From: Prolixibacteraceae bacterium
Lineage (GTDB): Bacteria; Bacteroidota; Bacteroidia; Bacteroidales; Prolixibacteraceae
Assembly (NCBI GenBank): GCA_019163175.1
Contig: JAFLKN010000015.1
Span: forward strand, 124,001 to 188,000
DNA: 64,000 nt
Reading direction: 5' to 3'
In this document: positions 1 to 64,000 of the stretch, in pieces
How the letters are laid out: every line of letters starts with the position of its first letter
Position numbering within the stretch: position 1 is the stretch's first letter
Notes under the pieces: model-generated
The model's input: the letters and a program-made list of their open reading frames with translations, nothing else
Databases searched by the model: none
What the model was told of the DNA's origin: nothing
Translations under genes and position numbers: made by a program

Positions 1-1
1 A

Positions 2-445
2 GGTGACGAAATGGTTTTTATTGATGGTGACGAAAAACCTACCTTAAACGGTACCGGAACTGAAGATTTTTTCAATACCTCATGGTGCCCAAAAGAGCTG
101 TATCAGCATCCGTATTATGGCTATCCGCGTGTAAACAATGAAACCGGTTGGTTGGGACACACCCATGTCTACCGATTCTTTATCGCCGACCCGGTTTATT
201 TCGACAAATCGTGCAAGTTTACCATCGAACATGGGCACAACAACAATCTGACACTCGATCTAGCCTCGGTAGCCTACTGGTATCAGGATAAAGCTTCGCC
301 ACTGCCTCGCACGTTTACCAAGGAAGAACGGGTACACAAACCGCTTATCGGAGCATCCGAAATTCACAAATGGCGCGATGCCTGGCGCATTGAAAATGGC
401 GAAAACAGCAAATTGTGGGGAGATGAAAAAAGAGTGGTAAAATAA
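2..445 (+). CDS. DUF2961 (GH172-type) protein, C-terminal fragment
   Basis: This is the 3' end of a gene that runs in from before the window; the frame is open from base 2, so the first ATG is internal and not a start. The stretch GDEKPTLNGTGTEDFFN followed by a Trp-Cys-Pro and a later HTHVYRFFIADPV is characteristic of DUF2961 proteins, now grouped with glycoside hydrolase family 172, whose known members act on fructan-derived or arabinofuranosyl sugars. The glutamate in GTEDFF is in the conserved segment of the family. The substrate cannot be told from the fragment. The gene ends just before a strong intrinsic terminator. Confidence 0.8.
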   Translation, partial: GDEMVFIDGDEKPTLNGTGTEDFFNTSWCPKELYQHPYYGYPRVNNETGWLGHTHVYRFFIADPVYFDKSCKFTIEHGHNNNLTLDLASVAYWYQDKASPLPRTFTKEERVHKPLIGASEIHKWRDAWRIENGENSKLWGDEKRVVK

Positions 446-453
446 GTTATTTT

Positions 454-490
454 AGTAAGGGCTTCACTTCAGGTGAAGCCCTTACTAATT
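454..490 (+). terminator. Intrinsic terminator after the DUF2961 gene
   Basis: A perfect 14-bp inverted repeat (454-467 with 473-486) with a 5-nt loop is followed by a short T tract. It closes the transcription unit of the truncated DUF2961 gene. Confidence 0.85.
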
Positions 491-568
491 TTTGTACGCA
501 TCAGATTTCCTCATGAAGTTTTTCGTTTCTTTGAGCTTAAATTACTTTGATTTCAAAATTTTCAAGAA

Positions 569-874
569 ATGACCAACAACGATATACTGAAAAAACTGCG
601 CGTGGCTCTTAAACTACGCGATGAAGACATTATCCAAATTTTAAAACTTGCTGAGTTTGACGTTTCAAAAAGTGAATTAAGCGCATTGTTCCGTGCCGAA
701 GATCATCCGAATTACAAGGAATGTGGCGACCAGATACTTCGTTATTTCCTTAACGGATTGATTGTTTACATGCGTGGTCCGGCTGGCGAAGAGCGAAAAC
801 CCATTCAGGAAAAAGAAATCTCAACCAGAGAGAAACCGAAATTGATCATTAAAAAGCAGATCCGAAAAAAGTAA
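569..874 (+). CDS. DUF1456 family protein (YehS-like, short form)
   Basis: The 101-residue product matches the DUF1456 repeat: an N-terminal NDILKKLRVALKL segment, then an acidic EDHPNYKECGDQ segment and FLNGLIVYMRGP. E. coli YehS carries this unit twice in about 155 residues; here there is only one copy followed by a basic tail (KPKLIIKKQIRKK). The family has no established biochemical function, although a compact helical fold is expected. The gene stands alone between a terminator and a dehydratase gene on the same strand. The family call is firm; the role is unknown. Confidence 0.75.
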   Translation: MTNNDILKKLRVALKLRDEDIIQILKLAEFDVSKSELSALFRAEDHPNYKECGDQILRYFLNGLIVYMRGPAGEERKPIQEKEISTREKPKLIIKKQIRKK

Positions 875-999
875 GCTAAAACCAAAATATTTCAGGATGA
901 ATAGCTTGGCAACTGCCGAAAGTTATTCTTTTGAGATGCTTAAATTTTTATCTTTCCCCTCATTGTTTGTTACTTAAAGTCAAAACCAAATTCATCACC

Positions 1000-1947
1000 A
1001 TGACTGTATTACCAAGCTTCTCCGACATTGAAAAGGCTCATGTACGCATTCGTCCGTATATTCATCAAACACCAGTCCTGAGTTCGCAAAGCATCAACGA
1101 AATTGTAGGTGCCAACTTGTTTTTCAAGTGCGAAAACCTGCAAAAAGTAGGTGCTTTCAAGTTTCGTGGCGCCTGCAATTCGGTGTTTTCATTGACAGAC
1201 GAAGAGGCACAAAACGGAGTTTGCACCCATTCCTCCGGAAATCATGCCGCCGCTTTGGCTTTGGCTGCGCGAATGCGGGGTATTCCGGCTTACATCGTTA
1301 TGCCCGAAAATGCTCCGGAAATCAAGAAGATTGCCGTAGCCGGTTATGGCGCTCAAATTACGTTTTGCACTCCTACTCTGGAAGCGCGCGAATCTACTTT
1401 GAAAAAAGTGGCTGAAGAAACCGGGGCAACTGAAATTCATCCATACAATTATTTTAATGTGATATGCGGACAGGGAACTGCTGCCAAAGAACTGATCGAA
1501 GAAATTGGCCAATTGGATATAGTGATGGCTCCGGTTGGTGGTGGTGGTTTGCTCAGCGGAACAGCCCTTACGACCAAGGCACTGTTACCAAACACACAGG
1601 TTATTGCAGCCGAGCCTGCCGGTGCTGATGATGCATTCCGTTCGTTTTATTCCAAAACACTTCAACCATCAGTTGCACCCAAAACCATTGCCGATGGATT
1701 ACTGACCTCGTTGGGAAGTCTCACTTTTCCAATAATCTTAAATAATGTGAACCAGATTGTAACAGTCTCTGAAGAAAGCATTGTGGCAGCCATGCGCATG
1801 ATTTGGGAGCGCATGAAAATCATTATCGAACCTTCATCTGCTGTTCCATTGGCCGCTATCCTTGAAAATAAAGTGGATGTAAAAGGTAAAAAAGTAGGTA
1901 TTATTTTAAGCGGCGGAAATGTTGATTTAGGGAAGTTGCCATTTTGA
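1000..1947 (+). CDS. PLP-dependent threonine/serine dehydratase or serine racemase
   Basis: This 315-residue protein is a fold-type II pyridoxal-phosphate enzyme. The PLP lysine lies in GAFKFRGA (about Lys54), followed by the SSGNHAAA loop and the glycine-rich phosphate-binding GGGGLLSG. It lacks the C-terminal regulatory ACT-like domain of biosynthetic IlvA, so it belongs with catabolic threonine dehydratases and serine racemases, which deaminate or racemise hydroxy amino acids in the cytoplasm. I chose the ATG at 1000 because the 23 residues added by the upstream ATG at 931 do not match the family. Substrate preference between serine and threonine cannot be read from sequence alone. Confidence 0.85.
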   Translation: MTVLPSFSDIEKAHVRIRPYIHQTPVLSSQSINEIVGANLFFKCENLQKVGAFKFRGACNSVFSLTDEEAQNGVCTHSSGNHAAALALAARMRGIPAYIVMPENAPEIKKIAVAGYGAQITFCTPTLEARESTLKKVAEETGATEIHPYNYFNVICGQGTAAKELIEEIGQLDIVMAPVGGGGLLSGTALTTKALLPNTQVIAAEPAGADDAFRSFYSKTLQPSVAPKTIADGLLTSLGSLTFPIILNNVNQIVTVSEESIVAAMRMIWERMKIIIEPSSAVPLAAILENKVDVKGKKVGIILSGGNVDLGKLPF

Positions 1948-2036
1948 CCATTATCGTTTCTTCAATTTCTGAAACTTGCATAACCAAAGATTATTTGATA
2001 GATTGTACCTTTCATTAAAATCAGGAGGAGAAGATT

Positions 2037-2786
2037 ATGTGGAGAAGATTAACGGTTTTATTTTTGGCCTTTATGTATGCAAGCCTTATCAGTGCTCAGA
2101 CGAATGGAACTTTAGCTATTTCTGTAACAACCAGTTCTGCCGGAGGAAACTATGCTCCAAGAAATATTTTAGCCATTTGGATTGAGGATAATTCAGGAAA
2201 ATTTGTAAAAACACTGCTGGCTTATGCCAATTCCCGCAAATCACACCTGAACACCTGGGAGACTTCAACAACAACTGCCGGAAGTGTATATAACACTACT
2301 GATGCGGTAACAAGCGCCACACAAGGAACTCATGGAACCCGAACCTGTCAGTGGAATGGCACCGACTACAAGGGAAAACTTATGGCTGATGCTGATTACA
2401 AGGTGAGGATGGAACTAACAGACAAAAATGCCACCGGGAATATTGCTTTGTTTACTTTTACCAAAGGCCCGAATGCGCAAAAATTAACACCAGCCAATGT
2501 TCCAAGCTTTTCTGCCGTGTCACTCAACTGGACCACATCGATAACCAGTGTCGATCCAAAAATTACGGAAAGCAACACCTGTGTCGTTTACCCAAATCCT
2601 GGAACTGGCCAATTCACTGTTCTGGGCGATAACATCAAAAGTGTAAAAGTGACGGATTTATCAGGAAAAGAAATTAGCAAAAGTCAAACACCTGTGATTG
2701 ATTTAATGGCTCACCCCAAAGGGATTTACCTGGTCACAATAAAAACTGATCAGGAAACAATTATCCGAAAAATTATCAAAGAATAG
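2037..2786 (+). CDS. Secreted DUF2271 protein with T9SS sorting domain
   Basis: The 249-residue product has a signal peptide ending near ISAQ, a DUF2271 domain (about residues 23-165, with NYAPRNILAIWIEDNSGKFV and WNGTDYKGK) and a C-terminal type IX secretion sorting domain (about 175-249: VYPNPGTGQFTV, then LSGKEIS, ending with KGIYLVTIKT). It is therefore expected to cross the outer membrane through the Por/T9SS machinery. DUF2271 proteins are periplasmic or surface proteins of unknown function. A strong ribosome-binding site (aggaggag) lies 8 bp before the ATG at 2037. It faces a dihaem lipoprotein gene convergently, which hints at a shared redox setting, but this is inference. Confidence 0.85.
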   Translation: MWRRLTVLFLAFMYASLISAQTNGTLAISVTTSSAGGNYAPRNILAIWIEDNSGKFVKTLLAYANSRKSHLNTWETSTTTAGSVYNTTDAVTSATQGTHGTRTCQWNGTDYKGKLMADADYKVRMELTDKNATGNIALFTFTKGPNAQKLTPANVPSFSAVSLNWTTSITSVDPKITESNTCVVYPNPGTGQFTVLGDNIKSVKVTDLSGKEISKSQTPVIDLMAHPKGIYLVTIKTDQETIIRKIIKE

Positions 2787-2862
2787 ATTTTTCACCACAC
2801 TGAAATCTTGGATTCAAAAGGGAGGTTTTCTCAGTTAATTGTTGATTCAGAACCTCACCTAC

Positions 2863-3294
2863 CTATTCAGCCCAAATTTTGGAGGTTGAAGTTCCATGGC
2901 AAGAATTGCACGCTCCACTGTTAATTGCCGAAGCCATGTGTTTTACGGTTCCTGAAGTCCCTGTAAGACTTACATATACTCCCGATCCATAATTGATTGA
3001 ACTGCTTGTATAAAAGCTTCCGCTTTTGTTTGCTGTGAATGTGGCAAGTACTGTGCCGGCTCCGTTGGCTTGAGTCGTCAACTTAACTGTGACACCCGGA
3101 TATGATGCCGTTAAGGCTTTGTTATAGACCGACCCTGCAGCAGTAAATTTATGACAACCTAAACAATTTTTTCCAGTATTGTGACTGGTACCCATTGAAC
3201 TTGACTGGCCGCCGTCTTCATCTTCATCCTCTTCTTCACAGGCAAATAAAACGATAGCCATTCCAAAAACCAGTAAGGCAAATAATTTTCGCAT
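2863..3294 (-). CDS. Dihaem c-type cytochrome lipoprotein
   Basis: The product of 143 residues begins with a lipoprotein signal (MRKLFALLVFGMAIVLFAC), with the lipobox cysteine followed by a very acidic stretch. It then carries two CxxCH haem-binding motifs, CLGCH near the middle and CNSCH close to the C-terminus. Between them is a beta-rich segment resembling carboxypeptidase-regulatory-like repeats. The start at 3294 was chosen because 51 upstream in-frame residues do not form a signal and would bury the lipobox. It is likely a periplasmic or surface electron carrier. The spacing of two haem motifs around a beta domain recurs in Bacteroidota, but no partner is known to me. Confidence 0.8.
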   Translation of the reverse strand: MRKLFALLVFGMAIVLFACEEEDEDEDGGQSSSMGTSHNTGKNCLGCHKFTAAGSVYNKALTASYPGVTVKLTTQANGAGTVLATFTANKSGSFYTSSSINYGSGVYVSLTGTSGTVKHMASAINSGACNSCHGTSTSKIWAE

Positions 3295-3636
3295 ACGATC
3301 TAAATTAATATAGAAACTAAACGAGTTAGCCTTGCTTTTATTGCTGGGCAAAAATGGCCATATTTCAAACTTGATTTTTATCAGTTCAAGCATTTTTTTC
3401 TGTATGCCATTTTTAAGTAAAATCCGCCTATTCGCAAGCATTTCCACCGTTTTTATTTCGAATTAATACATATGCGAATCTAATAATTACAATTCAAAAG
3501 ACATGTGGTTGTTTTGATTGCAAATTTTTATTTGTAAACTCGCATATCCGTAAACTAAATTACAAAACGAACACGATTAGATTCAGTCTAAATGTGTTCA
3601 TGTAAAATACAATAACAAACCCAATTAAATTAACTT
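3295..3636. promoter_or_regulatory. AT-rich divergent control region before the lyase gene
   Basis: This 342-bp gap separates the divergent cytochrome and lyase genes. It holds a direct repeat of GTAAACT (3534-3540 and 3550-3556, 16-bp period) and an imperfect 31-bp inverted repeat at 3569-3599 (gaacac..ttaga, 5-nt centre, tctaa..gtgttc), whose downstream edge is 37 bp before the lyase start. The rest is AT-rich without an open frame I would trust. The two repeats are plausible operator or leader-RNA elements. Confidence 0.5.
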
Positions 3637-5103
3637 ATGGCGAATGTAGAAAAACTGAAAACCGTTAAATTTTACAGCGGTGAAACAACTCCACTTGAAA
3701 TGCACAAAGTGCGGGTAGTTCAAAAATTAAATCTTTTACCTATCGAAGATCGCAAAGTATCAATCTTTGGCGCAGGGTTTAACACCTTCCTCCTCCAAAA
3801 CAGGGATGTTTTCCTCGATATGCTTACCGACTCAGGAACCAATGCAATGAGCGATAATCAGGTAGCTGCTATGAGCGTTGCCGATGATTCGTATGCCGGT
3901 TCGGCCAGTTATACAAAACTGGAAAATGCCATTCAGGAAGTATTCAACCAAAAATATTTTCTTCCGGTTCATCAGGGTCGTGCAGCAGAACACATTATTG
4001 CCAAAACTTTTTGCAAGCCAGGCACTGTTGTTCCGATGAACTACCATTTTACCACAACAAAAGCACACATCGAAATGATGGGTAGCGCCGTGGAAGAAAT
4101 TTATACGGAAGAAGCATTGAAGACCAAAAGTGATTTCCCTTTTAAAGGAAACATGGACATCGACAAGCTGAATGATGTAATAAAAAGATGGGGTGCCGAA
4201 AATGTAGCATACATTCGTTTTGAAGCTGGAACAAACCTGATTGGTGGACAGCCATTTTCAATGGCCAACCTTCGCGAGGTTTCGGTTATTGCCAAAGCGC
4301 ACAATATCATGGTTTTGATGGACACCAGTTTGATCAACGAAAACCTTTATTTCATTAAAATCCGGGAAGAGGGCTATCAGGACAAACCAATCAAAGATAT
4401 TTTGCACGAGATGCTAAGTTACACCGACTTCTCCTACTTCTCAGGCCGTAAAGTGAGCTGTACCCGTGGTGGTGGTATTTGCACAAACAACCACGATATT
4501 TATATGCAAATGCGCGACTGGGTTCCATTGTACGAAGGCTTCCTGACCTATGGTGGTATGAGCGTGCGCGAAATTGAAGCTATGGCCGTTGGATTGGTTG
4601 AAACACTGGATTTTAATGTAATCAGCCATTCTCCAACTTTCATCAAATATTTGGTTGATTCACTCGATAGCAAAGGAATTCCTGTGATTACGCCTTCCGG
4701 AGGATTGGGTTGTCACCTCAACGCAGGTATGTTTCTGCCTCATGTGCCTCAAACACAATATCCGGCTGGAGCACTCGCTGCAGCTTTGTATATTTGTTCG
4801 GGTATTCGTGGTATGGAACGCGGCACTATTTCGAGTGTTCGCGATGCCGATGGAAACGACATTTTGTCTGATATCGAATTACTGCGTCTTGCCTTCCCTC
4901 GCAGGGTGTTCACTTTATCGCAGGTTAAATATGCTGAGGATCGTATACAATGGCTTTACGACAATCGCGAACTCGTTGGAGGACTCGAATGGACTGAAGA
5001 ACCTCCGGTACTCCGCTTCTTTGTGGGTAAACTGAAACCTATTGGAGACTGGGTAGATAAACTGGTAGCTAAGTTCCGTCAGGATTTTGGAGATAGCCTG
5101 TAA
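3637..5103 (+). CDS. tpl: Beta-eliminating lyase, predicted tyrosine phenol-lyase
   Basis: The 488-residue protein belongs to the tryptophanase/tyrosine phenol-lyase family of PLP enzymes, which split aromatic amino acids into an aromatic product, pyruvate and ammonia. The PLP lysine is Lys272 in SGRK. The positions that separate the two activities agree with tyrosine phenol-lyase: Thr139 in FTTT (tryptophanase has Asp), Met393-Glu-Arg395 in GIRGMERG (tryptophanase has Val-Glu-Ile) and Phe461 in LRFF (tryptophanase has His). These correspond to Thr124, Met379, Arg381 and Phe448 of the Citrobacter enzyme, as I recall them. Length is slightly above both families. The gene is monocistronic with its own terminator, and has regulatory repeats upstream. 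Family call is firm; specificity is a reasoned prediction. Confidence 0.8.
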   Translation: MANVEKLKTVKFYSGETTPLEMHKVRVVQKLNLLPIEDRKVSIFGAGFNTFLLQNRDVFLDMLTDSGTNAMSDNQVAAMSVADDSYAGSASYTKLENAIQEVFNQKYFLPVHQGRAAEHIIAKTFCKPGTVVPMNYHFTTTKAHIEMMGSAVEEIYTEEALKTKSDFPFKGNMDIDKLNDVIKRWGAENVAYIRFEAGTNLIGGQPFSMANLREVSVIAKAHNIMVLMDTSLINENLYFIKIREEGYQDKPIKDILHEMLSYTDFSYFSGRKVSCTRGGGICTNNHDIYMQMRDWVPLYEGFLTYGGMSVREIEAMAVGLVETLDFNVISHSPTFIKYLVDSLDSKGIPVITPSGGLGCHLNAGMFLPHVPQTQYPAGALAAALYICSGIRGMERGTISSVRDADGNDILSDIELLRLAFPRRVFTLSQVKYAEDRIQWLYDNRELVGGLEWTEEPPVLRFFVGKLKPIGDWVDKLVAKFRQDFGDSL

Positions 5104-5144
5104 TAGTTCAATTGTAATATATTAAATTACCCCCAATTTCAGTT

Positions 5145-5184
5145 TCGCTCTGTAAACTTTGTGTTTGCAGGGCGATTCTTTTTT
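5145..5184 (+). terminator. Intrinsic terminator of the lyase gene
   Basis: A 13-bp stem with two G-U pairs (5145-5157 with 5163-5175) is followed by ttctttttt, placed 41 bp after the lyase stop codon. Confidence 0.8.
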
Positions 5185-6646
5185 AGAGCATTGGACTTAA
5201 GATACGCGCAAATGATTCTTTAATCTTATTGATACGGGGTCGTTTAAGCCAATTTGCCAGCATAACCTGTTCACTTTTGCCCTGATCTTCCAAAAACTGA
5301 TTGGCAAGAACATCAGCAATTTCCTCATCATAAATCATTGCATTAACCTCGAAATTAGTTTCCAGACTTCGGAAATCAAGATTTGCAGTACCTACAGAAG
5401 AGAACAGCCCATCGACAATAATAACCTTGCTATGGATAAATCCGGCCTTATAGAAATATACTTTTACCCCAGCCTCAAGCAACTCCTGCACATACGAATT
5501 GGTTCCCCATTTGGGAGTAATGGCATCCGAAAGTCCGGGAACGATGATACGGACATCAATTCCACCCAAGGCTGAAGTCTTCAACGCAGTAACAATATCA
5601 GCAGTCGGCATGAGATAAGGCGTCGATATATACACATAGTCGGTAGACGATGCAATAGCAGCAAAATAGGCCTGACCAATACTTTCCCAATCCGAATCGG
5701 GACCACTAGCTACCATCTGCACCAATTTGCCATTACCCGCTTTAAAGGGTTTAAAATACTTTTCACCTTTCAATATTTCTTTCGATACAAAATACCAGTC
5801 GGCCATGAAAATAATTTGCAGAGCAGTTGCACCACCACCAACCACTTTCAGGTGTGTATCGCGCCAAGGTCCAATTCCTGGAACACCATCCTGATAACGG
5901 TCGGCAAAATTTAATCCGCCAACGAAAGCAGTTTCACCATCAACCACGAGAATCTTTCGGTGATTGCGATAGTTGACTTTGGAGGTCAGATTTGGAAATC
6001 GTACCCGCATAAAACAATCTACTTTTACACCGGCATCAGACATCGACCGAAGAAATTTCTTCTTTAACTCCCAACTGCCCACATCATCGTAAATAAACCG
6101 GACTTCCACGCCTTCTTTAGCTTTCTGTATAAGGAGTTCACGCAAATAGTTTCCGATAGTATCATCCTCAACGATATAAAATTCAAGATGAATATGGTAT
6201 TTGGCCTGTTCAATTGCTTTAAATATTTCCGGAAATGTTTGCTCCCCATTCCTTAGAATTTGTAACTGGTTGTTGTTGCTCAGAATAGCATTCGAATTGG
6301 AAAGCATCAGCTTTATCAGTCGCTTCTTGGAATAAAGTCGGTCGCTGATCTGAAAATGATTTTTCGGAAGGTTATCCAGTTGCTGAAGGGTAAGTTTACG
6401 AAGCTTTTCAAGGTTTCTTAACCCTTTGCGCGAATACATTTTGGTCTTTCGGTATTCCTGACCGAAAAAAAGGTAAATCACAATTCCGGCAAACGGCAGC
6501 AAAACCAAAACTAAAATCCAGCTGATGGTTTTCTCCGGATTACGGTTTTCAAGAATAATAAGAATAGCAATAAATACAACCGTCGAAAAATAAAGGATGG
6601 TTACCAGGCTTGGCATTGATTTCCATATGTCGAACAAAATAGCCAT
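5183..6646 (-). CDS. cls: Cardiolipin synthase
   Basis: The 487-residue membrane enzyme has two N-terminal transmembrane helices with the PLDc_N signature (ENRNPEKTISWILVL), then two phospholipase-D catalytic motifs: NHRKILVVDG with His229, and IHSKVIIVDG with His405 followed by GTANLDFRS. This is the standard layout of bacterial cardiolipin synthases, which condense two phosphatidylglycerol molecules to cardiolipin at the inner membrane. Length is usual for the family. It is transcribed on its own; the gap to ribD downstream on the map is about 110 bp with no linking overlap. Confidence 0.9.
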   Translation of the reverse strand: MAILFDIWKSMPSLVTILYFSTVVFIAILIILENRNPEKTISWILVLVLLPFAGIVIYLFFGQEYRKTKMYSRKGLRNLEKLRKLTLQQLDNLPKNHFQISDRLYSKKRLIKLMLSNSNAILSNNNQLQILRNGEQTFPEIFKAIEQAKYHIHLEFYIVEDDTIGNYLRELLIQKAKEGVEVRFIYDDVGSWELKKKFLRSMSDAGVKVDCFMRVRFPNLTSKVNYRNHRKILVVDGETAFVGGLNFADRYQDGVPGIGPWRDTHLKVVGGGATALQIIFMADWYFVSKEILKGEKYFKPFKAGNGKLVQMVASGPDSDWESIGQAYFAAIASSTDYVYISTPYLMPTADIVTALKTSALGGIDVRIIVPGLSDAITPKWGTNSYVQELLEAGVKVYFYKAGFIHSKVIIVDGLFSSVGTANLDFRSLETNFEVNAMIYDEEIADVLANQFLEDQGKSEQVMLANWLKRPRINKIKESFARILSPML

Positions 6647-6760
6647 ACATTTTGATGATTGGTTTTGCGATTAAATTTCACGAAAAAACGACATATAAAC
6701 AAATGAAAAGTGATAAGATAGAAAGAAGACATTAGTTCCAGAAAATCAGAATATTTCTAT

Positions 6761-7801
6761 TCAGGCATTATTTCTCAATACATGCAATTTGCAATCGTCC
6801 AGCTTTTCGAAACCTACAGTTTCCCCTGAAATATGCGGTGCTTCAACACCCTTCCCGAAGAATTGGTTGCCTGTGTACACAAATGCCTCGTCCCATAAAT
6901 TCATTTCAAGAAAGCTATTCAGCAATTTGCTGCCGCCTTCAACAATTACAGAGAGAATGCCTTGATTATAAAGTTCTGCAAGCAATTGTGGCAAAATATT
7001 GCGACCAAAATCCAAGGTTATGTATTTCAGATTTTCCAATCCTTCTTTTTCCTGATTGGTAAAAACCCAGGTCGGCGCTTTTCTGTCGAAAAGATGCAAA
7101 TCCAAATCCAATCTCCCGGTTCGGTCAATCACCATTCGTATGGGTTGGTTACCCACCCACTCGCGCACAGTAAGTGCGGGATTATCAAATTTAGCGGTAT
7201 CCGTTCCAATCAAGATACCCGATTCTTCGGAGCGTTGTTTGTGCACCAGCCTTTTTGCGAATGCATTGGTAATCCAGGTCGGATGCAGATATTCAGTACG
7301 ATCGGTATCGATAAAACCATCGAGTGTTTGCGCCCATTTCAGCAAAATGTAGGGTCGCTGCTTTTCGTGAAAAGTAAAAAAGCGACGGTTAAGCTCACGA
7401 CATTCTGTTTCAAGAACTCCCACATCAACTTTTATTCCGGAGTTTTGCATCCGTTCAATTCCTTTCCCGGCAACCTTCGCGAATGGATCTACTGTCCCTA
7501 TGACCACGTTCGGAATCCGGTTTTCAATGATCAGATCGGAACAAGGCGGTGTTTTTCCGAAATGCGCACAGGGTTCGAGCGAAACATACAGGGTTGATTC
7601 CTTCAACAATTCCTGATTTTGAACCGAGCGGATAGCATTTACCTCGGCATGAGCTTGTCCAAATTTTTCGTGATACCCTTCGCCAATGATAATTCCATCA
7701 TGCACAATCACACAACCCACCATCGGGTTGGGAGCTACTTCGCCCATTCCAAGGAGTGCCAGATCGAGACAACGTTGCATAAAGATTTCAGAAGTACTCA
7801 T
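6761..7801 (-). CDS. ribD: Bifunctional riboflavin deaminase/reductase RibD
   Basis: This 346-residue enzyme performs the second and third steps of riboflavin synthesis: deamination of the pyrimidine ring, then NADPH-dependent reduction of the ribosyl side chain. The N-terminal deaminase domain shows the zinc site HAE (His51, Glu53) and PCxxxxxTPPC (Cys78, Cys87). The C-terminal reductase domain begins near LLKWAQTLDGFI. I chose the ATG at 7801 because the 11 residues added by the start at 7834 are hydrophobic and do not fit the family. It is divergent from prmC with only 36 bp between the start codons, so both promoters must overlap the neighbouring gene ends. Confidence 0.92.
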   Translation of the reverse strand: MSTSEIFMQRCLDLALLGMGEVAPNPMVGCVIVHDGIIIGEGYHEKFGQAHAEVNAIRSVQNQELLKESTLYVSLEPCAHFGKTPPCSDLIIENRIPNVVIGTVDPFAKVAGKGIERMQNSGIKVDVGVLETECRELNRRFFTFHEKQRPYILLKWAQTLDGFIDTDRTEYLHPTWITNAFAKRLVHKQRSEESGILIGTDTAKFDNPALTVREWVGNQPIRMVIDRTGRLDLDLHLFDRKAPTWVFTNQEKEGLENLKYITLDFGRNILPQLLAELYNQGILSVIVEGGSKLLNSFLEMNLWDEAFVYTGNQFFGKGVEAPHISGETVGFEKLDDCKLHVLRNNA

Positions 7802-7837
7802 CAACGAAAAAATTAACTTTGCCAAAAATAACAATAA

Positions 7838-8689
7838 ATGAAGGCAGGTATTGCATCCATCCGAAAAGAATTGGCGGGAATATATTCTACTGATGAAATA
7901 AAAAGCCTTATATTCCTGATTTTCGAGAAGCTGAAAGGATATTCGCGTACTCAGTTTTTATTGGCCAAAGAAGAAATTTTAACTCCCGAAGACCAGTCTG
8001 AGATTGACAAAATCGTTCTTCGACTAAAAAATCAGGAACCCATCCAATACATTTTGGGAGAGACCGAGTTTTATGGATTACCTTTTTATACTGTTCCGGG
8101 AGTTTTGATTCCCCGCCCCGAAACCGAAGAGTTGGTTCAGTGGATTATTCAGGAGAACCGAAACACTTCGCCAACGATTCTGGATATTGGAACTGGCAGT
8201 GGCTGTATCGCCATTTCGCTCCGAAAAAACATTCCCCAATCAACAGTTCTGGCTTGCGATATTTCACCGGTTTGCCTCGAAACAGCCCGCCGGAATGCCG
8301 CATTAAATTCGGCAGAACTCACTGTAATTGAATACAACATTCTGAACAGCGTTCCAAAACTTGAATTTCCAAAACTTGATATTTTGGTGAGTAATCCTCC
8401 CTATGTGAGGGAAACCGAGAAACTGCTAATGGAGAAGAATGTACTGGGATATGAACCCGAACTGGCCCTGTTTGTGGCCGATGCTGACCCTTTAATTTTT
8501 TACGCTCGTATTGCCGATTTGGCACAAGTCCATCTTAAAAACAGCGCCCGTTTGTATTTTGAAATCAACGAAGCCTTTGGCATTGAATGTTCTGAAATGC
8601 TTCGGGGAAAAGGTTTTTCAGAAATTTCACTCAAAAAGGACATCAACGGCAAAGACCGGATGATTGGTTGCAGCTATTACCAACCTTAG
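7838..8689 (+). CDS. prmC: Release factor glutamine methyltransferase PrmC (HemK)
   Basis: The 283-residue protein methylates the glutamine of the GGQ motif in peptide release factors. It has the helical N-terminal domain (LKNQEPIQYILGETEFYGLPF is a family hallmark), the SAM-binding DIGTGSGCIA (around residues 116-125) and the substrate glutamine-binding NPPY at 186-189. Length is normal. It is divergently paired with ribD, an arrangement seen in many Bacteroidota. Confidence 0.92.
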   Translation: MKAGIASIRKELAGIYSTDEIKSLIFLIFEKLKGYSRTQFLLAKEEILTPEDQSEIDKIVLRLKNQEPIQYILGETEFYGLPFYTVPGVLIPRPETEELVQWIIQENRNTSPTILDIGTGSGCIAISLRKNIPQSTVLACDISPVCLETARRNAALNSAELTVIEYNILNSVPKLEFPKLDILVSNPPYVRETEKLLMEKNVLGYEPELALFVADADPLIFYARIADLAQVHLKNSARLYFEINEAFGIECSEMLRGKGFSEISLKKDINGKDRMIGCSYYQP

Positions 8690-8847
8690 CCAGAAAATCT
8701 TCCGAAGTCACTTTAAACTTTCAGCTTTGCAAATTATGCAACATAGAAATACGAGGCATTTCAGCCGATCTTACTACTATTTATTTCATATATTTGTGAT
8801 AAGCATAGGCCTGCGATCCTGACTTAGAATTAAACCCACAAGCCATT

Positions 8848-9912
8848 TTGAAACAGTTTTTTGTATATACGCTTCTGCTTTTAAATCTTATAGCTGTATT
8901 TGCATTGGGCATAGCATCTGTTTCGGTATATCTGAGTCCCGAGAAACTTTGGTTTACTGCCATATTCGGAATGGCCTTTCCTTACTTGCTTATTGTAAAC
9001 CTAATTTTTATCGTTCTTTGGATTATTATAAAGCCTTGGTTCACTCTTTTTTCAATTGTCATTATCCTTGTCGGATATCAACATATCGGCAATTATCTGC
9101 AGTTTTCAGGAAAACGCACTTCTGAAAAGGGAATAAGAATTACCAGTTACAATGTGAAATATTTCATGGGTACAACTGATTTTCCATCGAAGGAAAATGC
9201 CGATCACATCCTGAATTTTCTAAGACAAAACAATGCTGACATCATTTGTCTTCAGGAAGTCAGACTCAACAAACGTCAGATTTTTGACATTAACAACCAC
9301 AAACTGGCGCAGATTAGTCATATGCAACTGGCACACAGCAGCCATGCCGGTGGACAATTGACGTTAACTCGTTTTCCCATTCTGAATATGGGCGAAATCA
9401 GGTTTAAGAACTCCGGAAACATGATTATTTATACCGATATTGAAATAAACACTGATACAGTAAGGGTTTTCAACTGCCATTTACAATCGTACCGGCTAGG
9501 GAAGAAAGAATTTAGTACGATCGATTCCATTGACTTTGATACCGACGAAAAGACCAAAGCCAAATTTATGGCACTGGGTGGAAAATTTAAGTCGGCATTA
9601 ATTAAACGGTCAGAACAAGCAGCAACGCTTCGTGAATATATCGATCAAAGTCCTTACCCAGTAATTGTTTGCGGTGATTTTAACGACACTCCAGTATCAT
9701 TCACTTACCATACGGTTAGGGGTAATTTGGAAGATTCGTTCACGCAATCGGGAAAAGGAACAGCCAATACATACAACGGAAAGTTGCCATCATTTCGGAT
9801 CGATTATATTTTGCACAGTCCTAAATTTGAAAGCTACAATTTTGAGGTTTCAAACCTGAACCACTCCGATCATTATCCGATTAGCTGCGATTTATTTCCG
9901 GCAGGAAAATAG
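8848..9912 (+). CDS. Membrane-anchored endonuclease/exonuclease/phosphatase family protein
   Basis: The 354-residue product starts with three hydrophobic segments (about residues 5-27, 36-58 and 60-80) followed by an EEP catalytic domain. Motifs in order are TSYNVKYF, LQEVRL with the metal-binding glutamate, GDFNDTP, and a C-terminal SDHYPI with the catalytic histidine. The start is TTG at 8848; no in-frame ATG fits as well and a stop lies just upstream. Membrane-anchored EEP proteins of this shape are common in Bacteroidota and are thought to be phosphodiesterases or phosphatases facing the periplasm. The actual substrate is unknown. The gene converges on the DUF58 gene with a 23-bp gap. Confidence 0.8.
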   Translation: MKQFFVYTLLLLNLIAVFALGIASVSVYLSPEKLWFTAIFGMAFPYLLIVNLIFIVLWIIIKPWFTLFSIVIILVGYQHIGNYLQFSGKRTSEKGIRITSYNVKYFMGTTDFPSKENADHILNFLRQNNADIICLQEVRLNKRQIFDINNHKLAQISHMQLAHSSHAGGQLTLTRFPILNMGEIRFKNSGNMIIYTDIEINTDTVRVFNCHLQSYRLGKKEFSTIDSIDFDTDEKTKAKFMALGGKFKSALIKRSEQAATLREYIDQSPYPVIVCGDFNDTPVSFTYHTVRGNLEDSFTQSGKGTANTYNGKLPSFRIDYILHSPKFESYNFEVSNLNHSDHYPISCDLFPAGK

Positions 9913-9935
9913 TAACCAGTCTCAGTTTACAGTGA

Positions 9936-10865
9936 TCAAAACAACCGCTTACGTTTCAGGAGGTAAGTGTATAGTACATGCTTAAAATCTTCATTGATAT
10001 CGGCTTCAGTAAGGTCGATGTGGTATTGTCCGCAGCGCACTCGCATTTCCTCAAAAAAGCCTGAGACAGCTTTCTGATAATTGGTTTTCAAATCGTGCGG
10101 CGAAAGCTTGATGTGGTCGCCGGTTTCCAGATCGACAAAGCGATAAGGCTGGTTTTTGAAGTCGAAATGGCGCTCCTGATTGTGATCGGTTACATTGAAA
10201 AGCAGTACTTCGTGCTTGTTGTATCTCAGGTGTTGAAGGGCTTCGAACAATTCATCGGTACTTTCGTGCTGAACCAGGTCGCTGAAAATAATGACCAAAG
10301 AACGTTTGTGAATGTTTTCTGCAATCATATGCAAGGCCTCAACTGTATTGGTTTCCTTGTTGATCAAAGCCTGTTCTTTCCGGAGCAATCCGCCTAGCTG
10401 ATTGTATAGCAAATCGATGTGAACTGAAGACAGTCGTGCCTGTGAATGAAACTCAATTTCGTTGGAAAAAAGTGAAAGTCCTACTGCATCGCGCTGTTTC
10501 CGGAGTAAATAAATAATTGCAGCTGCCGAATACACCGAAAATGCCAACTTGTTGCTGAGAGATGGTTTACCTTTTTCGTATGGGAAAAGCATGGAAGAGG
10601 AAGTATCGATTACCAGCTGGCAGCGAAGATTGGTTTCTTCCTCGTACTGCTTTACAAACAAACGATCTGTACGCGCAAACAATTTCCAATCGATGTGCTT
10701 GGTCGATTCGCCGGTATTGTACAAACGGTGTTCGGCAAACTCGACCGAAAAGCCGTGGAAGGGACTTCGGTGTAACCCGGTTATAAATCCTTCAACCACC
10801 TCTTTCGAAATGAATTCGAGGTTATCGAATTGCTGAAACTGCTGTATGTCGAGAAGATTGTTCAA
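9936..10865 (-). CDS. DUF58 domain protein with von Willebrand A-type MIDAS motif
   Basis: This 309-residue protein matches the DUF58 family (EFAEHRLYNTGESTKHIDWKLFAR, the family core) and continues into a vWA-like fold with the metal-binding DTSSS motif in VIDTSSSMLF. DUF58 proteins usually sit with a MoxR AAA+ ATPase and Bat proteins and help fold or activate envelope enzymes. Here no MoxR or Bat gene is adjacent in the window, so the usual partners must lie elsewhere. There is no signal peptide or transmembrane segment, unlike longer DUF58 forms. Confidence 0.82.
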   Translation of the reverse strand: MNNLLDIQQFQQFDNLEFISKEVVEGFITGLHRSPFHGFSVEFAEHRLYNTGESTKHIDWKLFARTDRLFVKQYEEETNLRCQLVIDTSSSMLFPYEKGKPSLSNKLAFSVYSAAAIIYLLRKQRDAVGLSLFSNEIEFHSQARLSSVHIDLLYNQLGGLLRKEQALINKETNTVEALHMIAENIHKRSLVIIFSDLVQHESTDELFEALQHLRYNKHEVLLFNVTDHNQERHFDFKNQPYRFVDLETGDHIKLSPHDLKTNYQKAVSGFFEEMRVRCGQYHIDLTEADINEDFKHVLYTYLLKRKRLF

Positions 10866-10929
10866 AGATCAGATACTTTTCATTATCGGTCAAAAATAGT
10901 CATTCGGTCGGTATAGCCGCAATCATCAA

Positions 10930-10963
10930 ATAAAAAATGCATAAGAAAAATTCATTCTTATGC
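10930..10963 (-). terminator. Intrinsic terminator after trxA
   Basis: A perfect 9-bp stem (10939-10947 with 10955-10963) is followed on the minus strand by attttttattt. It lies about 20 bp beyond the trxA stop codon. Confidence 0.75.
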
Positions 10964-10985
10964 CTTTCCATTCGGTGAATATCTT

Positions 10986-11303
10986 TTAAAGAATACTGTC
11001 AACTTTTGAAGCGAGGGTTGTTTTTGGAGCAGCTCCAACATGTTTTTCAACCACAACACCATCTTTAAAGAATAAAATAGTTGGGATATTGCGGATGCCG
11101 AATTTAGAAGCAATCCCAGGATTGCTATCAACATCAACTTTACCAACCACTAATCTTCCGGCGTAATCGTCGGCAAGTTCGTTAACAATAGGACCAACCA
11201 TGCGACATGGACCGCACCATTCAGCCCAAAAATCAACAAGAACCGGCTTATCCGACTGAAGAACCAATTCTTCAAAATTTGCATCATTAATTTCTAAAGC
11301 CAT
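10986..11303 (-). CDS. trxA: Thioredoxin
   Basis: The 105-residue protein has the thioredoxin active site WCGPC (Cys30 and Cys33) within FWAEWCGPCRMVGP and the cis-proline segment RNIPTILFF. It is a cytoplasmic disulfide reductase of standard length. It lies 59 bp downstream of dnaE on the same strand, a neighbourhood found in other Bacteroidota, and is followed by a terminator, so the two may share transcription. Confidence 0.93.
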   Translation of the reverse strand: MALEINDANFEELVLQSDKPVLVDFWAEWCGPCRMVGPIVNELADDYAGRLVVGKVDVDSNPGIASKFGIRNIPTILFFKDGVVVEKHVGAAPKTTLASKVDSIL

Positions 11304-11362
11304 CGTTTTATATTTTTATGTGTGAATACTGTATCTAACTCTAAAATCATCACAAAATTAGC

Positions 11363-14300
11363 CTAATTAATTTTAAAAGCAAGATCATCGTGTTTTTCAA
11401 AATAGGCAAGTAATTCATCTGTAATCTCGATCCGCGTATTTCTTGAAAACAGATTAACAACCATATTTGTTTCGAGATCGTAGATGTCAAATTTCAACAG
11501 TGACTTGCCTTTGCTGTTTAAAGTAAGCCGCTCCAATTCGTCGATTACATCACCGGTTAAGTTCGTTAGCGGAATTTTTACGGTGATACTTTTGAAGTAC
11601 TTTTCGCGAATCTCTTCCATTAATTCAATCCGGTTGATCTTAAATTCTATCTGATCGCCGCCAAACCGATTCTGAACGACTCCCTTCACCATAAGGTAAA
11701 GTCCAGGTTTGCAATATTTGCCGTATTCCACATAGTCCTTGGCAAAAAAGAAGCACTTGTACGAATCGGTATAATCGGTTAAAACGATCTGGCTGTATGG
11801 CTTTCCGGTTTTGCCAAAGCTTTCGCGCGCTTCGGTTACCATTCCAACCAAAGTCAATTCACGGCCTTTAAGCGCTTCAATAGTGCTGTTCAGGTCTTTA
11901 AAAGTCACATCTTTGGTAGCCAGAGTTTCAATCTCTACTTTATATTTATCAAGCGGATGCGAGGTCAGATAAACGCCCACCAAACTTTTTTCCTTTTCGA
12001 GCAGAACCAGATCGGCCCATTCAGGAACCATTACCGGCTCAGGTTTTTGTACTGACTGGCCCGACATCACCTCACCAAAAAGCGAAGGTTGCATGTTGTT
12101 ACTCTCGTACTGCATCTTATTTCCATAGCGAATCAGCTTTTCAATAAACGTTAGATCACTGTCGTCAGGCGCAAAAAACTGGCTACGGGTATGTTTTTTA
12201 AACGAATCGAATGCTCCGGCCATAGCCAATGCTTCGAGATTCTTTTTATTTACCGACTGAAGATTGACGCGCTCCACAAAATCGTATATGTCTTTGAACT
12301 CACCACCTTTTCGGGCTTTAATCACATCCAATACGGCGCCCTCTCCTACTCCTTTTACAGCAGCCATTCCGAAACGGATATTTCCGGCTTTATTAACGGT
12401 AAACTTGGCGTAACTTTCGCTCACATCCGGCCCAAGAACATTCATTTTCATGCGTTTACACTCTTCCATCAGTTTCGAAATTTCAGTAATGTTACTGAGG
12501 TTTCGGCTCATGTTCGCAGCCATAAATTCTGCCGGATAATGTGCTTTTAAATAGCCGGTTTGGTAAGCTACAGCAGCATAACACACCGAGTGCGATTTGT
12601 TGAAGGCGTAACTGGCAAATGCTTCCCAGTCTTTCCATATTTTTTCGATCAGTTTAGGTCCTTCTTTGATGTCCGGCAGTCCTTCAACAAATTTGGGGTT
12701 TTTCATACAACCTTCCTGAAACTGAACCTTCAGTTTATCCATCAGCGAAATCTGCTTTTTACCCATTGCTTTACGCAGCGAATCGGAATCGCCACGGGTA
12801 AAGCTGCCCAATGCCCTCGACTGAAGCATAACCTGTTCCTGGTAAACGGTAATTCCGTAGGTATCATTCAGGTAAGGTTCCATCAGCGGATGATCGTATT
12901 CAATTTTTTCCTGACCGTGTTTTCGTTTGATGAACGAAGGAATGTATTCCATAGGACCCGGACGGTAGAGCGCATTCATTGCCACCAAATCCTCGAATCG
13001 GTTGGGTTTTAGGTTGCGGAGGTGCTTTTTCATTCCGGGTGACTCGAACTGGAAGATGCCGGTTGTATCCCCATTGCTGAAAAGTTCCATTGTGAGCGGA
13101 TCATTCTCCGGAAGATTATCCATGTCAACGGTTATCCCCCGCGACAACTTCACATTTTCAATCGTTTCCTTGATGATCGACAATGTTTTCAATCCCAGGA
13201 AGTCCATCTTCAGCAGGCCGATATCTTCCACAAAATGACCGTCATATTGAGTAGTCAAAAGTTTATCGTCGTCTTTGGTTGGCATCACCGGAATATGATC
13301 AGTCAACGGATCGCGACTGATCAGAATTCCACAGGCATGAATACCGGTCTGACGAACTGAACCCTCAAGAGTTTGGGCAAATTTCAGTGTTGTACGAACC
13401 AGATCGCTATTCGATTTTAGCTCGGCTTTCAACTCCGGGCTATCTTTAAACGCAATGCTGAAGTTCATCTTTGGAGCATCCGGAACCAGTTTTGTCAGGC
13501 GGTCAGCTTCCGAAAGTGGAAGTTTTAGAACTCTTGCAACATCTTTAATAGCCGATTTTGTGGCCATTGTTCCGAAAGTGCAGATGTGGGCAACCTTGTC
13601 GGCTCCATATTTATTGGTTACATAGTCGAGTACTTTTTGGCGACCATCATCATCAAAGTCAATATCTACGTCGGGCATCGAAATACGGTCGGGATTCAGG
13701 AAACGCTCAAACAGCAGGTCGTACCTCATTGGGTCGATATTGGTAATACCTACGCAATAAGAAACTACCGACCCAGCAGCCGAACCACGACCAGGTCCAA
13801 CCAACACATCCATTCGGCGCGCTTCGTTGATAAAATCCTGAACAATGAGGAAATAACCCGGAAAACCCATGGTCTTGATGGTGTTCAACTCAAATTCAAT
13901 ACGCTCATGAACTTCATCGGAAAAAGGTTCGCCATATCTTGGTTTTGCCCCTTCCCAAGCCAAATGTGCCAGATAATCAGATTCGAATTTCACCCTCAAC
14001 ACCTTATCGTATCCGCCTAAACGTTTGAAAGCTTCCTCCCCAAATTCTTTCAGGAGCATTTCTGCAGTATATCGCTGGCGGTAATCGTCTTCTTTCCCAA
14101 ATTCTTCGGGAATGGGGAAAACAGGCATAATTGGAGCCGAGTTCAGGTCGTAAGCTTCAATCTTATTGGTAATTTCCTGTGTATTGGTCAAAGCTTCAGG
14201 AACATCGGCAAACAAGTCGTTCATTTCGGCGGTTGTTTTAAACCACTCCTGTTTGGTGTAACGCATCCGGCTTGGATCGTCCAAATCCTTGCCAGTATTC

Positions 14301-15001
14301 AGGCAGATCAGCAAATCGTGTGCATCGGCATCTTCGGCATTAATAAAATGAATATCATTGGTGCAAATCAGTTTAACCTTGTGTTTATTCGCCAGTTCGA
14401 TCAACTGCTTGTTGACCAGCACCTGATTCTCATAAACATTTTGGCGCATTTCAGCCAATTCAGATGGATGTCGCTGCAACTCCAGATAAAAGTCTTCGCC
14501 AAAAACTGACTTGAACCACTGAATCGTTTCATCGGCATCTTGTAAATGCCCTGCCATTATATGTTGGGGAACTTCACCACCCAAACAGGCTGACGAAACA
14601 ATCAGCCCCTCACTGTATTTCTCCAGAATCTCTTTATCGATGCGCGGTTTGTAATAAAAACCTTCGGTATAAGCCAAAGACACTAACTTGAGCAGATTGC
14701 GGTAACCCACCAAATTTTTAGCCAGCAAAATGAGGTGATAACCCGAGCGGTCAACCTTTGCATCTTTCTTGTTGTGACGCGACTGTTCGGCCACATAAGT
14801 TTCGCAACCAATGATGGGTTTTATGCCCTCCTTTTTACATAGATCGTAAAACTCCTTGGAGCCAAACATGTTGCCATGATCGGTCAGAGCCAATGCAGTC
14901 ATGCCATCGCCTTTAGCTTTGGCAATAAGCCCGCGAACACTGGCCGCACCATCCAAAATGGAATATTGAGAGTGAACATGTAAATGCGTAAAAGGAATCA
15001 T
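11363..15001 (-). CDS. dnaE: DNA polymerase III alpha subunit
   Basis: At about 1212 residues this is a full-length replicative DNA polymerase. It begins with the PHP domain (FTHLHVHSQYS), contains the polymerase catalytic aspartates in MPDVDIDFDDDGR (about residue 440), the GPGRGSAAGS motif, the helix-hairpin-helix region, and a C-terminal OB fold (ELTLVGMVTEAR). An in-frame ATG six codons upstream (15019) is possible; MIPFTHLHVHS fits the family start better. It is followed by trxA. Confidence 0.95.
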   Translation of the reverse strand: MIPFTHLHVHSQYSILDGAASVRGLIAKAKGDGMTALALTDHGNMFGSKEFYDLCKKEGIKPIIGCETYVAEQSRHNKKDAKVDRSGYHLILLAKNLVGYRNLLKLVSLAYTEGFYYKPRIDKEILEKYSEGLIVSSACLGGEVPQHIMAGHLQDADETIQWFKSVFGEDFYLELQRHPSELAEMRQNVYENQVLVNKQLIELANKHKVKLICTNDIHFINAEDADAHDLLICLNTGKDLDDPSRMRYTKQEWFKTTAEMNDLFADVPEALTNTQEITNKIEAYDLNSAPIMPVFPIPEEFGKEDDYRQRYTAEMLLKEFGEEAFKRLGGYDKVLRVKFESDYLAHLAWEGAKPRYGEPFSDEVHERIEFELNTIKTMGFPGYFLIVQDFINEARRMDVLVGPGRGSAAGSVVSYCVGITNIDPMRYDLLFERFLNPDRISMPDVDIDFDDDGRQKVLDYVTNKYGADKVAHICTFGTMATKSAIKDVARVLKLPLSEADRLTKLVPDAPKMNFSIAFKDSPELKAELKSNSDLVRTTLKFAQTLEGSVRQTGIHACGILISRDPLTDHIPVMPTKDDDKLLTTQYDGHFVEDIGLLKMDFLGLKTLSIIKETIENVKLSRGITVDMDNLPENDPLTMELFSNGDTTGIFQFESPGMKKHLRNLKPNRFEDLVAMNALYRPGPMEYIPSFIKRKHGQEKIEYDHPLMEPYLNDTYGITVYQEQVMLQSRALGSFTRGDSDSLRKAMGKKQISLMDKLKVQFQEGCMKNPKFVEGLPDIKEGPKLIEKIWKDWEAFASYAFNKSHSVCYAAVAYQTGYLKAHYPAEFMAANMSRNLSNITEISKLMEECKRMKMNVLGPDVSESYAKFTVNKAGNIRFGMAAVKGVGEGAVLDVIKARKGGEFKDIYDFVERVNLQSVNKKNLEALAMAGAFDSFKKHTRSQFFAPDDSDLTFIEKLIRYGNKMQYESNNMQPSLFGEVMSGQSVQKPEPVMVPEWADLVLLEKEKSLVGVYLTSHPLDKYKVEIETLATKDVTFKDLNSTIEALKGRELTLVGMVTEARESFGKTGKPYSQIVLTDYTDSYKCFFFAKDYVEYGKYCKPGLYLMVKGVVQNRFGGDQIEFKINRIELMEEIREKYFKSITVKIPLTNLTGDVIDELERLTLNSKGKSLLKFDIYDLETNMVVNLFSRNTRIEITDELLAYFEKHDDLAFKIN

Positions 15002-15019
15002 ATCAAGGGGTTGAATCAA

Positions 15020-15323
15020 ATATTATTGTGTGCTGAAGTGGAAACTCCGTGAAAGTAAAAATATCATTTTCAAAGGCTGAAAAGTGAATTGTTGATAAAT
15101 TTTGGGAAAGATGTTTGAGGCGAATGAATATATGGCAACACGCTAATAGCTACTTGAAATGTTTAATACTAAAAAATAATTTCGATGTTCGTCAGTATTA
15201 TATTTTATATTTGAAAAGATAGTCCTGGTTTATAAAACTTGTCGGCAAAATGTGTGTTAAATGTCAACCTGCTTTGAAGCAGATCTTGTAAGAATTGCAA
15301 GGAGATTATTAATAATTCAATAA
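15020..15323. promoter_or_regulatory. Divergent intergenic region with a candidate promoter
   Basis: This stretch of about 300 bp separates dnaE from the beta-helix gene. A -7 element TATATTTG lies at 15206-15213 on the plus strand with only a weak upstream TTTC near 15180. I see no other element and no credible small gene. Confidence 0.35.
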
Positions 15324-17423
15324 ATGGCAGCCGTACAATATCAAACAATACGCAAAATTAATCGTTTTCAAAAGTCATTTTTGTTGTTGATCGTCATCTT
15401 AAATATCAACATCTATAGTTCTCTTGGAGGTATTACACCAATACCTGATAAAGCATCAAGTTCCCAATTTGGCAATACTGAACAGTCTATTCTTCCATTT
15501 CCAAAATCGCAAAATACGAACAATGGCTTGACTAATTCATTTAAAACAATCAACGGGACTACATATTACGTAAATACTACCGGAAACAATTCAGATGGAC
15601 TGACTCCAGCTAAAGCATGGACATCGATGACGAAAATCAATTCAACACTATTAAAGCCCGGAGATAAAGTGCTTTTTGAAGGTGGAAAAACATTTATTGG
15701 CAATATAACCATTGATAGCAGTGATGGGAATGATCCGGCTAATCCCGTGATATTTTCATCATACGGTTCTGGCAAAGCAACTATACATACTTCCTCAACA
15801 AATATTTGTGGTTTTAAATCGACCAATACTCAAGGCATATTCATTTCTAATTTGAATTTTACCGGGCCTGGAAATGGAACAATATATGACATCGATGGAA
15901 TTTTATTTTATACAACTAATAATTCTGAATATTTATCCAATATTCAAATTAATAATGTTGAAGTGAGTGGTTTTGGATCTTGTGGTATTAGGTTTTACTC
16001 GAAATTAAGTTCGAATGTAAAAGCTGGTTTTAAGCGAGTTGTTGTTGATAGTTGCATCGTGCATGATTGTAGAGAAAATGGTATAGTTACAATAGGTTAC
16101 GATGACCAGATTGCAAAATACTATCAACACTATAACGTAAGGATATCTCACTGCAAAGTCTATAATATTCCCGGATATGCATCAAGTACACACAAGGGAA
16201 GTGGGATTAGACTTTCGCAGGTTGACTCGGTGCTTATTGAGTATTGTGAGGCGTTTAATACAGGTACAGCAAATACAGCATGCGGCGGACCCGGAGGCAT
16301 ATGGCTTTGGGCAGCCAACAATGCAACCATTCAGTTTTGCGAAAGTCATCATAATTCATCAGGTACATCCACAGGATGCGATGGATTAGGTTTTGATTTC
16401 GATGGTGGCGTAACTAATTCATTACTCCAATACTGCTACTCACATGACAATGATGGTGCTGGCATATTACTTGGTAATTTTGAAGGTGCAAGACCGTGGG
16501 GTAACAATGTGGTTAGATATAACCTGAGTGTAAATGATGCAAGAACTAACAATGGCCCTGTTACACTTTTCACTGCACCCGGAACCATCTGGAATGGTTT
16601 AAAATTTTATAACAATACAATTTATGTTACACCTTCACTCAAAAATAACACACTTCATTTTAGTGCCTTTAAAATGATTGATTATGGAACAAATATGTCG
16701 GGCATTGAATGTTATAATAATATTTTCCAAACCACCGGCAATGTGACCTTGGTAACTGTTCCGAGTACATTTACAACTGAAAATCCTAAATTTATTGGCA
16801 ATCTTTACTGGACAACCGGCAGCAAGTTTTCCATAACATATGGGAATACCTATTCTTCATTGTCTTCATTTAGAAATGCGGGAACTTATTGTGAAAAAAA
16901 CGGACTCAATGACACTGGTCTGGAAGCAGATCCTTTACTAACTAATGTGAACAAAGCTCCACTTACTGTTTCACCATTGCCATTGTATTCATTAAATGCT
17001 TTTCAAATCGCTTCAAATTCTCCGGCAAAAGATGCAGGACTAGATTTAAACTCTCTGTTCGGAATAGATGTTGGCAAGAATGATTTATGGAACACTCAAT
17101 TAAAAACAGATCCGTACTTCGATATTGGAGCCTATGAATTTAGCAAATCGACAACACAGAATATGATGATTAAAGCCACATCAGAATTAATAAAAATATT
17201 TCCAAATCCTGCTACCAATGAATTTAATGTTATGATTCTGACCAACGATTATAAAGATTTGGAGATTAGAATTTCTGATCAAATCGGCAGAGTTTATATG
17301 CTGAAGAAAGTATCTGAACCTACAATTAAATTGAACTCTCAATATTTTTCAAATGGTATTTACTATTTAACTGCCAAAGGCTCTGAAATAAATGTTACTG
17401 TACCATTTGTTATTCATAAATAA
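15324..17423 (+). CDS. Secreted right-handed beta-helix protein with T9SS sorting domain
   Basis: The 699-residue product carries an extended signal region (basic stretch, then FLLLIVILNINIYSS), a right-handed parallel beta-helix from about residue 75 (YYVNTTGNNSDGLTPAKAWTS is a typical entry motif) through 540, and a C-terminal sorting domain (IFPNPATNEFNV, ending in NGIYYLTAKG). Such proteins are usually polysaccharide lyases, epimerases or surface glycan-binding proteins, but no lyase active site is evident to me. The gene is visibly richer in A and T than its neighbours and has no operon partner, which may point to lateral gain. It converges on the CotH gene. Confidence 0.82.
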   Translation: MAAVQYQTIRKINRFQKSFLLLIVILNINIYSSLGGITPIPDKASSSQFGNTEQSILPFPKSQNTNNGLTNSFKTINGTTYYVNTTGNNSDGLTPAKAWTSMTKINSTLLKPGDKVLFEGGKTFIGNITIDSSDGNDPANPVIFSSYGSGKATIHTSSTNICGFKSTNTQGIFISNLNFTGPGNGTIYDIDGILFYTTNNSEYLSNIQINNVEVSGFGSCGIRFYSKLSSNVKAGFKRVVVDSCIVHDCRENGIVTIGYDDQIAKYYQHYNVRISHCKVYNIPGYASSTHKGSGIRLSQVDSVLIEYCEAFNTGTANTACGGPGGIWLWAANNATIQFCESHHNSSGTSTGCDGLGFDFDGGVTNSLLQYCYSHDNDGAGILLGNFEGARPWGNNVVRYNLSVNDARTNNGPVTLFTAPGTIWNGLKFYNNTIYVTPSLKNNTLHFSAFKMIDYGTNMSGIECYNNIFQTTGNVTLVTVPSTFTTENPKFIGNLYWTTGSKFSITYGNTYSSLSSFRNAGTYCEKNGLNDTGLEADPLLTNVNKAPLTVSPLPLYSLNAFQIASNSPAKDAGLDLNSLFGIDVGKNDLWNTQLKTDPYFDIGAYEFSKSTTQNMMIKATSELIKIFPNPATNEFNVMILTNDYKDLEIRISDQIGRVYMLKKVSEPTIKLNSQYFSNGIYYLTAKGSEINVTVPFVIHK

Positions 17424-17507
17424 AACCAAGGCAACATTAACAGGCTCCTGATTTTTACGGTTAAATTTGAAGAATTTGACCGTTACCCCATTACTAAAAA
17501 TAAGGCA

Positions 17508-19892
17508 TTACTGTCCGCCAACAATCAATTTTTTGCTTGCATGGCTGGTCTTAATCAAATAGATGCCTGGCTTCCAACTGCTGACATCCAAATTTAACTC
17601 GCCTGAAAACTCGTCCTGAAATACTTTTGCTCCCAGTGAATTGTAAATATAGATTGGCTGAATATCTGAACTTCCAGCACGAACAAAAACAAGACCTCGG
17701 GCAGGATTGGGATAAATAGCCAGGTAATTTTCAGAATTTTGCCAGTCAGCAATACTGTTTATAACAGTATTCACTTTGTTGTAGGTTGGTGAAGTCCAGA
17801 CAAAACTGCCTGTTCCGTTGGGGCTACGCGAAAACGTTGATTCAGCAGGTCCTGCTCCAAAAATCAACTCATCAGCAATTTGCTGATCGGGAGTTACAAG
17901 CAGGAGCGCCTCACCACCGGCATCCAACTTATAGCTGGCATGCAATCCGTTCTGATTAATATCACTATCCGCCCACACAATCAGGTAACCCTTCCCTGCA
18001 ATGGTTGTTCCTTTCGGAAATTTCCATTTGGTCAATACATTCGGACTATCAGTGAGATAATAATCTGATAGATTTACTGGTGAAACTGAGTTGTTGTATA
18101 GCTCAATCCAGTCGTCGTATTCTCCATTCGAATCGGTCACAGTCTTTGAGTTTGACGGCATCAATTCGTTGATTACCACGTCACTGGCAACACGGTCAGC
18201 ACTCTTCACCTGGTAGAAATAAACATCGTGTTCGGCTCCTTTCGGTGAATAAGTTCGGGTGGCTGCAGTATTTGAAGATATGGCTTCAATGTAATACCTG
18301 ACAAAAGTTTCTTTCGGGAATGCCGGAATTTCAGCACCATAAATTTCATCACCTGCTCCTCCATCTTTATGCTTTCCATCGTCAAACATTTCAAGTTTTG
18401 TAAATTTTCCGGCCAATTGAGTTCCATAGTACAGGTAAGCCTTTGAAATTCCAGAACTTCCGCTCACCGAGGCAGTAACATTAACAGGCTGCGTATGGTC
18501 AGGAACCGAGAAATTCGCATTTCCAGCCTTAAAAACAACCGAACTGATTGCAGCGCCAACCGCATTTACTTCAGGATGTGAAAGCAAAAAATTTCGCCGA
18601 ACATTTATAAAACTCTTCATTTTCAGAACCTCAGTTGAGAATTCGGAATAATTGTACAGACTATTTGGGTCGGCTTTTACATGGACATCTATCAGGTTCG
18701 AATAAACCGCGATTAAACTGTCGGCATAAGTTTGCACAAAAGCTTCGCTTAAAACAGTGCGTACATGAGCCAAATACCGTTGCCGCAATTCAGGATGATT
18801 AAACAGCACATTTGCCAGCGGGAAGGTAGCATTGGATTCTCGCTCAAAAGGTGTCCAGGTATTTGCTTTGGTTGAACTCATACTCGTGTTTCCATCACAT
18901 TCAATAGGTACAATTCGTCCGGTTGCCACGTCAAAGTACACGTAGTAATCGGTGCCTCCTTTGTTGATATAGCCATCGTCATCAGTAAACAAAATTTCGT
19001 GTGCCAAAAACCACAGGGCTCCATCAATATCCATATATTTTCCAAGTGAATCAATTAAGGTTTCATTCGGAGTTTCATTCAATGCATAACAAGCCTTGAC
19101 CAGATCGTCCCAAGGATTTTTTTTGTATGAATTCTTGAGTATATAATATTTCTGGTACAAGGTCGTGTCCAATGTATTGAGATAGTTCAAGGAAGAAAAA
19201 CCGGCACCAAAATTTCCACCACTAGCCCCCGGCAAAGTTCTTGCAACAGGTTCGGCTCGCCAGCGCGTAGCATCAGCATCGGTAAACCATTCTCTGGCAT
19301 GCGACTTATTCAATTGCTGAACATTGACATAAATTCCCCAATCCTCACCATTGATATTCAGAATCGCAAAATTGGCTTTTACTGCCGGTATGTGCTTGCG
19401 ATTAAAATACTCGTACAGGAATTCCCTCAGCCGGGAGCGGTCTTCGGCAGCATTGTTAAGGTTAATCGTAGTGTATCCTTCAATATTTTGATCTTCGTGA
19501 AGATAGTCGAGCGAGATATTAAACGATTTCTTTTTCCCCACAACAATTCGATACGATGTTTCACCTTTAAACCGGACACCAACATCACTATAGACTGTTT
19601 TTCTATACACCAATTTCGCAACTAAATCGGTTTTAGTCTCAAAATTGTTGGTTAGCAAAGTCCAGTAATCTGGCTGTGAAAAGGTAAGATAAAGTGTGTC
19701 GATAGTATGCGGATTGTAGAAGCCTGTCGATTCACTGTTTCCACGAATCAGGCGTAAACCGTCCTTGCTAAAATGATATTCGGCAGGTAACTTCTGCGAA
19801 AATACCTGAAGTATGGAAAGTAACAACAAACTCACCAGTCCAATGGTAATTTTGCTGATCTGCTGAAACTGTACTTTCACGTCTGATTTCAT
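17508..19892 (-). CDS. Secreted CotH kinase family protein with lamin-tail and T9SS sorting domains
   Basis: In order, the 794-residue protein has a signal peptide ending near VFSQ, a CotH-like atypical kinase domain (about 70-440; GVRFKGETSYR, KKSFNISLDY, NAAEDRSRLREFL, then an IECDGNTS segment near the metal site), a loop domain with TVTASVSG and YYGTQLAGK resembling an Ig-like module, a lamin-tail domain (about 575-690; INELMPSNSKTV, DDWIELYNNS) and a C-terminal sorting domain (IYPNPARGLVFVR, PGIYLIKT). CotH proteins of spore coats phosphorylate proteins; the secreted Bacteroidota forms are uncharacterised. A candidate promoter lies 59 bp upstream. Confidence 0.85.
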   Translation of the reverse strand: MKSDVKVQFQQISKITIGLVSLLLLSILQVFSQKLPAEYHFSKDGLRLIRGNSESTGFYNPHTIDTLYLTFSQPDYWTLLTNNFETKTDLVAKLVYRKTVYSDVGVRFKGETSYRIVVGKKKSFNISLDYLHEDQNIEGYTTINLNNAAEDRSRLREFLYEYFNRKHIPAVKANFAILNINGEDWGIYVNVQQLNKSHAREWFTDADATRWRAEPVARTLPGASGGNFGAGFSSLNYLNTLDTTLYQKYYILKNSYKKNPWDDLVKACYALNETPNETLIDSLGKYMDIDGALWFLAHEILFTDDDGYINKGGTDYYVYFDVATGRIVPIECDGNTSMSSTKANTWTPFERESNATFPLANVLFNHPELRQRYLAHVRTVLSEAFVQTYADSLIAVYSNLIDVHVKADPNSLYNYSEFSTEVLKMKSFINVRRNFLLSHPEVNAVGAAISSVVFKAGNANFSVPDHTQPVNVTASVSGSSGISKAYLYYGTQLAGKFTKLEMFDDGKHKDGGAGDEIYGAEIPAFPKETFVRYYIEAISSNTAATRTYSPKGAEHDVYFYQVKSADRVASDVVINELMPSNSKTVTDSNGEYDDWIELYNNSVSPVNLSDYYLTDSPNVLTKWKFPKGTTIAGKGYLIVWADSDINQNGLHASYKLDAGGEALLLVTPDQQIADELIFGAGPAESTFSRSPNGTGSFVWTSPTYNKVNTVINSIADWQNSENYLAIYPNPARGLVFVRAGSSDIQPIYIYNSLGAKVFQDEFSGELNLDVSSWKPGIYLIKTSHASKKLIVGGQ

Positions 19893-19950
19893 TTCCGAAA
19901 CATCAAGTTGGTGTAATGAATTGGCTTACTGATTCACTCGTTGAATGGAT

Positions 19951-19958
19951 CAAATATA
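19951..19958 (-). promoter_or_regulatory. Candidate -7 element for the CotH gene
   Basis: The minus strand reads TATATTTG, a match to the Bacteroidota TAnnTTTG element, 59 bp before the CotH start codon. The -33 element is not clear. Confidence 0.4.
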
Positions 19959-20093
19959 GTACAAGGCTTTATTAATGACTTAAAATGTTTGTGAGAAAAT
20001 CGTAAACTTTTGATGTGCCCGCTTAAAATCAAAGTTATCAACACCAAACATTTATACCTTTGCGCTCTCAATCAAACCAAATACAAAGCTTCA

Positions 20094-20432
20094 ATGGCTA
20101 TTATTAAACCAATCCCCAGCTCCGAAAATCTGGATTACATCCACGAAATCCACATCGTTTCCGATACGATTTTAAAAAGCTGATCAGCGTTTGTTCTGAA
20201 CCGGAGCCGTTTGTAGTAGTAAACAAATACTTCAGCGAGTCGGTTGATTTTGCCAATCCGGAAGCAAGAAAGATTTGATCTGTCCATCTGCAATCCAACA
20301 TTTCATTCTTCAGCGGAAGAGGCTGCCGGGGCAAAAGAAGTACGAACCATTGAAATGGCGCACGGACAAAAGCAAAGTCGCATCGTGGCCTGGACTTTTT
20401 TCCCGGTAGGAAGCACGCATTTGGCAAAATAA
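20094..20432 (+). pseudogene. rlmF: Decayed rlmF (23S rRNA adenine-1618 N6-methyltransferase)
   Basis: Joining pieces across frames recovers the hallmarks of RlmF in correct order. After an ATG at 20094, the frame open from 20108 reads KSGLHPRNPHRFRYDFKKL and then SESVDFANPEARK before a stop at 20276. The next frame reads DLSICNPTFHSSAEEA and, directly after it, EMAHGQKQSRIVAWTFF, ending at 20432. E. coli RlmF is 308 residues; here about 110 remain. Nearly 130 residues are missing between the second and third blocks (the SAM-binding core) and about 90 between the last two, with at least two frame changes. NPTF replaces the catalytic NPPF. The product cannot work. Confidence 0.85.
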
Positions 20433-20482
20433 ATTCAATCTCAAGATTAATCCGTAATTCAAAATATCCCCACTTTTAGGGA

Positions 20483-20513
20483 TTTCACAACTTTGCGGGA
20501 GCATATACTTTTG
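20483..20513 (+). promoter_or_regulatory. Promoter of the porin gene
   Basis: TTTC (20483-20486) and TACTTTTG (20506-20513) are separated by 19 bp, close to the Bacteroidota consensus TTTG-N19-TAnnTTTG. The porin start codon is 29 bp further on, so the leader would be short. Confidence 0.6.
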
Positions 20514-20541
20514 GCAATACAAAATCTCACTTAAAAAGTAT

Positions 20542-21750
20542 ATGAAACGAATCTTATTTTTCTCAGCATTGGTGCTGGCAACAGTTACTTCAAAGGCTCA
20601 GACTTCAGAACAAATAAATACCCCAGTCCAAAATGGGGCCGATCAGCTTTTATCGTCGGGTAGCAAGCTCACCATCGGAGGCTACGGCGAAGTACATTAC
20701 CATCAACCACTGAGTTCGGAAATACGCCAGAATGGTGAACTTGATGTACACCGTATGGTCATGCTTTTTGGCTATAAATTTAGCGATCGCACTCAATTTG
20801 TTACCGAGCTCGAATTTGAACATGTTTCGGAAGTGTATGTTGAGCAGGCTTTTCTTCAGCACAAAATCAACAAATCCATCAATTTTCGTGGTGGTTTACT
20901 GTTAATTCCGATGGGAATTGTGAACGAATACCACGAACCCACAACTTTTAATGGTGTAGAACGACCATTGATTGACAACAAAATTTCACCAACAACATGG
21001 CGCGAAATTGGCTTCGGACTTTCCGGAACAATTCAGCCGGCGTCCTTAAAATACCAAGTCTATTTGGTTAACGGATTTAATGGCTACGACGGAACCGCCA
21101 AACTGAACGGAAAAGGCGGACTCCGTGGTGGACGCCAGAAAGGAGCCGCATCGTTTATTAGCGCTCCAAACTATACCGGGAAAGTAGAATACTATGGAAT
21201 TAAAGGACTGAATGTAGGTTTGTCGGGCTACTTTGGAGATACACAAAGTAAGTTGTATAACGGAATTGCTAAAGACAACGAGACTGCATTAGCTAAAGCC
21301 GATTCATCGGTAGTTGGAATTTCGATGATGGGAATTGACGCTCGCTACACACTGAAAGGTCTTCAATTACGCGGACAACTTTACTCTGTTTCACTCTCTA
21401 ACACTGATAGATACAATCGTTTTACCGGAAAAAATAAAACTACACCCAACGACTTGGGAAGCTTGATGACCGGATACTATGTTGAAGCAGGATATAATGT
21501 CTTCCGCCATTTCGAGAAAATAAAAACCGAACTGATTCCTTTTGTTAGGCTTGAAGGATACGATACCCATGCCGAAGTACCCTCGAACATTACCCGAAAC
21601 AAAACGTACAAAAATGCTGTTATTACAAGCGGCTTAACACTGAAACTTGCACGTGGAGCAGTCCTGAAAACCGATATGCAATGGGTGAAACCTGAAGGAG
21701 CCGATAGCTATTCCAAAGTATTCAGTGCAGGTTTAGGAGTTATGTTTTAA
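20542..21750 (+). CDS. Outer-membrane porin
   Basis: The 402-residue protein has a cleavable signal (MKRILFFSALVLATVTSKAQ) and a beta-barrel sequence with alternating residues. It includes LTIGGYGEVHYH, FVTELEFEHVSEVYVEQAFL and LLIPMGIVNEYHEP, typical of phosphate-selective-porin-like (OprP/OprO) proteins in Bacteroidota, and a terminal strand ending in phenylalanine (SAGLGVMF), as expected for BAM recognition. It is probably a passive channel for small anions or nutrients. The following FMN-binding protein begins 13 bp after its stop, so they are most likely co-transcribed. Confidence 0.82.
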   Translation: MKRILFFSALVLATVTSKAQTSEQINTPVQNGADQLLSSGSKLTIGGYGEVHYHQPLSSEIRQNGELDVHRMVMLFGYKFSDRTQFVTELEFEHVSEVYVEQAFLQHKINKSINFRGGLLLIPMGIVNEYHEPTTFNGVERPLIDNKISPTTWREIGFGLSGTIQPASLKYQVYLVNGFNGYDGTAKLNGKGGLRGGRQKGAASFISAPNYTGKVEYYGIKGLNVGLSGYFGDTQSKLYNGIAKDNETALAKADSSVVGISMMGIDARYTLKGLQLRGQLYSVSLSNTDRYNRFTGKNKTTPNDLGSLMTGYYVEAGYNVFRHFEKIKTELIPFVRLEGYDTHAEVPSNITRNKTYKNAVITSGLTLKLARGAVLKTDMQWVKPEGADSYSKVFSAGLGVMF

Positions 21751-21763
21751 TCAGAATATCAAG

Positions 21764-22342
21764 ATGCTAAAACTGTTTTTACTTACTTTAATTCTCTGGA
21801 CTACTACAAGTTTCTTTCCACCAAAGGGAATCGATTTCGACAATAAATCACTCCTGAAGGAACTTCAAAAATTGAGTGGTACCGATAAACCCGAGCGAAA
21901 AGAAATTCAGGTGCCTGAAGCTTTGTTGGTGAATTCGATGACCATTCAGGGAAAATTCTATGAGCTTTTGGAAGCCGGAAACAGTAGTGCAAAAAAATAC
22001 ATTTATGTTGGAAGAGTGAACGGCTGTCGTGAAGGCGGCTGTTCCAACTCCTCCGAATCAAGTCTGGTCGAAACTCCGGAATATTTCGACTACCTCATTA
22101 TTTTTGAGCCCAATCTGTTGGTTCAACAGGTGAAGGTTTACAATTACCAGGCCTCACACGGTCAGGAGGTAACCAACAAGGGTTGGCTAAAGCAATTTCA
22201 GGGATACGATGGTAGCCGCATTCTCACCGTTGGCAAAAGTATCGATGCTATTTCAGGAGCCACTATTTCGGTTTTTGGAATCACCAACGATGTACAGGAA
22301 AAAACACGTTTGCTGAAAAAACTAGTTGGTGGAAAGAATTAA
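21764..22342 (+). CDS. FMN-binding domain protein, periplasmic
   Basis: This 192-residue protein has an N-terminal signal segment and a C-terminal FMN-binding domain. It contains SHGQEVTNKGWLKQF and AISGATIS, where Thr167 would receive FMN through a phosphoester bond made by an ApbE flavin transferase. A Cys pair (GCREGGCS) precedes it. Related domains occur in NqrC, RnfG and NosR, where they pass electrons. No ApbE gene is in the window. Coupling to an upstream porin, 13 bp away, is unusual and suggests a redox protein linked to uptake or respiration in the envelope, which is inference. Confidence 0.78.
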   Translation: MLKLFLLTLILWTTTSFFPPKGIDFDNKSLLKELQKLSGTDKPERKEIQVPEALLVNSMTIQGKFYELLEAGNSSAKKYIYVGRVNGCREGGCSNSSESSLVETPEYFDYLIIFEPNLLVQQVKVYNYQASHGQEVTNKGWLKQFQGYDGSRILTVGKSIDAISGATISVFGITNDVQEKTRLLKKLVGGKN

Positions 22343-22467
22343 GCAAAGCAACAACCTCAAAAAATCAGTTCCTCACTTGCGAAAGTTGCTGAAACAAGTT
22401 CAGCATGACTTCAATACCTGAAACTTTTTGCGTATTTTTCTGTTGAATTTCAAATTCGGACTCAGCC

Positions 22468-23607
22468 ATGCGCATTGTAATTGCACCCGACTCATTTAAA
22501 GAATGCCTGACGGCCACTCGGGTAGCAGAATCTATTTCAGAGGGCATCCGTCTAGTTTTTCCTAATGCTGAAATTATTCGGATACCCTTTGCCGACGGAG
22601 GCGAAGGAACCGTTGAAGCACTGGTTACCGCCACCTCTGGCAGAATCGTTCCAACACCTTCGGTTGATGCCCTGAACCGACCCATTCAATCATTTTACGG
22701 AGTTTTGGGCGACGGAAAAACTGCTGTTATTGAAATGGCCGCAACATCCGGACTCGAAAAATTATCGCCTCTGGAACGCAATCCGCTTATCACATCAACT
22801 TTTGGCACAGGACTGCTCATAGAAGCTGCTATGGAAGCCGGATTCCGGAAAATTATCCTGGGTATTGGCGGAAGTGCCACCAACGACGGAGGTGCCGGAA
22901 TGGCTCAGGCATTGGGATTTGGGCTGCTAAATCAAAAAGGAAAATCAATTGGGGCAGGCGGGGGTTCTCTTACCGAAGTCCATTCCATTCACAAAACTCA
23001 TGTTCACCCGTTTCTTCGTGAAACATCAATCACGGTTGCTTGCGATGTCCGCAACACGCTCTTGGGAAATTCAGGAGCAACTCGTGTATTTGGCCCACAG
23101 AAAGGAGCAACTCCTGAAATGATCGAAACACTCGAAATAAACATGACTCACTTTGCCGGAATCCTCTTTCAGGAATTCGGGATAAATTTTGCTGAAATCC
23201 CCGGATCAGGAGCAGCAGGCGGTTTGGGTGCCGGATTAATGGCCTTCTGCAATGCCAAAATCGTATCAGGATTTGAATTGATCAGCCAACTAACTCATTT
23301 AGAAGAACAGATCAACCAGGCAACGCTGGTTTTTACCGGAGAGGGCAAAATCGACTCGCAGACGGCTTTTGGGAAAACGGTAAGCGGAGTAGCAAAACTG
23401 GGCAGAAAGTATGCTGTTCCGGTAATTGCATTGGCCGGAATTGTTGAAGATGACCTTGAGGAATTGTACAATCAAGGCATCACATCGGTATATACGATTG
23501 GTGACCAAACAATGAGCCCCGATGAATCGATAGTCCGCGCTTCGGAATTGCTGACTGATACTACCACACGAATTTTGCGAAACCTGCAAATTCAGGACAG
23601 AAAATAA
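22468..23607 (+). CDS. Glycerate kinase (GarK/GlxK family)
   Basis: The 379-residue enzyme phosphorylates D-glycerate, feeding it into glycolysis. The sequence begins with MRIVIAPDSFKECLTA, a hallmark of the family, followed by FADGGEGTVEAL, GIGGSATNDGGAGMAQALG and the C-terminal TGEGKIDSQTAFGKT. Length matches the family. The 125-bp upstream gap shows no clear regulatory element. The name garK or glxK cannot be assigned without pathway context, and there is no glyoxylate or tartronate gene beside it. Confidence 0.92.
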   Translation: MRIVIAPDSFKECLTATRVAESISEGIRLVFPNAEIIRIPFADGGEGTVEALVTATSGRIVPTPSVDALNRPIQSFYGVLGDGKTAVIEMAATSGLEKLSPLERNPLITSTFGTGLLIEAAMEAGFRKIILGIGGSATNDGGAGMAQALGFGLLNQKGKSIGAGGGSLTEVHSIHKTHVHPFLRETSITVACDVRNTLLGNSGATRVFGPQKGATPEMIETLEINMTHFAGILFQEFGINFAEIPGSGAAGGLGAGLMAFCNAKIVSGFELISQLTHLEEQINQATLVFTGEGKIDSQTAFGKTVSGVAKLGRKYAVPVIALAGIVEDDLEELYNQGITSVYTIGDQTMSPDESIVRASELLTDTTTRILRNLQIQDRK

Positions 23608-23703
23608 TTACACCTGAATTTTAACAATTCTACTCATTGTGGAAGTCGGTTTCGTTACCTACTTTTATCCGATTAACGATATCCATTAAACCTTTTACCC
23701 GAT

Positions 23704-24474
23704 ATGAAACGTTTTCATTTATTAGCTTTTTTCTTTTGCGCCCTCGCGACCGCTAGTTTTGCACAAAAAACCGTGGGACTCGACAACTGGTACAATCACG
23801 AAACCAATTCCAAAACCGGGAAAATTTATCATTACACCTGGGATGATGAGGCAATGAGCGGTTTCTCGCAACTTGGTGATCTATTTAAAAGTCGTGGTGC
23901 CGAACTAAAAACCATTGCCCGACCAAACAGCAAGTCGATGAAGGGAATTGACGTGTATATCATCGTCGATCCGGATACCACCAAAGAAAATCCTACTCCC
24001 AATTATGTGGATGCCAGTGATGTAAAATTCCTAAAAAAATGGGTGAGCAATGGTGGCGTTCTGCTGCTTATGGCAAATGACGGCCCCAATTGCGAATTCA
24101 CGCATTTCAATCAACTGGCTCAAGCATTTGGATTCCGCTTTAATCCTCAGACGCTCAACCCTGTTGTGAATCGCCAGTGGGATCAAGCTGCCGAAATTAA
24201 TTTGCCAAACCATCCTTTGTTTTCGGGTGTGAATAAAGTATACCTGAAAGAAGTTGGTCCAATCACCCTTTCGAAAGATGCGCAGCCGGTTTTAAAGGAT
24301 GGCGATGCTGTTTTTATTGCAGAAACCCAATTTGGGAAAGGCTATGTACTGGCCATTGGCGATCCTTGGCTGTACAACGAATACATCGACCATTGGTTAT
24401 TACCCGAAAGTTTCGAAAACCTGAAAGCTGCCAACAATCTGGTGGATTTGCTGCTGAAAAAAACAGGGAAGTAA
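23704..24474 (+). CDS. Secreted DUF4350-like protein with glutamine-amidotransferase-type fold
   Basis: The 256-residue product has a signal peptide (MKRFHLLAFFFCALATASFA) and a domain with IDVYIIVDPD, VKFLKKWVSNGGVLLLMANDGPNCE and GYVLAIGDPWLYNEYID. This resembles DUF4350 / ThuA-like class I amidotransferase folds that lack a catalytic cysteine at the nucleophile elbow. Such domains are often found with unsaturated rhamnogalacturonyl hydrolases in Bacteroidota, but no such enzyme is adjacent here. The role is unknown. The gene stands alone between glycerate kinase and adenine deaminase, all on the same strand. Confidence 0.6.
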   Translation: MKRFHLLAFFFCALATASFAQKTVGLDNWYNHETNSKTGKIYHYTWDDEAMSGFSQLGDLFKSRGAELKTIARPNSKSMKGIDVYIIVDPDTTKENPTPNYVDASDVKFLKKWVSNGGVLLLMANDGPNCEFTHFNQLAQAFGFRFNPQTLNPVVNRQWDQAAEINLPNHPLFSGVNKVYLKEVGPITLSKDAQPVLKDGDAVFIAETQFGKGYVLAIGDPWLYNEYIDHWLLPESFENLKAANNLVDLLLKKTGK

Positions 24475-24543
24475 TCTGATCTTCAGCTTTGCCAGTAGCT
24501 AGCCGCCGGCAGCTGGCAAGATGAACTAAATAATGCTTATCCT

Positions 24544-25569
24544 ATGACTACGATCGAGAAATTCATCGCTGGTATCCCAAAGGCCGAACTTCATCTGCAC
24601 ATCGAAGGAACTTTCGAGCCGGAACTCATGTTCGAAATTGCCAGACGAAACCACATCAAACTGAACTATTCGTCGGTTGATGAACTGAAAGCAGCATACA
24701 ATTTCAATAACCTTCAGGAGTTTCTGGATATTTATTACAGTGGCGCCAATGTACTCATCGAAGAACAGGATTTCTACGACTTGACTTATTCCTATCTGCT
24801 GAGAATCCATTCGCAAAATGTTCTGCATACCGAAATCTTTTTCGATCCGCAAACCCATACCTCTCGCGGTATTCTGTTCAGCAAAGTCATTTCAGGAATT
24901 CACCGCGCTATGGAAGAGGCTCAGGAAAAATTGGGAATCAGTTCCCAACTTATTCTGAGTTTTCTGCGACACCTCAGTGAAAAAGATGCCTTTAAAACTC
25001 TGGAAGAAGCTCTACCCTATCGTTCCTGGATAACCGCTTTTGGACTCGACTCTTCGGAAAAAGGTAATCCGCCTGCCAAATTTGAACGGGTATTTTCAAA
25101 AGCATGCGAACTTGGATTTTCTGTGGTAGCCCATGCTGGGGAAGAAGGTCCCCCCGAATATGTTTGGGAAGCCTTGAATTTGCTAAAGGTTTCGCGCATC
25201 GACCATGGCAACCGGTCGCTCGAAGATCCTATTCTGGTTGAAGAGTTAGTGAAACTACAACTACCGCTCACAGTTTGTCCGCTTTCGAACCAGAAACTGA
25301 AAGTGGTGAAGGACATGACCAAACATCCGCTGAAGACTATGCTCGAAAAAGGAATGATGGCAACTGTCAATTCGGATGATCCGGCATACTTTGGTGGATA
25401 CATGAACGAAAACTATCTGGCCGTAACCTTGGCATTAAACCTATCAAAACAGCAAATTGCACAATTGGCAAAAAACTCATTTGCTTCAAGCTTCTTAGAC
25501 GAAGCAGAGAAATTAACGATGATCGAAAAAGTAGACAATTACCTTGTTTCTACTTCCGGAATAATCTAG
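24544..25569 (+). CDS. Adenine deaminase (adenosine-deaminase-like family)
   Basis: The 341-residue protein is a metal-dependent deaminase. The zinc ligands are His17 and His19 in AELHLHIEG, the histidine of [18 protein letters not shown], and the aspartate of [12 protein letters not shown]. The segment [11 protein letters not shown] and the sequence [14 protein letters not shown] fit the bacterial and fungal adenine deaminase branch, which turns adenine into hypoxanthine for purine salvage, better than classical adenosine deaminase. I therefore prefer adenine as substrate, though sequence alone does not prove it. No purine gene is nearby. Confidence 0.85.
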
Positions 25570-25664
25570 AAACAAAACCATTAGAAGTTCAAATCATGTT
25601 AAATTGAATTTCTATCTTTATGATCGAAGAAATTCCGTATACTCATTCCAAAATTTCTCGTTTT

Positions 25665-26210
25665 ATGACTAAACTAAACCGCCGCGACTTTATCAGATCA
25701 GCAGGATTGACTTTCGGCAGTGTCTTTTTCTTCCCTTCATGCCTGAAACAAACAAGCGCTTATCGTTTTTTTTCACCTGAAGAGGCTCTGTGCATCATTG
25801 CAGTCAGCGAACAGATTATTCCGAAAGATGAATCTCCCGGTGCCACCGATGCCGGAGTCATTCATTATATCGACAGACAGCTTTCTGGTATTTTCTATTA
25901 CGATCAGGAGACCTACCGAAATGGTATAAAAAACCTTCAGGCGAACAGTATGAAAAAGCACTCCAAACTTTTTGAAGCTTTGCCTTTCGACGAACAAACC
26001 CAATTATTGCTCAAGTTAGAAGCAAACCAGTTAAATGAAACGGAGTGGCCACAAGGAAAACCTTCCGATTTTTTTAATCTGGTGCGCGGGCATACCATGC
26101 AGGGATTTTATGGCTCTCCTATTCACGGCGGAAACAAAAATTTTATGAGTTTCGAAATGCTGAAAATAGATTATCCGCTGGTGATTGGTCAAAACCGATA
26201 TCGCTCGTAA
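25665..26210 (+). CDS. Gluconate 2-dehydrogenase subunit 3 family protein (gamma subunit), Tat-exported
   Basis: The 181-residue product begins with a twin-arginine signal (LNRRDFIRSAGLTFGS, then a Cys after FFPS), followed by the conserved FFSPEEALCIIAVSEQIIPKDESPGATDAGVIHYID segment of the Gluconate_2-dh3 family. In the Burkholderia FAD-glucose dehydrogenase the equivalent small subunit escorts the catalytic subunit through the Tat pathway. I chose the ATG at 25665 because the Tat motif then sits at the N-terminus; the upstream ATG at 25620 adds 15 residues. It is first of a four-gene cluster leading to the GMC subunit and a multihaem cytochrome. Confidence 0.88.
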   Translation: MTKLNRRDFIRSAGLTFGSVFFFPSCLKQTSAYRFFSPEEALCIIAVSEQIIPKDESPGATDAGVIHYIDRQLSGIFYYDQETYRNGIKNLQANSMKKHSKLFEALPFDEQTQLLLKLEANQLNETEWPQGKPSDFFNLVRGHTMQGFYGSPIHGGNKNFMSFEMLKIDYPLVIGQNRYRS

Positions 26211-26288
26211 AGATCAAAGTGATCAGCCTCAACATGCAGATCACAGAAACTCTTAAATTCAATACTTCAATTCCAAAACTAATTCATC

Positions 26289-26576
26289 ATGAAGACAAAG
26301 ACTTTACTAATCCTCACTGCATTTGTAGTTATTGCATTGTTCCTATTTTCATCGTGTGCCGAAGTACAAAATGTTGAAGCTTGTAAAATAGGTCATACCT
26401 ATGGTTTCCTTGGCGGATTATGGCATGGGATTATTGCACCTGCCTCATTTGTCTGTAGCCTGTTCATGGACGATGTTGCCGTTTGGGCAGTCAACAACAA
26501 TGGTGGTTGGTACACTTTCGGATTCCTGATTGGCGTTGGCAGTCTCGGATTCGGAGGCAGCAAAGCCTCCAGATAA
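26289..26576 (+). CDS. Small lipoprotein in the dehydrogenase cluster
   Basis: The 95-residue protein has a lipoprotein signal with lipobox FSSC, then two hydrophobic stretches (FLGGLWHGIIAPASFVCSLF and WYTFGFLIGVGSLGFGG), so it may be held in a membrane by lipid and helices. I do not know its function. Small proteins of this look are scattered in Bacteroidota. Its place between the gamma and GMC subunits, 78 bp after one and 46 bp before the other, suggests co-transcription and perhaps a role in anchoring or assembling the enzyme. Confidence 0.75.
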   Translation: MKTKTLLILTAFVVIALFLFSSCAEVQNVEACKIGHTYGFLGGLWHGIIAPASFVCSLFMDDVAVWAVNNNGGWYTFGFLIGVGSLGFGGSKASR

Positions 26577-26622
26577 TCAATCAACTTTGAACTTTTGACT
26601 TTAAACTTTTGACTTGTCTTAT

Positions 26623-28278
26623 ATGGCAAATAAACATGTAAACGCAATTGTAGTTGGTGCAGGTGCCGGAGGCGGAATTGTTGCCAAAGAACTTGCTACA
26701 AACGGAATCACTGTAGTTCTTTTTGAGCGAGGCGATTGGCCCAACTACGACGAGCATCCGAACGACGAACTCATCTCACAGCGTACCGAAGTGCTGGGCT
26801 CGCCGTTTGGTCCCGATCACATCAAAAACCCGCGGGTAGTCACCTACAAAGGAGGAGGCAAGCAGATTGTTACTCCTATTCGTGGCGGGTACAACAACAA
26901 TGCGGCCTGTGTCGGCTCCGGAACGGTAAGCTATGGCGCCATGGCCTGGCGTTTTATGGCAGAAGATTTCAAACTGAAAACTGTTTACGGTTCGGTGGAA
27001 GGTTCAACGATGGATGATTGGCCGGTCACTTATGAAGAACTCGAACCCTATTACGAAAAAGCCGAATGGGAAATTGGCGTTTCAGGCGACGACACCCAAA
27101 ATCCGTTTGCACCGCCCCGGAAGAAGAAACAGCCCATGCCACCGTTCGAATACAATCAGGAAGCCAAAGTGCTGTACGAAGCATCCAAAAAATTGGGGAT
27201 GCATCCGTTTCCGATCCCGATGCTCCGGAATTCGATTCCATACAACAATCGTGCGGGCTGTATCCGAAACCGAACCTGCTGCGGTTTTGCCTGTCCGGTA
27301 GATGCCAAAAACGGAACACAAAATACGGTGATCCCAATTGCCATTCAATCCGGAAATTGCGAACTGCGAACCGGTAGCAAAGTGGTTGAAATCATGATTG
27401 ATGATCACGGCAAAGCTACCGGAGTAAAATATTTCGATCAGAACGACAAGCCTCAAATTCAGACTGCCGATTTGGTCGTAGTTTCCGGAGCAGCCATTGA
27501 AACTGCCCGTTTACTGCTCAATTCAAAATCAAAACTTTTTCCTAACGGAGCCGGAAACAACTCCGACTGGGTGGGTCGCAATTTGCAGGGACATGCCTAC
27601 ACCGGCGCTTATGGCTTGTTCGATTACGATATTCTCGATTTCTCGGGTCCGGGTGCTACCGTGGCCTGGTGCGATTTCAACCACCACAATCCCGGAATTA
27701 TTGGCGGCGGACTGCTGGCCAACGAATTTAACCGATTGCCTTATTTATACACGAACATCCGCCCTCCGGAATCGGCCAGATGGGGAAAAGAGCACAAGGA
27801 ATTTCAGCGAAGTATGTATCACCGGACTGCGCAGGTTGTTGGTCCGATTCAGGAATTGCCGATGTTTGACAGTCGGGTCACGGTTGATCCGGAAGTGAAA
27901 GACTTTTGGGGAATTCCGGTGGCTTCCATGTCGGGCGAACGGCATCATTTAGATCACGAACATTGCAAATTTCTTTCGGCAAAAGCTGAAGCCATTTTAA
28001 AAGAAGCCGGAGCTTACCAAACCTGGCAAAGTGTTGGTGGACAAGGAGGTCCTAGTGGCGGCCAACATCAGAGCGGTACTGCCCGGATGGGAAATGACAA
28101 ACAAACTTCAGTAGTAAACAAATACGGACAAGTACACGAAATCGATAATTTGTTTGTTGCCGATGGCAGTGTCATGGTGAATGGTGGCGGTTTTAATCCG
28201 GCCCTCACCATCATGGCTCTCGGATTCTACATTGGCGGACACATCGCTCAAAACTTCTCCGGAACGAAATTTAAATAA
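26623..28278 (+). CDS. GMC-family FAD sugar dehydrogenase, catalytic (alpha) subunit
   Basis: This 551-residue flavoprotein starts with the FAD-binding VVGAGAGGGIVAKEL and has the C-terminal GMC signatures HQSGTARMG and GGGFNPALTIMALG. A cysteine cluster (Cys213, Cys219, Cys220, Cys224 within CIRNRTCCGFACP) resembles the site that binds a 3Fe-4S cluster in the Burkholderia FAD-glucose dehydrogenase. No signal peptide is present, so export probably relies on the Tat signal of the upstream subunit-3 protein. Start chosen at ATG 26623 over TTG 26614. The sugar substrate (glucose, gluconate or another) cannot be decided. Electrons would pass to the downstream multihaem cytochrome. Confidence 0.88.
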   Translation: MANKHVNAIVVGAGAGGGIVAKELATNGITVVLFERGDWPNYDEHPNDELISQRTEVLGSPFGPDHIKNPRVVTYKGGGKQIVTPIRGGYNNNAACVGSGTVSYGAMAWRFMAEDFKLKTVYGSVEGSTMDDWPVTYEELEPYYEKAEWEIGVSGDDTQNPFAPPRKKKQPMPPFEYNQEAKVLYEASKKLGMHPFPIPMLRNSIPYNNRAGCIRNRTCCGFACPVDAKNGTQNTVIPIAIQSGNCELRTGSKVVEIMIDDHGKATGVKYFDQNDKPQIQTADLVVVSGAAIETARLLLNSKSKLFPNGAGNNSDWVGRNLQGHAYTGAYGLFDYDILDFSGPGATVAWCDFNHHNPGIIGGGLLANEFNRLPYLYTNIRPPESARWGKEHKEFQRSMYHRTAQVVGPIQELPMFDSRVTVDPEVKDFWGIPVASMSGERHHLDHEHCKFLSAKAEAILKEAGAYQTWQSVGGQGGPSGGQHQSGTARMGNDKQTSVVNKYGQVHEIDNLFVADGSVMVNGGGFNPALTIMALGFYIGGHIAQNFSGTKFK

Positions 28279-28282
28279 AAAG

Positions 28283-28331
28283 GTCATTGGTGGTCATTTG
28301 CGTCGCATTGCAATGAATGACTACTAATGAC
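28283..28331 (+). repeat. Word-like inverted repeat between the GMC and cytochrome genes
   Basis: GTCATT words repeat across the spacer, and 28283-28298 can pair with 28316-28331 (16 bp with G-U pairs). This spacer lies between two co-directional genes and has no T tract, so it is more likely a processing or stability hairpin than a terminator. Confidence 0.5.
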
Positions 28332-28381
28332 AATGAATGACCAACATTGACAACAATGACAACCAAAGAAACTAATTAAGC

Positions 28382-29461
28382 ATGAACCTGAAATACATCG
28401 CATTTACTCTCCTCTTCACCTTTATCGGCCTGACTTTTCTGTTTGGCGGATATTCGTACTGGAACTCAGCCAATCCGGAGAAAACCTGTGCCAGCTGTCA
28501 TGAGATCAGTCCCATGGTTGGACAGTGGCAAAATTCAGCCCACCGAGGAATCAGCTGTTTCGAATGCCATGGAACCGCTTTAAGCAATGGCTTCCACAGT
28601 CTGAAAGAAAAAGCGAACATGGTTTTTACGCATGTCGGTAAAAATCCGGAACGTGAAAATATAAGGATGACCGAGAAACAGGTTTTGGAGCTTTCGGATC
28701 GTTGCACCAAATGCCATCAATCTGAATACAAAAAATGGCTTTCGGGCGGACATTCGGCCAATTATGCCGATATTTTTATGAACGGAAAACACAATCTGGA
28801 AGAAGCACCTTACTGGGCTTGCCTGCGCTGTCATGGCATGTTTTACGACGGAACGATCAAAACTTTGCTTCAAAAACCTCAGGCCGTCGATGGAGTATGG
28901 AAGCTAAACGATATGAGTCAGGCGACTTTACCAACCATGCCTTGTCTGGCATGTCACAGCGTACATACCGACAATGAAGTCCGTGGAATAGCAGCAAGAT
29001 ATGACGTTCCAAAAGAGATTTCGTACGACCGTGCTCCCCGAAACCCAGTAAACAACTGGTATGTGCGAGACAGCAAACAACACATCCGCACCGATAAACT
29101 CATGAAAATCGCGATGTTCGATGAGGGAAAACCTGTCAAGGTTTCGGATGACCCTGTCAACAGACTCTGCATTCAGTGTCATTCACCCAATTTTGCGCAT
29201 CAAACCGGATCGCAGGACGACCGCACTCCAACCGGAGTTCATGAAGGAATTTCGTGCAACGCTTGTCATTCGCCGCATTCGAACGATGCCCGAAATTCGT
29301 GTAAGAATTGTCATCCGGCTTTTTCAAATTGTGGACAGGATGTCGCCAAGATGAACACCAGCTTTGCAGATCAGAATAGTCCAAATGATATTCATACAGT
29401 GAGTTGCGGCAGCTGCCATGAAAATGTGGAAACCCTAAGAGCCAAAAAGATAAAAAAGTAA
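28382..29461 (+). CDS. Nine-haem membrane-anchored c-type cytochrome (NapC/NirT-like N-terminus)
   Basis: The 359-residue protein has an N-terminal membrane anchor (FTLLFTFIGLTFLFGGY) followed by nine CxxCH motifs: CASCH, CFECH, CTKCH, CLRCH, CLACH, CIQCH, CNACH, CKNCH and CGSCH. The first resembles NapC/NrfH quinol-oxidising cytochromes, while the rest resemble multihaem electron-transfer proteins. In gluconate-type dehydrogenases the usual partner is a triheme cytochrome; nine haems are unusual. It probably moves electrons from the GMC subunit to the quinone pool or an extracellular acceptor. The gene converges with coaX with only 2 bp between stop codons, and a repeated spacer separates it from the GMC gene. 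Confidence 0.88.
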   Translation: MNLKYIAFTLLFTFIGLTFLFGGYSYWNSANPEKTCASCHEISPMVGQWQNSAHRGISCFECHGTALSNGFHSLKEKANMVFTHVGKNPERENIRMTEKQVLELSDRCTKCHQSEYKKWLSGGHSANYADIFMNGKHNLEEAPYWACLRCHGMFYDGTIKTLLQKPQAVDGVWKLNDMSQATLPTMPCLACHSVHTDNEVRGIAARYDVPKEISYDRAPRNPVNNWYVRDSKQHIRTDKLMKIAMFDEGKPVKVSDDPVNRLCIQCHSPNFAHQTGSQDDRTPTGVHEGISCNACHSPHSNDARNSCKNCHPAFSNCGQDVAKMNTSFADQNSPNDIHTVSCGSCHENVETLRAKKIKK

Positions 29462-29463
29462 AT

Positions 29464-30225
29464 CTAAAGATGATTAGCGATGTACTTTAGTCCGTCAAGT
29501 GTCAGATTTTCATCAATGAGTTGAATGCTTGAAGATACATTCTTCAAAACCGATGAAAGCCCTCCTGTAGCAATTACAGTCAACTTCTCATTGAGTTCAG
29601 ATTCGGTTCGGCGAACCATAGAATCCACAAGTCCGGCAAAACCAAAAACCAATCCTGACTGAATGGCGTGAATCGTGTTTTCGCCCAAGACCGAAGGTGG
29701 TTCAACCAATTGAACATCGCGCAACTGAGCAGTATTCCCTGTAAGAGATTTCAGCGCGGTATGTAATCCAGGAGCAATGGCAACTCCAAGTATCCGTGCA
29801 TCTTTGCTAATGGTTGTAAAGGTTAGTGCAGTTCCAAAATCGATGACCATACATGGTCCGCCATAACGAATAAAAGCAGCAGTGGCATCGGCCACCAAAT
29901 CAGTTCCAATTTCATATGGGTTCAAAATTTCAATCGGTAACTTGTTGTAAATTGACGGTTCAACCAGAGTGGGAGAATGTTTTAGCAAATGAGTCAGCAT
30001 TTCATTGAAAGGCCTTATCAGGCTTGGAACCACACTACTCAATATCGTTTGGGAAATTTCAGATTTACAAATTTTTGAACCGGTAAATAGTGAACTGAAA
30101 ATTACTTCATATTCGTCAGCAGTTTTAGCCCAGTCAGTTTGTATTCTCCATATTTTTAGCCAATTATTCTGATCCGAAACTCCAAATACAATGTTTGTAT
30201 TGCCAATGTCAATGGATAAAATCAT
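29464..30225 (-). CDS. coaX: Type III pantothenate kinase
   Basis: The 253-residue enzyme catalyses the first step of coenzyme A synthesis. It begins with LSIDIGNTNIVFGV, the phosphate-binding ASKHA motif, has GTDLVADATAAF and the second motif VIDFGTALTF, then GVAIAPGLHTALKSL. Type III kinases lack the P-loop of types I and II and are the usual form in Bacteroidota. It is transcribed alone toward the cytochrome gene. Confidence 0.93.
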   Translation of the reverse strand: MILSIDIGNTNIVFGVSDQNNWLKIWRIQTDWAKTADEYEVIFSSLFTGSKICKSEISQTILSSVVPSLIRPFNEMLTHLLKHSPTLVEPSIYNKLPIEILNPYEIGTDLVADATAAFIRYGGPCMVIDFGTALTFTTISKDARILGVAIAPGLHTALKSLTGNTAQLRDVQLVEPPSVLGENTIHAIQSGLVFGFAGLVDSMVRRTESELNEKLTVIATGGLSSVLKNVSSSIQLIDENLTLDGLKYIANHL

Positions 30226-30364
30226 ATCTTCTGATTATTCGTTTAAATAAACCTTTAACAAGATTACCGTCCAATTCAAGAATTCAAAATTGGTATTTCA
30301 AAGTTGTAAAATTTAAAGCATATTGATAACAAAAATAAATATCAACCGTTGTAAAAGTTAAAAC

Positions 30365-30394
30365 TTGCTATTATAAGTTTTTTTTCTAATTTTG
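30365..30394 (+). promoter_or_regulatory. Promoter of the receiver-domain gene
   Basis: TTG (30365-30367) and TAATTTTG (30387-30394) are separated by exactly 19 bp, an excellent fit to the Bacteroidota housekeeping promoter. It leaves a leader of about 90 nt before the start codon at 30492. Confidence 0.7.
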
Positions 30395-30491
30395 ATTATT
30401 CGGTAAATCCATCGGATTTTAAAGATACATAGCCAGTTGGATTTATAGTTTAAAGGGGAAACCGATCGGTCTAAATACATATAATTACAAT

Positions 30492-30992
30492 ATGCAAAAC
30501 AACAAGAATCCTCTGATATTTGTCGTCGAAGACAATCAGATGTATAATAAGCTGGTAGTCAGCTACCTAAAAACTAACAAATTCACTAATGTTGAGTCAT
30601 ATCTTTCTGGTGAAGAAGCTTTAAAAAATATGGATAAAAATCCGGATATTGTAATTCAGGATTATTTACTCGAAGGTATGACTGGTATTGAGGTACTCAT
30701 AAAAGCGAAGAAAAGCAATCCAACGGTAGAATTTATATTTCTCTCAGGACAGGATAGCATTGATATCGCGATCAACAGTATGAAGTATGGAGCCTATGAT
30801 TATATAGTAAAAGATCAAATGGCTCTTCAAAAGTTGGTAAATAAAATCCATAAAATTAATTCGGTAACTGAATTGGTAAAATCAAATAAGCGTTACAGGG
30901 TTGGAGTTGTACTCTTTTTTATTGGATTAGCTCTTTTAGTTCTAATTACTCTTTCTTTGGCAATCATGTACCCACAAATATTTGGGATGTAG
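30492..30992 (+). CDS. Receiver-domain response regulator with C-terminal membrane anchor
   Basis: The 166-residue protein is a complete CheY-like receiver domain with the acidic pair Glu13-Asp14, phospho-acceptor Asp57, Ser85 and Lys107, followed by a short linker and a single C-terminal transmembrane helix (about residues 134-158, VGVVLFFIGLALLVLITLSL). There is no output domain. Most stand-alone receivers are soluble; a tail anchor that holds one at the inner membrane is rare. It may serve as a phosphate sink or local partner of a membrane kinase, but no kinase is adjacent. It has its own promoter and terminator. Confidence 0.85.
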   Translation: MQNNKNPLIFVVEDNQMYNKLVVSYLKTNKFTNVESYLSGEEALKNMDKNPDIVIQDYLLEGMTGIEVLIKAKKSNPTVEFIFLSGQDSIDIAINSMKYGAYDYIVKDQMALQKLVNKIHKINSVTELVKSNKRYRVGVVLFFIGLALLVLITLSLAIMYPQIFGM

Positions 30993-31016
30993 AAATTTAA
31001 TCTTCAGATATTAAAC

Positions 31017-31060
31017 AACAAACCCGACTTAGGAACTCTAAGCCGGGTTTGTTTTTGGTT
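31017..31060 (+). terminator. Intrinsic terminator after the receiver gene
   Basis: An inverted repeat (about 31019-31032 with 31038-31051, one A-C mismatch) followed by gtttttggttttt lies between two convergent genes and can serve the receiver gene on the plus strand. Confidence 0.7.
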
Positions 31061-31076
31061 TTTAACCCCAAAACCA

Positions 31077-32759
31077 TTAATTTGCTTTAATAACTCTCCC
31101 CTTTTCAAATATTGCAGCATAACCATCTGGTTTACTCAACAGATCAAGAGCTTTTTTAACATCTGAATCATCGCGCAAAGCAGCTTTGATGGCACCTTTC
31201 TGATAATAGTACCTTGAAATAATTTCATCAGATAGCAATTCTGAAATTTCAGGTTTAAAATGTTCCAGATCCTGATCCAGGTTATGACCTAATTTTAGTT
31301 TTAGTTTTTCAAATTCATCTTTTGATATATCGTAATACTTTTCGCGTTTGGCAACTTCAAGTAAATTATCCAGTTCCTCCTCGGTTTTCGATTCGTATTT
31401 GAATTCCTTGCCTTTTATAAACTGCGCAAAATCGGTATAAACTTCAGGAGTGATTGTATATTCTTCCGGAGATGCAATTTTTTCAGTCTTGCTGTTGAAA
31501 TATGTTGCGAAGTCAAAGATCAGGGATTGTGTCACCAGATTAATTGACAAATTACTAAGCGCCTCATCTTCTACTGTAATATCAGGAATAACACCACCAC
31601 CATCGAAAACAACACGACCTTTCTTTGTAGTGTATTTGGTTATCAATGAATCAGGAACAACACCAACACTACCATCCTCATTGCGGTGTGAATAATCGAG
31701 TGCCTGAATACAGCGCCCACTTGGAATGTAATATTTGGCAGTAGTAATTTTAAGTTTGGCATTGTAACTCAGGTCACGGGTAGTTTGGACAAGCCCTTTC
31801 CCAAAAGTACGTGTTCCGATAATCATCCCGCGATCAAGATCCTGAATAGCACCAGCGACGATTTCGGAGGCTGAGGCTGAACCCCGGTTGACCAATACCG
31901 CAATAGGAATAACTGTGTCTACAGGATTTTCGGTTGCCTTATAAACTTTGTCCCATTGTTTTACTTTTCCACGAGTACTAACAATTTCCTGCCCTTTTGG
32001 AATAAAGAGGTTAGCAATTCTCACCGCTTCAATCAGCAGTCCGCCCGGATTCGACCGCAAATCAAGAACGAGCTTTTTGGCTCCCTGTTTTTCTTTCAGT
32101 TCGATCAAAGCTATCTTCACCCGTTCGGTACAATCAACCGTAAAATTGGATAAACGAATGTAGCCTGTTTCCTTATCAATCATCCCATAATACGGAACCG
32201 GATCGATCTGGATTTTTTCGCGGATAATTTCCAAATCCATTGGCTTCTTTTGTCCGTAACGCTGAATTTTAACCACAACAGGTTTACTCGCAGGTCCTTT
32301 CAGAAGATTACTCACATCCTCGGTCGAAAGTTTTTCAGTTGACTTTCCGGCAACTTCAAGTAAAATGTCGCCAGCCCTTAATCCCGATTTTTGCGCCGGA
32401 AATCCTTCGTATGGTTCGGCAATTACAATCTTACCGTTTTGTTTGCTGATGAGTGCGCCAATTCCAGCATATTCGCCAGTAGTCATAAACCTGAAGTCTT
32501 CCACATCATCTTCCGGAATATAATTGGTATACGGATCAAGCGACTCGAGCATTTTGTCGATACTGGTTTTAACCAGTTTATTGGGCTCCACATCATCGAC
32601 ATAAAACAGATTCAGTTCCCTGAAGAGTGTGTAATAAATATCGAGGTTCTTGGCTATCTGGAAATTTTTATCGTCTTGCTTAAAACTGTAGAAACTAACT
32701 GCAAAAACAACAATTCCGACAACAACAATCCCGGCCTTTTTTATACCTGAAATTTTCAT
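31077..32759 (-). CDS. C-terminal processing peptidase, S41 family
   Basis: The 560-residue protein has an N-terminal membrane anchor (KKAGIVVVGIVVFAVSFYSF), a PDZ domain (about 100-190, GIGALISKQNGKIVIAEP and AGDILLEVAGKS) and the S41 catalytic core. The Ser nucleophile lies in GSASASEIVAGAIQD and the general-base lysine in GTRTFGKGLVQ. A helical C-terminal extension follows. Such proteases trim or degrade periplasmic proteins by recognising C-terminal tails. I chose ATG 32759 because the 42 residues added by the start at 32885 obscure the anchor. It is the single gene of its unit. Confidence 0.9.
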   Translation of the reverse strand: MKISGIKKAGIVVVGIVVFAVSFYSFKQDDKNFQIAKNLDIYYTLFRELNLFYVDDVEPNKLVKTSIDKMLESLDPYTNYIPEDDVEDFRFMTTGEYAGIGALISKQNGKIVIAEPYEGFPAQKSGLRAGDILLEVAGKSTEKLSTEDVSNLLKGPASKPVVVKIQRYGQKKPMDLEIIREKIQIDPVPYYGMIDKETGYIRLSNFTVDCTERVKIALIELKEKQGAKKLVLDLRSNPGGLLIEAVRIANLFIPKGQEIVSTRGKVKQWDKVYKATENPVDTVIPIAVLVNRGSASASEIVAGAIQDLDRGMIIGTRTFGKGLVQTTRDLSYNAKLKITTAKYYIPSGRCIQALDYSHRNEDGSVGVVPDSLITKYTTKKGRVVFDGGGVIPDITVEDEALSNLSINLVTQSLIFDFATYFNSKTEKIASPEEYTITPEVYTDFAQFIKGKEFKYESKTEEELDNLLEVAKREKYYDISKDEFEKLKLKLGHNLDQDLEHFKPEISELLSDEIISRYYYQKGAIKAALRDDSDVKKALDLLSKPDGYAAIFEKGRVIKAN

Positions 32760-33000
32760 CTCTAAAGTGTTAAAAATTAATTTTTTATGAATCAAAGTCT
32801 GACGAATAGAAGTTATTTGCCGGAGGAAAATACCGGGAATAAACGAAAAACGTTTCATGGCTTTTGACTCGTATGAGAACAACAAAAATAGTAAAAGCTT
32901 TGTTTTTACAGCCTTGCCATTTCGACTAATTAGTTAATTAATCTAAAATGACTTGCAAAATGATAACATGAATCTGTATCTATAATTTGTTGAAAACAAA

Positions 33001-33696
33001 TCAAAAGGCTATGCCCCCGCTAAAAACAAGGAAATTCTTTTGAGCATCAGGATTTGAGATAAAAGAAAGACTCAAAGGAATAGTAAATGGCAATTTAAAA
33101 TCCAACTCTTTACCAATAGAAATTCCGGCATTGACAACAGCAAAATTATCAGCATACAAACCTTTAAACGGGGTAAGCCCTATCGAAGGCTCTATATCGA
33201 TTCCTTTTACTGTGAATGGATATTTAAATTCGATGTAGGTGGAATATAGAGGTTTATCTGTAACTTCGTCTTTGTCTCCCAGCAAAAAAGCCCCAATCAT
33301 CCACTTAAACCGGTACTTGTCTATTTCATAATTGTCAAAGGCTAGTTCGAGCGAGTGCCGGCTTTTCCCTTCCTGAAAAGTAAAATACGCATTGTTCTCG
33401 TCCGGAATAGGGTTATAATAATCCAATAGTGTCACACTAAAATGGTTAAATGCAAAAGAAGGAATCAGGTCGATTTCAGAATAGCTATTATTGGGTGTTA
33501 CTGCTGCCCAAAAATTAAAACTAAATCGGCCACTTTCAATGGTAACCGATGGCTCAATAGCCACATCGTTACCCAACATGCTCCCACGCCAAATATGACG
33601 ACTAAGAACAAGAACTTCTCCTTCAGAAAACTTTACCTGCCCAAAAGCAATACTACTAAACGTAAAACAAAAAAATACCAAAATCTGTCGACGCAT
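33001..33696 (-). CDS. Outer-membrane beta-barrel protein of unknown function
   Basis: The 231-residue product starts with a signal peptide (LVFFCFTFSSIAFGQ) and continues as amphipathic beta strands, including VLSRHIWRGSML, FSFNFWAAVTPNN and a terminal FSGGIAF ending in phenylalanine. The RHIWRG motif occurs in uncharacterised barrels that follow transporter or porin genes. I do not recognise a function. It is flanked by divergent and co-directional genes with no shared operon evident. Confidence 0.7.
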   Translation of the reverse strand: MRRQILVFFCFTFSSIAFGQVKFSEGEVLVLSRHIWRGSMLGNDVAIEPSVTIESGRFSFNFWAAVTPNNSYSEIDLIPSFAFNHFSVTLLDYYNPIPDENNAYFTFQEGKSRHSLELAFDNYEIDKYRFKWMIGAFLLGDKDEVTDKPLYSTYIEFKYPFTVKGIDIEPSIGLTPFKGLYADNFAVVNAGISIGKELDFKLPFTIPLSLSFISNPDAQKNFLVFSGGIAF

Positions 33697-33878
33697 ATGA
33701 AATGATTTTTAGATCGAAATAAAAATCTACTATAAATTCAGAAAGCAATTTTAAAGAGATATAATATTGCATTTCATTACAAACATCGCTAAAAACTGAA
33801 AAACAGCAAAGCATCAAAAGATGACATTTCTTTCAAATTCAAAAAAATATCTATAAATTGCTGAAAAAATTTAAGCTT

Positions 33879-34325
33879 ATGAAACAAATTGGATTGATTT
33901 TATTGCTCAGCTTCATTTTTTCGCATGCATTTGCACAAGAAGCACAAAAAATTGCCGGCATTTGGTGGAATGACAAAAAGACTTCAAAAATTGAGGTCAA
34001 GGAAGAAAACGGGAAGTTTATCGGGACTGTGATTTACATTAATCCGGATAAATATGTGAACGGCGAACCTGAAAAGGATTTCAACAACCCCGATCCTAAA
34101 CTGAAGACAAAATCAAGACTTGGTTTGCAGATTCTTTCAGGATTAAAATTCAATGCTTCGGACAAAGAATGGCAAGGTGGTCGTATTTATGATCCGGATA
34201 ACGGAAAAACTTACGATTGTTTTGCATGGTTTGAGGGCGATTCCAATACCTTATATCTGAAAGGATACGTTGTTGGTATCAAATGGCTTGGGCGGTCGAC
34301 TACATGGACGCGGGCAACCAAATGA
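33879..34325 (+). CDS. DUF2147 domain protein, exported
   Basis: The 148-residue product has a signal peptide (MKQIGLILLLSFIFSHAFA) and a DUF2147 domain: IAGIWWNDKKTSKIEV, then FIGTVIYIN and the closing GYVVGIKWLGRSTTWTR. This family of small periplasmic beta-rich proteins is lipocalin-like in appearance and has no assigned function; members are common in Bacteroidota and Proteobacteria. I took ATG 33879 since the TTG at 33858 adds only seven charged residues before the signal. A strong terminator follows. Confidence 0.88.
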   Translation: MKQIGLILLLSFIFSHAFAQEAQKIAGIWWNDKKTSKIEVKEENGKFIGTVIYINPDKYVNGEPEKDFNNPDPKLKTKSRLGLQILSGLKFNASDKEWQGGRIYDPDNGKTYDCFAWFEGDSNTLYLKGYVVGIKWLGRSTTWTRATK

Positions 34326-34374
34326 TTTGAACTAAGAAATTAAAATATTTTGACATTAGTGTTTGTCGTAACCG

Positions 34375-34421
34375 GTCATCCAATGCTAGTTCTGTTTGAA
34401 CAAGCATTGGATGACTTTTTT
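34375..34421 (+). terminator. Intrinsic terminator after the DUF2147 gene
   Basis: A perfect 13-bp stem (34375-34387 with 34403-34415) with a 15-nt loop is followed by six T residues. Confidence 0.9.
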
Positions 34422-34441
34422 ATTACACCGCTTCGTCCTAA

Positions 34442-35221
34442 TTATCCTGAAACCTGCACCGATAATCCGATTTCGCGAACCTTTTCGCCTATCAGCTGCA
34501 GCTCTTCAAGTTTAACTTTTTCAAGTCCTTCGGCTGGGGTATCACGGTCGATGGTATAAATCATCACTTGCGAAGGTTTAATTTCGGCAATTAATTTAAG
34601 CCAGGCAGTAAGTTCTTCAGGAGTTGTGTTGTCAATTATTTGGCCCTTATGAATTCCACGCAGAAACATGGTTTGAATAATCACCTTTCCATTGAACGAT
34701 TTCAGGTTTTCAACCACATTGTCCAGCGTGAAATTAGAGGCAGGACAATCGATTCTTCGGATGGTTTCTTCGAAAGCTGAGTCCAGTTTTTGAATATTAT
34801 CTTCCACCTTAAGCAGAGCTCTGATAACTCCAGGTTTATGCAACATGGTGGCGTTCGACAGAACAGCAATTCGGGCCTGTGGGGTAAGCCGATTACGAAG
34901 CTCGATGGTATCGTCCATGATCCCTTCAAATTCGGGATGCAAAGTTGGCTCACCATTTCCTGCAAAAGTGATTACATCAGGTAACTCTCCGGCCAGAACC
35001 ATTTGACTTAGCTTCGCTTCCATTTTCTTACAGACTTCGCTGCGTGAAGGTAAAATGGCTTTCTTATCACGCTTTTTCGGATTCCAGCCACACTCGCAAT
35101 AAATACAATCGAATGAGCAAACTTTACTATCGGTTGGCAGTAGGTTCACTCCAAGCGAAATGCCAAGTCTGCGACTTTTAATGGGTCCGAATATTATTTG
35201 ATCAAATAAAAATGTTGACAT
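34442..35221 (-). CDS. Radical SAM protein of the Fe-S oxidoreductase type
   Basis: The 259-residue protein contains CSFDCIYCECG, where three cysteines spaced CX3CX2C bind the 4Fe-4S cluster of radical SAM enzymes. The preceding GPIKSRRLGISLGVNLLP and the following FAGNGEPTLHPEF are hallmarks of a family related to MoaA/NifB-type oxidoreductases of unknown substrate. It is the last gene of a three-gene minus-strand unit with the amidohydrolase-like protein (22 bp upstream) and the DUF4296 lipoprotein. Nothing shows what it modifies. Confidence 0.82.
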   Translation of the reverse strand: MSTFLFDQIIFGPIKSRRLGISLGVNLLPTDSKVCSFDCIYCECGWNPKKRDKKAILPSRSEVCKKMEAKLSQMVLAGELPDVITFAGNGEPTLHPEFEGIMDDTIELRNRLTPQARIAVLSNATMLHKPGVIRALLKVEDNIQKLDSAFEETIRRIDCPASNFTLDNVVENLKSFNGKVIIQTMFLRGIHKGQIIDNTTPEELTAWLKLIAEIKPSQVMIYTIDRDTPAEGLEKVKLEELQLIGEKVREIGLSVQVSG

Positions 35222-35243
35222 CTGATGTTTTCAAGTTTTCAAT

Positions 35244-35720
35244 TTAAAGGATTTTCTTTAGCCGGCATTTTGATGTAAAATGCAAATTAACAAGGTCAAC
35301 TCCAATCCATAAAAATAGTCCGGCTTCGTCGTGTTTTGAAAATCTGCCTTCTGCCAGTAAAACCGCTGTCATTTTATCCCATAGCTCAGGAATTGTATTT
35401 TCCGGAAAATGTTCCTGAATTGTCACTCCAGCTTCAATTAAATGCAGCATAGAAACTTCGCTGTGATTGGCAAGCAGCTGTAGTGCCAAAGACTGAATAG
35501 AATTGTCACCTGTAAAAACATTAAGGTCGGTACGACATTTAACAAATCGGAAGTTCGGGCAAAGTATTCCGTTGAGAAAAGTAAGTTGTGCAATTTCCTG
35601 CAGATCGCCAGTTGTGTCAATAAATTCGATTGCACGTCCATCTTCATCAGCCACAACAATCCCATTTTTCAGAAAAGTTCCACTTGCACTAATGAGATAA
35701 TTGGCAGCAAATTTCTTCAT
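35244..35720 (-). CDS. Internally shortened amidohydrolase-like protein lacking the metal site
   Basis: The 158-residue protein looks like the two ends of a roughly 380-residue amidohydrolase joined together. The N-terminus (FAANYLISASGTFLKNGIVV, then LNGILCPNF) matches the composite beta domain, and the C-terminus (GLFLWIGVDLVNLHFTSKC) matches the end of the same domain. Where the family has the metal-binding HxH after the NG-I-PGF segment, this protein reads RFVKCRTDL, and the TIM barrel is missing. It should not be catalytic. Its start overlaps the stop of the DUF4296 gene by 4 bp, so it is translated and not an obvious pseudogene. The relation to amidohydrolases is inferred from memory. 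Confidence 0.55.
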   Translation of the reverse strand: MKKFAANYLISASGTFLKNGIVVADEDGRAIEFIDTTGDLQEIAQLTFLNGILCPNFRFVKCRTDLNVFTGDNSIQSLALQLLANHSEVSMLHLIEAGVTIQEHFPENTIPELWDKMTAVLLAEGRFSKHDEAGLFLWIGVDLVNLHFTSKCRLKKIL

Positions 35721-36097
35721 TCTTTACCAACATTCAGTTTCTCATTAGGTTTAAACTGCTGCTCCGTTTCACTCAGTTTATTCATAATCTGCGTGTGTAT
35801 TTTTTCAAACTCCTTAGGAAAACTTGAGTAATAAATTAGGGAGCGGATAAAAACTGTATCCGGAACGTTGTATTTTTTCAATACCGAAAAATAGAGATCT
35901 GTCTGTGTAAATTTTTTCAGTGAATCGGGCTTAGACTGTTCGATATTAAATCCCTGAACCAGATAAATATCGCCCATCATTTTTACAAACTTGTCTTTTG
36001 CAATCAGTTGATCTGGCTTCTTAATCGAAGTACTGTAACAGGATGAAAGTCCGCTCAACATAGCTGCAAACAGCAATATTCCAATGAATTGTTTCAT
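35717..36097 (-). CDS. DUF4296 lipoprotein
   Basis: The 126-residue protein has a lipoprotein signal (MKQFIGILLFAAMLSGLSSC) and a short helical domain, with KMMGDIYLVQGF and the terminal segment FSVLKKYNVPDTVFIRSLIYYS, of the DUF4296 family found in Bacteroidota. The function is unknown. Start chosen at 36097 so that the lipobox sits in the usual place. It heads a three-gene unit and overlaps the next gene by 4 bp. Confidence 0.8.
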   Translation of the reverse strand: MKQFIGILLFAAMLSGLSSCYSTSIKKPDQLIAKDKFVKMMGDIYLVQGFNIEQSKPDSLKKFTQTDLYFSVLKKYNVPDTVFIRSLIYYSSFPKEFEKIHTQIMNKLSETEQQFKPNEKLNVGKE

Positions 36098-36269
36098 TTT
36101 CACCGTCATTAATTTCGGGTTCAAAGGTAATCTGAAATAATCAGATATCTACGCATCGAAAGGTATAATTTATCCATGCCCGGTTCAGCGTACCTCAATT
36201 CACTGCTGTTTGTAACTTCATAATTAGTTAACAGGGTAATTTTGTTTCAGCTTAAAATTTCTCAGTATT

Positions 36270-36512
36270 ATTGCAGCCGTGTTGCCGGTTTCCGTTTATT
36301 CGGAACGAAGAGGGAATCCTGTTCAAAGCAGGAGCTGTCCCCGCAGCTGTAATCCTTTATCCGCAAGGAGGTTTTGCCGAATATAACCACTGTTCTGCTT
36401 TGGCTGGATGGGAAGGTTGGCAAAAATCGGGAGAGCCAGAAGACCTGCCAGCAACGAGAAGCTTTCGGGGTAAGAGCCAAAATCCCTGGCTTCACCGGGT
36501 TCACTTCTGCCA
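36270..36512 (+). promoter_or_regulatory. Cobalamin riboswitch
   Basis: The segment carries the conserved adenosylcobalamin-riboswitch core: GAGGGAATCC, then GGAGCTGTCCCCGCAGCTGT, and the B12 box GAGCCAGAAGACCTGCC near 36433-36449, in the right order and spacing. An intrinsic terminator follows about 25 nt later, as in riboswitches acting by premature termination. The next gene on this strand encodes a DUF4468 protein with no known cobalamin link, so the regulated target is surprising. Confidence 0.92.
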
Positions 36513-36536
36513 AGTTTGATCCCGTGTAACTGTTAT

Positions 36537-36569
36537 AAAAGCTGATGGTCAGGGGCCTCAGCTTTTTTT
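36537..36569 (+). terminator. Intrinsic terminator of the cobalamin riboswitch
   Basis: A perfect 9-bp stem (36537-36545 with 36558-36566) runs directly into seven T residues. Placed just after the aptamer and before the DUF4468 gene, it is the likely expression platform. Confidence 0.85.
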
Positions 36570-36642
36570 CATAATATTATTGCCTAAATTTTTACTATCA
36601 TCTTTTGTTTTCATAACTTGCATCTGAAAAGAGACTTCTCTC

Positions 36643-37233
36643 ATGAAAAAATTATTGTTTTTACTCGTCCTTCTTCCATTCTTTTCGGTTGCGCAAGAAT
36701 ACACCGAAGTTGTTGAGATCCCCGGAAAAACTGCCGGACAACTTTACTCTAAGGCCAGAGAGTGGTTTGCCAAATCGTTTATTTCGACCGAAAATGCATT
36801 ACTGATGGACGATCGCATTGCCGGCAAAATTATTGCAAAAGGATCCGTTCATATTTCAGAAAGTTATGGCTCGGCTCGGGTTGTAATTGATTGGTATCCG
36901 AATTTTACAATTATAGTCTCGCTAAAAGATGGAAAGTATAAGAATGAGATTTCAGATATTTCGATAACAACCGATGTTCAGGAAGGTAGCACCGGCACTA
37001 CAATTCCCTTTAAAAAGTATTTAGCGAAAAAAGAATACTATAAAAACACAGGCGATCCGACATGGGTCATGAATAATCCGCCTCCCGGAATTAAAATCGG
37101 GAAAGCTGCAGCTAAAACATTGGCTGAACCGAATCTGGCCCTATATAATTTGATTTGCAAGACTGAATTGGAGATGAAAGACCTTCTTTCGAAATTGCAG
37201 GAAGAGATGAAAAAACAGGATGCTGAATGGTGA
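36643..37233 (+). CDS. DUF4468 (TBP-like fold) protein, exported
   Basis: The 196-residue product has a signal peptide (MKKLLFLLVLLPFFSVAQ) and a DUF4468 domain, seen in TAGQLYSKAREWFAKSF and DRIAGKIIAKGSV. Families with this TATA-binding-protein-like fold are secreted or periplasmic in Bacteroidota and have no assigned role. The C-terminus is a basic and acidic helix (LSKLQEEMKKQDAE). It lies 74 bp downstream of a cobalamin riboswitch and terminator and is the only gene in a position to be controlled by it, though no B12 function is evident. Confidence 0.82.
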   Translation: MKKLLFLLVLLPFFSVAQEYTEVVEIPGKTAGQLYSKAREWFAKSFISTENALLMDDRIAGKIIAKGSVHISESYGSARVVIDWYPNFTIIVSLKDGKYKNEISDISITTDVQEGSTGTTIPFKKYLAKKEYYKNTGDPTWVMNNPPPGIKIGKAAAKTLAEPNLALYNLICKTELEMKDLLSKLQEEMKKQDAEW

Positions 37234-37257
37234 GCCTGAGAATATGAACTTTCCCTT

Positions 37258-38625
37258 TCAATTTTTTTTGCTAAAAACCTGCCGAAAGAATTGATCGACG
37301 CGGTCAAACTGCAAAATCTCAATTTTAAATTTCTGAAGGTTAATTCCTTTTCCGGCTTTGGGAATGTATATGCTGTCGAAACCCAATTTTTCGGCTTCAG
37401 CAATACGCTGTTCCAAACGGTTCACCGAGCGAATCTCGCCCGAAAGGCCTATCTCGCCTGCAAAGCAAACGTTTTTCCGAATGGGTAAATCGAAATTTGA
37501 GGATAGAATTGCAGTGATGACAGTTAAGTCGATAGCCGGATCGTCGACTTTAATTCCACCGGCGATATTCAGGAAAACATCTTTGGTTGCCAGTTTAAAG
37601 CCGGCCCGCTTTTCCAAAACCGCAAGCAACATATTCAGGCGTCGCAAGTCGAATCCGGTTGAAGATCGCTGAGGAGTGCCATACGCTGCGGTACTCACCA
37701 AAGCCTGAATCTCAATCAGCAAAGGACGGATGCCTTCAATGGCCGCGGAAATGGCCGTTCCGCTCAGTCCCTCATGTGCGCGGTTGATAAGTAATTCTGA
37801 AGGGTTGCTTACTTCACGCAAGCCTGAATTACCCATCTCGAAAATTCCGAGTTCGGAAGTCGATCCAAAACGGTTTTTGATAGCACGGAGAATGCGGTAC
37901 ATGTACTGATTTTCGCCTTCAAACTGTAGCACAGTGTCGACAATGTGCTCGAGCACTTTGGGGCCAGCCAGACTACCCTCTTTGGTAATATGGCCAATCA
38001 GAATCACCGGAACATTATTCTCTTTGGCGTATTTCAGGATACCATTGGTACATTCGCGAATTTGCCCGACCGATCCGGGCGATGATTCAATCGACTCGGT
38101 TGAAACCGTTTGAATTGAATCGATAACGAGCAAATCTGGATTAACCTGCTTGCTTTGAGCCAGAATTTGTTCCAGCGAAGTCTCACTCAAAAAATAGCAG
38201 TTTTGATTTTCTTTCTGAAGGCGTTGTGCACGGATTTTAATTTGCTGAATACTTTCTTCACCCGAAACATAAAGAATTTTTTTGCTTTTCAGATCCAGGG
38301 CCAGCTGCAAAACCAAGGTGGATTTACCTATTCCAGGTTCGCCACCAATGAGTACCATCGAGCCGGGAACCAATCCACCACCCAAAACCCGGTTGAGTTC
38401 CTGATTGCAAGTATCGATTCGTTCGGTATTCTCCGATGAAACTTCGTGTAAAAGTTTGGGTTGATTTCCGGTACCAGTTAAAAAAGAGGCAGTTTTAGAA
38501 GTTTCGCGCTCAACAACTTCTTCTACAAACGAATTCCATTCGCCGCACGAATTGCATTTTCCCACCCATTTAGGCGATTGTGCCCCACAATTCTGGCAAA
38601 AAAAACTGGTTTTAACTTTGGCCAT
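37258..38625 (-). CDS. radA: DNA repair protein RadA (Sms)
   Basis: The 455-residue protein has the N-terminal zinc motif (CQNCGAQSPKWVGKCNSCGEW), a RecA-like ATPase with Walker A GGEPGIGKSTL, the RadA-specific KNRFGS motif, and a C-terminal Lon-like domain (TGFDLRRLNMLLAVLEKRAG). It helps process recombination intermediates by driving branch migration. Length is standard. It ends close to the stop of the DUF4468 gene, convergently. Confidence 0.94.
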   Translation of the reverse strand: MAKVKTSFFCQNCGAQSPKWVGKCNSCGEWNSFVEEVVERETSKTASFLTGTGNQPKLLHEVSSENTERIDTCNQELNRVLGGGLVPGSMVLIGGEPGIGKSTLVLQLALDLKSKKILYVSGEESIQQIKIRAQRLQKENQNCYFLSETSLEQILAQSKQVNPDLLVIDSIQTVSTESIESSPGSVGQIRECTNGILKYAKENNVPVILIGHITKEGSLAGPKVLEHIVDTVLQFEGENQYMYRILRAIKNRFGSTSELGIFEMGNSGLREVSNPSELLINRAHEGLSGTAISAAIEGIRPLLIEIQALVSTAAYGTPQRSSTGFDLRRLNMLLAVLEKRAGFKLATKDVFLNIAGGIKVDDPAIDLTVITAILSSNFDLPIRKNVCFAGEIGLSGEIRSVNRLEQRIAEAEKLGFDSIYIPKAGKGINLQKFKIEILQFDRVDQFFRQVFSKKN

Positions 38626-38702
38626 CTGATTGTATTTTAGGGTTCGAATGGGTATGCCTGATCATACTTAGCGAATTATGAGCCGAGTTACGACGAGTAA
38701 AC

Positions 38703-39215
38703 TCAGTCGGTAAAGTACATCAGGTTATTCTTGATTTTATGGATGATATCAGTGGTTGAAAATCCTTCGGTAAGTTCAATACGTTCTACCTTGCCGCCAT
38801 TGGCCAGCACAATATCGTATCCAGCAATTTCTTCGAGCTTATATTCACTTCCTTTGGCCAGAATATCAGGTTTTATTGCCTTGATTAATTCGTACGGAGT
38901 TTCTTCGTCGAAAATAATTACGGCATCAACCATCAGCAATGATGCCAATAAAATGGTACGCGACTGCTGATCAATTAAAGGTCTGCTAATTCCTTTCAAT
39001 AAAGTGACGGAGGTATCAGAGTTCAATCCAACAATAAGTCGGTCGCCAAGCTCGGCTGCTTTGGCTAATGAATCGATGTGCCCACGATGAACAAGGTCGA
39101 AGCAGCCATTGGAGAATACGATAGTGTATCCGGCCTCTCTCCATTCATCAAGTAAGGGCTTAAAGTCCTGAAAATTTTCGAATATTTTAGATTGTATGAT
39201 CTCTGTAGGTTCCAT
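38703..39215 (-). CDS. rfaE2: D-glycero-beta-D-manno-heptose 1-phosphate adenylyltransferase
   Basis: The 170-residue enzyme is the nucleotidyltransferase half of the HldE protein, encoded alone as in many Bacteroidota. The motif GCFDLVHRGHIDSL holds the nucleotide-binding HxGH, followed by VGLNSDTSV and FSTTDIIHKI. It activates heptose for lipopolysaccharide or surface glycan synthesis. The kinase partner (RfaE1) is not in the window. Confidence 0.9.
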   Translation of the reverse strand: MEPTEIIQSKIFENFQDFKPLLDEWREAGYTIVFSNGCFDLVHRGHIDSLAKAAELGDRLIVGLNSDTSVTLLKGISRPLIDQQSRTILLASLLMVDAVIIFDEETPYELIKAIKPDILAKGSEYKLEEIAGYDIVLANGGKVERIELTEGFSTTDIIHKIKNNLMYFTD

Positions 39216-39503
39216 TTTTTGAAAAAAATTTCTGCAAAAATAACAAAACCTAGCTGCTAAGCTTAGTAATTGAGCTTTAAACTTGTTCTTTTCTAAAGAA
39301 ATTAAATCAATTTAGAGGAAAACCTTGTTTTTGGAATGCTGTTCAGTGAAAATATTTAGTTCTCATGGAAAGTTTTTCCTGATTTGGGCAGTACAGACAA
39401 GTTGTAAATACGGTCAAGATTGAGTTGATTTCAAGAACTTTACCCCGACTATTGTTGTTGTCTGGAAATGACTGAAAGCAAATTAAATTAAAACTCCATG
39501 CTT

Positions 39504-39806
39504 ATGAAAAAGTTATTTTTAATAAAACCCGATTTTCTGGATTTGAAAAGGGCTGACAACAAAAGCTATTTCTGTCCGGATTGTGTAATGATCGAAGGAC
39601 TGTTGTCGTTTTATCCGAGGCTGCGCGACGAACTGGATATAAACTATGTAGATTTCAACCGGCCGCGAAAAATACTGGTTGACTTATTGGGAGAAACCAA
39701 TCAGAGTTGCCCTGTGTTAGTTTTAGAAAACGGCTCTTTTATCAACGAACCGCATGAAATCATCAGGCATCTGACAGTAAATCATCAGGTTGGAAATTCG
39801 CATTAA
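39504..39806 (+). CDS. DUF3088 family protein
   Basis: The 100-residue protein begins KKLFLIKPDFLD, contains the cysteine pair FCPDC and ends with SCPVLVLENG and a conserved FINEPHEIIRHL, all typical of DUF3088. The family has a thioredoxin-like look, with the CPDC where the thioredoxin active site would lie, but function is unproven. Two ATGs (39498 and 39504) are equally possible; I chose the second. The patatin gene follows 51 bp later, perhaps in one unit. Confidence 0.8.
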   Translation: MKKLFLIKPDFLDLKRADNKSYFCPDCVMIEGLLSFYPRLRDELDINYVDFNRPRKILVDLLGETNQSCPVLVLENGSFINEPHEIIRHLTVNHQVGNSH

Positions 39807-39857
39807 TCTGAAATCTTAGCTGTTTTTATTCATTAATCAACTAACAATAAACACATC

Positions 39858-40880
39858 ATGGCTGAACCCAAACAAAAACTGACACGCATTCTCTCTATTG
39901 ACGGTGGCGGAATTCGTGGGATTATTCCAGGTCAGATTCTGGTTATTCTGGAAGAAAAACTGAAAGCTAAAACCGGAAATCCGGATGCACGAATTGCTGA
40001 CTATTTCGACCTGATTGCAGGAACCAGTACCGGAGGAGTTTTAACCTGTGCCTATCTGATGCCTGCTAAAAATGATTCAGGACAGGAATTGCGACCCAAA
40101 TTTAGTGCAAGCGAAGTGGTCGATCTTTACCTGAAAAGAGGCGGAGATATTTTCAGCGTTTCATTGGCGCACAAATTAAAAACAATGGGTGGAGTGATCG
40201 ATGAAATGTACTCGGCAACCGAACTCGAAAAAGCGCTGGATGATTATTTCGGGGAAACCCGACTGAGCGAGTTGCTTAAACCCTGCCTTATTACTTCGTA
40301 CGACATTAAACGCCGAATGGGCCACTTTTTTACCCAACACGATGCCTTAAAAAGAAAAGGTTGGGATTACCTGATAAAAGATGTGGCGCGCGCAACTTCA
40401 GCCGCACCCACCTATTTCGAGTGTTCCGATATTAAATCGGTTTCCGAAGTAAGCTATCCGTTAATTGATGGTGGCGTATTTGTAAATAATCCAACCCTCT
40501 GTGCCTTTGCTGAGGTTTATAACGAATACAAAACAGCGCCAGACAAAATGGTGATATTATCGCTCGGAACCGGCTACTCGAAAAAGGAATACGACTACGA
40601 CAAGGCCAAAGACTGGGGCATGATACAATGGGTAAAACCGCTGATTGATATCATGATGTCGGGTGTATCAGAAGTAGTTGACTATCAGCTTCGACAGATA
40701 TTCGAAGCCATTGGGGCACACGGACAATATGTACGCATCAATACCGAATTGCCTATTGATGTTAGCACCGAGATGGACGATGCGTCGCCCAAAAACCTGA
40801 TGGCCCTGAAAGAACTGGGAACCTATACCGCCCAGAATTTCGATACTCAGCTGGATGCTATTGTTGATATGCTGGTGTAA
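39858..40880 (+). CDS. Patatin-like phospholipase
   Basis: The 340-residue protein has the patatin oxyanion-hole motif GGGIRG (16-21), the nucleophile serine Ser57 in GTSTG and the catalytic aspartate Asp204 in DGGV. It is predicted to hydrolyse phospholipid or lysophospholipid acyl chains. There is no signal peptide or transmembrane segment, so it probably acts in the cytoplasm or at the inner leaflet. Length and layout match the broad bacterial patatin group that includes the CBASS effector CapV, but no cyclase gene is nearby. A good terminator follows. Confidence 0.9.
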   Translation: MAEPKQKLTRILSIDGGGIRGIIPGQILVILEEKLKAKTGNPDARIADYFDLIAGTSTGGVLTCAYLMPAKNDSGQELRPKFSASEVVDLYLKRGGDIFSVSLAHKLKTMGGVIDEMYSATELEKALDDYFGETRLSELLKPCLITSYDIKRRMGHFFTQHDALKRKGWDYLIKDVARATSAAPTYFECSDIKSVSEVSYPLIDGGVFVNNPTLCAFAEVYNEYKTAPDKMVILSLGTGYSKKEYDYDKAKDWGMIQWVKPLIDIMMSGVSEVVDYQLRQIFEAIGAHGQYVRINTELPIDVSTEMDDASPKNLMALKELGTYTAQNFDTQLDAIVDMLV

Positions 40881-40900
40881 AGCTACTCTCTATAAACAGA

Positions 40901-40936
40901 AAGATCCGGTTCTCAATGCGAGCCGGATCTTCCTGT
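40901..40936 (+). terminator. Bidirectional hairpin terminator between patatin and the efflux unit
   Basis: An 11-bp stem with one G-U pair (40901-40911 with 40921-40931) lies between convergent genes, 21 bp after the patatin stop and 29 bp beyond the stop of the ABC permease. A short T-rich tail follows on the plus strand. Confidence 0.65.
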
Positions 40937-40964
40937 TTTATATGCTTTGAAAGGAACGTCTTGG

Positions 40965-41684
40965 TTAAATAAATTTCTCCCGTTTCTGCAAATTAAACAA
41001 TCCGTAGAGCACAAAAAGCAGTGAGCCTACAGCAAGAAAAATTCGGTTTTTCATCGTGATTTCCTGCCAGATCATTTCGTTAAGGCGGCGAGGGATTTCA
41101 AACGGATTCAGGAAAATATTCCATAAGGTGCGGTCGAGAATTTCAGATAAAATAAGCAATCCAACTCCAATAATGACCATTACTACAGCCGTTCCGTTTC
41201 CATTTTTGATAATGGTCGAAAACATAAATGCCAAAGAACCCAAAAAGTATATCGGGAACATCACATGGAAACTCAATTCCATGACAGGAACCGGGGCTAA
41301 AAGGTAGTAGCTCATTACGGTCAGGCCAATCATCATCAGGTAAACAAGTGCGAAAACCAAAACCAGGCGCACCAGCCAAACTTTATAGCGGTAATCGGGT
41401 ATCCCGAACAGAATTTCCAGAATCCCCGCGTCCACATCGTTCTGAATACCGAAAGTCATGGGGTAAAAGATAAGCAGGATGCCAGGCATAATCTGCAGCC
41501 CATATATAAAACCGTCGTCAATTTGGTTGTTATCGTAAATGCTGGTGATGGCAATAAAAAAGTAGAAGGCAATGGCCGCGAGCACAAACCAGACAAACCG
41601 ATTGCCAAAAATGACCTTCATGTTGTATTTCACCATTTTCAGGAACAAGGTCCAAAAGTTGGCGGCACTAATAGCTGATCCCAT
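40965..41684 (-). CDS. ABC-2 type permease of the efflux operon
   Basis: The 239-residue integral membrane protein has about six helices (including FVWFVLAAIAFYFFIAI and GLQIMPGILLIFYPMTFGI) and the order of ABC-2 type permeases such as the GldF/NosY group, with no ATPase domain. It is the last gene of the long minus-strand unit, 71 bp after the RND-ABC fusion. The ATPase that drives it is most likely the one fused to the RND protein, or the separate ABC ATPase at the head of the operon; which one is inference. A terminator-type hairpin follows. Confidence 0.8.
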   Translation of the reverse strand: MGSAISAANFWTLFLKMVKYNMKVIFGNRFVWFVLAAIAFYFFIAITSIYDNNQIDDGFIYGLQIMPGILLIFYPMTFGIQNDVDAGILEILFGIPDYRYKVWLVRLVLVFALVYLMMIGLTVMSYYLLAPVPVMELSFHVMFPIYFLGSLAFMFSTIIKNGNGTAVVMVIIGVGLLILSEILDRTLWNIFLNPFEIPRRLNEMIWQEITMKNRIFLAVGSLLFVLYGLFNLQKREKFI

Positions 41685-41755
41685 AATTTTTATTTTTTAT
41701 TATTGATTAACGATCAACGAAGGTTTTACTTCTTCAATCGTTTATCATCAATTTT

Positions 41756-44700
41756 TTACTTTAAATCTTTAATCAGGCACAAATACGCATCTTCCAAAAC
41801 CGGATTGGCCATAATCGCATCTTCAGCCGGCTTTTGTTTGGAGAGGAAACGCACCCTGATCTGATCGCCCTGACGCATGTGGTGGGTAACCATTTGTTTA
41901 TTTTCCATTTTGTCGAAATCGGCTGCCGGAACATCAAACTGCCAAACCATATTTTTGGCCAGATGAACCATGTCCATTGGTGTTCCGTGGTATTTCACCC
42001 GCCCGCGGTTGATTACGGCCACCTGGTTACATGAGCTCGATATATCTTCAATAATGTGAGTCGAGAAAATCACGATGCGCTCGCGGCTCAGTTCAACCAA
42101 CAGGTTACGGAAACGGATGCGTTCGCGTGGGTCAAGTCCTGCTGTTGGTTCGTCAACAACCAGGATTTTTGGCAGGTGAAGCAGAATTTGTGCAATACCG
42201 ATTCTTTGTTTCATCCCTCCTGAATAGGAGCCGATTTTGTCAGCACGCTTTTCCCACATATGAACTGCCTTCAGTACATATTCAATACGTTGTTCGCGTT
42301 CCGTTTTATCAGTCAGTCCTTTCAGAATAGCCTGATAGTCGAGGAAATCCTGTGCCGGCATATTTTCGTAAGTTCCGAATTCCTGAGGCAAGTAACCAAT
42401 CAGTCCCTGCAATTCTTCGCGTTTTTCTTGCGTATCGATACCGTTTATCCAGATTTTTCCGTAGCTCTGTTCCAAAATACCACAGATGGTGCGCATCATG
42501 GTCGATTTACCAGCTCCGTTAGGGCCAAGCAATCCGAACATTCCGGTACCAATATTTAGCGAAACGCCGTTCAGTGCCTTGAATGGTTGATGCTGCTTGC
42601 CAAGAATTGGTATTTGTTTGACCAAACGCAGTGTTCCACGGCGCAAGGTTCCAAAACGTCCGGTAATGCGGTCGATATTTACTTTTTCCTGATATAGTTT
42701 TTTCGAGGTAACTGAAATAGCAAGAGCTAGATACCACAAAAAGCCAAATGCAACTACAAATCCAATCGAACCTGTAATCTTCCAAACCAAAATAATTTCA
42801 ATGGCAGGTAAAATCCAGAAAAGAAAAGACTGAACCCATTTAAAGATTTTCAATGGAAGCTTTTTCCCGGTTTTTTCAGCCCTAAAATTCAGGAAAAAAC
42901 TAAATGGTTTCCACATTCCCAAAGCAAGCTGTACGATTACAACTGAAAGAACCAAAGACCAAAAGGCTGAATCTAAATAAATGAAGCTGAAATAGACTAT
43001 TGAGCCTAACAGCGGTAATTGCCAGATCAGGTAGTCGAATTCGCGCAGGCTGTGGTATTGTTTCTCCAGGCCTTTGCGACGACGTATTTTTTTGCCCGAT
43101 TCCCATTCGCGCGAGAACTGGCTTTCGCGGTCATATATTTTTACCAGATTTTGAATGCGGATGTTTAGTGTATCCTCGTCACTAATCAGCTTGGTTCCGG
43201 CTTTTCGCAAACTGTTGAGCACAAACCAGGTCGATCCTGGAATCAGGATAATTACCAAAATGAAGTCGAGCATTTGCCATATTCCGTCTTCAACCTTAAA
43301 ATAGATTAGTGCAAACGCAGCAGCCATCAATACAATTTGTGTGATTTTGATTCGCAGTGTTTGCTCTTTAAACCATTCTATTGCATTCTCCAGTCCGGAG
43401 TAAAAAGTCGGGATAAATACCAGCGTAAGCATAGTACTGAGGACTAACCCCCCGATAACCACTATCGCGAACGGTGCGCCAATGGCACTCACATATTCGG
43501 CATCGCCCATTGCAAGTGGAAGCATCCCGACAACGGTAGTAATCGTGGTAATTAAAATCGGACGTACACGCGATAGTCCGGCTGTCATCAATGCACGCGA
43601 GCGGCGGAATCCACGGGTACGCAGAATATTGGTATAATCAATCAGGATAATCCCGTTATTGACAACGACTCCGATCAATATCAGGAAGCCGGTCAAGGTA
43701 TTGGCATTTAGTAAACTGTTGTTGGTAATAATGAGTGCCAGCAACGATCCGATGGCTGCCAAAGGAATAGAGAAGAGCAACACAACTGGTGTAATTACCG
43801 ATTCGAACACCGAAGCCATAATCATAAATATCAGCATAATAGCAGCTCCAATCATGAAATAGAATTCTGAATAATCGGTTTCTTCATGGATAACTTCGGC
43901 TGCAATGCCCGAAGGCAAATTGTAATTAGCCACGAGTTCATCAATTTCGTAACGGTAAGCAGCCAAAAGTTCATTTGAGCTGGCAGCTTCGCTCACAAAA
44001 CGATAATTTATTTCAATCTGTTTTTCCTGGTTAACGCGGTTAATACCTGCAAGACCACTGGCATACACAATCCTGGTAAAATCCTGAAGGTCATGAATTC
44101 CGCCCTGAGCATCGTTAACCTGAAGCGTTTTCAGCTCTTCCATGTTACGGTCGGTTTTTTCTTCTTCGCCTTCTACCAGTTCTTTTTGGGTAATAATAAT
44201 TTCGTATTCGTCAACACCTTGTTTATACTGAATGTTAGTAGCTATTTCCCTTGAAAATGAATTGATTTCAGTTAAAACATTATTGAGCGAAATGTTGTAT
44301 TCAGTCATCAGTAACGGATTAAAGTACAAGTGTACTTCCGGGCGGTTATCCGAAATACTCAGGTTAACCGACTGAACAGATTCGAGCTGATCGACAAAAT
44401 ACTTCAGGTCTTCGCCAACTGCCTGCATTTGTTTGAAATCCTGACCTTTGATGGTGATTTTTTCTTCGTCGCTTCCAATTCCCATCATCTTCTGGAAGCT
44501 GGCTCCCATGTTGCGACTTCCACCCTGGAAACTTCGGGTACTTTGTGTTTGTGTGAACGAAATTGAAGATGCTTTTACACCTTTCGTCCGGTCATTAATG
44601 TCAGTTTTTATCTGGGCAAATGTACGGTCGGCAATTTTTTCAAATTCCTCTTTTAATTTGATGGTTACTACGGCCGATTCTTCTTCAATTTTACTGATTA

Positions 44701-46468
44701 CATCTTCTTTTTCGGCCAGATCTTCCAGTTTCTTTTCAACTTCCTGAACAGTTTGATCGGTGGTTTCGAGCGACGAACCTGATGGCATGGTTACATACAA
44801 TCGGATTTCCGTATTTTCAACTTCCTGAAGTGAGTTTACACTTACAGCAAGACTGATGAAGATAGCAAGGAAAAATAATATGATTCCGCCAATTACTGTA
44901 CCTGCAGGATTCCGCATACATGATTTCAGGAAAACCAGATAAACCTGAACCATCCTCGAATCGGTAGTAACTTTTTCGTAGAAAATATTTTTGGCAACCT
45001 GCCGTTTCAACAAGGCATACGAAGCCATCGGTACAATAAGCAAAGCAACAGCCAGCGAAACAACAAGGGTAGAAATTATCGAAATTCCCACATTAAATCC
45101 AAGCATTTCGGCCATGAAATTGGTAGAGAACAGGAAAGGAACAAATACCACAATTGTGGTTAAAGTTGCCGCCAAAATAGATCGCCAGACTTCTGTGGTT
45201 CCTTGCACCACTGCTTGCAACGGGGCATACCCTTTCCCTGCAAGCCGGTAAATATTCTCTAAAACCACCACGCTGTTATCGAGCAACATTCCAATGGCAA
45301 GCGCCATACCAACCAATGTCAGACTGTTGATGGAAATATCGAAAGCATAAAATAAGTTGAAGGATGTGAAAATGGAGATGGGGATGGCCAGTGCAATGAA
45401 CGAAACAATCCGAAAGTTTTTCAGGAAAATCCACAATACAAATATAGCCATGATGCCTCCAACAAGCGCCAATTCCATAATCTGATTGATATTTTCTTCC
45501 ATTTGGTCGGCAGAATTGCTTATTTCAGCAATCTCAATTTCTTTGGAAGCCATTTTTTCATTCAGCTTTGCAACAATCTTGCGGGTAGCCTGCGAGAGTT
45601 CAATCATGTTGGCCTGTGAATCGTTCACCAGTAAAATGGTTACGGCGTCTTTACCGTTTACGCGGCTAAATGAGGTTTCTTCCTTTACCCCAAAGCGAAC
45701 TTCTGCTACATCTTTTAATAGAATGGGTCCGTTGGCTACTACCAGGTTTTCAAGATCCTCCACTTTGTCGTATTCGGCTGTAACATGCACAAAATATTGA
45801 ACTGTTTTTTCTTTCAGGTTGCCCACGTATGTGCGGGACCGGGTATTTTGCGAAAGTACTGAACGAACTTTTCCGGGGGTAATGTTGTAAGCTTCACAGG
45901 CTTTGGTATCCAGAATAATCTCGATTGATTTCTGTTTTCCGCCATACACGTTCACTGCAGCGATACCATCGATGTTTTCCAGATCGGGCTGAATATCCTG
46001 ATCAACAATGGTACGAACCCGGTCAATCCCGCCTTCGCCGCGTGCCTGAAGTTCCATAAACTGACTGTTCATCTGTTTAAGGTCAACCTTTGCTACACTT
46101 ACCCTCACATTTTCGGGCATCGAGGATTGTATCTCGTTTACTTTTTCCTGAAGTTTCAGGTAGGCATATTTGAAATTAACCCCTTTCTGGTAATACACTA
46201 CAATAGACGATTGCCTTGAGTTGACGTTCGACTCGATGGACTCGATTCCTTCCAGTGTTCCGATGGCTCCTTCGAGTGGAACCACCACCTGATTCTCCAT
46301 ATATTCAGGAGCCATTTCGGTAGTTGCGCTGGCTTGAACATACAGGAACGGAAGTTCGGCATTGGGTAACAATTCAACCGGCAGCTGTTTATAAGAGACG
46401 TAACCCAAAACGGTCAGTCCCAAAAACAACATGCTGATCAGTACTTTTCGTTCTATGATGAATTTCAT
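41756..46468 (-). CDS. Fusion of RND efflux pump, six-helix membrane module and ABC ATPase
   Basis: This 1570-residue open frame combines two transporter classes. Residues 1 to about 1025 form a complete RND permease, with the N-terminal helix, two porter regions, and TM4 motif GMLLDNSVVVLEN (Asp397, with Asn398 where AcrB has a second Asp). Residues 1035-1260 hold about six further helices in three pairs. Residues 1290-1570 are an ABC ATPase: Walker A GPNGAGKST (1315-1323), signature YSGGMKQR (about 1415), Walker B ILVVDEPTAG (about 1440) and H-loop STHIIED (about 1472). The ATPase is closely similar to that encoded at 55923-56816, suggesting duplication. No stop or frame change lies in the frame. 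I know no characterised protein with this order. Confidence 0.9.
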   Translation of the reverse strand: MKFIIERKVLISMLFLGLTVLGYVSYKQLPVELLPNAELPFLYVQASATTEMAPEYMENQVVVPLEGAIGTLEGIESIESNVNSRQSSIVVYYQKGVNFKYAYLKLQEKVNEIQSSMPENVRVSVAKVDLKQMNSQFMELQARGEGGIDRVRTIVDQDIQPDLENIDGIAAVNVYGGKQKSIEIILDTKACEAYNITPGKVRSVLSQNTRSRTYVGNLKEKTVQYFVHVTAEYDKVEDLENLVVANGPILLKDVAEVRFGVKEETSFSRVNGKDAVTILLVNDSQANMIELSQATRKIVAKLNEKMASKEIEIAEISNSADQMEENINQIMELALVGGIMAIFVLWIFLKNFRIVSFIALAIPISIFTSFNLFYAFDISINSLTLVGMALAIGMLLDNSVVVLENIYRLAGKGYAPLQAVVQGTTEVWRSILAATLTTIVVFVPFLFSTNFMAEMLGFNVGISIISTLVVSLAVALLIVPMASYALLKRQVAKNIFYEKVTTDSRMVQVYLVFLKSCMRNPAGTVIGGIILFFLAIFISLAVSVNSLQEVENTEIRLYVTMPSGSSLETTDQTVQEVEKKLEDLAEKEDVISKIEEESAVVTIKLKEEFEKIADRTFAQIKTDINDRTKGVKASSISFTQTQSTRSFQGGSRNMGASFQKMMGIGSDEEKITIKGQDFKQMQAVGEDLKYFVDQLESVQSVNLSISDNRPEVHLYFNPLLMTEYNISLNNVLTEINSFSREIATNIQYKQGVDEYEIIITQKELVEGEEEKTDRNMEELKTLQVNDAQGGIHDLQDFTRIVYASGLAGINRVNQEKQIEINYRFVSEAASSNELLAAYRYEIDELVANYNLPSGIAAEVIHEETDYSEFYFMIGAAIMLIFMIMASVFESVITPVVLLFSIPLAAIGSLLALIITNNSLLNANTLTGFLILIGVVVNNGIILIDYTNILRTRGFRRSRALMTAGLSRVRPILITTITTVVGMLPLAMGDAEYVSAIGAPFAIVVIGGLVLSTMLTLVFIPTFYSGLENAIEWFKEQTLRIKITQIVLMAAAFALIYFKVEDGIWQMLDFILVIILIPGSTWFVLNSLRKAGTKLISDEDTLNIRIQNLVKIYDRESQFSREWESGKKIRRRKGLEKQYHSLREFDYLIWQLPLLGSIVYFSFIYLDSAFWSLVLSVVIVQLALGMWKPFSFFLNFRAEKTGKKLPLKIFKWVQSFLFWILPAIEIILVWKITGSIGFVVAFGFLWYLALAISVTSKKLYQEKVNIDRITGRFGTLRRGTLRLVKQIPILGKQHQPFKALNGVSLNIGTGMFGLLGPNGAGKSTMMRTICGILEQSYGKIWINGIDTQEKREELQGLIGYLPQEFGTYENMPAQDFLDYQAILKGLTDKTEREQRIEYVLKAVHMWEKRADKIGSYSGGMKQRIGIAQILLHLPKILVVDEPTAGLDPRERIRFRNLLVELSRERIVIFSTHIIEDISSSCNQVAVINRGRVKYHGTPMDMVHLAKNMVWQFDVPAADFDKMENKQMVTHHMRQGDQIRVRFLSKQKPAEDAIMANPVLEDAYLCLIKDLK

Positions 46469-46478
46469 CTTGATTAAA

Positions 46479-46630
46479 TTAAGCCCCCTCTATATCTCCC
46501 CCACAAGGGGGAGACTTGAAGCGGCATATATTCACAACTTTCTCTTTTAAGCGTCAATCCTTTTTAAGCCCTCCCTTTCGGGGAGGGTTTGGGAGGGGCT
46601 CCTCTTTTAAGCCCCCTCTATTGGAGGGGG
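46479..46630. repeat. GC-rich palindromic repeat cluster at the end of the RND gene
   Basis: A 15-bp word (ttaagccccctctat) occurs at 46479-46493 and 46607-46621. Three short hairpins lie here: tctccccc-acaa-gggggaga at 46495-46514, ccctccc/gggaggg at 46569-46587 and ccccctc/gaggggg at 46612-46630. The last one forms part of the coding end of the upstream RND gene, whose final residues (SPKPPPIEGA) come from the repeat. Such G-runs occur as dispersed repeats in Bacteroidota. Confidence 0.75.
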
Positions 46631-49600
46631 TTTTGGGGAGGCTACAAACCGGTCTTTTAATCCATCGAAAACATCGAATACACAAGGAATCACGATAAGC
46701 GACATCAAAGTTGATGTGATTAATCCGCCAATTACCGCTAATGCCATTGGGGCGCGCAACGATGCACTTTCTCCGAAACCGAAAGTAAGTGGCAGCAGTG
46801 CCAAGATGGTAGTCAGCGTAGTCATCAGGATCGGACGTATTCGCTGTTGTCCGGCTTGCTGAATGGCTAACTTGCGCGGTACTCCCTCTTTTTGAAGTTG
46901 CAGAATTCGGTCAACCAACAGGATTGAATTGTTGACTGCAATACCCACCAGCATAATGATACCGATAATGGCCATGATGTTGAGGGTTTGCCCAAGAATA
47001 AAGAAAATCAGAATTGAGCCAATTACAGCTACCGGAATGGTTAGCAGAATGGTGAATGGGTGCAGTAACGATTCAAATTGTGAAGCCAGCACCATAAATA
47101 CCAGTATAATCGATAAAATCATGGCAAAGCTAAGTGCGTCCATCGATTCTTTCCGCTTTTCTTCTTCTCCGGTTATCTTGATTTTATATTCGGTAGGAAG
47201 ACTAATACCGGCAATAGCCTGATTTACCTTGCTTACCATTTTATCCAGGGCAATATCTTTATCCATGTAAGCAGTAATTTTGCCAATCCGGGTTTGATTC
47301 CGGCGGAAGATTTCCTTTGGAGAAGTTCCTTCGCGGATATCGGCAATTTCGTTAATCCGGATAACCTGGTTTCCATTTTTAATGATCATGTCCGATAAAT
47401 CAGCCAGTCCTTTGTCTGGCAAGCGAAGCGTAATGTCTTGCATTTCGCCGCCCTTTTCAACAGTTCCGGCCACTTTACCTGTTAACTGATCCTGAATCTG
47501 CGTGACCACATTCGCCACACTCATGTTAAACATTCCGGCACGAAGACGATCGACCATAATTTCAACTTCGGGCGATCCACCTTCCATCGATGCTTCGATG
47601 TTGTACAATTCCGGGATTCCGGTAACCGCCGCTTTAACTTCTTTCGATAAACTTTCAATTACATCCAGATCTTCTCCCTGAATTTCAACCACCAGAGGAG
47701 CTTCGTCGGTTCCCATTAATCCGCCCAATGCCGTTTGGTCCTGAACAAATTTCAGTTCCAGATCAGGCATTTCGCCTAAGGCCTGTGATATAGACTGAAT
47801 GGCCCAGGTTGATCCTTTATGACCTTCAGGTTTCAATATAATTTTAATATTTGCGGTGTTCTCGCCTTGGAAAAGTGCATCCTGACTATCGAGCATTCCG
47901 GTTGATGGGCCAACCTGGCTGAAAAGCGTTTCCAGTTGGTCGCCCAATACTTCGCGGACAATGTTCTCCATGTTTTCAACAGCGGCGGTAGTTCGTTCGA
48001 GTCGTGTACCTTCCTGCATTTTCAGCTCAAGTGTAAATTGACTTGTTTCCGATTTAGGCATAAATTCAGTGCCAATGAATGGGAATACAAGTAAAGAAAG
48101 TCCCATTAACACAACAGTTGAGATAATTACAGCCCATTTGTATTTTAAGATGCTTCCCAAAAGACTACCATATCCCTGTATTTTAAGTGACTTCTGAACT
48201 GCAGGCTTTTTGCTGTTTTTATAAAAATAATTGTACATCATCGGGATGAGCAAAGTTGCGACAACCAGCGAGGAAAGCAGCGAAAAAGTGATGGTCCATG
48301 CCTGATCACGGAACAATTCGCCTGACGCCCCATGCAGATAAACAATGGGAAGAAAAACGACAATAGTGGTTAGGGTCGATGAGGTTATTGCCCCACTTAC
48401 CTGCGAAGTTCCCTCAATAGCAGCATCTTTTACCGACATGCCACTCTCTCTTAAACGGAAAATATTTTCCATCACCACAATGGCATTATCGACCAACATC
48501 CCAGCTCCGAGCGCCAACCCTCCCAATGTCATAATGTTCAGGCTGAGGTCGTTAAAATACATGAGGTTAAAAGTGGCGATAATTGAAATCGGCATGGCCA
48601 AACTCACAATAAGAGTGGTTCCGATGCGACGCAGGAAAACAAAAAGTACGATCACGGCCAGCAGGATTCCCATCAAAGCTGTATCTTTTACTTCTTTAAT
48701 GGCATTGTTGATGAAAGTTCCCTGGTTCGAAACCACTTTCAGGTGATATCCCGGCAGTGCTTTTTCCATGTCGGCCAAAGCCTTTGTTACATCCTCAACT
48801 GCCTTTACAGTGTTGAACCGTGTTTCTTTGTATATCGACAAACCCAGACAGCGCGCGCCGTTCATGCGTACAATATTTTCAGGATCTTTATTGGCAAAAC
48901 TTATTTTTGCCACTTCGCGTAAATAAATCGGAGCCTTTTCTGCCTGAAGATCGTCTGTAATAGTTGATTTATACCCAACAATAGTGTTCTCAAAGTCGCT
49001 CAAATCGGTAAGCAAACTCACTCCTTTCACCACATATTTCATTCCCATTTCGGTGATCGATCCACCGGAAATACTCTGATTAAAGCTCTGAATTCTGGAA
49101 TTCAGTTCCTCGAGTGTCAATCCGAAAGCATCGAGCATGTATTGATCGGTTTCAATGAGAACCTCGTTTTCTTCTGCACCGGAAACTTCCACTTCGGCAA
49201 CTCCTTCAAGTCTCACGAGTTCATTCCGCATATAGTTTTCGGCTACCTTACGGAGTTCGTTCATGTCGGTAATACTTTCGTGCGAAAGGCCAACAACCAT
49301 AACCGGTGTGGTATTCGGGTCGTGCTGGGTGATGTTTATTTCGTCGATATCCTGATTTTGGGCAAATGCACTCGCAGCTTTTTGAAGGTCTAGAAATGCT
49401 TCGTCCATATCTTTGGTCCAGGCATATTCTACCGTAATTTGGGCAGTACCCACTTTCGAAACCGATGAAACCTGCAACACATCCGATTGGCGAATGGCCA
49501 AAGCTTCGAGGTTTTCAACAAATTGTTTTTCAATTTCTTCCGGTGGACGTTCGCCCGACTTCAGTTCAATAAACAGGCGGGGATTGTTTATCTCCGGAAA

Positions 49601-49711
49601 CAGGTCGATACCCAGCTTGTCGAAGGAAATGTATCCCAGCAAGACAACAGCAGACACCAACATTAAAATGGTTACCGGAAAGTTGACAGCAAATTGTGTT
49701 AATTTCTTCAT
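46607..49711 (-). CDS. RND efflux pump, inner-membrane permease
   Basis: The 1034-residue protein is a full-length RND transporter with twelve helices and two large porter regions. It shows TM4 GAGMLVDNAIVVMENIFRL, which has a single aspartate as in SwrC-like pumps, then the second half with PRKLAIQQAGQQRIRPILMTTLTT. It should use the proton gradient to move substrates to the periplasmic side and outward through the neighbouring membrane fusion protein and TolC. Its last ten residues derive from a GC-rich repeat, so the C-terminus may be longer than usual by insertion. It lies 138 bp before the RND-ABC fusion. Confidence 0.92.
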   Translation of the reverse strand: MKKLTQFAVNFPVTILMLVSAVVLLGYISFDKLGIDLFPEINNPRLFIELKSGERPPEEIEKQFVENLEALAIRQSDVLQVSSVSKVGTAQITVEYAWTKDMDEAFLDLQKAASAFAQNQDIDEINITQHDPNTTPVMVVGLSHESITDMNELRKVAENYMRNELVRLEGVAEVEVSGAEENEVLIETDQYMLDAFGLTLEELNSRIQSFNQSISGGSITEMGMKYVVKGVSLLTDLSDFENTIVGYKSTITDDLQAEKAPIYLREVAKISFANKDPENIVRMNGARCLGLSIYKETRFNTVKAVEDVTKALADMEKALPGYHLKVVSNQGTFINNAIKEVKDTALMGILLAVIVLFVFLRRIGTTLIVSLAMPISIIATFNLMYFNDLSLNIMTLGGLALGAGMLVDNAIVVMENIFRLRESGMSVKDAAIEGTSQVSGAITSSTLTTIVVFLPIVYLHGASGELFRDQAWTITFSLLSSLVVATLLIPMMYNYFYKNSKKPAVQKSLKIQGYGSLLGSILKYKWAVIISTVVLMGLSLLVFPFIGTEFMPKSETSQFTLELKMQEGTRLERTTAAVENMENIVREVLGDQLETLFSQVGPSTGMLDSQDALFQGENTANIKIILKPEGHKGSTWAIQSISQALGEMPDLELKFVQDQTALGGLMGTDEAPLVVEIQGEDLDVIESLSKEVKAAVTGIPELYNIEASMEGGSPEVEIMVDRLRAGMFNMSVANVVTQIQDQLTGKVAGTVEKGGEMQDITLRLPDKGLADLSDMIIKNGNQVIRINEIADIREGTSPKEIFRRNQTRIGKITAYMDKDIALDKMVSKVNQAIAGISLPTEYKIKITGEEEKRKESMDALSFAMILSIILVFMVLASQFESLLHPFTILLTIPVAVIGSILIFFILGQTLNIMAIIGIIMLVGIAVNNSILLVDRILQLQKEGVPRKLAIQQAGQQRIRPILMTTLTTILALLPLTFGFGESASLRAPMALAVIGGLITSTLMSLIVIPCVFDVFDGLKDRFVASPKPPPIEGA

Positions 49712-49791
49712 ACGATTTAAGTTTCGGGTTACGGGGTGCGTGTTGTGTGTTGTCCCGGAACCCGGAACTCGCAGCCTGCAACAATTTGTGC

Positions 49792-50850
49792 TTACTTTAC
49801 AATCTTAACCTTAGAGCGGTTTTTCAGGGTTTCGTAACCTTTAATAACCAGTCGGTCGTTCATTTTTAATCCTGAAGTAATTTCGGCTTCGTTCTGATTT
49901 TCGTACCCAAGGGTGATCCGTTTTTCGTCAGCAGTTCCATTGTCAACAATGAATACCGTTTTGCCACGCTGTCCGGAAATAATGATGTCTTTCGGAATTA
50001 CAATCACGCTGTCTTTGCGGGCCAGAACGATGTCGGCTTTGGCAAACATACCAGGACGTAATTTAAGATCAGGATTGGCAACCTGAATAATTCCTTTAAA
50101 TGTGCGTGTTTCGGTGCTGATGGCTGGCGATAATTCTTTGATGCTTCCGGGTAAGGTATCGTTTGGAAGTGTGTAATTCATGATTCGTACAGATTGATCA
50201 ATGGCCACATCGGTAATGTATTTTTCAGGAAGGTTTACCTCAACGGTCATTACACTGTAATCCATCAGACTTGCTACTGAAGTTCCTGAAGCAACCTGAG
50301 TACTGTTGGTAATGGCTGGCAAATCTGTAATAACACCTCTGAAAGGAGCTGTAACTTTCATTTTCGCCAGTTGAAGATTAGCCCGCTCGAAAGCATCTTT
50401 AGCGTTGGTATAACTTACTTCGGAGTTACGAAAATCGAGTTGGGTAACTCCACCTTTTTCGAAAAGCGATTCTTGTTTTTTCATGTTTTGCTCCGAAATT
50501 TCGAGGTTAAGCTTTTTAGCTTCAAGCCCAATTCCGTTAACATATTCAGCATCTTCGAGCATAACAATTACCTGCCCACTCTCAACCACATCGCCCAAAG
50601 CAAACGGACGGCGGGTTCTGGGATTAATCAACAGTTTATATTTCCCTGTCATTTCAGTTTTTACCACCGTATTTTTGGTGGCATTCAGGGTACCGGTAGT
50701 GTTAATCACTTTTTCGATTGAACCGGGTTTAATGTCGGTTACTGAAACCGGTACCGCCAACTCGGTTGTGGTGGCTGCAGGTTGATTGTTACAGGCAGTG
50801 GTGGCCCCTATCAGGGCAATCAAAGCAATAAATTGGTGAAATGATTTCAT
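49792..50850 (-). CDS. RND membrane fusion protein (periplasmic adaptor)
   Basis: The 352-residue lipoprotein (lipobox ATTAC near residue 20) has the layout of RND adaptors: a lipoyl half motif (TEMTGKYKLLINPRTRRPF), a coiled-coil hairpin (LEISEQNMKKQESLFEKGGV), a second lipoyl half (MKVTAPFRGVITDL) and a beta-barrel ending VIKGYETLKNRSKVKIVK. It bridges the RND permeases and TolC. It is 80 bp upstream of the RND gene and 15 bp after the TolC gene, so co-transcription is likely. Confidence 0.9.
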   Translation of the reverse strand: MKSFHQFIALIALIGATTACNNQPAATTTELAVPVSVTDIKPGSIEKVINTTGTLNATKNTVVKTEMTGKYKLLINPRTRRPFALGDVVESGQVIVMLEDAEYVNGIGLEAKKLNLEISEQNMKKQESLFEKGGVTQLDFRNSEVSYTNAKDAFERANLQLAKMKVTAPFRGVITDLPAITNSTQVASGTSVASLMDYSVMTVEVNLPEKYITDVAIDQSVRIMNYTLPNDTLPGSIKELSPAISTETRTFKGIIQVANPDLKLRPGMFAKADIVLARKDSVIVIPKDIIISGQRGKTVFIVDNGTADEKRITLGYENQNEAEITSGLKMNDRLVIKGYETLKNRSKVKIVK

Positions 50851-50865
50851 ATTAGTTAAGTTTTA

Positions 50866-52353
50866 TTATTTCTTCTGGATAATATTTTGAGGAACAATAG
50901 CTTCATTTTTCTCGAAATCGTACAGCGACTGAATTTTAAGGTTCAGCAGTTCAATTTTATAGTCGATCAAAGCCTGTGCGTATGACATTTTTTTCTGTGA
51001 AAGCTGGTTTTGGAACAGATTCATATCCATACTGGTAAGATCACCGTTGGCGTAACGCTCCAAGTTGATTTCGTAGGTCAGCTGTGCATTTTTCTCACTT
51101 TGCGCAGCAATGTCGATCTGATTAACGAGGTTTTGCAGACTACGGTAAATCCTTCTGATATCGAGTGTTATTTGTTTCTTTTCTTCGGTCTGGCTTAATT
51201 TCTGAGTTTCGATTACAGCTTCCTGTGCCTTGATGCGGGCTTTCTTTTCGCCCCAGTCGTACAGTGGAAGGTTAAATGAAACAGATACTCTCGGATTGTT
51301 GGTTGGATTATCATAGACATCTTTTAGCTTTTCGTTGTCGCCGCTAATACCCAATGATAAATTAACATCGCCTCTGAATTCGTTCAGCGATTTGGTGCGG
51401 ATCATGTCAAACTGTGAAGTCTCGATGTCGATTTCGCGTTGGCGAAGTTCCATCCTCGAAGTCAAACCAAATTCGATCGCTTTTTTTACATCAACAATTA
51501 CAGGGCTTAAGGCCACATCGGTCATCACGGTTATTTCTTCCATAATGTCCATGCCGATATATTGTTTAAACTGATCCTTGAGATTATCGAGACTAACCTG
51601 TGCATTTTGAAGGCTCGATTTGGCAGTAGCAAAGTTTAGTTCTGCCTGATAAAGTTCCTCTTTAGCCGAAATTCCGGCAGTCACTTTGTTCTGAGTTATT
51701 TCGTAGCTTTTCTGGGTATTTTTAAACTCATCCTGAGAAATAGTTAGGTTCATTTGGGCCAGATAAACATCGTAAAAGAATTGCGTGACCTGCTTTTCGT
51801 TATTCAGTTTTTGCATGGCATAGTTTAACTGGGCATTTTCGAGAACAAGCTCCAATTCTTTAATCTGAAGTTTTGTCCGGTTGTAGGTGAACAGGGGTTG
51901 GGCTATGCTTAACGAAAGATTGTTATAAAATGCTTTGTTCGTTTCTGAACCATTAAATTTCTCAACATAGTTGTTTTGCCAGCCAAAGCGGTTTATCAGG
52001 CTAATGGTTGCATCAGTCGGAAGGAAAGGTTGAGTAATCGTAAAAGTACTGGAGGGTTGTGTCGTTTTACTCGTGTACCATTGCGAGTTATATAAATCAA
52101 ACTGCCGTCGTTGGTCGTAACTCATTGGAGTAACACTCAACGAAAAATTCGATTTGAGTGCAGCATTCTGTGCAATTAACGATTGTTCTGAACGCTCCAG
52201 ATTTAACAAAGAGCGGCGGATGTCGGGACTGTTATTACGCGCAATTTCGAGCGCACTTTCAAGTGTCAGAATTTGCTGTGCATTGGCAATAAGCAAAAAC
52301 TGGCAAAAAACGACCAGAAGAAGTCCCCGTTGAATAAGATTTTTTAATGGCAT
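50866..52353 (-). CDS. TolC-family outer-membrane channel
   Basis: The 495-residue protein has a signal peptide (LLLVVFCQFLLIANAQ) and the repeated coiled-coil and barrel organisation of TolC: QILTLESALEIARNNSPDIRRSLLNLERSEQ at the beginning and ANGDLTSMDMNLFQNQLSQKKMSYAQALIDYKIELLNL near the end. As the outer-membrane duct it would complete a tripartite pump with the adaptor and RND permease downstream. It lies between the ABC-2/M1-like gene and the adaptor gene on the same strand. Confidence 0.92.
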   Translation of the reverse strand: MPLKNLIQRGLLLVVFCQFLLIANAQQILTLESALEIARNNSPDIRRSLLNLERSEQSLIAQNAALKSNFSLSVTPMSYDQRRQFDLYNSQWYTSKTTQPSSTFTITQPFLPTDATISLINRFGWQNNYVEKFNGSETNKAFYNNLSLSIAQPLFTYNRTKLQIKELELVLENAQLNYAMQKLNNEKQVTQFFYDVYLAQMNLTISQDEFKNTQKSYEITQNKVTAGISAKEELYQAELNFATAKSSLQNAQVSLDNLKDQFKQYIGMDIMEEITVMTDVALSPVIVDVKKAIEFGLTSRMELRQREIDIETSQFDMIRTKSLNEFRGDVNLSLGISGDNEKLKDVYDNPTNNPRVSVSFNLPLYDWGEKKARIKAQEAVIETQKLSQTEEKKQITLDIRRIYRSLQNLVNQIDIAAQSEKNAQLTYEINLERYANGDLTSMDMNLFQNQLSQKKMSYAQALIDYKIELLNLKIQSLYDFEKNEAIVPQNIIQKK

Positions 52354-52412
52354 AGTTTTTATCGTATTTTGTTAATTTTTTTCAGATGAGTGCATCCTGA
52401 AAGTCAGTTTCG

Positions 52413-55400
52413 CTAACTATCCTTCTGCTTTTTATTGTTTTTATTTTTTGCTTTTTCGGCCTTTTTTGTCGCTTTCTTTTCGTTCAGTTCGGGTGTTTTC
52501 TCTTTCGGAGTTTCTTCTTTTACTTCTTTTACCTTCTCCTTATAGGGTTGAATGGACTCAGAAACCAACTTTATTGCGTCGGCAACAACAACCTGTGCTG
52601 ATGATTTATTCCCTAATTCAACTTTTGCTGAATCGCCTGAGAAATAAAATGAGCCCAAACTATTCCAGCCGTTATCAATAGTTTTGAGGTCAATAACCAC
52701 CTCTTCCTTTTCGCCATTGTGATAAATGGTATAAGTGTATTCGCCACCTTGATCCTGATTATCGCGTCGTCCGCGCTGATTTTGCTTGATAATATGTGAG
52801 AATACTTCGTATGTTCCATCGCCTTTTATTGGGATGTTCCAGCTTGCCTTTTTGCTTCCATCGCCTGATCGGATAAAATGCGCCGACCGGATGAACTCTC
52901 CAAAGAAACTACTGTTGGTGGTAGCTTTCCATGTACGTGGAGCCCGCCATGTATTAAACCCGACATACTTTTCCTTGGTCAGGTCTTCTTTGAGCAACAA
53001 CTTTTGCAACAAACTGTATTCGGTGGTTTGCGAAAACTTAAAGGTTGAATCCTCATCGTCAGAAATAAACTCGCCATCTTCGGCCAGACGAACAGCAACC
53101 TCCGATATTTTTTCGCCTTCGAAAGGTGTTGCCTTGGTATCTTCTTCAATATTCTCTAACTGAACACGAATTTCAGAAGGAATATTTCTTGATGTTAATG
53201 TATTAATTGTCAATCCACGAGGCGTTCCATCGAGCAGGAAGCTCACCTCTTTGGTTTGTTTGCCTTCCAGACTGATCAGCTTGTCAATGGTTTCGGCATC
53301 GCCACCCATCATAAAGCGACCTCGTCCGGGGCCTCCACCCCCACCGAGTCGGAACTGTACAATTACAATTCCTTCAGTTGTTTCGGTGTTGCTGATCTTA
53401 AATTTCACCATAGTCTTGAGGCGGTCGCCATCAAGCACATTCACCGCATCAACTCCACCAATCAGGTAGCCCGGAAGATTTTTGCTGTTGAACCAATTGT
53501 CCATAAACGGCATCAAATCGGCACTAAACTGAGTTTGAATTCTGGTATTAAAATCTTCTATTGTGGTTCCTTTGAACTTGATACTCTTTAAGAATTCGAA
53601 CATAAAATCGTCAAACGCAACATCACCAGTCCGTCGTTTAATGATGGAGAAAAGCGATTGCCCTTTTTGTTGGATCACATTGTCGATAATCTTTGCTTTG
53701 GTGGTGTCGTTAAGCAATTCGGCAAACGAAAAATCCTGTAAAGCCAGATTCGCCTGTTCATTTTCAGTCATTCCCTGCATGTCGCGCATCCAGCCCATTG
53801 CTCCTGATTGTGACGATTTTTTCAGGTAGGATTCAAAAATACGGTCGGCAATTGGCCATTTATCTGATTGCACAAAATAGGCATGGTTATAAAATAAAGG
53901 GAAGGCATATAGCGCGTTGGCCTTTTCTTCGACCTGAACTTCGCCTTGGCTTCGGTTAAAGTTAGGTCTGCCCGATTCCTGTGTAAACAGCGATAAGAAG
54001 CTATTGAATGCTTGTACCTTTTTCTCTTCGGGAGTGGTTTGAGCTTCGTTTCCACGACCTCCTCCTCCCCAGCGCTCCATTCGTTTTACCGAACCATTAA
54101 AATCGGCCTCACCAATGAGCAAGCCTTTTTCAGGAAAAAGTATGGTCTCGGGCTGAACCTGTTCACGTTCGCCCATTAAAGTACGCGGATACGAATAAAA
54201 CTGAGCCGGAACTTCAACCAATGTAAACCGTTGAAACGGGTAATACATGTCTATTTTACGCTCGTAATCTTTTAATGCAGTGGCAATCAGGTCAGGGATA
54301 GTATCTTTTACCGGTTCGAAAAATTTGGTGAAATAATCGTGATTGGGATGATGGTACAGGTTGAATTCCAGTCCGTCGATTGTATCGGTTTTTTGCGTAT
54401 AGTTGCCTATAACCAGCGATATCTGTGGTAAATTGGTTTTGTTGGCAAAATGGAAAGTACCCTCTATTTGCTCCGGTTTTCCTTGCGAAATGGCAGTAAG
54501 GCCTGGCTTGGTTTTTACTGAAATGTCGAAACTGCTGAATTGTTTTTGCATCCATTGCTTACTTTTGGTTCCGAAGCTTGTTCCGGCTATCGGGTACCAG
54601 TTGCATTCGCGCGTAAGCAAAACAAATTCAGGTGAAACAATGCCCGAACGTTTATCAATCTTAAACATGAAAGCCTGATACGGTTTCTGAAGGGTTTTAT
54701 CGTCCACATCGAGATAACTGGCAGCTTCGTTCAGTCCCCCGCTGTAGGTAAATTCAAGATCAGCACTTTCGCCGGGTTCCAGTTCGGTCCCCGAAAATTC
54801 GACTAAATGCAACTCGCGTTTTACCGAAGTTTCCTGCCCATTGACGCTGACTTTATTCACGGTCAAACCCGGATTCAGGCTAAATACAAAATGATTAACC
54901 GCTTCGGGGTGAGGGTTGCTTACTTTCAGTTTTGCAATTACATCAATAGTATTCCCTTTGTGGTCAAGCTCAATCTGGTAGCTTTCAATCGTTAAACGTG
55001 GAGTTTCCAGATTAGCATCATTCAGTATTCGTATGTTTTCTCTTAATTCCTGATTACGAGCAAAGGTTGAAATATGCATATTCCCCAGCCAGATACCGGC
55101 AGCAAAGAAGATAAGCGCCGGGAAAAGGGTTACCTTGTTGCTGAAAGGGCTTTGAGGTAATCGTTTCAGGAGCGAAATGGTTAGGAATATAAATGCGACT
55201 CCAAAACAGGCATACATTCCGCGGTGTATCATGATGGTTGGAAGGTTTCCAAACCCCATAAAATCGGAATTAAGCAGCGGCATACTGTAGGCCATGTAAT
55301 CGAACAGGTAGTAGTATTTGGTGTTGAGATAAAAAATTGTAACCGCAACGTATCCGAGTAAAAGAATAAAGGTGATCGCCTGATTTTTCAGGATACTCAT

Positions 55401-55910
55401 AATAAAGAACGAAAGTCCGAGTATGAAAAGCAGGGTGGGCAAACTGATAATCAGGAAATATTCCAGATAAGCCAACCAGTTAACGGTAACATTTTCGGCA
55501 ATCAGATTAAAGATGAGCGCTTCCGAAAGGATAATCAGGTTAAGGATAATAAAAACAACCAGGTTACCGAGGGTTTTTCCGGCAACATATTCGCCGTTCG
55601 ACATCGAGCGGATGTAAATAACATCGGTAGTATCCAGTTTTTTATCGCGTTTCAGGAAGTCGGAAGCCAGAAAAATAGCAATAATAGCCTGAACGGTATT
55701 CAGCAACAACAGGTTGATGTATGGAATGACTGATGAAATTGCTTTCATGTCCCAGCTTCCGGCACCAGCATTGTCCATGATGAGCGTTCCCATGTTGAAG
55801 AAGAACAAAAAGACCATAGCCAGAATGGCAAAAATCCTGAAAAACCACGAGCGTAGCAGCGTGGTGATTTCGTATTTGGCAATGGAAGTAATATTATGAA
55901 CGGATATCAT
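52413..55910 (-). CDS. ABC-2 permease fused to inactive M1-peptidase-like and golvesin-like domains
   Basis: The 1165-residue protein starts with about six transmembrane helices of an ABC-2 permease (residues 1-285, beginning SIAKYEITTLLRSWFFRIFAI). A beta domain and an M1-aminopeptidase-like region follow (about 295-850, including ERKIDMYYPFQRFTLVEVP and GEREQVQPETILFPEKG). I found no HEXXH zinc motif anywhere, so the peptidase region is presumably a pseudoenzyme. Residues 983-1117 resemble the golvesin C-terminal type domain (GWNSLGSFYF, VVADAIKLV). A lysine-rich tail ends it. The helices suggest it pairs with the ABC ATPase upstream, only 12 bp away; the large soluble part would face the periplasm. 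Confidence 0.85.
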   Translation of the reverse strand: MISVHNITSIAKYEITTLLRSWFFRIFAILAMVFLFFFNMGTLIMDNAGAGSWDMKAISSVIPYINLLLLNTVQAIIAIFLASDFLKRDKKLDTTDVIYIRSMSNGEYVAGKTLGNLVVFIILNLIILSEALIFNLIAENVTVNWLAYLEYFLIISLPTLLFILGLSFFIMSILKNQAITFILLLGYVAVTIFYLNTKYYYLFDYMAYSMPLLNSDFMGFGNLPTIMIHRGMYACFGVAFIFLTISLLKRLPQSPFSNKVTLFPALIFFAAGIWLGNMHISTFARNQELRENIRILNDANLETPRLTIESYQIELDHKGNTIDVIAKLKVSNPHPEAVNHFVFSLNPGLTVNKVSVNGQETSVKRELHLVEFSGTELEPGESADLEFTYSGGLNEAASYLDVDDKTLQKPYQAFMFKIDKRSGIVSPEFVLLTRECNWYPIAGTSFGTKSKQWMQKQFSSFDISVKTKPGLTAISQGKPEQIEGTFHFANKTNLPQISLVIGNYTQKTDTIDGLEFNLYHHPNHDYFTKFFEPVKDTIPDLIATALKDYERKIDMYYPFQRFTLVEVPAQFYSYPRTLMGEREQVQPETILFPEKGLLIGEADFNGSVKRMERWGGGGRGNEAQTTPEEKKVQAFNSFLSLFTQESGRPNFNRSQGEVQVEEKANALYAFPLFYNHAYFVQSDKWPIADRIFESYLKKSSQSGAMGWMRDMQGMTENEQANLALQDFSFAELLNDTTKAKIIDNVIQQKGQSLFSIIKRRTGDVAFDDFMFEFLKSIKFKGTTIEDFNTRIQTQFSADLMPFMDNWFNSKNLPGYLIGGVDAVNVLDGDRLKTMVKFKISNTETTEGIVIVQFRLGGGGGPGRGRFMMGGDAETIDKLISLEGKQTKEVSFLLDGTPRGLTINTLTSRNIPSEIRVQLENIEEDTKATPFEGEKISEVAVRLAEDGEFISDDEDSTFKFSQTTEYSLLQKLLLKEDLTKEKYVGFNTWRAPRTWKATTNSSFFGEFIRSAHFIRSGDGSKKASWNIPIKGDGTYEVFSHIIKQNQRGRRDNQDQGGEYTYTIYHNGEKEEVVIDLKTIDNGWNSLGSFYFSGDSAKVELGNKSSAQVVVADAIKLVSESIQPYKEKVKEVKEETPKEKTPELNEKKATKKAEKAKNKNNKKQKDS

Positions 55911-55922
55911 AGCTGTTCAGGT

Positions 55923-56816
55923 TTAAATGGCTGTCCATTGGTTTAAGTTGCTTTCCATAAAATACACATAGGCATGTTCAAGGTTTGGCGCGATGTTCTC
56001 GCCATGGTAACCGTTAATTGCATCGGCTACAACCTGAATTTCCCAACCTTCGCTGGTCGGAACATTCGAGATAACCGGATATTTTTCGTTGATTTCCAGG
56101 TATTCTGCTTCAGTAGCCTGAATGAGCCATACTTTTCCTTCGGCTTGCGCCACCAACTGATCGGGTGAGCCGGTAAAAGCCAGACCGCCTTTATTGAGCA
56201 AAGCCATATCGGTACACGAACTCGAAATGTCGCCAACAATATGGGTCGAAAGAATGATGATTACATCCTGCGTTGAAATGGTGGAAAGTAAATTTCGGAA
56301 ACGGATGCGTTCTTCAGGGTCGAGTCCGGTAGTCGGTTCGTCAACAATAATGATTTTGGGTTCGTTAATCAGCGCCTGGGCAATTCCAAGGCGGCGTTTC
56401 ATCCCTCCTGAAAGCTTGTTGGCCTGACGGTCGCGGGCTTCGAACAAACCAACTTCCTCCAGCATTTTATCGACAGCCTTTTTGCGTATTTTCGATTCTT
56501 TCATGCCAGCCAAACGGGCGGCATAGTCGAGAAATTCGTAAGTTTTTAGGTGCGAGAAAAAACGGAAATCCTGGGGAAGATAACCCAACATAGAGCGAAT
56601 TTGCTCCCGGTCTTTGGTCAGATCATACCCGTTCATGATTATTTTTCCGGAAGAAGGCTGCATTAAGGTTACCAAAATGCGCATCAGGCTCGATTTGCCT
56701 GCACCATTGGGCCCGAGTAGCCCAAACATCCCATTGTTGATTTCAAGATTTACATCTTTGAGGGCATGGTTGCCGTTGGGATAGACTTTATTTAGGTTTT
56801 CGATAGTTATCTTCAC
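55923..56816 (-). CDS. ABC transporter ATP-binding protein (heads efflux unit B)
   Basis: The 297-residue protein has Walker A GPNGAGKSS near residue 36, the signature LSGGMKRR, Walker B IIIVDEPTTG and the H-loop STHIVGD, then a C-terminal extension of about 80 residues. It lies only 12 bp upstream of the ABC-2/M1-like permease and is probably its ATPase. It is closely similar to the C-terminal domain of the RND fusion, including the segment DISSSC after the H-loop, which points to a duplication. A 184-bp gap with a long hairpin separates it from the upstream genes. Confidence 0.9.
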   Translation of the reverse strand: MKITIENLNKVYPNGNHALKDVNLEINNGMFGLLGPNGAGKSSLMRILVTLMQPSSGKIIMNGYDLTKDREQIRSMLGYLPQDFRFFSHLKTYEFLDYAARLAGMKESKIRKKAVDKMLEEVGLFEARDRQANKLSGGMKRRLGIAQALINEPKIIIVDEPTTGLDPEERIRFRNLLSTISTQDVIIILSTHIVGDISSSCTDMALLNKGGLAFTGSPDQLVAQAEGKVWLIQATEAEYLEINEKYPVISNVPTSEGWEIQVVADAINGYHGENIAPNLEHAYVYFMESNLNQWTAI

Positions 56817-56946
56817 AAGTAAAAAATTAGGTCACGGAAAGTCAGACTACATTTCTTTCAATAGGTTTAATCACTTAATCGACCCGAAGTTACAAAAATG
56901 AGCCATTTGAAATCTTTTTTTCGACAGACAAGTCTATTTTGACGGC

Positions 56947-56985
56947 AAAATGGTTGAATGCCGGGACGTGGCATTCAACCATTTT
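56947..56985. terminator. Long hairpin between efflux units A and B
   Basis: A perfect 16-bp stem (56947-56962 with 56970-56985) with a 7-nt loop lies between the anchored-protein stop at 57001 and the ABC ATPase start at 56816. The ends of the stem are A/T runs, but no T tract follows on the minus strand, so it may be an attenuator or processing site. It is the reason I split the region in two units. Confidence 0.6.
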
Positions 56986-57000
56986 GATTTATGGGTCAAC

Positions 57001-57675
57001 TTATTTCTGAAGCTGATAGGCGCTTGTTGAATCTACTTCGAGGCTGATTTTCTGAATTGCACCTATAGAAAGTTCGGATTTATTGGCTAAAGAGCCCGAA
57101 AGATGAACTATTGAATTGTTCCATGAATTCATTTTAGTTTTATTCAGGCGAACATTCAAATTTTCAAGGTGAGCGCCGCTCATGTTTATTTTGGAGGTTG
57201 ATGCAGTTATCGAAAGTTGAGCCTTCGGGCCCTTTGTTTGATCGAAATAAGCTTCGAATATTGCATAGTCGAGCTTAACATCGAGGGAGTCAGCAGTAAA
57301 TTGCTGCAATTTCACGATAGAGTTTACTTTGGCTACAATGCTTTTTATGTTTCTTCCATGAATTTCGTGCCACTTGTTTGGTTTTTTCTTTTCCTTGCAG
57401 GCAAACACAAAAAGTGTATCGTTTCGGATGCCGTATTCCGGGAAAGTGCAGGTGTCGGGCTTGTCATAATAACATGTCATGCGGGGATATTCGCCATTTC
57501 TGATATTAAATTCAGCCCCGTCTTCAGCCACTACTACTGAAAAAGGCTCTAACCGCTTCTCTTGCAAGCCAACCTGTCTATTTTTAAAGTTCATTTTGGC
57601 ATCAAGAAATAAAACAAATGTACACGTGATAAGAAATACGAAAAACGCGATGATGATATAGTTACTGGTTTTCAT
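57001..57675 (-). CDS. Membrane-anchored beta-rich protein of efflux unit A
   Basis: The 224-residue product has one N-terminal transmembrane helix (YIIIAFFVFLITCTFVLFL) and a periplasmic part with repeated short strands (VHLSGSLANKSELSIGAIQKISLEVDS at the end) similar in look to DUF2807/GIN-type beta-helical domains. I do not know its function. Its start overlaps the end of the GntR gene by 14 bp, so the two are translated together and it is probably part of the same response. Confidence 0.6.
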   Translation of the reverse strand: MKTSNYIIIAFFVFLITCTFVLFLDAKMNFKNRQVGLQEKRLEPFSVVVAEDGAEFNIRNGEYPRMTCYYDKPDTCTFPEYGIRNDTLFVFACKEKKKPNKWHEIHGRNIKSIVAKVNSIVKLQQFTADSLDVKLDYAIFEAYFDQTKGPKAQLSITASTSKINMSGAHLENLNVRLNKTKMNSWNNSIVHLSGSLANKSELSIGAIQKISLEVDSTSAYQLQK

Positions 57676-58042
57676 GAAGATCGTTGTTTTTAATTTCGGT
57701 GACTAAATCGATTAAATCGTTGCTGTTCAGTTTCAGGAGCTTTACTTTTTTAATAAATTCAGGAAGTTCGTGGGCAAAAAAGTTGGTTTTTTCAGTGTTT
57801 CTTACCAATTCAACGGCATTTTCGGCTATGAAAAATCCGATGCCGCGCTTGTTGTCGAAAATGCCCGAGTCCTGCAAAGTAGTGTAGGTTCGCATCACTG
57901 TATTTCGGTTTACTTCGTACTCTTCGGCCAGGTCGCGCACCGATGGCACACGGTCTCCCGGTTTCAACAGCCCCTCCAGAATCTGGTGGCAAATGCTGTC
58001 GGCTATCTGAAGGAATATTCCTTTGGTCGATTGAAATTCCAT
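57662..58042 (-). CDS. GntR-family repressor, YtrA type
   Basis: The 126-residue protein has the GntR winged helix (PGDRVPSVRDLAEEYEVNRNTVMRTYTTLQDSG) and only a short C-terminal segment, as in the YtrA subfamily, which commonly represses its own ABC transporter operon. It begins 1 bp after the permease stop. I chose ATG 58042 since upstream residues would overlap the permease end. A GTGTC..GACAC palindrome at 59676-59697 is the likely operator. Confidence 0.88.
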   Translation of the reverse strand: MEFQSTKGIFLQIADSICHQILEGLLKPGDRVPSVRDLAEEYEVNRNTVMRTYTTLQDSGIFDNKRGIGFFIAENAVELVRNTEKTNFFAHELPEFIKKVKLLKLNSNDLIDLVTEIKNNDLHENQ

Positions 58043-58043
58043 G

Positions 58044-58835
58044 TTACACCTCTTTTTCTTTAAGTTTGAAATAAGCCAGGGGCAGAAAAAACAGCCAGGG
58101 ACATCCAAAAATGATATAAAAGAACAGTTTAATGTTTTCGGTATCGCTGTTTATTTTATAGATCGGAATGGTAATGTTGGTGTTTCTCACAGATTCGGGA
58201 AAGAAAAGATGATAGGAAACCACAAAGGCAAGAAATACGGTACCAACGGTGATTCCAAAAAATATCAATGTTTTCGGAATTGCAAACCGCTTAAAATAGA
58301 CCGAACCTGCAAACAGAAGTGAACATCCCGAAAAAATGCCAAACAGGATCGGGGCGATATCTTTGTGATTAAGTTGATTGAAAAGACTTGTAAAACTGAA
58401 ATCAGAAATTCTCACTTCAGGATCAAACCCAATTTTTGGATCAGGGATTAATGATGCTTTGGCTAAATGCGCACTAATCCAGAAAATAAGGAGGGCAACC
58501 GGTATAAATATTACAATCCGTATTAAAAACTGTACCAGATATTTCTCGAGGGTCGATCCCGGCATGAGTAAATAGCCACTCGCTTTAATCTGATTGGACA
58601 AGGCCGGGAACGCCGTACCTATCACAACTCCAACACCCATCAGATAAAATACGATAAATCCGGTATATTGATTTATACTGACGTGTTTTGTTGTAATCAT
58701 TGAAAAATACATAAGTGCGTAGATGGCAATCCCAAGTCCGGCAAGCGTAAACAAGTATGTTTTTTGGTTGATCAACCAGTCGTTCCGTAATAAACGGGCG
58801 AAACGTCCCGGAGAAAAGTATTTATTCTGGTTCAT
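58044..58835 (-). CDS. ABC transporter permease of efflux unit A
   Basis: The 263-residue integral membrane protein has about six helices (including TYLFTLAGLGIAIYALMYF and TGFIVFYLMGVGVVIGTAF). It begins 7 bp after the ABC ATPase stop and ends 1 bp before the GntR start, so the three genes are tightly coupled. The pairing is that of the YtrA-regulated transporters of Gram-positives and Bacteroidota. The substrate is unknown. Confidence 0.82.
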   Translation of the reverse strand: MNQNKYFSPGRFARLLRNDWLINQKTYLFTLAGLGIAIYALMYFSMITTKHVSINQYTGFIVFYLMGVGVVIGTAFPALSNQIKASGYLLMPGSTLEKYLVQFLIRIVIFIPVALLIFWISAHLAKASLIPDPKIGFDPEVRISDFSFTSLFNQLNHKDIAPILFGIFSGCSLLFAGSVYFKRFAIPKTLIFFGITVGTVFLAFVVSYHLFFPESVRNTNITIPIYKINSDTENIKLFFYIIFGCPWLFFLPLAYFKLKEKEV

Positions 58836-58842
58836 GGCTTTA

Positions 58843-59661
58843 CTAATTTAAGTTTGATTTATTAACGATGGCATTGAATAACAGCTCAATGTCGATTTCG
58901 GTCTCATCTTCGTTATTCGCTGGGCAGATAATCCGGTATCCGCCGGGGCATTTTTCGTGGTAAATAGGGTCAGCAATCCCCGAAAGACTGGCAACTGATT
59001 TGAACTGCCATTTCTGACTTATGCTTGCAACCTCTTCGTTGAATACAATTTCTCCTTTGTCGAGAAGCACGATTTTGTCGATAATGGTATCGATGTCTTT
59101 TACCTGGTGGGTCGAAATCAGCACCAATTGTTCATCGGTGACCGAGCTAACCAAAATCTTGCGGAACAGGCTTTTGGAAGGAATATCCAGTCCATTGGTG
59201 GGTTCGTCCAGAATCAGCAAACGGCAATTGGTGGCCAGTGCAAACGCAATCAGGAATTTTTTGCGCTGCCCGTGTGACAGGCGGCTAAGGTTCTTTTTAG
59301 GCTCAAGTTCAAATTCCTTCAGAATTTTGTCCATCTTTTCCTGTTCAAAGTTTGGGTACAAAGGAGCGGTTGCTTTCACATAGCAATCAATACTAACTGG
59401 TGGGAACGAAAATTCTTCGGGAACCATAAATACATCCGATAAAAAGTCGGGTAAACGGTCGAAAGGGATAAATCCATTGATGGCTAATTGTCCTGTCTGT
59501 GGTTTTAGCAAACCAGCCATCAGTTTAAGGAGCGTCGATTTTCCAGCTCCATTTTTACCCAACAATCCGGTAATGCTTCCATTCTCTTGTTGAAACGTCA
59601 AGTCGGAGAATAATGCCTGTTGCTTTTTGTAGTGAAAGGTTAATTGTTTAATTGAAATCAT
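58843..59661 (-). CDS. ABC transporter ATP-binding protein of efflux unit A
   Basis: The 272-residue protein carries Walker A GKNGAGKST, signature LSHGQRKK, Walker B LLILDEPTNG and H-loop STHQVKD. The signature has SHGQ instead of SGGQ, as in the YtrB group. The start at 59661 is preferred over the ATG at 59697, which lies inside the operator palindrome and promoter. It is the first gene of unit A. Confidence 0.9.
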   Translation of the reverse strand: MISIKQLTFHYKKQQALFSDLTFQQENGSITGLLGKNGAGKSTLLKLMAGLLKPQTGQLAINGFIPFDRLPDFLSDVFMVPEEFSFPPVSIDCYVKATAPLYPNFEQEKMDKILKEFELEPKKNLSRLSHGQRKKFLIAFALATNCRLLILDEPTNGLDIPSKSLFRKILVSSVTDEQLVLISTHQVKDIDTIIDKIVLLDKGEIVFNEEVASISQKWQFKSVASLSGIADPIYHEKCPGGYRIICPANNEDETEIDIELLFNAIVNKSNLN

Positions 59662-59675
59662 GGCATAGATGTTTA

Positions 59676-59697
59676 GTGTCCTAGTAATGTATGACAC
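59676..59697 (-). promoter_or_regulatory. Palindromic operator for the GntR repressor
   Basis: The 22-bp element has the form GTGTCnTA-N6-TAnGACAC, centred 26 bp before the start codon of the first gene of unit A. It resembles YtrA-type operators (GTGTACTA..TAGTACAC). It abuts the promoter at 59697-59728 and covers the expected start of transcription, so a bound dimer would block initiation. That it binds this GntR protein is inference. Confidence 0.65.
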
Positions 59698-59728
59698 AAA
59701 GTAAAATCATTTTAAATGAATATCCAAA
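59697..59728 (-). promoter_or_regulatory. Promoter of efflux unit A
   Basis: On the minus strand TTTG (59728-59725) and TTACTTTG (59704-59697) lie 20 bp apart, near the Bacteroidota promoter consensus. Confidence 0.55.
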
Positions 59729-59783
59729 TGTTTGGAGAAAAAATTTGTTGAATTTCGTCAAAGCTTTGTGCCGTAGGTACATC

Positions 59784-59883
59784 AGGTCGGTAAAACAAGG
59801 CTTCCCGGTTTCCTTCCGTCCCATACGGGACGGGACTTTGTTCAATTTGCTATTTCTACCGACCTCAAATCCCTAACGGGATT
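59784..59883. repeat. REP-like palindrome cluster beside the IS200-like gene
   Basis: AGGTCGGTA at 59784-59792 can pair with TACCGACCT at 59857-59865, enclosing an inner hairpin CCGTCCC/GGGACGG at 59816-59833; another palindrome AATCCC/GGGATT lies at 59868-59883. The sequence is of a kind I associate with dispersed Bacteroidota repeats. Confidence 0.6.
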
Positions 59884-59938
59884 GGGAGACTTCAATTGCA
59901 ATTTTTAAAAAGAACTAATTTATGGAGAACTAAAGACA

Positions 59939-60400
59939 CTAATCAATAGGTTTAAAGATATACCTCTCATCAAATTCAACTTCAAATTTTTGCAGTATTT
60001 TCAGATATTCTTCGATAAATGTTTTTCTTTTATGATGTTTCTCCTGATCCTCAATATATTTAGCCACCGCTGATATTTGTGATTTACTGTATGAGAAACC
60101 ACCAAAGCCTTCCTGCCATGAAAATTTACCGGCGACAAAGCGATTATCATTAATCCACCGGGATGAATCGCCCTTTATATCCTGCATCAAATCAGATAAT
60201 GATTGAGTTGGCCTCATTCCAAATAATGCATGAACATGGTCTGGCATTCCATTTATGGACAACAATTTATGCCCTTTATTTTGAATAATGCCAGTAATAT
60301 ACTGATATAGTCTTTCTTCCCAGTTTTTCGAAATTAGTGAAATCCTGTTTTGAACCGCAAATACGACATGAATGTGGATTTGGGTGTAAGTGTTTGACAT
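59939..60400 (-). mobile_element. IS200-like single-tyrosine transposase (TnpA/RAYT type)
   Basis: The 153-residue protein matches Y1 transposases: YTQIHIHVVFAVQNR at the N-terminus, the HUH metal motif in MPDHVHALFG (His55, His57) and the catalytic Tyr115 in AVAKYIEDQ. No TnpB or other accessory gene is nearby. It lies about 55 bp from a cluster of palindromes, so it could be a domesticated repeat-associated transposase rather than a free insertion sequence. The gene is intact. Confidence 0.85.
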
Positions 60401-60567
60401 AGCAATTAGATATGATGGTTATATAAATACTTCAACATTAAACTGTGCTTTTAAGATACAGTCCCATATATAAATGTACAAAAGGTGGTTCAAATTACAA
60501 AACCATCAAAATTCAATCACAAATCAAATAAGCTGCTAATTTTGCATTCCAAATTTTGAATGTAGCC

Positions 60568-62514
60568 ATGCTGAAAATCCGATTGAATAAGAAAAAATAC
60601 GAAGCCAACGAATACCTCGTTTTGCTTTACCGATTTACCTTATTGATGGTTTTCTATTCAATTTGCCGCATTCTGTTTTATCTGTTCAATACCGCATCGT
60701 TTCCTAAAGTAACCTTCTGGTCATTCTTCACCATACTTAAAGGTGGGCTGATGTTCGATGTCAGTGCACTGATCTATCTGAATGCCATTTACATGTTGCT
60801 GTTTCTTTTGCCGTTTCAGTTTAAATTCAACGACTGGTATCAGAAACTACTCAAGTGGATTTTTATCCTCAGCAATGCAATCGGAATCGCCTTTAATCTT
60901 ATGGACATTATTTATTACCGCTACATTCTGAAACGCACCACTGCCAGCATGTTCGACGTTGCTGCTTTTGATGCCGGCAATACGAATCTGCTTATGCGCT
61001 TTGTCTATGATTTTTGGTATATCCTGCTTATTCTTTCCATTTTACTGATTTTGCTTTCAGTAAGCTATTCCATACTGAAGCCGAAACCATTCCCTTTCCG
61101 CCATCCGTTTGCCTATTTTCTTTCGGGCATTCCAATAATTGCGCTGGTTGTTGCTCTATCGGTAATTGGGGTACGTGGTGGTTGGCGGCACAGTACTCGC
61201 CCCATCAGCATGAACAATGCCGGTGCTTTTGTTAATGCTCCTGAAGAAATGTCCATCGTACAAAATACGCCATTCTGCATCATGCGAACCTGGGGTAAAA
61301 AGGCTTTCGTTCATAAAACCTATTTCGCTTCCGAAGAAGAATTGAACCGCATTTATTCACCGGTTCATGTTCCCGACAGTCTGGGTATGGCGCGAAAAGA
61401 CAATGTAGTGTTCATTATTTTGGAAAGCTTCAGCCGTGCTTTTGTGGGTTCGCTCAATCCGCAGTTTAAAGATCCACTCGACCGGAGTTACACCCCGTTT
61501 CTGGATTCACTCATCAGCCAAAGCCTCGTTTTTACCAATGCTTTTGCCAACGGACGTAAGTCGATCGATGCCATTCCGTCGGTAACGGCGAGCATTCCGG
61601 CATTGGTGTTACCCTATGTCATTTCGGAGCGCTCCGGAAATACAATTAACAGCATGGCCAGTTTGTTGGGTAACCAAGGTTACGAATCGGCCTTTTACCA
61701 TGGCGCTCCAAACGGCTCAATGGGCTTTGATGCATTTACTAAAATCGCCGGATTTCAGCATTACTACGGACGCACAGAATATAACAATGAAGCCGATTTT
61801 GATGGCATTTGGGGTGTTTGGGACGAACCATTTTTCCAATATTTTGCCCACGGAATGAGTTCGATGAAAGAGCCATTTTTTACCACTATTTTCTCCATTT
61901 CATCACATCATCCGTACGAACTTCCGGCCAAATACAAAGGTAAATTTCCTGAAGGTCGACTGCCGATCAATAAGTGCATCCGATATACCGACCACTCATT
62001 ACAAAAGTTTTTTGATACTGCCCGAAAGATGCCCTGGTTTAAAAATACCTTGTTTGTGATCACCGCCGACCATACTGTAGATTCTGATATTCCCGAATAT
62101 TACACTTCGGTAAATCACTTTGCTATTCCGATACTTTTTTACAAACCAGATGGAAGCCTGAAAGGTGTGGATCATGGATTGGCTCAGCAAATCGACATTA
62201 TGCCAACAGTGCTCAGCTACCTCGCTTACCCCAATCCGTACGTTGCATTCGGGAATAATTTGCTCGATCCGGCAGCAAAAAGATTTGTGATTAATTACAT
62301 CGAAGATTCGTACCAGTTTTTAAGTGGCGATTATGCATTTTACTTGACCGATGATAAACTCACTGCTATCTACAACCGGAAAGAAGACCCCTCACTTTCG
62401 AAAAACCTGCTCGGAACTGTTGACCTCATTCAGGAACAACAGCTACAGAAAGCCATCGTTCAGCAATTCAATAATCGCATGGCCGAAAACCGGATGGTGG
62501 TGGAGAGGAAGTAA
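60568..62514 (+). CDS. LTA-synthase-type sulfatase family membrane protein
   Basis: The 648-residue protein has five N-terminal membrane helices (about residues 20-235) followed by a sulfatase-fold domain exposed to the periplasm. Motifs include FIILESFSRAFVGS, where the LtaS family binds metal, FANGRKSIDAIPSV, and VITADHTVD near the end. LtaS-like enzymes of Gram-negatives transfer phosphoglycerol or phosphoethanolamine groups to envelope glycans. Where LtaS has a catalytic threonine, the alignment suggests a serine or threonine in the SIDAIPS segment, which I cannot fix. Start at ATG 60568 preferred over TTG 60556. It converges with the oxidoreductase gene. Confidence 0.85.
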   Translation: MLKIRLNKKKYEANEYLVLLYRFTLLMVFYSICRILFYLFNTASFPKVTFWSFFTILKGGLMFDVSALIYLNAIYMLLFLLPFQFKFNDWYQKLLKWIFILSNAIGIAFNLMDIIYYRYILKRTTASMFDVAAFDAGNTNLLMRFVYDFWYILLILSILLILLSVSYSILKPKPFPFRHPFAYFLSGIPIIALVVALSVIGVRGGWRHSTRPISMNNAGAFVNAPEEMSIVQNTPFCIMRTWGKKAFVHKTYFASEEELNRIYSPVHVPDSLGMARKDNVVFIILESFSRAFVGSLNPQFKDPLDRSYTPFLDSLISQSLVFTNAFANGRKSIDAIPSVTASIPALVLPYVISERSGNTINSMASLLGNQGYESAFYHGAPNGSMGFDAFTKIAGFQHYYGRTEYNNEADFDGIWGVWDEPFFQYFAHGMSSMKEPFFTTIFSISSHHPYELPAKYKGKFPEGRLPINKCIRYTDHSLQKFFDTARKMPWFKNTLFVITADHTVDSDIPEYYTSVNHFAIPILFYKPDGSLKGVDHGLAQQIDIMPTVLSYLAYPNPYVAFGNNLLDPAAKRFVINYIEDSYQFLSGDYAFYLTDDKLTAIYNRKEDPSLSKNLLGTVDLIQEQQLQKAIVQQFNNRMAENRMVVERK

Positions 62515-62587
62515 ATACATTGGGCAGTCTCAGTCACAGTATTCAGGAAAAAGGCATGGACTGGCTGGAATTTTGAACTTGAAACTT

Positions 62588-64000
62588 TTAGATCTGCTCC
62601 CAGCCGTCGCGGTAATTGTGCCGTATCCATTCTTCAGCAGTCGCTAAAGCCGGAATTGTGTCGTATTTAGTATCGAATTTAGGATCACCATTGATCACCT
62701 CAAACTTATTGGATGTTACCACCCGAATTTTCTCAGATTGCCCGATGTTGGTAAACTGCATATTTTTTCCATCCCACAACAACCGTTTCCTTAAATCCTG
62801 CAAACGGACAGCCAAAACGCCCATCACAACCATTTCGTTGAGTGGCCCGGCGTAACCAAAATTAGAGCTGGCCTCTACCCTATTCTCTTTGCTTTCTTTG
62901 GCTGCACGAATCCAGTCTTGCTCATGTCCATTGGTTTCAGCATTAAGAATACGTCGAATTGATTTTTCAGGCTGTTGGAAATGTGCCATTTCGGAGAGAG
63001 GCAACAAAGTTGGATTTTCGGCATAACAACCGCACATTATTTTACCCTTGGTGCCATAAAAAATAACTCCACCATCTTCGTCACCCATTTGCTCACCATC
63101 TTTCAGTTCTTCCGGTCGTTCCGGCAACATGCCGCCATCGTACCAGGTCACTTTTACTTCAGGCATACCTACTTTCTGAAGATTGTCGCGACGCGGAAAC
63201 CAATACGTTACTTTTTCAGCATTAGGTGCCGATTCATTATTTACTTGTGTCGAACTGGCTTCAACTGCTGTCGGGTATTGTAACATCAAAGCTTTAAAAA
63301 CCGGATCGAGAATGTGGCAGGCCATGTCGCCCAAGGCACCGGTTCCAAAATCCCACCAACCACGCCAGTTCCATGGTGTATAGACTTCGTGGTAAGGCCG
63401 GAATTTTGCTGGTCCGATAAATAAATCCCAATTCAAGGTATTCGGGATGCGCATTTTGTCAGTCGGTCGTTCCAGACCTTGTGGCCAAATCGGGCGGTTG
63501 GTCCAGGCATCAACCGATGTAACTTCGCCTATAGTTCCGGCCCAAATCCATTCACAAATTCTCCGGATTCCTTCTCCTGAATTTCCCTGATTTCCCATTT
63601 GCGTGGCCACGCCGTATCGCTTGGCAGTTTCCGTCATGATCCGGGATTCGAACACCGAATGAGTCAATGGTTTTTGCAGATAAACATGATAGCCCGATTT
63701 CATAGCCATCAAAGCAGGAAGTGCATGAGAATGATCAGGCGTGGCAATCATTACACCATCAATATTTTTCTGCTTGTCGAACATCTCACGGTAATCTTGG
63801 TATTTGGCAGCCAAAGGCCATTTCCGGAAGGCATTTCGTCCGGCATATTTCCAATCGACATCACATAGGGCAACAATATTTTCGGTATCCATGTTGCTCA
63901 GGTTATTGAATCCCATTCCACCAACACCAATGCCAACAATATTTAATTTATCGCTCGGAGCCTTGTGACCCAGACCGGCAATTACTGATGAAGGCAAAAT
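62588..64000 (-). CDS. Gfo/Idh/MocA family oxidoreductase, N-terminus cut by the window edge
   Basis: The fragment of about 470 residues contains the Rossmann motif VGIGVGGMGFNN and YLQKPLTHSVFES, which replaces the classical EKP by QKP as in many secreted Bacteroidota members, then the C-terminal alpha/beta domain. The frame stays open at the edge of the window; the last visible residues (LPSSVIAGLGHKAPSDKLN) look like the end of a Tat signal, so the gene probably starts within the next 30 codons. These enzymes oxidise or reduce sugars with NAD(P). The substrate is unknown. Confidence 0.88.
   Translation of the reverse strand: MLPSSVIAGLGHKAPSDKLNIVGIGVGGMGFNNLSNMDTENIVALCDVDWKYAGRNAFRKWPLAAKYQDYREMFDKQKNIDGVMIATPDHSHALPALMAMKSGYHVYLQKPLTHSVFESRIMTETAKRYGVATQMGNQGNSGEGIRRICEWIWAGTIGEVTSVDAWTNRPIWPQGLERPTDKMRIPNTLNWDLFIGPAKFRPYHEVYTPWNWRGWWDFGTGALGDMACHILDPVFKALMLQYPTAVEASSTQVNNESAPNAEKVTYWFPRRDNLQKVGMPEVKVTWYDGGMLPERPEELKDGEQMGDEDGGVIFYGTKGKIMCGCYAENPTLLPLSEMAHFQQPEKSIRRILNAETNGHEQDWIRAAKESKENRVEASSNFGYAGPLNEMVVMGVLAVRLQDLRKRLLWDGKNMQFTNIGQSEKIRVVTSNKFEVINGDPKFDTKYDTIPALATAEEWIRHNYRDGWEQI

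Follow-up and report, generated by a model that had tools for sequence, protein, structure and literature searches.

RND and ABC transporters are textbook cases of secondary and primary active transport, and RND pumps are normally proton-driven. A single chain that holds both raises two questions: whether the joint is real and, if so, what powers the resulting machine. In the window analysed here (a stretch of 64,000 nucleotides from contig JAFLKN010000015.1 of a Prolixibacteraceae bacterium), an earlier note had described one open frame of 1570 residues, and we find that frame on the minus strand, running from an ATG at 46468 to a stop at 41756 without an internal stop; the plus strand across 41756–46468 contains many stops. 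The parts of the fusion and the genes around it are listed in the table.

Features of the fusion gene and its operon, in window coordinates
Feature	Coordinates	Strand	Evidence
RND permease part of fusion, residues 2–1024	43397..46465	-	Pfam ACR_tran, E 1.2e-167; PDB relatives MdtB, CmeB, MexB
First extra hairpin, two hydrophobic segments, residues ~1038–1089	43202..43357	-	Hydropathy over 38 fusions; two segments in 46/46 proteins
Putative beta 1 of ATPase, displaced, carrying A-loop Tyr1112, residues ~1101–1113	43130..43168	-	Alignment, Tyr 38/38; sliding-window test, 8/8 proteins
Insertion inside ATPase, four hydrophobic segments, residues ~1114–1293	42590..43129	-	No convincing Pfam family, 23 members; no PDB relative
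ABC ATPase core, beta 2 to C-terminus, residues ~1294–1570	41759..42589	-	Pfam ABC_tran; key motif residues same in 38/38
Separate ABC ATPase P0002, first operon gene	55923..56816	-	Closest own-genome paralogue of fused ATPase
P0003: ABC-2-like helices at the N-terminus (weak match), part resembling M1 peptidases (below cut-off), golvesin-type domain at the C-terminus	52413..55910	-	Profile matches
TolC-type outer membrane factor	50866..52353	-	Pfam OEP
Periplasmic adaptor (RND_mfp / HlyD type)	49792..50850	-	Profile matches
Second RND permease P0004	46607..49711	-	Pfam ACR_tran
239-aa multi-helix, ABC-2-like membrane protein, last operon gene	40965..41684	-	

The RND part, which had been placed up to about residue 1025, is confirmed by a Pfam ACR_tran match that ends at residue 1024 and covers profile positions 3–1018 of 1021, making it a full-length RND permease of the HAE-1/AcrB superfamily. 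Toward the other end, ABC_tran matches residues 1299–1443 over its whole profile (E = 2.4e-27), and the Pfam scan of the fusion returned only these two families, MMPL and AAA_21. Among the NCBIfam ATPase models, GldA and DrrA score highest against the fused ATPase, far below their cut-offs. Mean hydropathy over 38 fusions (a set that includes the window's own and also serves for the motif counts) has extra hydrophobic segments near residues 1045–1055, 1063–1079, 1153–1167, 1169–1182, 1217–1236 and 1239–1250, in agreement with the six or so further helices that had been reported. A complete ABC ATPase was said to follow these helices. Its motifs are indeed intact, since Walker A, Q-loop, signature, Walker B and H-loop have identical key residues, and the A-loop its Tyr, in 38/38 fusions, but the simple order does not hold: what looks like the first strand of the ATPase sits between the second and third extra helices.

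This strand is conserved (IxIxNLVKIYDR in the alignment, at residues ~1101–1113) and lies ahead of the third extra helix; in the separate ATPase P0002, the equivalent first strand and A-loop directly precede ALKDVNLEINNGMFGLLG. When each 20-residue window of the linker was set before the ATPase core and scored with a P0002-family profile, the 1101–1113 strand won in 8/8 proteins out of 235–277 windows, with 12.6–16.1 bits versus 4.8–7.9 for the best window elsewhere. Secondary-structure prediction, taken from a junction model that is otherwise unreliable, puts a strand at 1101–1110. Judged from sequence, the 1101–1113 strand appears to be beta 1 of the fused ATPase together with its A-loop. 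The strand with Tyr1112 stands ~180 residues ahead of the remaining ATPase and before four of the six extra helices. Over 46 proteins, the stretch from the A-loop Tyr to the core measures 111–210 residues (median 183), so beta 1 and beta 2 are not contiguous. Two hydrophobic segments lie ahead of the A-loop strand in all 46. Between strand and core, 41 proteins have four, 4 proteins have five (the fifth being weak) and 1 protein has two; the even counts are consistent with a cytoplasmic ATPase. One natural fusion (L112, 12358–16947) has an in-frame, shorter ATPase insertion, with two hydrophobic segments instead of four. The fusion of genome G407 (L083) has ~30 extra residues between the A-loop strand and the first inserted helix.

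Searches with the linker gave scattered weak Pfam matches, the best at E = 0.0028 and none shared by more than two of the 23 members, along with a single chance-level PDB match (E = 0.28). Comparison of the six helices with the operon's two ABC-2-like proteins gave an hhalign probability below 1% in 4/4 cases, a weak test, as those two proteins also fail to match each other. The junction model (residues 865–1570, 21 alignment rows) is too poor for folds to be read, with a pLDDT of 56.7 and a pTM of 0.31. A membrane insertion nested in an ABC motor domain is an unexpected architecture.

The same domain order, looked for in other Bacteroidota, is present. An uninterrupted fusion frame occurs in 32 of 61 genomes (the window's own and 60 relatives), one of which, G012, is a single-contig genome. 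In 2/61 the frame is broken once, within the RND part (near residue 328 in G003 and near 121 in G026, L076), and in 7/61 it is cut by a contig end or N gap (G007, G008, G029, G047, G050, G058 and G017, the last counted here for an N run near residues 51–82). The other 20/61 gave no match above ordinary RND similarity. Throughout this 61-genome scan, no break other than contig ends was found at the RND–ATPase junction. Identity of the fusion declines from 98% within the genus to 50–53% in other families. With uninterrupted frames in 32/61 genomes, one of them a single contig, and identity reaching down to ~50%, an assembly join or chance frame has virtually no prospect of being the explanation. 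A draw across the phylum has the whole fusion in at least six of 395 genomes among the matches listed (own, G176, G405, G124, G218 and G407), and two of these listed matches lie outside the class. Within the order, the linker region is found in 17/149 genomes; four of these loci are cut by a contig end, and every one of the 13 uncut loci is a single frame of at least 1536 aa. Nine of the 13 named fusion loci carry the name Prolixibacteraceae, and the rest are named Odoribacter sp., Bacteroidota, Bacteroidetes and Bacteroidia. Though patchy in distribution, the fusion is old and conserved.

A frame of 1432 aa in G404 (L075) that also resembles an ABC fusion was rejected, its ATPase having its own internal Met start and the remainder resembling a long open frame in GC-rich DNA. 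G016 seems to have a second, diverged copy of the fusion together with its 239-aa gene (L077, L006), with 59% versus 89% identity to the window. No relative was found on viral contigs or plasmids.

The component families are known; to our knowledge, their joint and the nested membrane insertion in an ABC motor were not known before. No account of an RND–ABC fusion was found in searches of open-licence PMC papers, a weak test of absence, and none turned up in the available portion of a long review of tripartite systems (PMC8277102).

The fusion is the sixth of seven genes, all on the minus strand, in the order P0002 ATPase, P0003, TolC-type protein, adaptor, RND P0004, fusion and 239-aa protein, with intergenic gaps of 12, 59, 15, 80, 138 and 71 bases. 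All seven genes occur together in 25/42 loci (22/32 + 3/10), and the remaining loci, save G035 and L120, run into a contig end or the edge of the stretch retrieved. Among 54 loci examined, the second RND directly precedes the fusion in 47/48 that have enough flank, and the 239-aa gene directly follows it in 49/50 that are uncut. In L120 (3–641), the place of the 239-aa gene after the fusion is taken by a transposase-like frame, which we take to be of REP type, with a run of repeated VVQNDVV units and then the contig end. G035, a small-genome relative, carries the genes on four contigs (L061, L130, L131, L132): ATPase and start of P0003; rest of P0003 and TolC; adaptor and RND; fusion and 239-aa gene. 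The P0003 pieces stop at contig ends; beside adaptor, RND and fusion there is flank, but the neighbour expected there is missing from it. That the fusion and the 239-aa gene are kept together in this genome points to a functional pair.

The HExxH motif is absent from 24/25 P0003 sequences, the remaining one having HETKH at residue 885, and the M1-like part is perhaps an inactive, binding-only peptidase fold. Within the 138-base gap between second RND and fusion (46520–46640) are GC-rich palindromes in which a GGGGGCTTAA-like motif recurs, the main palindrome being unique in the window; among relatives this gap ranges from ~0 to 610 bases. Upstream, 57001–59697 encodes a GntR-type regulator, an uncharacterised 224-aa protein, a membrane protein of 263 aa and a further ABC ATPase, a regulator set that resembles YtrABC. 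Relatives of all four genes precede the operon in L062. Promoter-like sites in the window are not in excess (33 versus 37.5 in shuffles), and the count of terminator-like sites (27 versus 20.0) carries little weight.

The fused ATPase had been called a close relative of the separate ATPase, and no paralogue in the genome is in fact closer to it than P0002 (43% identity and 223 bits, versus 143 for the next). The further proposal, that the fusion probably arose inside this operon, is neither upheld nor contradicted by the trees. Fused, operon and stand-alone ATPases form one clade each (99/99 for the fused) in a tree of 24 of the 38 fused sequences, 19 operon, 12 stand-alone and five outgroup rows, the last on very long branches. 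Grouping of the fused with the stand-alone clade has a support of 83/30, but the tree that holds fused and operon ATPases together scores 0.36 higher (AU p = 0.557), and the trees do not decide the order of the three clades. That the fused ATPases make up one clade is consistent with the fusion having arisen once. Among the matches listed in the phylum scan, stand-alone ATPases with 43–46% identity are the best unfused relatives of the fused one. They adjoin their own permeases of 1174–1225 aa with 10–13 hydrophobic segments (5/5 contexts, of 11 stretches), and the window's RND, adaptor and TolC genes were not found in the 11 stretches around them (E up to 1e-4).

What powers the machine can be approached through the proton relay of its two RND subunits. 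Relay positions were assigned by alignment to MdtB and CmeB together with the spacing of the AcrB numbers. The fusion has Asp397 at AcrB D407, Asn398 at D408, Asn937 at K940, Arg967 at R971 and Thr974 at T978; Arg967 is the first Arg of RxRP, chosen by the spacing of AcrB K940, R971 and T978. Across the 38 fusions these residues are D in 38, N in 37, N in 38, R in 38 and T in 38, and in the partner RND (n = 29) they are D 29, N 29, N 29, R 29 and T 28. Neither subunit thus has the relay of AcrB (D407 and D408 in TM4, K940 in TM10, R971 and T978); both read D, N, N, R, T. Thirty-five control RND frames, drawn from earlier search matches and not at random (three from the own genome, 31 from relatives and one from Holophagaceae), are canonical D-D-K-R-T in 27, D-D-R-R-T in 3, D-N-N-R-T in 2, and D-G-L-R-T, D-D-S-R-T and D-F-Q-R-Q in one each; the last (L176) is without RND motifs and probably no RND, and is still counted in the 35. 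The two D-N-N-R-T frames (L156 in G060, L170 in G049) carry no ATPase, so this form of the relay occurs outside the fusion operon; L156 adjoins adaptor- and TolC-like genes. In AcrB, each of D407N, D408N, K940A and R971A abolishes both proton translocation and efflux, according to the available part of the study (PMC4359379). Both RND subunits here are thus altered at two positions, those of D408 and K940, at each of which one change is enough to stop AcrB. This loss of proton-relay residues in both subunits suggests a pump re-powered by ATP.

The model of the 239-aa protein (pLDDT 64.4) comes nearest to PDB chains of PmtCD and NosFY, followed by ABCG, CcmABCD and KpsM entries, and its helix order is, at that confidence, compatible with an ABC-2/type V six-helix domain, a fold that has an amphipathic helix at its N-terminus and a coupling helix following TM2. 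No ABC-2 Pfam model scores above its cut-off; ABC2_membrane_2 appears in 1/29 members (E = 0.029). We regard the downstream 239-aa protein, rather than the six extra helices, as the likeliest membrane partner of the fused ATPase.

These observations lead us to a tentative reading that falls a little short of being probable: the operon may encode an ATP-energised RND-type tripartite exporter, with the fusion as one of two RND subunits and the ABC motor built in. Two fused chains and one plain RND chain would form the trimer, as in MdtB2C, in which case two ATPase domains would meet beneath it. The paired ATPases would drive a dimer of the 239-aa protein, which would take substrate out of the cytoplasm or the inner leaflet and raise it to the RND funnel; from there the substrate would pass on through adaptor and TolC. 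The RND part would no longer depend on an AcrB-type proton relay, ATP giving the power, and the helices that flank the A-loop strand may couple ATP binding at Tyr1112 directly to the membrane, pulling both sides. P0002, together with P0003, would give the machine a second ABC unit. This ATP-energised exporter is argued for by the presence of the fusion in 32/61 genomes, with ATPase residues kept in 38/38 and the strand displaced in 8/8; by the 239-aa gene, which follows the fusion in 49/50 loci, stays with it in G035 and has a model nearest to ABC-2 exporter chains; and by the Asn at both the D408 and K940 positions of both subunits, set against 27/35 canonical controls and the inactivity of the AcrB mutants described in the accessible part of PMC4359379.

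The earlier note had left the choice between a dual-energy machine and an ATP-driven transporter with an RND part. That choice was well posed, and the relay data lean to the ATP-driven side without proving it. A machine with two energy sources is nonetheless a serious contender, if an unlikely one. Here the RND trimer would use protons through a relay unlike that of AcrB (Asp397, Arg967, Thr974), and the fused ATPase with the 239-aa protein would run a second, ATP-dependent step such as substrate delivery to the RND. Relay Asp, Arg and Thr are kept in both subunits, a complete tripartite set is present, and RNDs with Asn at both positions exist without an ATPase (L156, L170), all as this account would have it. 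Against it, both subunits are missing two residues, neither of which AcrB can do without, as stated in the available part of PMC4359379, and the Asn–Asn pattern is rare (2/35 sampled frames).

The fused ATPase might instead pair with P0002 and drive the ABC-2-like helices of P0003, as a heterodimeric ABC exporter to which the RND serves as anchor. P0002 is its closest paralogue in the genome and the first gene of the same operon, and both ATPases have full motifs. Yet each has an ABC-2-like gene of its own beside it, G035 carries the fusion with the 239-aa gene apart from the ATPase with P0003, and stand-alone ATPase relatives adjoin large permeases of their own in 5/5 contexts, so that we find the pairing distinctly improbable. 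The six extra helices could also be the ATPase's own membrane domain, giving a self-contained half ABC transporter joined to an RND. Six hydrophobic segments are the count in many ABC half-transporters, and these are covalently attached; they show no similarity to the operon's two ABC-2-like proteins (the weak test above), belong to no convincing family, have no PDB relative, and in one relative are fewer by two while the ATPase is kept, which makes this very unlikely. There is only a slim chance that the fused ATPase moves no substrate and instead regulates the RND pump or switches its assembly, for although the unusual tethering on both sides of the A-loop would suit such a role, an ABC-2-like gene adjoins the fusion in 49/50 uncut loci and the hydrolysis residues are conserved in 38/38.

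The ATP-energised exporter allows a bolder claim, on balance unlikely but worth stating: that the fusion may define a new class of primary-active RND transporter, in which AcrB-type proton coupling was lost in both subunits and the pump re-energised by a fused ABC motor, with the A-loop strand set between membrane helices so that ATP binding would pull on the membrane part. If true, protons are not the one possible drive of the RND porter cycle, and the fusion makes it testable whether that cycle separates from its energy source.

Among known systems, the operon resembles in gene content the heteromeric RND tripartite pumps MdtABC and MuxABC, in which a pair of neighbouring RND genes likewise comes with an adaptor and a TolC-type protein. 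The two RND genes are adjacent in 47/48 uncut loci, and MdtB is the best PDB match of the fusion's RND part; the MdtB2C1 heterotrimer is described in the available part of PMC7015380. Unlike MdtABC and MuxABC, one RND subunit here has six more helices and an ABC ATPase, and both are without the equivalents of D408 and K940. To NosFY and PmtCD, the ABC-2 (type V) exporters, the likeness lies in the DrrA/GldA-like ATPase, below the model cut-offs, and in the model of the 239-aa protein, which is nearest to their chains; unlike theirs, the ATPase here is within an RND chain, its putative first strand split off by four helices. Among the matches listed, the closest unfused likeness to the fused ATPase (43–46% identity) is that of Bacteroidota stand-alone ABC ATPases beside permeases of ~1200 aa. 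MacAB-TolC is an ATP-driven transporter that works with an adaptor and TolC. As in that system, an ATPase is fused to a membrane protein, but where MacB carries its ATPase at the N-terminus, according to the accessible portion of PMC8277102, here an RND permease carries it at the C-terminus, with a nested membrane insertion.
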